IMG/VR virus record: IMGVR_UViG_3300042691_022780
Location: 1 to 22,241 of that record
Reading direction: 5' to 3' (one strand)
Length of the DNA: 22,241 nt
From: a virus
Shown: piece by piece, positions 1-22,241 of the stretch
Layout of the letters: every line of letters begins with the position of its first letter
How positions within the stretch are numbered: position 1 is the first letter of the stretch
Made by a program: the position numbers and the translations under genes
Notes under the pieces: generated by a model
The model's database searches: none
What the model saw: the letters and a program-made list of their open reading frames with translations, nothing else
What the model was told of the DNA's origin: nothing

Positions 1-21
1 CTTTTTATCGGCTTTATCCAT
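1..21 (-). CDS. Start of a leftward gene, cut by the window edge
   Basis: An ATG at 21 reading leftward encodes MDKADKK before the window ends. It lies one base after the stop of the upstream gene (TGA at 25-23, then C, then ATG), which is the spacing seen at other junctions of this operon. Only seven residues are visible, so no function can be given. Confidence 0.5.
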
Positions 22-22
22 G

Positions 23-391
23 TCAGCACTTCCCGCCGCCCATCATACGAACCTGGGTAGCCTTGGTCTTGCCTTTCTTGGCAATTCCGTCAGCAGCGCG
101 GGTGTAGCCGCCAGCGGCGTAGGCTTTGCCGCCTTTCTTCATACCCTTGGCCTCAGCCATCTCGTGCTTGATCATGGACTTCGGAGCGCCCTTCTTTTTC
201 ATGAAGGCAAGCTCTTTACCGACCATCGCTTTAGATTCTTTCATGTCACCACCTTCTTTAAATTTGCGACCTTTATCGGCCTGCATGAACTCTTTGCCAA
301 CCTTCTGCGGAATTCCTACGCGCTTTGCCGCCTTAGGATCATTGGCGACCATCGCCATCAAGTTGTGTTGGGCTTTGGTCTTAGACGGCAT
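23..391 (-). CDS. Small basic phage protein, unknown function
   Basis: This 122-aa lysine- and glycine-rich protein begins MPSKTKAQHNLMAMVANDP and continues with a VGIPQKVGKEF segment. Similar N-termini occur in small uncharacterised proteins encoded near structural genes of environmental phages. The middle (about residues 50-85) is full of KKKG/KKGG runs and the C-terminus is Gly/Met-rich (MMGGGKC). There is no signal peptide or membrane segment. It follows the membrane protein gene at 393-581 with one base between stop and start, so it belongs to the late leftward operon. A virion-associated or DNA-binding role would fit the charge, but that is inference. Confidence 0.7.
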   Translation of the reverse strand: MPSKTKAQHNLMAMVANDPKAAKRVGIPQKVGKEFMQADKGRKFKEGGDMKESKAMVGKELAFMKKKGAPKSMIKHEMAEAKGMKKGGKAYAAGGYTRAADGIAKKGKTKATQVRMMGGGKC

Positions 392-392
392 G

Positions 393-581
393 TCAGACCT
401 TCACAATCCAGCCCTTGCCGGCGGCAAACGACACCGCAGCAATCCCAACCCAAACTAAAACCTTGGTCATCACCGTCCGACCCACTTGCTTGTAGAACTC
501 ATCAGCAAGCTCTTTAACCGCAATACGCGCAGCTTCTTTAGCAACCGCATGCTCGCGCTCTGTCAGTTGGATCTCATTCAT
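393..581 (-). CDS. Small single-span membrane protein
   Basis: This 62-aa protein has a charged helical N-terminal half (about residues 5-35, rich in Glu/Lys/Ala) and one hydrophobic stretch near residues 40-57 (VLVWVGIAAVSFAAGKGW), ending in a short basic tail. The topology suggests a C-terminal membrane anchor. Small one-span proteins in late phage operons can be holins or spanin-like accessory proteins, but no endolysin gene is adjacent in this window, so a lysis role is only a possibility. The start lies one base after the stop of the gene at 583-837. Confidence 0.65.
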   Translation of the reverse strand: MNEIQLTEREHAVAKEAARIAVKELADEFYKQVGRTVMTKVLVWVGIAAVSFAAGKGWIVKV

Positions 582-582
582 C

Positions 583-837
583 TCAGCAGTTCCATGCCCG
601 CAAAGATTTGTTAATCCGGCTATTGGGGTCCTTGGCGGTCTTGGCTGAAGTCAGCTTCTTCTTCATGCCTTTCATCCTCGCGCAGAAGGAGTCGCGGCGG
701 GAGCCGCCCTCCGGCTGAGGTGCCTTCAGGCCCGGCTTCCCCGGGTTGGCTTTGTTGTAAGAGGCGCGCCCTTTGGCATTCAAACCACCAGAGGGATTCT
801 TGCCTTCTGAACGTTGCCATGCCGGGGTCTTAGCCAT
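583..837 (-). CDS. DUF6321-like small phage protein
   Basis: This 84-aa basic protein begins MAKTPAWQRSEGKNPSGGLN, continues with a KGRASYNKANPG segment, and has a C-terminal half with RRDSFCARMKGMKKKL followed by DPNSRINKSLRAWNC. I recognise this arrangement from small conserved phage proteins classed as DUF6321; function is unknown. Two cysteines (in SFCAR and the final WNC) are notable in so small a protein. The start codon overlaps the end of the upstream gene in the 8-base string ATGGCTAA (837-830), so translation is probably coupled. The assignment is from memory of the family and was not searched. Confidence 0.75.
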   Translation of the reverse strand: MAKTPAWQRSEGKNPSGGLNAKGRASYNKANPGKPGLKAPQPEGGSRRDSFCARMKGMKKKLTSAKTAKDPNSRINKSLRAWNC

Positions 838-1120
838 AATAGACCGTCACACTGGCGATACTTGTCAGCGCAACGTACACGTTGGTCTGGAACACAATGC
901 CCTGCCCCGGGATCAACGTATAGAACGAGTTGGGGTTCGAGTTGGAAGGGATGTCCACTTCCAACATAACCGGACCGCCAGACCCGCCGTCTTTAAACTG
1001 CAACGTACCTGCTTGGCTTGCGACGCCGCAAATTGAAAAGCCTTTCACACGAGTACGGTAGTTAACTACCGTCGTAGACGCATTCGTGTGTACTGCTTTT
1101 ACGTCGGTTTGCATAGTCAT
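830..1120 (-). CDS. Small beta-rich structural-type protein
   Basis: This 96-aa protein has alternating hydrophobic/Ser-Thr-Gly segments, few charges and no membrane segment, typical of small beta-sandwich head or neck proteins. Visible segments include FKDGGSGGPVMLEVDIPSN and a C-terminal strand-like SIASVTVYYG. The first ATG has AGGAG six bases upstream, which favours it over the ATG two codons later. It sits between another small beta-rich protein and the DUF6321-like gene, downstream of the capsid gene. A decoration or head-completion role is inferred from position and composition only. Confidence 0.7.
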   Translation of the reverse strand: MTMQTDVKAVHTNASTTVVNYRTRVKGFSICGVASQAGTLQFKDGGSGGPVMLEVDIPSNSNPNSFYTLIPGQGIVFQTNVYVALTSIASVTVYYG

Positions 1121-1132
1121 AACCGACTCCTA

Positions 1133-1534
1133 TTAGGCGATGGTCACGCCGCGCGAACCGATGATTGCCCAGCCAGCAGAGGTATAAACCAGCATTACGG
1201 AATCGCCAACAGCGGTGAACGTCACCGTCGTAAAGCCAATCGCAGTGGTGGGGGTCAAAACAGCCGAGCCACCATCGACCGCGTGAACGATGATTTTCAT
1301 CTCGCCAACAGAGCCGTTAGCCAGCGTCAGAGCTTGCGCAGCGCCCGTCGTGGTAAGCGAAGTAACGAGGTTGGTAATGTCTACAGCGCCCGCACCCGAC
1401 AGGCTCTGAACGCCGCCGATGATGCCCTGATCGTAGGCCGAGGAAACAGTTACCGCACCGGTCGTGGAGTTGACCGAAACAGTTTGAAAGCCGTTCTGCG
1501 ACCGAACTGGCCCGGAGAAAGTGGTATTTGCCAT
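1133..1534 (-). CDS. Beta-rich structural-type protein
   Basis: This 133-aa protein is rich in Val, Thr, Ser, Gly and Ala with almost no basic residues. A repeated strand pattern runs through it (GAVTVSSAYD, TTVTFTAVGDSVMLVYTSAGW). The composition resembles phage decoration or fibre-tip beta domains. It is the first gene after the capsid terminator and is preceded by an untranslated stretch of about 150 bases containing an inverted repeat, so it may have its own leader or promoter. The Shine-Dalgarno is weak (GAGATTTAA before ATG). No specific family is recognised. Confidence 0.7.
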   Translation of the reverse strand: MANTTFSGPVRSQNGFQTVSVNSTTGAVTVSSAYDQGIIGGVQSLSGAGAVDITNLVTSLTTTGAAQALTLANGSVGEMKIIVHAVDGGSAVLTPTTAIGFTTVTFTAVGDSVMLVYTSAGWAIIGSRGVTIA

Positions 1535-1555
1535 TTAAATCTCACATGCGAGTAG

Positions 1556-1600
1556 CGCGTATTAGTCTGCATGTCGTCAGCCGGGACTGTCTAATACGCG
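1556..1600. repeat. 10-bp inverted repeat in a leader
   Basis: CGCGTATTAG at 1556-1565 is the exact reverse complement of CTAATACGCG at 1591-1600, with 25 bases between. It lies between the capsid terminator and the start of the gene at 1133-1534. It could form an RNA hairpin in that leader or be a protein-binding site. Apart from this and the terminator, the gap 1535-1681 shows no gene. Confidence 0.5.
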
Positions 1601-1640
1601 GGATGACCCCGGAATAGTGGTGTTTTAGCACACCTAGGTT

Positions 1641-1670
1641 GAAAAAGAAAGGGGGCCGAAGCCCCCTTTC
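1641..1670 (-). terminator. Intrinsic terminator after the capsid gene (UUCG loop)
   Basis: Read leftward, GAAAGGGGGC, loop TTCG, GCCCCCTTTC form a perfect 10-bp stem closed by a very stable C(UUCG)G tetraloop, followed by TTTTTC. It starts 11 bases after the capsid stop codon. It would end or attenuate the head-operon transcript right after the most heavily expressed gene. Confidence 0.9.
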
Positions 1671-1681
1671 TACTGCAGTGC

Positions 1682-2593
1682 TTAGCTCGCACCGGGCGAG
1701 CCGTAGGCTCCCAGCGGATCTGAAACACCGAAGCTGTAACGCTCACGAGCCTTGTACCGCGCGTTGCCGGTATCAAAGTCCGCGTCCATCGACGTTTGCA
1801 TCGGCGTACGCACAAAGTGCTTCAGGCCGTTAGGCACATCGGTCAAAAGGAACCAAGCGTTGCTGTCGGTCAGATAATGGTTGACCGTATAGCCTTCTGG
1901 AATCGAGTTCATCGATTTCAGCGCGTTGATATCGTTGTCCGCAGTCGAGACACGAAGCTCGGTCTCAAGCAGGCGGGTTGCAACGAACATCAGCGCAGGC
2001 GGAACAACCAGCTTGCGGGGCTTAGCTGCGATCAGCAGACCACGCTCATCCGTCCACGCAGCGATCTGAATAACGGCGGCCTCAAGCGAGGTCTCGTTCA
2101 GGTCAGCTGCAGTAGCAGGGCGGTTGCTGTTGGTGCCACCGGAGACCAGCGGGTGTGCGGTCGAGAACAGCGTCTGGCCGTCACCGTAGGTGTAGCTGCC
2201 ATTGAAGCCGTTGTTCAGAATCGCAGCTCCCTTGACCTGCTTGGTGTACGCCATAGCCCGAGCCAGCGACTTGGTGTACCGCGAGGACAGGCTGTCGTAC
2301 AGGTTGTCTTCCATCGCCTCTTCGGTGATGGAGAAGCCCATAGCGATGGTCTCGTGGTTGTACCGAGCCGTCCAAGCTTCTTGCGCGTTGTCATAAGCAA
2401 GAGCAGAGCCCTCGTTTTTGACCGGCGCGGCGCTGAAGCCCGACAGTTTGGTTTCCTCTTCGAACGAACGCTCGGAGGTCTCGGTTTCGAAGATCTCTTT
2501 GTGCTCTTCGCCGTAACGCTTGTACTCCAGACCAAACAGAGCGTTAAGTCCTGGGAGCAGCTCTTTCAGTAATTGTGCGCGTGAAATAGCCAT
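1682..2593 (-). CDS. Major capsid protein
   Basis: This 303-aa protein resembles capsid proteins of environmental tailed phages related to the Mu gpT-type major head subunit, probably with an HK97 fold. Characteristic stretches are YNHETIAMGFSITEEAMEDN (78-97), TLFSTAHPLVSGGTNSNRP (141-159), VVPPALMFVATRLLETE (196-212) and the C-terminal ARYKARERYSFGVSDP (278-293). There is no obvious cleavable delta domain. AAGGAG lies 7 bases before the ATG. Its place after the scaffold-like gene and before a strong terminator is what is expected for the major coat protein. The family assignment comes from recognised sequence features; a structure comparison would settle the fold. Confidence 0.9.
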   Translation of the reverse strand: MAISRAQLLKELLPGLNALFGLEYKRYGEEHKEIFETETSERSFEEETKLSGFSAAPVKNEGSALAYDNAQEAWTARYNHETIAMGFSITEEAMEDNLYDSLSSRYTKSLARAMAYTKQVKGAAILNNGFNGSYTYGDGQTLFSTAHPLVSGGTNSNRPATAADLNETSLEAAVIQIAAWTDERGLLIAAKPRKLVVPPALMFVATRLLETELRVSTADNDINALKSMNSIPEGYTVNHYLTDSNAWFLLTDVPNGLKHFVRTPMQTSMDADFDTGNARYKARERYSFGVSDPLGAYGSPGAS

Positions 2594-2604
2594 TTGTTAG
2601 CTCC

Positions 2605-3261
2605 TTAGACGCCGGTCGGGTTGTTATACATATGGCCGCCGTTCCAAGCAACGACGTTGGGCGTACCCTCGGTCAGCGTGATATACGGTGCGTTGAACTT
2701 GCAGATGAATTCGCAGAAGTCACCCGAAGCATTTGCGGTGTCAGGAACACCAGCCACAATACGGATAGGCAGCGACACGGTGGCAGCGGCGGAGGTTCCG
2801 TCGATGGCCACAGCGGAGTCGCCAGAGGTGGTCGAGCCGGCGTTCTGAACGAGGGCAACGTTGTTGCCAATAACCGTCTGGCCATAGAAAGCAACCGTGG
2901 TGCCCGAGGACACAGCGGCTACCTTGAACAGCACATCCGGGTCGTCCACTACGTAAGCCTGCGCATCCGACGCAACAGTGCCAGCGGGCCAGTACTGTGA
3001 GAAGGTGAGCTGCTTAGTAACGGGGTTAGTAAACGTACAACCCATGAAGATACCGGCTACGCCGTTGGCGGCCACAGTCGTGGTGCCCGCATCTTTCTCG
3101 ATCGTACCGCTGCTGACCAGCTTAACCACATCGCCTGCAAAGATGTTAGTGTTGTACGCACTAGCAATCTTGATTAGACGGGTCGAGCCGGCATACACCT
3201 GACCACCGATCAAATTGACCGGCTGCAAACCGTACGGTTTGTCAATGGTGGGATAAGCCAT
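2605..3261 (-). CDS. Probable structural protein upstream of the capsid gene
   Basis: This 218-aa protein begins MAYPTIDKPYGLQPVNLIGG and ends in NAPYITLTEGTPNVVAWNGG plus a short tail. It is rich in Gly, Ala, Val and Thr, low in Lys, without membrane segments, and looks beta-rich. Genes of this kind commonly lie next to the capsid gene in environmental phages and are annotated as structural. AGGAG is 6 bases before the ATG, and the capsid start is 11 bases downstream, so the two are probably cotranslated in similar amounts. A decoration or minor capsid role is an inference. Confidence 0.75.
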   Translation of the reverse strand: MAYPTIDKPYGLQPVNLIGGQVYAGSTRLIKIASAYNTNIFAGDVVKLVSSGTIEKDAGTTTVAANGVAGIFMGCTFTNPVTKQLTFSQYWPAGTVASDAQAYVVDDPDVLFKVAAVSSGTTVAFYGQTVIGNNVALVQNAGSTTSGDSAVAIDGTSAAATVSLPIRIVAGVPDTANASGDFCEFICKFNAPYITLTEGTPNVVAWNGGHMYNNPTGV

Positions 3262-3275
3262 TTAGGACTCCTAGA

Positions 3276-3725
3276 TTATTGACCGCGTCCGAATGTCACC
3301 CGGGACTTGCGCTCGGCAAAAAGCGGCATTCGAGGGTCATTCTCGCGCATGAAATTGTTGTCTACAGAGTTGATCTGCGCATCGGCCTGCTCTTGGTAGT
3401 GGGCATTCCGATCCTGAACCATCTCTTTGGGTGCTTTGCAAAGCATAAGCCCACCAACCACGATGTTGTCCTTAAAGCGATCGTTTTCGATTGCCATAAG
3501 GTGGACTTCGGGGTGGTCTACCGCTTTGACAGGTTCCCAGCCTTCACGAAGCTTAAGCGAAACATTCATGGGGTCCGACTGTCCGCGAGTGCTTATACGG
3601 ATCCAACGAAACTCATACCCCGGCTCGGGGTTTGGGTTCGGAAGAACGTCCGGGCGCACCCAAGCGCGCTTACGGGTGGTTCGTTCACGGGTCTCAAGTT
3701 CACGGTTTGTACGGGTCTCAGCCAT
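3276..3725 (-). CDS. Conserved head-operon protein, unknown function
   Basis: This 149-aa highly charged protein starts with a basic Arg/Glu/Thr-rich tail (residues 1-24), followed by RPDVLPNPNPEPGYEFRWIR (about 24-43) and a core containing GWEPVKAVDHPEVH and LMLCKAPKEMVQDRNAHYQ. Its ATG overlaps the end of the scaffold-like gene by 8 bases (3718-3725), indicating coupled translation. Its position between the scaffold-like and capsid genes suggests a role in head assembly. I recognise the type from environmental phage head operons but cannot name a family. Confidence 0.75.
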   Translation of the reverse strand: MAETRTNRELETRERTTRKRAWVRPDVLPNPNPEPGYEFRWIRISTRGQSDPMNVSLKLREGWEPVKAVDHPEVHLMAIENDRFKDNIVVGGLMLCKAPKEMVQDRNAHYQEQADAQINSVDNNFMRENDPRMPLFAERKSRVTFGRGQ

Positions 3726-4746
3726 TTTGTTTCCTCATGTCTTCCGCAACCTGACGGGCATATTGTTCGGGGGTCAGCCCGAGGCGTTTAGCAAGTGCAA
3801 CTGCGGATGCAGTTAGCACAATTTTGCGTGGTGCAGTGCTACGAGATGCCGGAGCAACTACAGACGCTTTGCGCGGCTTTTCCGCCGGAGGAGGTTCAGG
3901 ACTCTCATCTGCGTCGTCAAACGCGTCTGGGAAGACCTGTCGCATACGCCGGTTAATCCGGTCGTAGTATTCATCGCTTCGAGGGTCGACACCCTCACGG
4001 ACCAACTTCTGATGCAGCCCCAACGCAAGAGCGGTCATCTCATCGTCGGAGCCAAACCACGAATTGGCTTCTTGCCATTTCGCAGCTTTTTCGTCAACCG
4101 GCGGCGATGGAGCGGATGGTTGAGGTTGTACAACAGTTTCTTTCTTTTGTAAAGGGGCCGGCTTCCAATTAGCCACCCTCTCGGCTTTATTCTTTGCGGC
4201 GATCAGCGCTTCCTGCGCCTCAAGGACTTTTTCCGAATCACCCGACTCGTAAGCATCCTTATACGCACGCTTAGCCTGTTCGAGCTCAGCAGTAGTACGC
4301 GCCTTAGCCTGCGCTACCAGCGCTTCTTGGCTCTTGGCGGTTTCCTGCTTTAGCCGCTCATTCTCTGCGTGAACCGCCTGCGCATAGCGGACCGCTTCGT
4401 CCCGCTCGCGCTGGGCAGCTTCAGCCCTGCGTCGCTCGTCGTGGTAGCCCTTAGAGAAGTGCTGTAACCGCTTGCGAGTCTTTTCCGAAGCAATCTCGCC
4501 TAATTCCTCGTCCGTCACTTCCGCCGGGGGCTCCGACGGTTTCCGGTTCCGATCCTTGGGCGGTGTGTCGTCTTGAATCTCGATCTCAAGATCTTTGTCG
4601 AGCTCGGAAGCTTCTTTTGTCGGCGTCCGCTCAAGCTTAGGCGGCTTTTCCGTAATGTCAGTTACGTCTTTGGCCGGCTCCACTTCAATCTCTTTTGAGA
4701 CTTTATCCGGGTCCGGAAATTCAAACTCTACTTTTTCCATCGGCAT
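3718..4746 (-). CDS. Scaffold-like head assembly protein
   Basis: This 342-aa protein is very rich in Glu, Lys, Ala, Pro and Gln. Residues 1-80 are acidic and apparently disordered. About residues 90-195 form a long charged predicted coiled coil (KTRKRLQHFSKGYHDERRR, then Ala/Glu/Arg heptads). A Pro-rich linker follows, and a short basic helical C-terminus (LAKRLGLTPEQYARQVAEDM) ends the protein. This layout, with a basic C-terminal helix after a coiled coil and location just upstream of the capsid genes, is that of phage scaffolding proteins. AAGGAG lies 6 bases before the chosen ATG. The identification rests on architecture and position, not sequence homology. Confidence 0.75.
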   Translation of the reverse strand: MPMEKVEFEFPDPDKVSKEIEVEPAKDVTDITEKPPKLERTPTKEASELDKDLEIEIQDDTPPKDRNRKPSEPPAEVTDEELGEIASEKTRKRLQHFSKGYHDERRRAEAAQRERDEAVRYAQAVHAENERLKQETAKSQEALVAQAKARTTAELEQAKRAYKDAYESGDSEKVLEAQEALIAAKNKAERVANWKPAPLQKKETVVQPQPSAPSPPVDEKAAKWQEANSWFGSDDEMTALALGLHQKLVREGVDPRSDEYYDRINRRMRQVFPDAFDDADESPEPPPAEKPRKASVVAPASRSTAPRKIVLTASAVALAKRLGLTPEQYARQVAEDMRKQNG

Positions 4747-4756
4747 GATTTACTCC

Positions 4757-5134
4757 TTACGCACGCGTGACGCCACGCGGATCAGGCACTACGGCTTCAA
4801 CCGAGTCATCGTTCAACAAGCGGTATTCCTGCCCGTTAACCTTGAAACGCGTACCTGAATTGGGCCGGAACATAACGAAATCCCCAACCTTGCACCATGG
4901 CCCATTAGGGAAGCGATCCTTATCGGCGTACGCCTGTTCGCCCATGTCGATTACTGCACCCATCATGGAGAGGATCTGTTCTTCAAGCCTTGTACGATCA
5001 GCCTTCACAAGGCCGGATTCGTACGTTTCTTCAACCTTAGGCAAGGCAATCAGCAGCCGGTAACCCACCGGGCGGGGAAGTTGCGCTTCAAACTCCGCAT
5101 CTGTTAGTGCGGGTTGAGTCTCGTTAGTCATCAT
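4757..5134 (-). CDS. GroES-like co-chaperonin (Cpn10)
   Basis: This protein of about 125 aa contains a GroES-like core beginning near residue 20: RPVGYRLLIALPKVEETYES, then a GLVKADRTR stretch where the mobile loop belongs, then WCKVGDFVMFRPNSGTRF and YRLLNDDSVEAVV. The bacterial GroES order is preserved: the 'vGD.V.f' strand, then the domain around '.Y.....ddi.av'. I place the start at the tandem ATGs (5134 and 5131), which overlap the stop of the upstream gene; the longer reading frame upstream lacks a Shine-Dalgarno. By analogy with T4 gp31 it may adapt host GroEL to fold the capsid protein. The family call is firm; the role is inferred from the head-operon location. Confidence 0.85.
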   Translation of the reverse strand: MMTNETQPALTDAEFEAQLPRPVGYRLLIALPKVEETYESGLVKADRTRLEEQILSMMGAVIDMGEQAYADKDRFPNGPWCKVGDFVMFRPNSGTRFKVNGQEYRLLNDDSVEAVVPDPRGVTRA

Positions 5135-5321
5135 CAGCGTCCAAGTGATACTGCGCAAGGTCAAGGATTTCACGCTTTGCGGTCTCTAGACCTCGAATCA
5201 AGCCGCAAAGATCCCGATACTCCGCGTAGTCTTTCGCTGCGCCAGAGGCCAAGGAATCCGCAACCGCGTTTAAATGCGCGGTGATTTTCTCTACAAGCAC
5301 GTCAAAGACGGTTCGAGCCAT
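5124..5321 (-). CDS. Small helical protein between portal and GroES-like genes
   Basis: This 65-aa mostly helical protein starts MARTVFDVLVEKITAHLNAV, with a central AKDYAEYRDLCGLIRGLETAKRE and a very acidic end (LDADDD). The start overlaps the portal stop as TAATG at 5323-5319, and its own stop overlaps the GroES-like start, so three genes form a chain of coupled translation. Similar short proteins often lie directly after portal genes in environmental phages. Function is unknown; a small head-assembly factor is plausible. Confidence 0.75.
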   Translation of the reverse strand: MARTVFDVLVEKITAHLNAVADSLASGAAKDYAEYRDLCGLIRGLETAKREILDLAQYHLDADDD

Positions 5322-7648
5322 TATTGCGCTCCACTAGGCCGCGAGGCCTGTAGCAGTACTTTCTGCTCTTCAAGCGCAAGCTTGCGCTCGTCCAACTCGA
5401 TATCCGCGCGGTCTTTGACCGCCTTACGGTCGATGTCAGCTTTCTTGATCGCGAGCTCTTGCTGCTGCATCTGCACGAGCGGATCTTGTGCTGCTTGCTG
5501 CGCCTGCTGCTGTGCAGCCTGCGTCTGATGGATCTGCGTGAGTTGCTTGCCTGCATCAGCCACAAGCCTCGAGAGCTGCAGCTCGATTTCTTCGGGCATC
5601 TCTTCGTTGGGCGCGGGCAGGGGAGCGCCGAGACGCTCTTCGATCTGCTTCCGATACATGAAGCCCAAGTGCTCCGCGATGTGCGCTTGCAGGGAGGCCA
5701 TGATCTGTTGCGCAGCCGGGTTCTGGCCAATCGCTTGCATGATCATCGGGTCTTGCATAAACGACTGATGCGCGGCCAGATGCGCTTCGTGATCTTGGTA
5801 CAGGAACGCTTTCATGGGCTTACCAATCAACGCGCCCATGTTCTCGCTGATCGGATCACGCGGCTTCTGATCTTCAGCCAACGGCACGATCTTGTCGGCG
5901 TTCTTGATGCCCAGCACTTCGATCATCTGCCGGTGGAGATACGGCAAGTCGTAGATCTGCGGCGCACTCTGCGCCATCTGGAACGCAGCCTGATACTGCA
6001 CAACCCGCTGAGCCATCGTCGTGGCGTTGGGATCGCTCACAGGAATTACTTCGACAAGCGCGTAGTCCTCTGACCGCGCACGGCGATCCACACCCTCGGG
6101 GATGTAGTCATAAGGCTCATCAGCATACTCAGCGATAAGCTCCTTGAGGAGCTTGAACTCCTGCTTCATCGCAAAGTGCACACGCGCCTGCACCGCCGCC
6201 ATCGGCTTCAACACGCGCTCGAGAATCGCGAGCGTAGTCCCCACGGGAGCTTGTGATGACATATCAGAGACGTTCATGTCGCTGATGGCACCAAGCCTGC
6301 GCCCTTCATTCGTTATCCTGTCGAGCAGCCCTGCCAACACCTGACTCGGCTCTTTGTAAGGCAGGATGAAGAAGTTATCTTTGAGCGTGCCGCTGGGCAC
6401 ATCCACATCCCGCCACTCGCCCGGAGCAATCGGCGTGTCATCGCCCTTGATCCGCAGTCCACGTGCCTTCAAGCCACCCGGCAGGTTAGACAGCGTACCC
6501 GCGTCGACAAGCTGCCGCAGGAGCGACGTACCCGCGATGGCGTAGCCGCCAATGATATGAATCAGTCCAAGCCCGTAGAAGCCAAAGCCCGGCACATACA
6601 CGTAGTGTACGAAGTGATCGCGCTTAAGATCGGGATTGCCCGTGGGGTCCCAGTTCCTACGAATAGAAAGTACGTTTGCAGTGCCTTTATCGATGGTAAC
6701 GACATAGGGGCGAGGGAGCCCTTCCTCATCGTCAACCCCCGGCATGCAATAATCGATGTGCATCTCGTAGATCGCGTAGCGATCATCCGACTGCAAAGTG
6801 TATCCGCCCTCTTCGGCCTTGCGTTTCTCGATATCTGTAAAGAAGCTAACCGGCTCGCCCAGCTCAATCTCACGGTAGAACCCGGCAGCTTGCAGGCGCT
6901 TCAACTCGGTCTTGGTCTTACGCATCACATGCGTGACACGCTCGGCTAGCTGAAGGTTCGACGCACCATAGGGCACGATAACGTCTTCGGCTGGCAGGTA
7001 CATCGACACCTGCCGCTTCAACTGCACGTCGTAATAGACCTTCTTGAACGCAGAGCCCGCAAGGCCGAGAGAGTAAAGCATTCTTTCATGTTCTGACCGA
7101 TATTCAACCATTCTTTCAGTCAGCTGGTAGTTCATATCAGCACGAACGCGTTCAGCTGCTTTGGCCTTCACCGGCGTGACTTCGCCCAGAATCTTGGTCT
7201 TTACTGGCCCCGCAGCGGGAAACGTCTCACTCATTGTCTCCGCCTGAAAGCGAATAGCCGCCTCCAAGAGCACAGTGGAGAACACCCCGCAAGCGCCATC
7301 CCACGGCTCGGTGCGATCCTCGTACTTCAATCCCAGAACTTCGATGCCCTTGACGTACATATCCGCCCACTCTTTGCGGGCGGAGATATCCGCATCCACG
7401 AGCCCGATCAGCTCTGAGGCAAGTGAGTTCAGCTCGCCCTCATCCATCGACTCGGCTAGGTTCTCTTCAAACGAACCCTCTTCCGCCGTATCCTCCGGAC
7501 GGAGGATAATCTCCATGCTGCCATCGGACAGCGTCACGCTGTCTGGGTTCTCGATTTCAATTTCCAACGCATCGCTGTCTTCTGCGTCAAGGGCGGAGAG
7601 CCCCGTGGGGGCGGCATACAGACCTTTATCAATCAAACTCGTTGCCAT
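5321..7648 (-). CDS. Portal protein
   Basis: This 775-aa protein resembles large portal proteins of podovirus- and P22-like environmental phages, forming the ring through which DNA is packaged and which joins head to tail. An acidic N-terminal segment (1-75) is followed by the core with WADMYVKGIEVLGLKYEDRT, GACGVFSTVLLEAAIRFQAE, a YLPAEDVIVPYGASNL region and the long helical MSSQAPVGTTLAILERVLKP. The last 120 residues are Gln/Ala-rich and helical, like the barrel or crown extension of large portals. It begins 8 bases after the terminase stop. Size, neighbours and sequence all agree; which portal subfamily it belongs to is uncertain. Confidence 0.9.
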   Translation of the reverse strand: MATSLIDKGLYAAPTGLSALDAEDSDALEIEIENPDSVTLSDGSMEIILRPEDTAEEGSFEENLAESMDEGELNSLASELIGLVDADISARKEWADMYVKGIEVLGLKYEDRTEPWDGACGVFSTVLLEAAIRFQAETMSETFPAAGPVKTKILGEVTPVKAKAAERVRADMNYQLTERMVEYRSEHERMLYSLGLAGSAFKKVYYDVQLKRQVSMYLPAEDVIVPYGASNLQLAERVTHVMRKTKTELKRLQAAGFYREIELGEPVSFFTDIEKRKAEEGGYTLQSDDRYAIYEMHIDYCMPGVDDEEGLPRPYVVTIDKGTANVLSIRRNWDPTGNPDLKRDHFVHYVYVPGFGFYGLGLIHIIGGYAIAGTSLLRQLVDAGTLSNLPGGLKARGLRIKGDDTPIAPGEWRDVDVPSGTLKDNFFILPYKEPSQVLAGLLDRITNEGRRLGAISDMNVSDMSSQAPVGTTLAILERVLKPMAAVQARVHFAMKQEFKLLKELIAEYADEPYDYIPEGVDRRARSEDYALVEVIPVSDPNATTMAQRVVQYQAAFQMAQSAPQIYDLPYLHRQMIEVLGIKNADKIVPLAEDQKPRDPISENMGALIGKPMKAFLYQDHEAHLAAHQSFMQDPMIMQAIGQNPAAQQIMASLQAHIAEHLGFMYRKQIEERLGAPLPAPNEEMPEEIELQLSRLVADAGKQLTQIHQTQAAQQQAQQAAQDPLVQMQQQELAIKKADIDRKAVKDRADIELDERKLALEEQKVLLQASRPSGAQ

Positions 7649-7656
7649 GACGGCTC

Positions 7657-9228
7657 CTAGTAGTACCCGCCCTTACGGGGGCGTGTGTAGGGTTCAGTGT
7701 CCTCGTAGTCAGTCTGTAGCTTAAGCAAGCCGCCTTTCCGGATGCGAATAAGCGCTAGCGTGCAAGCATCTACGTCGTCATCATGCTCGCCATTCGGAAA
7801 CGACAGCAGCTCATCCACAACCTCCGACGCCCACCACGTTTCAGGAAACCACACCTGACCGCTGGTAAACATATCACTGATAGCGTTTACGCGGGCGATC
7901 TTATCTTGCCCCTTGCCCGGGGTGTAGTCCTGCACGAAGATCCCCGAGCGCCGCATCTCGTCAATCAGCGGCTGCCCTGAAGCTTTCGCCTCTACGATGG
8001 TGGTATCCGGCGTCCACGTCTTGACCTGCTCGAGCGCCACGCGCTTGAGCTCTGGAAACTCATACTTCCCTTTGACGCGATTAAGCAGGATGACGTTATC
8101 CACGCCGTCCTCAGTGCGCCACACGCCCCATGTCTGGCAGACGGAATAGTCCGAGCGCTCGTTGGTAGTCAGCGCCGTATCCCACGCCTGCACGGTGTAG
8201 TCCACATCCGGCGGGTCTTCTTTCTCCCACCACCTGATGTTATCCCGCTTGATGATGGCAGCCTCTTGGGCCGTGGGCTCTTGCTGGTACTGTGCATTCC
8301 ACTGCCACGCAGGCATCGACGCCTTAGTGCGAAGCAGATGCTCTAAGTTCCACTGCTCAGGCCAAAGTGACTTTTGGATCGTTGCAGGGGCTTCGGGATC
8401 GTACTCAGGTGCGTCTGGGTCTGCTGCAGGGTTAGGAACTTCAAGGATTGCGGGGAATTCGAAGATTTCGTACTGATCGGCCTCGGGATTTAGGGTTGCG
8501 TCCTTAGTCAGCCGCCCAATCAGGTCCCGCTGGTGCCAGCGTGTGTGGAGAATGGCGATCTTTCCCCCGGGCATCAGACGCGTGCGCAAGCCCGCACGGA
8601 ACCACTCGTAAACCGTGTCTAGGGAGGCGGTATTGCCCGCCTTAATGTCCTGCTCTGACAGCGGGTCGTCGATGATGGCTAGATGCGCACCCCGCCCGGC
8701 AAGGGCACCGCCCACGCCGATGGCAAATACTTCGCCCCCTTTGGTCGTATTCCATTTGCCTGCCGCCTTGGCATCGGCTGCAATGGCCACCCCCGGGAAA
8801 AGACGCTTATACGCGTCCGATTGCATCAGATTTCGCACTTTTCGGGCCATATCCACGGCCAAATCGGACGTGTGGGAGGCCAAAATCAGCTTGTGATCGG
8901 GGTGCTTGCCAAGATACCAAGCCGGGTAATAGATGGAAATCATCTGCGATTTGCCAAATCGCGGGGCCATAGAGACCGCAATCCGGTCTTTTTGCCCGTC
9001 TTCGATCTGCATCAGCAGGGCACCAAGGCGTTTTAGGTGCGTTCCAAACTTGTAGTCGGCGTCAACGGCAGCTATGAAGGCCAAAAAGTCGGTTTGCGCA
9101 AGCAAAATGCGCTTCCGCTGGTCGATTTCGTCAAGCAAAGCGAGCGTATCGGCCATTTCCTCAGGCGATAAGCTTTTGAGGTTAGACAGCAAGCGCTGCA
9201 GGTCACTTGGGGTCGCTAGAACTGACAT
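7657..9228 (-). CDS. terL: Terminase large subunit (TerL)
   Basis: This 523-aa DNA-packaging motor has an N-terminal ATPase and C-terminal nuclease. The Walker A is MAPRFGKS (87-94), the Walker B LAIIDDP (183-189), and the coupling region HTRWHQRDLIGRL (228-240). The RNase H-like nuclease shows its acidic residues at AWDTA (D350), IVEAK (E413) and HDDDVDA (482-488). All expected catalytic positions are present and the length is normal for the family. Its start overlaps the end of the small-subunit gene by 26 bases. The motor docks on the portal encoded immediately downstream. No truncation or unusual feature is visible. Confidence 0.96.
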   Translation of the reverse strand: MSVLATPSDLQRLLSNLKSLSPEEMADTLALLDEIDQRKRILLAQTDFLAFIAAVDADYKFGTHLKRLGALLMQIEDGQKDRIAVSMAPRFGKSQMISIYYPAWYLGKHPDHKLILASHTSDLAVDMARKVRNLMQSDAYKRLFPGVAIAADAKAAGKWNTTKGGEVFAIGVGGALAGRGAHLAIIDDPLSEQDIKAGNTASLDTVYEWFRAGLRTRLMPGGKIAILHTRWHQRDLIGRLTKDATLNPEADQYEIFEFPAILEVPNPAADPDAPEYDPEAPATIQKSLWPEQWNLEHLLRTKASMPAWQWNAQYQQEPTAQEAAIIKRDNIRWWEKEDPPDVDYTVQAWDTALTTNERSDYSVCQTWGVWRTEDGVDNVILLNRVKGKYEFPELKRVALEQVKTWTPDTTIVEAKASGQPLIDEMRRSGIFVQDYTPGKGQDKIARVNAISDMFTSGQVWFPETWWASEVVDELLSFPNGEHDDDVDACTLALIRIRKGGLLKLQTDYEDTEPYTRPRKGGYY

Positions 9229-9739
9229 CTTGGGCTTCTAGCACAGTAAGCGGGGACTCGGGCATGGCCTCGATTGTCTTCATCAGGCGCTCGCGCAGCA
9301 GCTGCTCCAGCTCTTCTGTGGGCCGATGCCGCATCGTAACCTCGGTCTTGTCCGTAAACAGCCCGACATCGCTGATTTTTCCCAGCATCTCGTAGCAACG
9401 CAGCCGGATACGTGGGTCTGGATGGGTGGAATCGAGGATCAGCTTGTTCGTGACGTACGTACGAATCTGTTTAGCCGATTGCACGACCTCCCGGTCGTAC
9501 TCGTCAAGGATGGCTTTCAGCTGAACTACCGTACCGGGGGACGACAGCAGGCGGTCATCCGCATCAATGGTGCCGGAAATGACTCCTCGGGCCGTAGTTT
9601 TGTCCTCATCCGTGACAAGGACCGAATCCGAGATCTCCGCAAGACTGTTGAACGCGGCAGTCACGCGCGCCTGCAAATCTTCAAATGTAGGCGGATAAGT
9701 AGCGTACGGGATGTCGAGGTCGACATCTGGGAATTGCAT
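9203..9739 (-). CDS. Probable terminase small subunit
   Basis: This 178-aa protein is the first gene of the leftward operon and directly precedes TerL. The middle and C-terminal parts are helical and charged: AILDEYDREVVQSAKQIRTY, then LILDSTHPDPRIRLRCYEML, GKISDVGLFTDKTEVTMRHR and TEELEQLLRERL. The 'DP.IRL...E.LGKI.DVGLFT..TEV' pattern is common in small-subunit-position proteins of environmental phages. I chose the ATG at 9739 because AGGAG lies 5 bases before it; the GTG two codons upstream would overlap that Shine-Dalgarno. The DNA-recognition role is inferred from position and resemblance. Confidence 0.8.
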   Translation of the reverse strand: MQFPDVDLDIPYATYPPTFEDLQARVTAAFNSLAEISDSVLVTDEDKTTARGVISGTIDADDRLLSSPGTVVQLKAILDEYDREVVQSAKQIRTYVTNKLILDSTHPDPRIRLRCYEMLGKISDVGLFTDKTEVTMRHRPTEELEQLLRERLMKTIEAMPESPLTVLEAQDVSSSDPK

Positions 9740-9762
9740 ATGCACTCCTAGGAGGTGCGCAA

Positions 9763-9791
9763 AGCGTAACGGTTTAACTGGCCTGAGTCAA
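9763..9791 (-). promoter_or_regulatory. Candidate promoter of the head operon
   Basis: Reading leftward, TTGACT (9791-9786) is followed after 17 bases by TACGCT (9768-9763). The -35 is good and the -10 is weak. It lies 24 bases upstream of the terminase small-subunit ATG. The weak -10 would fit a promoter needing a phage activator. Confidence 0.4.
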
Positions 9792-9795
9792 GTAG

Positions 9796-9808
9796 TTTAC
9801 TCAGTAAA
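9796..9808. promoter_or_regulatory. 13-bp palindrome upstream of the leftward promoter
   Basis: TTTACT-C-AGTAAA is a perfect palindrome around a central C, 5 bases upstream of the leftward -35 element. It has the size and placement of an activator or repressor site. The rest of 9740-10011 is G-rich and shows no gene. Confidence 0.4.
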
Positions 9809-10011
9809 GTAAGTGGAAAAATTTGTGTAGTAAAAATTTTTGGGGTCTTGATTTGGATGAAGGGGGGTGCTTGCAGAGCAAGGGGGTGGGTGACTTAGTA
9901 AAGCTTGGGGGATTTGGGGTGGGCGAGGATTTTGCACTCAGCGTAGAAGCACGCGGGTCCCATCAGCCAGCAGTCGGGGGGTCCGGGTGCGGTGGGTCGC
10001 CGCCGGCCAGT

Positions 10012-10026
10012 TTCTAATGCTTAGAA
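10012..10026. promoter_or_regulatory. 15-bp palindrome family, site 1 (variant)
   Basis: TTCTAATGCTTAGAA keeps both 6-base arms (TTCTAA, TTAGAA) of the motif found at six other places in the rightward half. It ends 8 bases upstream of the -35 element at 10035, where an activator or repressor could contact RNA polymerase. Confidence 0.6.
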
Positions 10027-10034
10027 TCCCTTGC

Positions 10035-10062
10035 TTGACACTGTCAATGGACAGAGTACAAT
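10035..10062 (+). promoter_or_regulatory. Strong sigma70-type promoter
   Basis: TTGACA (10035-10040), a 16-base spacer, then TACAAT (10057-10062). The -35 is a perfect consensus and the -10 differs at one position. Transcription should begin near 10069 and serve the gene at 10113. It shares TTCGGTT just after the -10 with the other two early promoters. Confidence 0.8.
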
Positions 10063-10071
10063 TCGGTTCGT

Positions 10072-10092
10072 GGCATCGCATTCCGTGATGCC
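10072..10092 (+). promoter_or_regulatory. Hairpin in the 5' leader
   Basis: GGCATCGC (10072-10079) can pair with GTGATGCC (10085-10092) around a 5-base loop, allowing one G-T pair. It begins a few bases after the predicted transcription start and ends 8 bases before the AGGAG at 10100-10104. It could stabilise the mRNA or influence translation. Confidence 0.45.
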
Positions 10093-10112
10093 CGCACTTA
10101 GGAGTAGTTCAA

Positions 10113-10706
10113 ATGTCACGTACCATCGAAACCCTCGCGAACAAGCACCTTCGTTCAATTCACGTTGCGCAGAATGCGGTAGAGCGCGCACAAGGTGCGG
10201 TAGCAGGCAAGGTCAAAGCCGCAGTTATCGCGCTAATCGAAGCTTGCAAGCTTGAAGGCCTCACGGGCGAGGCCATCGTCGCAGCGGTCGACGCATACTT
10301 TCTCACCCCATGCGTTACACGTGGCGCGCTGGGCGAGTCGTCGCATCGCAACTACAAAACAAGCATACGGTATGCGCTCGCGCTCGATGTCGAGTTTGCC
10401 CCGAGTTTATTCACGGACCCGACAATGAGCGCGGCATACAATGCCAAGAAAGGCGTGGCTGGCAAGGGCCTTGCGCATGCCAAGCGCAAAGCGCACAGCC
10501 CCAGCGCTGCCACGGGCGCCAAAGTAACGCAAACCCCAGCCGATGCCCCGAGCGCGAAACCCGCGATTGCCGGTCGGCAAGTAACCCTGAGCGCGCCGCC
10601 GAGCGCCGACCTTGCGATGATTGCCCCGATGCTCGCCGACATCGTTTCGCAACCCGCGCGGCTCGCGCTCTTCTGCGATTGGTACAAGGCCACGTTCACC
10701 AAGTAA
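10113..10706 (+). CDS. Unknown early protein with its own promoter and terminator
   Basis: This 197-aa basic protein is not recognised. The N-terminal part (about 1-115) is helical and Ala-rich with SRTIETLANKHLRSIHVAQN and SSHRNYKTSIRYALALDVEF. An Ala/Pro/Lys-rich, probably flexible linker (about 115-160) follows, then a helical end (LAMIAPMLADIVSQPARLAL, then FCDWYKATF). AGGAG is 8 bases before the ATG. It is the only gene between a strong sigma70 promoter and a strong terminator, so it is a single-gene unit likely expressed at once after infection. A regulator or host-takeover role is plausible. No canonical helix-turn-helix can be called by eye. Confidence 0.8.
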   Translation: MSRTIETLANKHLRSIHVAQNAVERAQGAVAGKVKAAVIALIEACKLEGLTGEAIVAAVDAYFLTPCVTRGALGESSHRNYKTSIRYALALDVEFAPSLFTDPTMSAAYNAKKGVAGKGLAHAKRKAHSPSAATGAKVTQTPADAPSAKPAIAGRQVTLSAPPSADLAMIAPMLADIVSQPARLALFCDWYKATFTK

Positions 10707-10711
10707 CCCCA

Positions 10712-10761
10712 GCGGCCCGACGGGCCGCGCCACACCAGCCCGCCACCCGGCGGGCTTTTTT
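10712..10761 (+). terminator. Intrinsic terminator with preceding hairpin
   Basis: GCCCGCC (10738-10744), loop ACCC, GGCGGGC (10749-10755), then six T. A second 7-bp hairpin, GCGGCCC-gac-GGGCCGC (10712-10728), sits just upstream, 5 bases after the stop codon. Together they isolate the gene at 10113-10706 from what follows. Confidence 0.9.
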
Positions 10762-10777
10762 GTGCCCATAGGTTTTA

Positions 10778-10806
10778 CACATCCCCGCGTACGCGGGGAT
10801 GGTGAT
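10778..10806. repeat. Solitary type I-E-like CRISPR repeat
   Basis: The 29-base stretch has the layout of a type I-E CRISPR repeat: CACAT, stem CCCCGC (10783-10788), loop GTAC, stem GCGGGG (10793-10798), then ATGGTGAT. The bases at 10780-10801 form a perfect 22-base palindrome. Only one copy is present, with no spacer array and no cas gene in the window. It follows the terminator of the unknown early gene. It may be an orphan repeat unit, or a coincidental palindrome. The tail differs from the usual ATAAAC. Confidence 0.4.
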
Positions 10807-10913
10807 AGTAGCGGGCGGTGGGTGAGTCCGTGAGCCACGCGCGCGTGAGGCAGCAGGGGTGGGCGAGCCAGCGCAGGGCGAGCGCGACCGAGCGGTCCGG
10901 CGGGCGGAGCGGA

Positions 10914-10928
10914 TTCTAATCATTAGAA
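10914..10928. promoter_or_regulatory. 15-bp palindrome family, site 2
   Basis: TTCTAATCATTAGAA, a perfect palindrome around a central C, lies at the boundary between a very GC-rich 100-base stretch and the AT-richer origin-like region. An identical copy lies 57 bases downstream. Confidence 0.65.
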
Positions 10929-10970
10929 AACTATCATCGAATTTATCGCGGCGCACCGGGCAAAAGCCGA

Positions 10971-10985
10971 TTCTAATCATTAGAA
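10971..10985. promoter_or_regulatory. 15-bp palindrome family, site 3
   Basis: This is an exact repeat of the site at 10914. Both copies are followed by A-rich sequence (AGAAAACTATC and AGAAACCTACC). Paired identical sites 57 bases apart could allow cooperative binding or looping by one protein. Confidence 0.65.
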
Positions 10986-11063
10986 ACCTACCCTCAAATT
11001 TGTTCATACCCGCTCAGGTTCCCGTTTTTGGTGCATGAGCACTTGACTATGTAAGCTGTTGCA

Positions 11064-11413
11064 GCGTTTCAAAAGTTTCGACCGCGTTTCGCCAATATGT
11101 ACATCGAAGATCGTTAATGAATTCGCTCAAAACAGGGCAAAAATGGGTCAGAATCAATTGACTGGTGCTTAAAAAATAGGCACGTTTCAGCGTTTCAGCA
11201 AAACTCAATATTTATATAAGTCTAGAAAAAAAGAGAGAGAGGGGGGGTGGCGCGTGTGGCTGTTTATACCCCCTTTTTTTGCTGAAACGCTGAAACGCCC
11301 TCCACAAATTAACAATTTGCGCACTCGCGCGACATACGGGGTCGAAATTTGTTAACGTTTTAAGATGTTCATTTCGGCGAAACGCACTTTTGAATTTTGC
11401 AACACTGAAACGC
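11064..11413. repeat. Eight convergent octamer repeats, candidate origin
   Basis: The octamer GCGTTTCA, allowing one mismatch, occurs on the + strand at 11064, 11084 (GCGTTTCG), 11182 (ACGTTTCA) and 11190. It occurs on the - strand at 11283, 11291, 11378 (CGAAACGC) and 11406. All left copies point right and all right copies point left, at nearly equal distances from about 11240. The centre holds an AT-rich patch (11207-11222) and a purine tract (11226-11247). This symmetry resembles a replication origin or a large regulatory dyad. No DnaA-box consensus is seen here. Confidence 0.55.
11183..11297. repeat. 21-bp perfect inverted repeat with 73-base spacer
   Basis: The left arm (11183-11203) is two tandem CGTTTCAG units ending in CAAAA; the right arm (11277-11297) is its exact reverse complement. 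The spacer starts AT-rich, continues with an A-then-GA-then-G purine tract, and ends in CCCCC and T7. GGGGGT/ACCCCC pairing followed by the T run could also act as a rightward terminator. Confidence 0.7.
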
Positions 11414-11443
11414 CTTACTCAGTCAAAATCCTCTTTTTCCTTC

Positions 11444-11594
11444 AATTCATTAACAAACCCCGCGTTACACAACTTTGATACAGCCCTCAAATTCATTAAC
11501 AAAACCCGTGTTGCACGGGTTTGATACAGCCCTCAGGCATTTCAGCGGAATTCATTAACAAACCTGCTGTTACACAACTTTGATACAGACTTGA
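11444..11594. repeat. Three 46-bp direct repeats upstream of a promoter
   Basis: Copies start at 11444, 11490 and 11549; the first two abut and the third follows after 13 bases. Each begins AATTCATTAACAAA and contains TTTGATACAG near the end. Copy 2 differs in the middle, where AACCCGTG-TTG-CACGGGTT makes an 8-bp hairpin that copies 1 and 3 lack. The third copy runs into the -35 element at 11591. An inverted 11-base copy of the first half (GTTAATGAATT) lies at 11113-11123. Their place suggests tandem operators. Confidence 0.75.
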
Positions 11595-11619
11595 CAACGT
11601 AGCTTTACTGTGTCATACT
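11591..11619 (+). promoter_or_regulatory. Sigma70-type promoter of the first rightward operon
   Basis: TTGACA (11591-11596), 17 bases, then CATACT (11614-11619). It abuts the third 46-bp repeat, so proteins bound there could control it. The sequence after the -10 (TTCGGTTTCGCAGT) resembles that of the promoter at 14678. Confidence 0.7.
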
Positions 11620-11655
11620 TCGGTTTCGCAGTACCAGTTCCAACCCCGTCCCAGT

Positions 11656-11670
11656 TTCTAACCATTAGAA
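11656..11670. promoter_or_regulatory. 15-bp palindrome family, site 4, joined to a ribosome site
   Basis: TTCTAACCATTAGAA is followed directly by GGAGTTGCC and the ATG at 11680, so its last bases are part of the Shine-Dalgarno AGAAGGAG. In RNA, UUCUAA and UUAGAA can pair around a CCA loop, placing a small hairpin against the ribosome site. Confidence 0.65.
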
Positions 11671-11679
11671 GGAGTTGCC

Positions 11680-11829
11680 ATGCAAACGTACTACGTGAAG
11701 TTCAAGTGCCTGATTACCGGCCAGATCGCCATCGCCCCCGTGCAAGCTCAATCGCAGCTGCATGCGGAATACAAAGCCGAGGATTACCCGTATTGCGGGC
11801 CCACGTACGTGGTCGTACGGACCGTTTAA
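11680..11829 (+). CDS. 49-aa protein, first gene of the rightward operon
   Basis: This small protein starts MQTYYVKFKCLITGQIAIAP and ends CGPTYVVVRTV. It has a predicted beta-alpha-beta flavour, with a short helix around AQSQLHAEYKAEDY, two cysteines and no membrane segment. GGAG lies 5 bases before the ATG, fused to a copy of the 15-bp palindrome. It is the first gene after the promoter at 11591 and precedes the Gp88-like gene by 15 bases. Coding is supported by the ribosome site and operon position. No family is recognised. Confidence 0.65.
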   Translation: MQTYYVKFKCLITGQIAIAPVQAQSQLHAEYKAEDYPYCGPTYVVVRTV

Positions 11830-11844
11830 ATCAGGAGAGTTGCC

Positions 11845-12618
11845 ATGTATTACGTCCCCGCTCAGCTGTTCTCGATTGATTCCAACGCCAAGACCGTCAA
11901 GGGTCAGAAGTACGGATACAAGACTGCGGTTCTCTACCTTGCCCCTGCCGGGCTCGCGTTCCAAGCCCTCGGGATCGAGGGCACCATGTGCGCCCTGTCT
12001 GCAACCGCAGGTTGCGAGGGCCCCTGCCTGAACACTGCGGGGCGTGGGCAGTTCGACGCGATCCAGACCGCCCGTATCAATAAGACCATTTACTTCCTGC
12101 TCGACCGCATTGGGTTCATGCAGCACCTTGCCCATGAGATTCGTGGGTTCGTAGACCGCACCCGTGCCGAGGGGTACATCCCCCTTGTCCGGCTGAACGG
12201 TACGCAGGACCACCGCTGGGAGAGCGAGCCCGTGGAGCTTGACGGTGTAACGTACCCGAACCTGATGGCCCTTTTTCCTGACGTGCAATTTTACGATTAC
12301 ACCAAGCTTGCCAACCGTCGCGGCATCCCCGCGAACTACGATCTAACCTTTTCCTACAGTGGCCTGCCCGGGTTCCAACCCTTCGTTACCCGTGCCCTTG
12401 CCACTGGCATGCGGGTGGCGGTCGTTTTCCGCGACCGCGAGTCTATTCCTGCCAAGTTCTTGGGCCTGCCCGTCGTTGACGGTGACGATTCAGACCTGCG
12501 CCCGCTGGATCCCCCGGGCTCCATCGTTGCCCTCTATGCCAAGGGCAAGGCCAAGCGTGACGTGAGTGGGTTCGTAGTGGACGCCCCCCGCCGTGTGATC
12601 CCCCTGCTCGCTGCCTGA
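11845..12618 (+). CDS. Gp88-like phage protein
   Basis: This 257-aa protein resembles phage proteins of the 'gene product 88' type, first named from mycobacteriophages. Visible landmarks are a cysteine cluster, C49, C57 and C61, in GTMCALSATAGCEGPCLNTA; then PLVRLNGTQDHRWESE, LFPDVQFYDYTKLANRR, LTFSYSG, MRVAVVFRD, LPVVDGDDSDLRPLDPPGSI and ALYAKGKAKRDVSGFV. The evenly spaced hydrophobic strands suggest an alpha/beta barrel, and the three closely spaced cysteines could bind a metal or Fe-S cluster. No biochemical function is established to my knowledge. GGAG lies 8 bases before the ATG. The family call is from memory. Confidence 0.75.
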   Translation: MYYVPAQLFSIDSNAKTVKGQKYGYKTAVLYLAPAGLAFQALGIEGTMCALSATAGCEGPCLNTAGRGQFDAIQTARINKTIYFLLDRIGFMQHLAHEIRGFVDRTRAEGYIPLVRLNGTQDHRWESEPVELDGVTYPNLMALFPDVQFYDYTKLANRRGIPANYDLTFSYSGLPGFQPFVTRALATGMRVAVVFRDRESIPAKFLGLPVVDGDDSDLRPLDPPGSIVALYAKGKAKRDVSGFVVDAPRRVIPLLAA

Positions 12619-12626
12619 GATTGAGT

Positions 12627-12641
12627 TTCTAACCATTAGAA
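12627..12641. promoter_or_regulatory. 15-bp palindrome family, site 5, joined to a ribosome site
   Basis: TTCTAACCATTAGAA, identical to the site at 11656, is again followed directly by GGAG and then an ATG (12651). The gap between the two genes is only 32 bases and contains no convincing promoter, so this copy argues for action on the mRNA or on elongation. Confidence 0.65.
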
Positions 12642-12650
12642 GGAGTCGCC

Positions 12651-12830
12651 ATGTTGCACATGATCGATTGGAAGGCTGAACTTGCTAAGTTGGAATCCGA
12701 CAACACCGAAGACTGCCGGCCCCCTGCAGGGGTGCAGGGGATTAACTTAGCGCTAACCGAACCGAGCCTAGATGATCAGTTGCTCCGCATGTACGTGGAG
12801 CGTGAGCTTGCCAACCTGATGGGAGAGTGA
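12651..12830 (+). CDS. 59-aa protein, unknown function
   Basis: This short protein starts MLHMIDWKAELAKLESDNTE, has a Pro/Gly-rich middle and a helical end (DDQLLRMYVERELANLMGE). The Shine-Dalgarno (AGAAGGAG) is built from the palindrome at 12627. The stop is followed one base later by the start of the NinX-like gene, so the two are probably coupled. Within the gene, 12721-12732 is a perfect 12-base palindrome (CCCCTGCAGGGG). No family is recognised; coding is supported by the ribosome site and tight spacing. Confidence 0.65.
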   Translation: MLHMIDWKAELAKLESDNTEDCRPPAGVQGINLALTEPSLDDQLLRMYVERELANLMGE

Positions 12831-12831
12831 G

Positions 12832-13206
12832 ATGAAAACCAACGAGCTAACCGGTGCCGCCCTTGACTGGGCAGTGGCGTGTGTTGAGAAGCTGCCGATG
12901 GACTTGCTGGTGTGGGAGTACGGCCTGCCTGTGGTCAAGCGTACCCTCCTCGGGCATACCGATACGCTTCGCTGCGAGTTCTCCACCAACTGGTCCCAAG
13001 GCGGGCCGATCATTGAAAGAGAGGGCATCAGCATAGAGAGCACCACCATGCGTGGAAAGGGAGGCAACTTCGCATGGCGGGCTACCCGCGTTGAAGGTCC
13101 AGCCGTGTCTGAGGAATATGGCATCACCCCCCTCATCGCTGCCATGCGCTGCTACGTTGCATCCTGCCTCGGCGACGAGGTGGAAGTGCCGGAGGAGTTG
13201 AGATGA
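12832..13206 (+). CDS. NinX-like protein (DUF2591)
   Basis: This 124-aa protein begins MKTNELTGAALDWAVACVEK, the start expected for DUF2591/NinX proteins. It contains FSTNWSQGGPIIEREGISIE (about 50-69) and the conserved end YGITPLIAAMRCYVASCLGD. NinX-type proteins are common in the early or middle regions of lambdoid and environmental phages; their function is not established. The start is one base after the preceding stop, and the end overlaps the next start by four bases (ATGA), so it lies within a tightly coupled chain. Confidence 0.85.
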   Translation: MKTNELTGAALDWAVACVEKLPMDLLVWEYGLPVVKRTLLGHTDTLRCEFSTNWSQGGPIIEREGISIESTTMRGKGGNFAWRATRVEGPAVSEEYGITPLIAAMRCYVASCLGDEVEVPEELR

Positions 13207-13286
13207 AAGAGATCCTTGCCGCCACCCTGCTCGGCGTGGCCACTGCCTTCTTCACATGGCAGCTGGTCGAACATCTAATTAAGTGA
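13203..13286 (+). CDS. 27-aa single-span membrane peptide
   Basis: The frame ATG at 13203 overlaps the preceding stop as ATGA and encodes MKEILAATLLGVATAFFTWQ followed by LVEHLIK and TGA. Almost the whole peptide is hydrophobic (about residues 4-24), with charged ends, so it should be one membrane helix. Very small membrane peptides are common in phages and are often missed by gene finders. Function is unknown; a membrane-targeting anti-host peptide or a small holin-like peptide are possibilities without direct support. Confidence 0.55.
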   Translation: MKEILAATLLGVATAFFTWQLVEHLIK

Positions 13287-13293
13287 GGGGGCC

Positions 13294-13491
13294 ATGGCCA
13301 AGTGGAACCGCACACCGTGGGGCTCGGGGTACGACTACCGTGAGCGCATGCTCACCTGCACCTGCCGAGCCCGCTCGTGCGGGGTGTGCCTGATCGCCAT
13401 ACGCATGCTAGTCAACCTGAAATCAGACCGGACTGGGACCGCCGCCGTGAGGAGAATGCATGACCCACGCCCCAAAAAATTCTGGCTTTAA
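13294..13491 (+). CDS. 65-aa cysteine-bearing basic protein
   Basis: It starts MAKWNRTPWGSGYDYRERM and contains a compact cysteine group, CTCRARSCGVC (about 22-32), that could hold a metal ion. The rest is basic and ends PRPKKFWL. GAGGGGG before the ATG is a possible ribosome site. Its end overlaps the next gene by 32 bases. The Trp/Arg-rich composition resembles the microproteins that follow, but it lacks their ending. No family is recognised. Confidence 0.5.
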   Translation: MAKWNRTPWGSGYDYRERMLTCTCRARSCGVCLIAIRMLVNLKSDRTGTAAVRRMHDPRPKKFWL

Positions 13492-13669
13492 CCCACGGCA
13501 TACGACAGACCGCCTGCTGGATCTGGGCGGGCGGCAGGCCAAGGTGCGCAGGGAAGTGCGTGCCATGTGGACGCGGAACGACAAGCGCAACCGGCTGTAT
13601 GACTGGTCGAACTGGCAAGACGCCCCCGGAGAGGAGTGGCTTCTAAAAAAGGAGTTTCAGAGATGGTAA
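13460..13669 (+). CDS. Microprotein array member 1
   Basis: This 69-aa basic protein contains KRNRLYDWSNWQ and ends WLLKKEFQRW. GGAG lies 5 bases before the ATG. The last codons, AGA TGG TAA, hold the start of the next gene in the 7-base overlap ATGGTAA (13663-13669). The two shared motifs ('RLY' and 'W.L+....RW' ending) recur in later members of the array. Function is unknown; the high Arg/Lys/Trp content would suit binding nucleic acid or an acidic host protein. Confidence 0.65.
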   Translation: MTHAPKNSGFNPRHTTDRLLDLGGRQAKVRREVRAMWTRNDKRNRLYDWSNWQDAPGEEWLLKKEFQRW

Positions 13670-13821
13670 AGGAGCGCAATCGGCGGCTGCCCAGCGCGAA
13701 CGCATACCGGATTCGACGGCTGTACCACCGCACGGACAACGTGTTCAGTAAGCGCCTGCGAATATTTGACGGCAGTAATGGAAGGCCGTGGGCTCTGAAG
13801 GAGGCGTTCAGGAGATGGTAA
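13663..13821 (+). CDS. Microprotein array member 2
   Basis: This 52-aa basic protein starts MVKERNRRLPSANAYRIRRL, has RRLYHR and ends WALKEAFRRW. I chose the internal ATG at 13663 over the upstream one because it forms the recurring ATGGTAA overlap with the previous gene and has GGAG 8 bases upstream. It resembles members 1 and 3 in the central RLY and in the ending. Confidence 0.65.
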   Translation: MVKERNRRLPSANAYRIRRLYHRTDNVFSKRLRIFDGSNGRPWALKEAFRRW

Positions 13822-13985
13822 TAAGCAATCAGATCAAGGGTGCCCTCATGCCGGGGCTGGCCGCTCGATTCAACCGGCTGTACGAGCGAAGCCCGCTGGG
13901 GGCAGTCAAGGAGAAGCGCATGCGCATGTACTACGGCAGGGCCGGGGGGTACTGGGCCTTGAGGGAGGGGATGAAGAGATGGTGA
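13815..13985 (+). CDS. Microprotein array member 3
   Basis: This 56-aa protein has FNRLYERSP in the middle and ends YWALREGMKRW. Its ATG lies in the ATGGTAA overlap with member 2, preceded by GGAG sequences, and its own end overlaps member 4 as ATGGTGA. With members 1 and 2 it shows the clearest paralogy: RLY, then a K-rich stretch, an aromatic residue and the W.L(K/R) ending. Confidence 0.65.
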   Translation: MVISNQIKGALMPGLAARFNRLYERSPLGAVKEKRMRMYYGRAGGYWALREGMKRW

Positions 13986-14092
13986 TCGAGTCCTTCGCCC
14001 GCTTACGTAAGCTCCGGGGGTTCGCAGCGTGGGTGACCGTGGACTGGAAAGACATGCAACTAGATAGGTACCGCCGATGGCTACGCTCTTAA
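13979..14092 (+). CDS. Microprotein array member 4 (37 aa)
   Basis: This 37-aa protein starts MVIESFARLRKLRGFAAWVT, continues VDWKDMQLDRY and ends RRWLRS. Its start is in the ATGGTGA overlap with member 3. Its end uses a second junction type: the bases ATGGCTACGCTCTTAA (14077-14092) both finish this gene and start member 5. Because it is so short, coding is inferred mainly from the regular chain of overlaps. Confidence 0.5.
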   Translation: MVIESFARLRKLRGFAAWVTVDWKDMQLDRYRRWLRS

Positions 14093-14232
14093 CCGCCAGA
14101 TCATTTGGTGTTGAAGCTTTGAGGATCCTCGAGCGCACGTTTCGCCCGCCACGCGAGCGCATGCCGTCCATCCTGATTCAGATCAAGCGAGAGCAGCTCG
14201 CGAGACGGAGGCCCCCATGGCTACAAACTTGA
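14077..14232 (+). CDS. Microprotein array member 5
   Basis: This 51-aa protein starts MATLLTARSFGVEALRILER, is strongly basic, and ends PPWLQT. It starts in the 16-base overlap with member 4 and ends in a second 16-base overlap with member 6 (ATGGCTACAAACTTGA, 14217-14232). Its N-terminus resembles that of member 6 (MAT-LT-RS). The Shine-Dalgarno is poor (ATAGGTACCGCCG before ATG), so it may rely on re-initiation. Confidence 0.5.
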   Translation: MATLLTARSFGVEALRILERTFRPPRERMPSILIQIKREQLARRRPPWLQT

Positions 14233-14396
14233 CTGTCCGGTCACTGATTCGAAGTCTGGGCCTGCCCATTGGAACGGTGCCTCTGCCACTGCCCCGCAGG
14301 CTAGTGCCCTCGTATGAGGTTCACGACAAGCGCGCCAAGATGTACCACCCCTCAATGCACCGGCTCTCACTGCGCAGGGAGATGCAGAGATGGTAA
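14217..14396 (+). CDS. Microprotein array member 6
   Basis: This 59-aa protein starts MATNLTVRSLIRSLGLPIGT, has a Pro-rich middle (VPLPLPRRLVP) and ends LSLRREMQRW. It joins the two subtypes of the array, having the MAT-LT-RS start of member 5 and the ..RW ending of members 1-3 and 7. GGAG lies 6 bases before the ATG; the end overlaps member 7 as ATGGTAA (14390-14396). Confidence 0.55.
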   Translation: MATNLTVRSLIRSLGLPIGTVPLPLPRRLVPSYEVHDKRAKMYHPSMHRLSLRREMQRW

Positions 14397-14536
14397 CCGT
14401 GCCCCCCAAAAACCGGAGGCGGGCGCAGCATGCCCTTGCCAACTACGGGTCCAAGTATGGCTCGCTGTATGCGGGGATCGTCTCAGGCCTTGGGAGGCTG
14501 CAGTGGGTGCTCAGACCGGAGATGAAGAGATGGTAG
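14390..14536 (+). CDS. Microprotein array member 7
   Basis: This 48-aa protein starts MVTVPPKNRRRAQHALANYG, has YGSLYAG and ends QWVLRPEMKRW. GGAG is 8 bases before its ATG, in the same spacing as at the starts of members 2 and 8. The end overlaps member 8 as ATGGTAG (14530-14536). Confidence 0.6.
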   Translation: MVTVPPKNRRRAQHALANYGSKYGSLYAGIVSGLGRLQWVLRPEMKRW

Positions 14537-14694
14537 GCCGATGGATGCCCGTCACCGACTGGCACGACCCGTATGCAAACAAGCCCCCTGCCCTTCGCAG
14601 GCTAGCGCTTTTCGAGGTGTACACGAACAAGCGCCGCACGACCCGTGCTCGAGCCCGCCTCTACAAGATCCCACCATTTGACAAAGTAAGTTGA
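14530..14694 (+). CDS. Microprotein array member 8 (last)
   Basis: This 54-aa protein starts MVGRWMPVTDWHDPYANKPP, has a basic helical middle (NKRRTTRARARLYK) and ends IPPFDKVS. It keeps an RLY but lacks the RW ending, as expected if that ending is tied to overlapping a following start codon: no gene overlaps its end. Its last codons contain the -35 element of the next promoter (TTGACA at 14678). Confidence 0.6.
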   Translation: MVGRWMPVTDWHDPYANKPPALRRLALFEVYTNKRRTTRARARLYKIPPFDKVS

Positions 14695-14706
14695 CCATGT
14701 CATAAT
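14678..14706 (+). promoter_or_regulatory. Strong sigma70-type promoter of the MoxR operon
   Basis: TTGACA (14678-14683), a 17-base spacer and CATAAT (14701-14706) make a near-consensus promoter. It is followed by TTCAGTTTG and later TTCGCAGTTCG, resembling the sequence after the promoter at 11591. It lies inside the end of the last microprotein gene and should start the MoxR/VWA transcript near 14713. Confidence 0.8.
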
Positions 14707-14735
14707 TCAGTTTGTTGTTCGCAGTTCGTTGGTCC

Positions 14736-14750
14736 TTCTAATCCTTAGAT
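14736..14750. promoter_or_regulatory. 15-bp palindrome family, site 6 (degenerate)
   Basis: TTCTAATCCTTAGAT matches the perfect motif at 13 of 15 positions. It lies in the leader of the MoxR gene, 35 bases after the start of the -10 element and 17 bases before the ATG. The equivalent distance at site 4 is 42, so the layout of promoter, leader and motif is similar. Confidence 0.5.
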
Positions 14751-14766
14751 CCTTCTGGAGATTCCC

Positions 14767-15831
14767 ATGCTTCAAGTCAGCCTCAAGCAAGCCGCCAACC
14801 TCGTCCGTACCTGCGGTACATCGAACACCTTCCTCTTCCTCGGTCAGCCCGGCATCGGCAAGAGCGCCATCCTCTCCATGCTGGCGGGGGAGATGCCCGA
14901 CTATCATCCTTGCTACATCGACTGCGCCAATCTGGATCTGGGCGATCTCGGCATGCCGTTGATTGACCGCGAGGAGGGCGTCACGTCTTACGCTCCCAAT
15001 GTGCGGTTCGGGATCGGGCGCTCGCAGACCAAGCCCTGCCTGATCATGCTTGATGAGTTGACCAAGCCCGCCTCCCGTGCGGTGCTGAACATGGTCCTGC
15101 CCGTGGTCCTCGAGCGTCGCATCGGCGACCGGGCGCTGCACCCTGCCTCGATTGTGTTTGCTACAGGCAACCTGCTGACTGACGGTGTGGGCGACATGCT
15201 GCCCGGGCATGCGTGGAACCGCATGACGGTGGCTGACGTACGGAACCCCATCAACGATGAGTGGATCGAAGACTACGCACTGCCCATGGGGCTGGCCCCC
15301 GAGGTGATCCTCTTTGCCAAAGAGACGCCCGAGGCGTTTCAGCGGTACGACGAGTTGCGTGAGAAACAAACCAATCCGCATATCTTCAACCCCCGCACGG
15401 GTAACGTGCGTGCCTGCTGCACGCCCCGCTCACTGGCCAAGGCCAGCCCGCTGGTGGCTGCACGGGACCAGCTGGGTGATGCGCTTCTGCCTGCGTTGGC
15501 CGGCACCATCGGCGAGCCTGCGGCTCGCAAGCTCGAGGCGTCCATCGCCCTCTCATCCAAGCTGCCCTCGCTTGCCTCGATCGTCCGTGACCCGCAGAAC
15601 GTCAAGCTACCCGACGGTGTGGCGCAGTACTTCCTGATGGCGCTCAAGATGGAGCATCAGACGAGCGAGAAGACTATCGATGCGTTCGCGACCTACGCCA
15701 TGCGGTGGGATTCGTTCGAGGCGAGCAACCTCTACGCCTCGCAGGTCTCGAGCCGCACGAAGAACGCAGGCCTCACGGTCAAGTCCCGTCCGTTCATGGA
15801 GCTGGCCACCAAGCATGGCCGGTATGTCTGA
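14767..15831 (+). CDS. MoxR-type AAA+ ATPase
   Basis: This 354-aa ATPase has Walker A GQPGIGKS (26-33), Walker B CLIMLDE (91-97), sensor-1 ATGN (132-135) and an HAWNRM segment (148-153) where MoxR proteins carry a conserved Asn-Arg. The C-terminal 150 residues form a helical lid and an unrecognised extension. MoxR ATPases work as ring-shaped remodelling machines together with a VWA-domain partner, and the partner is encoded two genes downstream. CTGGAG is 8 bases before the ATG, and the operon has its own promoter at 14678. The substrate in the phage is unknown. Confidence 0.92.
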   Translation: MLQVSLKQAANLVRTCGTSNTFLFLGQPGIGKSAILSMLAGEMPDYHPCYIDCANLDLGDLGMPLIDREEGVTSYAPNVRFGIGRSQTKPCLIMLDELTKPASRAVLNMVLPVVLERRIGDRALHPASIVFATGNLLTDGVGDMLPGHAWNRMTVADVRNPINDEWIEDYALPMGLAPEVILFAKETPEAFQRYDELREKQTNPHIFNPRTGNVRACCTPRSLAKASPLVAARDQLGDALLPALAGTIGEPAARKLEASIALSSKLPSLASIVRDPQNVKLPDGVAQYFLMALKMEHQTSEKTIDAFATYAMRWDSFEASNLYASQVSSRTKNAGLTVKSRPFMELATKHGRYV

Positions 15832-15841
15832 GGAGAATCTC

Positions 15842-16024
15842 ATGCTGATCACTGAACGTACTAGCGACGGGCGCACGGTGGTGCGCCTGCACAAAGACTG
15901 GCATCCGGGGCGCATGGGGTCGCTGTACACCCCGCCCCGCAAGAACTACGAAGCCTCACGCGATGCCGCGCTTATCCAGACCGCACTACTCAAACTCAGG
16001 AGCCGCCATGCCTCAGCTAAATGA
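15842..16024 (+). CDS. 60-aa basic protein between ATPase and partner genes
   Basis: It starts MLITERTSDGRTVVRLHKDW and has GRMGSLYTPPRKNYEASRDA followed by a short helix. GAGGAG is 7 bases before the ATG, 10 bases after the ATPase stop. The SLY-plus-basic stretch faintly resembles the microprotein array, but this may be chance. The end overlaps the next gene by 17 bases. No family is recognised. Confidence 0.65.
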   Translation: MLITERTSDGRTVVRLHKDWHPGRMGSLYTPPRKNYEASRDAALIQTALLKLRSRHASAK

Positions 16025-16511
16025 ACTCATCAGTCAGCACGTGCATCTGTGGGGGAGGCTGCCTGCGCCCGTCAAGGCGCATGTCGCGACGATCCTCGAC
16101 AGCATCCAAGCCAAGCCGCTTGACTGGTGCGCTGCGTGGGACAAGCGCTACGACATGATCGAAGAGCGTGAGGATCAGGACAACCCCCTGCCCCGCACTC
16201 GCGATGCATGGTGGGAGACCGATGCAGTGGCGCGCAGTCGCCGGCGTGGCAAGGCGTGGGCAGCGCTCTCACACACGCTGATGTCAGCCGATCCTCCGCC
16301 TGACCTGCCCAACTCTGAGTACACATGGGCGGCGGTGGTCGATGCAGCAAGCGATGCCATCGCTGCGCTCGTGGCATACGACGAGGCCAAGGACCTGCTC
16401 AAGGGCGACGCGGAAGGTGTGAAGTTCCTCATGGCATCAGGTAACACGCTTGCGCTTCTCATGTATCCCGCAACGCTTATCAACGGAGGGTTCCATGCTC
16501 AGCCCGCTTGA
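16008..16511 (+). CDS. 167-aa helical protein, unknown function
   Basis: It starts MPQLNELISQHVHLWGRLPA at the ATG with CAGGAG 6 bases upstream; an earlier in-frame ATG has no ribosome site. The protein is rich in Ala, Asp and Trp and mostly helical, with LDWCAAWDKRYDMIEERED in the middle and AAVVDAASDAIAALVAYDEA near 130. Overlaps of 17 bases at both ends place it firmly in the MoxR/VWA operon, suggesting a role with that complex. No family is recognised. Confidence 0.75.
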   Translation: MPQLNELISQHVHLWGRLPAPVKAHVATILDSIQAKPLDWCAAWDKRYDMIEEREDQDNPLPRTRDAWWETDAVARSRRRGKAWAALSHTLMSADPPPDLPNSEYTWAAVVDAASDAIAALVAYDEAKDLLKGDAEGVKFLMASGNTLALLMYPATLINGGFHAQPA

Positions 16512-17664
16512 CCGTGTTCGCCGTGCTCACGTAGCCATCATGGGCAACCTCGACTGGTGTGAGTATGGCCCGCTCTTGGCCTACGGCAAGACCGAGATCA
16601 CCGATGAGATCCCCACTGCTGCAACCGATGGGGTCAACAAACTCTACAACCCGGAGTTCATGTCAAAGCTCACTGATCAGCAGATCCGGTTCGTTGTGCT
16701 GCACGAGGCCACGCACATTGCGTATCAACACCTCTACACATGGAAGGCGCTGTCTGAGGAGAGCGCGATGCTGGCCAACATCGCGATGGACTTCTTCGTG
16801 AACACGGCGCTTATGGATACCGACAACGGCAGGGGGTTCATCGACATGCCTGAGGTGGGCATACCGCCCGAGCCCAAGTACCGGGGCTGGTCTGTGAAGC
16901 AGATCTACGATGACCTGAAGCAGAACGCCAAGCAGGTCAGCATTGCCAAGGCAGCAGGCGAGCTGGACAAGCACCTGCAAGGTGATGGTGCGAAGGGCGA
17001 TGCTGAAGCCGCGAAGGTAGGCGAAGAGGTCGAGCGTCTCGTGCGCCAAGGTCAGATCGTCAAGGATCAGCGGCAGCGTCTTGCAGGCAAGGGATCATCA
17101 GATCAGGCTGGGATGTTCGGCGACATCCTCGCGCCTCGCGCAGACTGGAAGAAGGTCCTGCGGGAGTTCATGACCGAGACCTGTTCTGACCGCGACGAGC
17201 CCTCGTGGCGCCGGCCCAACCGACGCTACATGCATGACGATGTGTACCTTCCCTCCATGGAGGGCGAGGCGATGGGCGAGGTGGTGTTCGGGTTCGATAC
17301 CTCAGGCTCATGCTTCGGGTCAGATCACATGGCGCGGGTGGTGTCAGAGCTGCAGTCGCTCGTGGCTGAGGTGCGGCCCTCGAGGATCATCGTCGTGTAC
17401 TGGGACACCAAGGTAGTGGACCATCAGATCTTCGAGACCGGCTCGTTCGATGTGGCGGCTATCAAGCCGCGAGGCGGCGGGGGAACGGATGCTAGCTGTC
17501 TGTTCGACTGGCTTCGTAAGGAGCGCATCACCCCGCAGGCTGTCGTGCAGTTCACTGATGGTGAGGTAGGCAGCTGGGGGCGCAGCACATGGCCCACGAT
17601 CTGGGCGGTGACCAGCAAGCACATCACCGCGCCATTCGGTACAACCATTCATGTAGAGGTATGA
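16495..17664 (+). CDS. VWA-domain protein with zinc-peptidase motif
   Basis: This 389-aa protein has two parts. The N-terminal part carries HEATH (70-74), a zincin-type HExxH, followed by NIAMDFFVN (95-103), as in predicted metallopeptidases of the COG3864 kind. The C-terminal part (about 262-389) is a VWA-like domain with a MIDAS-type FGFDTSGSC (265-273), GGGGTD (327-332) and FTDGE (353-357). A charged helical linker (about 140-200) joins them. VWA proteins of this type pair with MoxR ATPases such as the one upstream. GGAGGG precedes the ATG by 4 bases. All key residues are present, so it is probably active in metal binding. Confidence 0.9.
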   Translation: MLSPLDRVRRAHVAIMGNLDWCEYGPLLAYGKTEITDEIPTAATDGVNKLYNPEFMSKLTDQQIRFVVLHEATHIAYQHLYTWKALSEESAMLANIAMDFFVNTALMDTDNGRGFIDMPEVGIPPEPKYRGWSVKQIYDDLKQNAKQVSIAKAAGELDKHLQGDGAKGDAEAAKVGEEVERLVRQGQIVKDQRQRLAGKGSSDQAGMFGDILAPRADWKKVLREFMTETCSDRDEPSWRRPNRRYMHDDVYLPSMEGEAMGEVVFGFDTSGSCFGSDHMARVVSELQSLVAEVRPSRIIVVYWDTKVVDHQIFETGSFDVAAIKPRGGGGTDASCLFDWLRKERITPQAVVQFTDGEVGSWGRSTWPTIWAVTSKHITAPFGTTIHVEV

Positions 17665-17665
17665 G

Positions 17666-17935
17666 ATGAAAGATTACATTTCGGGTCCTCGGTTCGTGTT
17701 GACCCTCTCCGACGGCGTGCTCGTCACGGCAGACCAGTTGGCCAAGATCTCAAAGATCCTGAGCGGCGGCGAACGACTCGTGAATAAGTATGTCGGCACC
17801 ACGGTCTCATCGAGCGGCTACATCAAAGAGCTGCAACCGTTGGAGATTAATGACACTGTGCAGTTGAAGTTTTTGCCGGAAGATGACTATACTGCGTATA
17901 GGTTTCTTGCCGCGCAGACCAAAGAAGCCGCATAA
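17666..17935 (+). CDS. 89-aa protein at the end of the MoxR/VWA operon
   Basis: It starts MKDYISGPRFVLTLSDGVLV and contains TADQLAKISKILSGGERLVN, a helix, then YVGTTVSSSGYIKELQPLEI and a beta-like end. The start is one base after the VWA stop, so it is the last gene of that operon before a palindrome site at 17941. The small alpha/beta protein is not recognised. Function is unknown; partnership with the ATPase/VWA pair is suggested only by spacing. Confidence 0.75.
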   Translation: MKDYISGPRFVLTLSDGVLVTADQLAKISKILSGGERLVNKYVGTTVSSSGYIKELQPLEINDTVQLKFLPEDDYTAYRFLAAQTKEAA

Positions 17936-17940
17936 CGAGA

Positions 17941-17955
17941 TTCTAATCATTAGAA
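17941..17955. promoter_or_regulatory. 15-bp palindrome family, site 7
   Basis: TTCTAATCATTAGAA, identical to sites 2 and 3, starts 6 bases after the stop of the gene at 17666-17935. It lies 27 bases before the ATG at 17983, upstream of AAGGAG. The following TTGACA is too close to the start codon to be a useful -35 element for this gene. Confidence 0.65.
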
Positions 17956-17982
17956 CCGTATTGACATCACAAGGAGCTTGTC

Positions 17983-18885
17983 ATGAGTACCACGATCCTC
18001 GCGGGTATCGCCCGCTCGTCTCTTCTCGTTGACCTTTCGATCTCCACCTACGCTGGCCGCATCCAAGACCGCGCGACGCGTGATGAAGTCACCGCTCGCA
18101 AAGGTGCTGGCAGCAAGCGCGCTGCCTCCGTGTATAAGTCGCTCTTCGCTGACTGCCCTGAGCTCGACGCCATCACATCGTTCCAAGGCAAGCTGCGCAT
18201 CGAGCACTATCGGCTAACCAAGCCGTGGACTGACAGCGGCGTGCGGCTGGTGCCGTACTCGCTCCTCGAGCGCCACCGTGACCTGATGTACAACTCCGAG
18301 CAGGAGTTCTGGAAGCTGGTCGATGCGTTCCTCGATAAGTTCGACACGCTCGTGGCTGCCGCTGCGTTCAAGCTGGGTGCGCTCTTCGACCGCAACGAGT
18401 ACCCATCGCGGGAGCAGGTGCGCCGCAAGTTTGGGTTCCACCTCACGTACACCCCCCTGCCCAAGGCTGGTGACTTCCGCATCGATATCGAGAACGAGGT
18501 GCAGCGCGATCTGCAGAAGCAGTTTGCAGACGCCATGGCGCAACGCGAGGCGGCGCTCATGCAGGACTCGTGGGAGCGTCTCCACAGTTCGCTCGAGCGC
18601 TTCGTGCGGCAGCTCGCTCCGCGTGAAGGCAAGCGTGCTCGCATCTTCGAGTCCATGATCGATGATGCACGTGATCTCTGCGACCTGCTCACGCACTTCA
18701 ATGTGACGGGCGACCCCGCACTCGAGCGTGCTCGTAAGCAGCTGGCAGACATGATCGATGGCGTCACGACCGACGCGCTACGCACTGAGGAGGACACACG
18801 TGTCGCAATCCACAACCAAGCCAAAGCCATCCTCAACGCCTACGAGTGGGGCATGGGGGAAGACTCGCTCGCCGATGCTGCCTGA
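17983..18885 (+). CDS. DUF3150-like protein
   Basis: This 300-aa mostly helical protein begins MSTTILAGIARSSLLVDLSI and contains ADCPELDAITSFQGKLRIEH, VRLVPYSLLERHRDLMYNSE and a run of charged helices (about 160-240, including RDLQKQFADAMAQREAALMQ). This pattern matches my memory of DUF3150 proteins, which in phages lie near MoxR and VWA genes; the present neighbours support that. Function is unknown. AAGGAG is 8 bases before the ATG. The end overlaps the next start by 11 bases. Confidence 0.7.
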   Translation: MSTTILAGIARSSLLVDLSISTYAGRIQDRATRDEVTARKGAGSKRAASVYKSLFADCPELDAITSFQGKLRIEHYRLTKPWTDSGVRLVPYSLLERHRDLMYNSEQEFWKLVDAFLDKFDTLVAAAAFKLGALFDRNEYPSREQVRRKFGFHLTYTPLPKAGDFRIDIENEVQRDLQKQFADAMAQREAALMQDSWERLHSSLERFVRQLAPREGKRARIFESMIDDARDLCDLLTHFNVTGDPALERARKQLADMIDGVTTDALRTEEDTRVAIHNQAKAILNAYEWGMGEDSLADAA

Positions 18886-19189
18886 GAACGGTGGCTGGGC
18901 GCACCAGCTCACGCTCCCGGGCAACCGGCGCATCCGCGCCGGTCCCACCGAGATTGAGTTCCGCTACGAGGAGCAAGGTGGTGAGTTTGTCCTGACTGCG
19001 TTTCGCGAGAACGTGGTCTCCACGGGGCGAGGGTTGGTCGAGACCCAGCCTCAGTGGCTCAAAGACATCCTCACCGTGGCGCGTGTAGGCCGCCATGGGT
19101 GGAGGGGCGATGTGTTCTGGTTCATCACTGATTCTGACTTTAATCTCACGCAGTTCATTTCACCAATAGAGGAAACCGATCATGAATAG
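18875..19189 (+). CDS. 104-aa protein, unknown function
   Basis: I place the start at the ATG (18875) overlapping the end of the DUF3150-like gene; the frame upstream is a shadow of that gene. The protein starts MLPENGGWAHQLTLPGNRRI, with a beta-rich middle (EFRYEEQGGEFVLTAFRE) and WRGDVFWFITDSDFNLTQFI near the end. Aromatic residues are frequent. The end overlaps the helix-turn-helix gene by 8 bases. No family is recognised. Confidence 0.65.
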   Translation: MLPENGGWAHQLTLPGNRRIRAGPTEIEFRYEEQGGEFVLTAFRENVVSTGRGLVETQPQWLKDILTVARVGRHGWRGDVFWFITDSDFNLTQFISPIEETDHE

Positions 19190-19556
19190 ACGACGCCTGA
19201 GTAAATCCGCGAAGATCCGCCGCGCGCTAGCGCAAGGCAACATGTCCCCATCTGCCATCGCGGCTAAGTACGGATCGTCCGTCCAGACGGTCTACACCAT
19301 CAAGTCGATGATGCGTAAAGAGGGCAAGCTCCCAGCCCGGGACTCGGCTCCGCAGGAAGTGCCGGCAGGCACTATCATCAGTCTTCCTCCAACGGCGACC
19401 GTCGCGCCGTCAGGAATCATCACGCTAAGCGAACCGGCACCGGTACCACCCGGGGGGATCACCTACGTATCGCCGCCCGCTGCGCCCACAGCGACTGTGG
19501 AAGCCCGGCCTTCGTGGTGGGCGAGGTTCAAACTCTGGGCGTTTGGTGCACGATGA
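19182..19556 (+). CDS. Helix-turn-helix protein with Pro-rich linker and Trp-rich tail
   Basis: This 124-aa protein has a helix-turn-helix at about 20-46 (MSPSAIAAKYGSSVQTVYTI) after a basic start (MNRRRLSKSAKIRRALAQGN). A long Pro/Thr/Val linker (about 52-108) follows, with a short aromatic, basic tail (PSWWARFKLWAFGAR). The N-terminus should bind DNA, and the tail is amphipathic and might touch a membrane or partner. GAGG precedes the ATG. The end overlaps the next gene as ATGA. It is one of only two proteins here with a visible DNA-binding fold, so it may be the factor for the palindrome sites; that is speculative. Confidence 0.75.
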   Translation: MNRRRLSKSAKIRRALAQGNMSPSAIAAKYGSSVQTVYTIKSMMRKEGKLPARDSAPQEVPAGTIISLPPTATVAPSGIITLSEPAPVPPGGITYVSPPAAPTATVEARPSWWARFKLWAFGAR

Positions 19557-20137
19557 AGCTCTACGTCATCATCGGGGGAGATGGATTTGTCTTTGACATT
19601 ACCACGAACATGGCGGACACAAAGAGGAGAGTCCGCTCAGCAGTTGGTGCGATGGAAGGTTGCACTGTTGCTCTCTTCCGAGTCCCACAGGATCTTGAAA
19701 ACGTCCGGGCACTTTTCTTCCACACCTTTGGTAAAAGAGTACCCATTAGCGCCACGGTTCTAGGCGCGTGGTATGTCACCAAACGTGGGGCGCTTCGCCC
19801 CATGCCAATCAGCGACTATGAGGGATTACATGATCGATTACAGCGAAGGGTACTTGGCGCTCAGAAAGCACCTCGACGCCTTGTGGAGCGCTACTTTGAC
19901 CCAAGACTGGCAGACGGCGATGACGTGCTGCCTATCGATTCAATCTTTAGCGGCATCGACCTCGATGGAGCTGTGTCGGGAGATGCTGAAGGAGCAAGAG
20001 AGGCGAAAGAAGTAAATGACTCCAACCGCAGCGAAGATCCTCAAGTACTTGCAGGAGAGGAAACGCCCTGTGGCAGCAGCCCAGTTGTCGAATCACTTCC
20101 TTCAGCCCCTCAGCACCATCCGGAGCGCGTTGCATGA
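19553..20137 (+). CDS. Unknown protein, long overlap with two downstream genes
   Basis: The ATG at 19553 overlaps the previous stop as ATGA. The first 85 or so residues look genuine (MKLYVIIGGDGFVFDITTNM, then AVGAMEGCTVALFRVP and FGKRVPISATVLGAWYVTKR). From about 19818 the same DNA also encodes, in other frames, the genes at 19818 and 20016, which both look real. The last 107 codons may therefore be a chance open frame, a true overprinted extension, or the result of a sequencing indel. The C-terminal part is acidic and low in structure (GDAEGAREAKEVNDSNRSED). Function is unknown. Confidence 0.5.
   Translation: MKLYVIIGGDGFVFDITTNMADTKRRVRSAVGAMEGCTVALFRVPQDLENVRALFFHTFGKRVPISATVLGAWYVTKRGALRPMPISDYEGLHDRLQRRVLGAQKAPRRLVERYFDPRLADGDDVLPIDSIFSGIDLDGAVSGDAEGAREAKEVNDSNRSEDPQVLAGEETPCGSSPVVESLPSAPQHHPERVA
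19818..20015 (+). CDS. 65-aa helical protein
   Basis: It starts MRDYMIDYSEGYLALRKHLD (a second ATG four codons later is possible). It is helical throughout, with SATLTQDWQTAMTCCLSIQS and a basic end (REMLKEQERRKK). Small proteins of this 'Y.ALRK.LDALW.A....DW..A' type are common in phage accessory regions. Its stop abuts the ATG of the winged-helix gene (TAAATG), typical of true operon neighbours. It overlaps the preceding frame out of phase. Confidence 0.65.
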   Translation: MRDYMIDYSEGYLALRKHLDALWSATLTQDWQTAMTCCLSIQSLAASTSMELCREMLKEQERRKK

Positions 20138-20327
20138 GCTTAGAGAGCAAGACATCGCGGACTTCGAAACAATCAGCGGCCAGCCGGGGAAGCCCCGGCA
20201 GCTCTGGTACTACCGCCGTCGCGTGGCCCTTTCCGCCGTTCCCGCTTCCGCCCCAGCCGCACCACCCACCCCCCGACCGAGCGCTCCTCGGAAGTGGACG
20301 GTCTACGATGACCGAGCTTATGACTGA
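20016..20327 (+). CDS. Winged-helix-like DNA-binding protein
   Basis: This 103-aa protein starts directly after the previous stop. Residues 1-45 (MTPTAAKILKYLQERKRPVA, then QLSNHFLQPLSTIRSALHEL) fit a winged helix: helix, short turn, recognition helix. They are followed by a wing-like GQPGKPRQLWYYRRR (about 54-68). The tail is Pro/Ala-rich. The fold suggests sequence-specific DNA or RNA binding and it is a candidate regulator. There is no dimerisation domain of known type. The start has AGGCGAAAG upstream as a weak ribosome site. Confidence 0.7.
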   Translation: MTPTAAKILKYLQERKRPVAAAQLSNHFLQPLSTIRSALHELREQDIADFETISGQPGKPRQLWYYRRRVALSAVPASAPAAPPTPRPSAPRKWTVYDDRAYD

Positions 20328-20358
20328 CGTTGGCCCTTCACCCTTTTAAGGAACTCCC

Positions 20359-20628
20359 ATGACCACCTACACTGCTCTGAATCTTTCCGCGATGTCATCC
20401 AAGTACGGCACCCCATCGGACCGCTTCGAAGCGGTCGTCTACGACCTGAACGGGATCACGTATGTGCCGCACTACCGCAACAAGTCGATCTATGTCGGAC
20501 CCGGCTATCCCCGGCACACCCTCATGCGCTACAGCGACCTCGAGATGCAGCTGATGGGTGCCAAGCCTCGCACTGAAATGCTTTGGCATCGGGGGGACAG
20601 TGGGCGCGTTGATAACAAGAACCCGTGA
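20359..20628 (+). CDS. 89-aa protein, unknown function
   Basis: It starts MTTYTALNLSAMSSKYGTPS with AAGGAA 7 bases upstream, and contains VVYDLNGITYVPHYRNKSIY and HTLMRYSDLEMQLMGAKPRT. It is a small alpha/beta protein with many tyrosines and no membrane segment. It lies 31 bases after the winged-helix gene and 11 before the next. No family is recognised. Confidence 0.7.
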   Translation: MTTYTALNLSAMSSKYGTPSDRFEAVVYDLNGITYVPHYRNKSIYVGPGYPRHTLMRYSDLEMQLMGAKPRTEMLWHRGDSGRVDNKNP

Positions 20629-20639
20629 GGAGAATTTAA

Positions 20640-20873
20640 ATGTCGGATACTAATCTTAGACCCATTCTGAAGTGTCGCGTTAATCGTATTGAGTACGATT
20701 TTGATTCCCGCAGTGGGCATTTGTTTTTGCCAGAAGGTAACTGCACTGATATGCAGGGTACCATTGGGTTCTTCTTAAATATAGACCCAGACGTTATTCG
20801 TATTCACACTTGGCAAGGGGGACAATTGGACACTCAGTACGTTATCTATGACGGCTTATGGACAGCCATTTAG
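20640..20873 (+). CDS. 77-aa protein with atypical, AT-richer codon use
   Basis: It starts MSDTNLRPILKCRVNRIEYD with GAGGAG 7 bases before the ATG, and is beta-rich (HLFLPEGNCTDMQGTIGFFL, then DVIRIHTWQGGQLDTQYVIY). The codons often end in A or T (ATT, GTT, TTG, GAT), unlike the surrounding GC-rich genes. This suggests a different origin or different selection. Function is unknown. Its end overlaps the longer possible start of the DUF3310 gene. Confidence 0.7.
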   Translation: MSDTNLRPILKCRVNRIEYDFDSRSGHLFLPEGNCTDMQGTIGFFLNIDPDVIRIHTWQGGQLDTQYVIYDGLWTAI

Positions 20874-20893
20874 GGGACATTCGTGAGGCAGGC

Positions 20894-21187
20894 ATGAAGA
20901 CACTAAGTGATGTGATTCGCGACCGGATGGAGATCTACAAAGCCATGGAAGAAGACCAGAAGAAAGCCGACGATATGCAAGTGGGCGGCTCGCACTACAA
21001 AGACATGCCCGTGCAACCGTGGACGGTGATGCAGGCTGTGCTCAGTGATGAGGAGTTCAGAGGATTCCTCAAGGGCAACATCATCAAGTACGCCATGCGC
21101 CAAGGCAGAAAAGATGGCAGTGATGATGCCGGCAAGCTGCAGCACTACCTCCAGAAGTTGCATGAGGTAGACACCACATGGCCATGA
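20894..21187 (+). CDS. DUF3310 protein
   Basis: This 97-aa protein carries the DUF3310 signature: VGGSHYKDMPVQPWTVMQAV (30-49), FRGFLKGNIIKYAMRQGRK (about 55-73) and DDAGKLQHYLQKL (about 77-89). DUF3310 is widespread in phages and also occurs in T7 gp1.7-related proteins linked to nucleotide phosphorylation; the exact reaction here is not known. I prefer the ATG at 20894 (GGCAGG just upstream); the ATG at 20858 inside the previous gene is also possible. The end overlaps the nuclease gene by 10 bases. Confidence 0.85.
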   Translation: MKTLSDVIRDRMEIYKAMEEDQKKADDMQVGGSHYKDMPVQPWTVMQAVLSDEEFRGFLKGNIIKYAMRQGRKDGSDDAGKLQHYLQKLHEVDTTWP

Positions 21188-21474
21188 CACCTGAGGGGCG
21201 GGTAAAGGCCGCCGTCAGGAAGATGCTAGGTGAGCTGGGGGCGTATCACTTCGCGCCCCCGGCGAATGGCTACGGACGCATGGGCATCCCTGACATCGTG
21301 GGTTGTTATCGCGGGTACTTCTTCGCCATCGAGTGCAAGGCAGGCCGGGGAAAGCTCACGGCATTGCAAGAGCTCGAGATCGAGCGCATCCGCGAAGCAG
21401 GTGGTGTGGCGTGGGTAGTGAACGAGGACAACATCGAGGAAGTGCAGCAGTGGCTGAGTCAGCTCACGAGGTAG
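21178..21474 (+). CDS. VRR-NUC domain nuclease
   Basis: This 98-aa stand-alone nuclease of the PD-(D/E)XK superfamily shows the VRR-NUC order: TPEGRVKAAVRKML (4-17), GYGRMGIPDIVG with D39, FAIECKAG with E52 and K54, then Q64, and EAGGVAWVV (about 73-81). All active-site residues are present. Such phage nucleases are thought to act on branched or recombination intermediates. The start may be either of two ATGs (21178 or 21184) overlapping the DUF3310 end. Its length is normal for the family. Confidence 0.9.
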   Translation: MAMTPEGRVKAAVRKMLGELGAYHFAPPANGYGRMGIPDIVGCYRGYFFAIECKAGRGKLTALQELEIERIREAGGVAWVVNEDNIEEVQQWLSQLTR

Positions 21475-21656
21475 TTGAGCGGCTTATCCAAAACTGCAAA
21501 GGCATCGTTGACTACCACGTAGATAACACCAAGCTCCCGGGGAACGGCAGGAAAGTTGTGCGAGACGCGATGTATGCGAGGGTCACTCGCCTGACGTTCT
21601 CTGGGTTTGGGTCGCGGCTACCGTTTCGGTGGGCTGGAGTAAGGAAAAAGAAATGA
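21450..21656 (+). CDS. 68-aa protein, GTG start
   Basis: The frame begins with GTG at 21450 (overlapping the nuclease gene by 25 bases, GAGGA about 10 bases upstream). It encodes VAESAHEVVERLIQNCKGIV, then DYHVDNTKLPGNGRKVVRDA and a basic end (RWAGVRKKK). No ATG is available before the region after the nuclease. The end overlaps the next gene as ATGA. The small basic helical protein is not recognised; it is plausibly a nucleic-acid binder. Confidence 0.5.
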   Translation: MAESAHEVVERLIQNCKGIVDYHVDNTKLPGNGRKVVRDAMYARVTRLTFSGFGSRLPFRWAGVRKKK

Positions 21657-21874
21657 CGCGAGATGAAATAGTTTTGATGGCGAGGAAAGCAGATTTGTGG
21701 ATCACCAGCGATGAGCGGTGGGCTGCTGTCGTGCGGTTTGCCAACCTTGTCGCTGCTGCCGAGCGTGAGGCGTGTGCGAAGGTGTGTGAGGAGATTGCAA
21801 ACAAACCATCAAACATGGTGTTAGGTGTGGCACTTGATTGCGCCGCAGCAATCAGAGCAAGGGGAGAGGAATGA
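21653..21874 (+). CDS. 73-aa protein of common phage type
   Basis: The ATG at 21653 overlaps the preceding stop as ATGA, with AAGGAAAAAG upstream. It encodes MTRDEIVLMARKADLWITSD, then RFANLVAAAEREACAKVCEE and an Ala-rich end (ALDCAAAIRARGEE). The 'RFA.LVAAAEREACA.VCEE' and 'CAAAIRARG' elements recur in many small phage proteins of unknown function in GC-rich hosts. It is helical with three cysteines. It overlaps the next gene by four bases. Confidence 0.75.
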   Translation: MTRDEIVLMARKADLWITSDERWAAVVRFANLVAAAEREACAKVCEEIANKPSNMVLGVALDCAAAIRARGEE

Positions 21875-22071
21875 CACAACCAGAGGCATTGAGACTGGCT
21901 GATGAGCTGGAACGTGTTGCCGAGTACGACCATCAGGTGCAAGCCGCTGCCGAGCTACGCCGGTTGTATCAAGTGAATTTAGACCTGCTGGGTGAACTGT
22001 ATGTGCTTCGTGCATCGAAACATCTTAAAGATGTGACGGCGGCGTACAAGAAGATAGCGGAGGGGGAATGA
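21871..22071 (+). CDS. 66-aa helical protein
   Basis: It starts MTQPEALRLADELERVAEYD in the ATGA overlap with the preceding gene, with GAGAGG upstream. It is helical: QVQAAAELRRLYQVNLDLLG, ending in AAYKKIAEGE. 'EALRLADELE' starts with later heptad-like repeats are common among short phage proteins; a coiled coil is likely. The function is unknown. Confidence 0.7.
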   Translation: MTQPEALRLADELERVAEYDHQVQAAAELRRLYQVNLDLLGELYVLRASKHLKDVTAAYKKIAEGE

Positions 22072-22241
22072 GCATTGACGTAATGAAACAGGCGTTAGAG
22101 GCATTGGAGCGAGGCGAAACCAAACTACGTTATGAAGCCATCACCGCCCTGCGCGCTGCAATCGAGCAGGTGCAGGAGCCGGTGGCGTTCGATCACGGCA
22201 TTGGAATCGACCGCTTTAAGGTAGTGCGCGGGGCGTTCTGG
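22068..22241 (+). CDS. Small phage protein, cut by the window edge
   Basis: It starts at an ATG in the ATGA overlap after the preceding gene (GGGGGA upstream), and runs open to the window end (58 codons). It encodes MSIDVMKQALEALERGETKL, then AITALRAAIEQVQEPVAFDH. The 'MKQALEAL....AI.ALR.AIEQ..EPVA' type is frequent in phages and of unknown function. The C-terminal end is missing. Confidence 0.75.
   Translation, partial: MSIDVMKQALEALERGETKLRYEAITALRAAIEQVQEPVAFDHGIGIDRFKVVRGAFW

Follow-up and report, generated by a model that had tools for sequence, protein, structure and literature searches.

In the stretch of viral DNA analysed here (the window, a linear record from an uncultured phage, 22,241 bases long and probably a fragment), eight very short genes, M1 to M8, overlap one another in a single array between a small Cys-rich ORF and a MoxR-like ATPase gene. 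The array lies on the plus strand with the non-structural genes, and the terminase, portal and major capsid genes are carried on the minus strand. The capsid protein shares 74% identity with that of the Planktothrix phage Pag-Yong1 and 62–65% identity with those of phage DSL-LC04 and the pelagiphages HTVC023P and HTVC027P. A sister phage, represented by contig IMGVR_UViG_3300013131_000668 (L002), was found to have four array genes (N1 to N4) in the same slot. The features are as follows.

1682–2593, minus strand: major capsid protein (phrog_371) with N-terminus MAISRAQLLKELLPGLNALFGLEY, to which N2 has a match and M3 a weak one
12628–12640: operator-like palindrome TCTAACCATTAGA, upstream of the putative transcription unit ending in the array
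12832–13206, plus strand: NinX-like gene (phrog_4389, PF10765), upstream of the array in the same putative unit
13294–13491, plus strand: Cys-rich ORF of 65 aa, directly preceding the array; L002 counterpart at 5029–5208
13460–13669, plus strand: M1, 69 aa, family member with orthologue N1 in L002; Shine-Dalgarno (SD) sequence AGGAG
13651–13667, plus strand: putative M1/M2 restart site, GGAG-N8-ATGGTA, repeat families D1 and D2
13663–13821, plus strand: M2, 52 aa, family member, closest paralogue of M3
13803–13819, plus strand: putative restart site with a different spacing, repeat families D1 and D2
13815–13985, plus strand: M3, 56 aa, family member, likely orthologue of N2; start resembling the capsid N-terminus, LMPGLAARFNRLY
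13967–13983 (with GGGG), 14378–14394 and 14518–14534, plus strand: similar putative restart sites, repeat families D1 and D2
13979–14092, plus strand: M4, 37 aa, in the chain, without demonstrable relatives
14077–14232, plus strand: M5, 51 aa, sharing the start MAT-LT-RS with M6; SD AGGT
14217–14396, plus strand: M6, 59 aa, family member, with 69% identity to N3 across its C-terminal 36 aa; dN/dS 0.44
14390–14536, plus strand: M7, 48 aa, family member; 12-codon remnant in L002 (5732–5770)
14530–14694, plus strand: M8, 54 aa, orthologue N4 in L002; membership of the repeat family not clear
14737–14749: palindrome TCTAATCCTTAGA, where the next unit (ATPase) begins
14767–15831, plus strand: MoxR-like AAA+ ATPase (phrog_1297), the array's neighbour on the right, conserved and 93% identical in L002

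The exact palindrome TCTAANNNTTAGA is present in 7 copies in the window (at 10013, 10915, 10972, 11657, 12628, 14737 and 17942) against 0.25 expected, and the unit containing the array probably begins at the copy at 12628 and ends before that at 14737. Several copies lie directly 5' of an SD sequence, and one adjoins a promoter-like TTGACA/TACAAT pair. Similar counts were obtained for related contigs, with 7 palindromes in L002, 10 in L004 (TCTAAYCGTTAGA), 10 in L003 (TTTAAYCGTTAAA) and 9 in L011 (TTTAAGSCTTAAA); the palindromy is kept between phages while the letters differ, as for an operator evolving with the phage's regulator. The protein encoded at 16450–17664 carries the PHROGs label 'HNH endonuclease' (phrog_1314). 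In Pag-Yong1 an ATPase gene and a VWA-like gene are arranged in an order similar to that of 14767–15831 and 16450–17664, and the window's ATPase and phrog_1314 protein may therefore form a MoxR-vWA chaperone pair. A 46-bp tandem duplication (11444–11535, two copies, 86% matches) precedes a gene of 257 aa.

Genes as short as those of the array are usually dropped by gene finders. The first-pass annotation had listed eight frames of 69, 52, 56, 37, 51, 59, 48 and 54 aa, each starting inside the end of the one before, and all were recovered at these lengths, with overlaps of 7, 7, 7, 16, 16, 7 and 7 nt. A chain finder run blind (ATG-initiated ORFs of 30–75 aa, each starting 1–20 nt inside the previous one) returned exactly these eight frames as the longest chain in the window; among 200 copies simulated from the window with an order-2 Markov model, the longest chain had 5 members (once) and was typically 2–3. 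Using a looser finder, chains of 5–8 small overlapping ORFs were detected in other phage contigs, and real phage DNA is thus richer in such chains than random DNA. Since these chains occur in other phages, the overlapping layout alone is unremarkable. One of them, in contig L049 (1900–2838), lies upstream of an ATPase homologue and likewise comprises eight short ORFs; its peptides are unrelated to the array family, and several resemble chance ORFs. In every array member the G+C content at the three codon positions is about.55/.48/.72, resembling that of the terminase, capsid and ATPase genes, and a clear SD sequence precedes 7 of the 8, the weakest being the AGGT upstream of M5. The peptides are strongly basic (pI 10–12), a composition on the basis of which nucleic-acid binding may be proposed.

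The ends and starts of successive genes are written in the same bases. When read in the frame of the previous gene, AAGGAG...AGAG-ATG-GTAA gives ...E..RW-stop, and the 'RW' end arises because the next gene needs GGAG at that place, with ATGGTAA about 8 bases further on. The shared RW or W(L/A/V)L(K/R)...RW ending, taken earlier as a family signature, is therefore largely an SD sequence followed by the next start; its Leu and Lys/Arg, however, hold as protein-level features. In M1, M2, M3, M6 and M7, read directly, the Leu is encoded by CTA, CTG, TTG, CTG and CTC and the following Lys/Arg by AAA, AAG, AGG, CGC and AGA, respectively, and this use of differing synonymous codons indicates that the ending is partly kept at the protein level. 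Within 12600–14800, the stretch searched, the restart repeat is confined to the array, the window-wide element being the different, palindromic one. The restart motif was also found in many viral contigs and is therefore no useful family marker; when the family was looked for in those of the contigs that were retrieved, nothing but duplicates of L002's contig turned up. In the cluster K mycobacteriophages, too, many small genes have a repeated element at their SD, the start-associated sequences SAS and ESAS (PMC3203893), but SAS precede many different genes genome-wide, whereas the array repeat is part of the coding sequence of the gene before and moves together with related genes.

Relatedness of the peptides was evident beyond their composition. 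Against composition shuffles the summed pairwise BLOSUM62 score of the eight (28 pairs) had z = 10.7; with the last 7 residues of each peptide cut off, z was still 5.5, a value reached by none of 500 shuffles. The signal comes from M1, M2, M3, M6 and M7 and from the pair M5–M6, whose common MAT-LT-RS start, remarked on in the first-pass annotation, was borne out (z 3.8 for the pair after trimming). In phmmer searches among 39,544 ORFs, M2 and M3 matched each other with E of about 5e-5 to 9e-5, and M1 and N1 with E of 0.001 in both directions. A pattern shared among the related peptides starts with a short hydrophobic/aromatic segment and continues with K-R-x-x-[LM]-Y and, after it, L-[KR]-x-x-[MF]-x-R-W. 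M4 and M8 showed no convincing relatedness to the other members in pairwise scores against shuffles. Judged from these sequences, at least five, and probably six, of the eight genes encode paralogous basic microproteins; the idea of one related family of eight thus holds for five or six relatives but not clearly for M4 and M8.

The neighbours of the array in L002 are the same as those in the window: the ATPase, the 257-aa gene (94% identical) and the same small Cys-rich ORF, for which the local alignment score between the two phages was 81 (shuffles 23.5 +/- 4.7; none of 2000 reached it). N1 matches M1, the best match of N2 is M3, N3 shares 69% identity with M6 over 36 aa, and N4 shares 64% identity with M8 over 45 aa. 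A 12-codon ORF in L002, MVTRPPFHRRLS (5732–5770), resembles the head of M7 (MVTVPPKNRRR). The joints N1/N2 and N2/N3 are 4-nt ATGA overlaps, as against 7 or 16 nt in the window. Between the two phages dN/dS was 0.44 for M6/N3, 0.49 for M8/N4 and 0.09 for the ATPase; for both array pairs another plus-strand frame gives a similar dN/dS, yet it contains a stop in the window. These values point to purifying selection on M6/N3 and M8/N4, which appear constrained but loosely. As the array was found in one relative only, its conservation is judged from a single comparison. When the integrity of the frames, which the first-pass annotation had wished to see checked in relatives, was followed in L002, the counterparts of M1, M3, M6 and M8 were found open, with purifying selection where measurable, but M7 is truncated to the 12 codons, and M2, M4 and M5 have no counterpart. 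The array thus gains and loses members between sister phages. Paralogy beyond chance and a copy number of 8 against 4 plus a remnant support the earlier proposal of a family grown by tandem duplication.

Searches beyond the two contigs revealed no further relative of the array in the collections covered. No member matched the PHROGs, Pfam or NCBIfam profile libraries above cut-off. Searches of phages by tblastn with M1, M3, M8 and N3 gave chance-level matches or none, scans of viral contigs with M3, M8/N4 and M6/N3 returned nothing or L002's contig only, and a scan of genome contigs with M8/N4 returned nothing. The family profile had no credible match in about 80 other related records; a weak match in G034 was rejected for its internal stop. 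A weak match to N2 in L109 was taken as chance, the evident genes of that region reading differently. In more distant relatives the array's slot, immediately 5' of the ATPase, holds a single gene of 245–300 aa (245–260 aa in the following: L003, 5237–5978, in two frames; L006, 479–1258; L011, 4406–5143; L004, 5173–5940).

The one likeness found to a protein outside the array is to the phage's own major capsid protein, and it had gone unnoticed in the first-pass annotation. The start of N2, MTVISRSFLLKSLLPGIEEMFDLAY, is identical at 13 of 22 positions to that of the window's capsid protein, MAISRAQLLKELLPGLNALFGLEY. In a search of 88,114 short ORFs with an HMM built from 49 related capsid N-termini, N2 ranked top after the capsid sequences (E 8.5e-4); an equal-scoring match in L340 is L002's own contig. 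None of 5000 shuffles reached the score of N2 (at most 9.4 vs 23.6 bits). The match was first noticed by eye, and its statistics are thus partly post hoc. Among 844 ORFs of the window and L002, M3 was next best, with 4 of 5000 shuffles reaching it. When N2 was compared with 50,697 phages by tblastn, four weak matches were obtained (E about 4, chance level), three of which fall, in register, on the capsid N-terminus of Pag-Yong1-type phages. By these scores the resemblance appears strong for N2 only and weak for M3, and the HMM detected none in the other members; capsid-like N-termini seen by eye in M5 and M6 were dropped after failing the HMM. The DNA of N2 and of the capsid gene has diverged, synonymous positions included, which leaves room for convergence; the likeness would thus go back either to an old copy whose protein sequence has been kept or to convergence on this segment. 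No capsid gene was found in L002's contig, and a sequence search for a structure of the window's capsid type found none. Structure predictions were poor (pLDDT 33 for the capsid protein and 62 for M3) and unfit for fold searches.

We consider the array to be a translationally coupled, fast-turnover operon of paralogous basic microproteins, to which we assign a probability of about 0.78. Since the SD sequence and start of each gene sit in the last codons of the previous one, translation along the array is likely to proceed by termination and reinitiation. The restart module could be duplicated together with its microprotein gene, which would account for both the common 'RW' end and easy tandem expansion and deletion.

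What the peptides do is a separate question. Tentatively, and with the odds rather against it, the capsid-like segment may let them act on the head of the phage itself: in the N2/M3 lineage the N-terminal part, resembling the first ~24 capsid residues, would dock where the capsid arm docks, and the basic tail would bind either an acidic partner or nucleic acid, the peptides in this way tuning assembly or passing into the head. A more specific version, which we regard as doubtful, is that the array encodes tandem capsid-arm mimics, variable microproteins whose N-arm-like segment would dock on the capsid protein of the phage itself or of a competitor, the basic tail tuning head assembly, condensing DNA in the head or blocking assembly of co-infecting relatives. 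That assembly can be redirected by small proteins which mimic head proteins or are homologous to them is known from satellites: CpmB of SaPI1, a 72-aa capsid-size redirector, has a short motif in common with the scaffold and competes for the scaffold's site on the capsid protein (PMC5644958), and Ccm of SaPIbov5 is a capsid-protein homologue (PMC8569155). The segment in common with a head-assembly protein is strong in N2, weak in M3 and lacking in the other members. CpmB and Ccm, however, are encoded by satellites against their helper phage, not in tandem arrays, and their action was shown by cryo-EM and genetics; the array is tandem and carried by the phage itself, the window having terminase, portal and capsid genes, and its likeness to a head protein is known from sequence alone.

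The capsid step, though not the array itself, competes with the view that these are host-takeover genes, small, dispensable and fast-evolving, with basic products that would bind to the host's nucleic acid, RNA polymerase, ribosome or membranes, the capsid resemblance being incidental. To host takeover, taken broadly, we give a serious chance, somewhat short of even, and the remaining weight falls on other roles. The placement of the array among non-structural genes on the strand opposite the head genes, the high pI and the fast turnover are in keeping with it, and clusters of this kind are well described: SPO1 has a 26-gene host-takeover module (PMC6873191), with the RNA-binding Gp49 (PMC10531801), which, like the array, is a dense cluster of small non-structural phage genes, its functions being host-directed. 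On the other hand, profile searches gave no match of the array family to any inhibitor, and the resemblance of N2 and M3 to the capsid N-terminus would be left unexplained. To our knowledge the members of the SPO1 module do not form a family of tandem paralogues whose restart sites lie within genes, and we know of no host-takeover cluster made of tandem paralogues.

It is improbable that the array is a translational relay, in which overlapping ORFs pass ribosomes along, the shared endings are repeated ribosome-binding sites and the peptides hardly matter. Such a relay would fit the make-up of the shared end, largely SD plus start, and the unequal conservation of members, but not the similarity surviving removal of the last 7 residues, the different synonymous codons for the ending's Leu and Lys/Arg, or dN/dS below 0.5; nor is a long gene coupled at the array's end, since the ATPase gene is set apart by a gap of 72 nt that includes a palindrome and an SD of its own. 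That the frames are no genes and arose by chance in G+C-rich DNA, either facing a genuine antisense gene (13488–14171, 227 aa) or within the remains of a larger one, is very improbable and was rejected. The antisense ORF is present, and the slot holds one 245–300 aa gene in more distant relatives, but the antisense ORF lacks the phage's codon-position pattern (G+C.64/.61/.56), a long antisense ORF at the corresponding place is missing from L002, such a chain is unlikely to arise by chance (maximum of 5 in 200 null copies) and the family profile does not match the larger gene.

As a coupled operon of paralogues, the array suggests that a duplicated restart module joined to a basic microprotein is a simple route by which phages may make and diversify tiny proteins, with a copy number that can be compared between sister genomes. 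The capsid-like start renders function testable and, if the resemblance is functional, the array would parallel, on a phage's own genome, the strategy of head-protein mimicry described for satellites.
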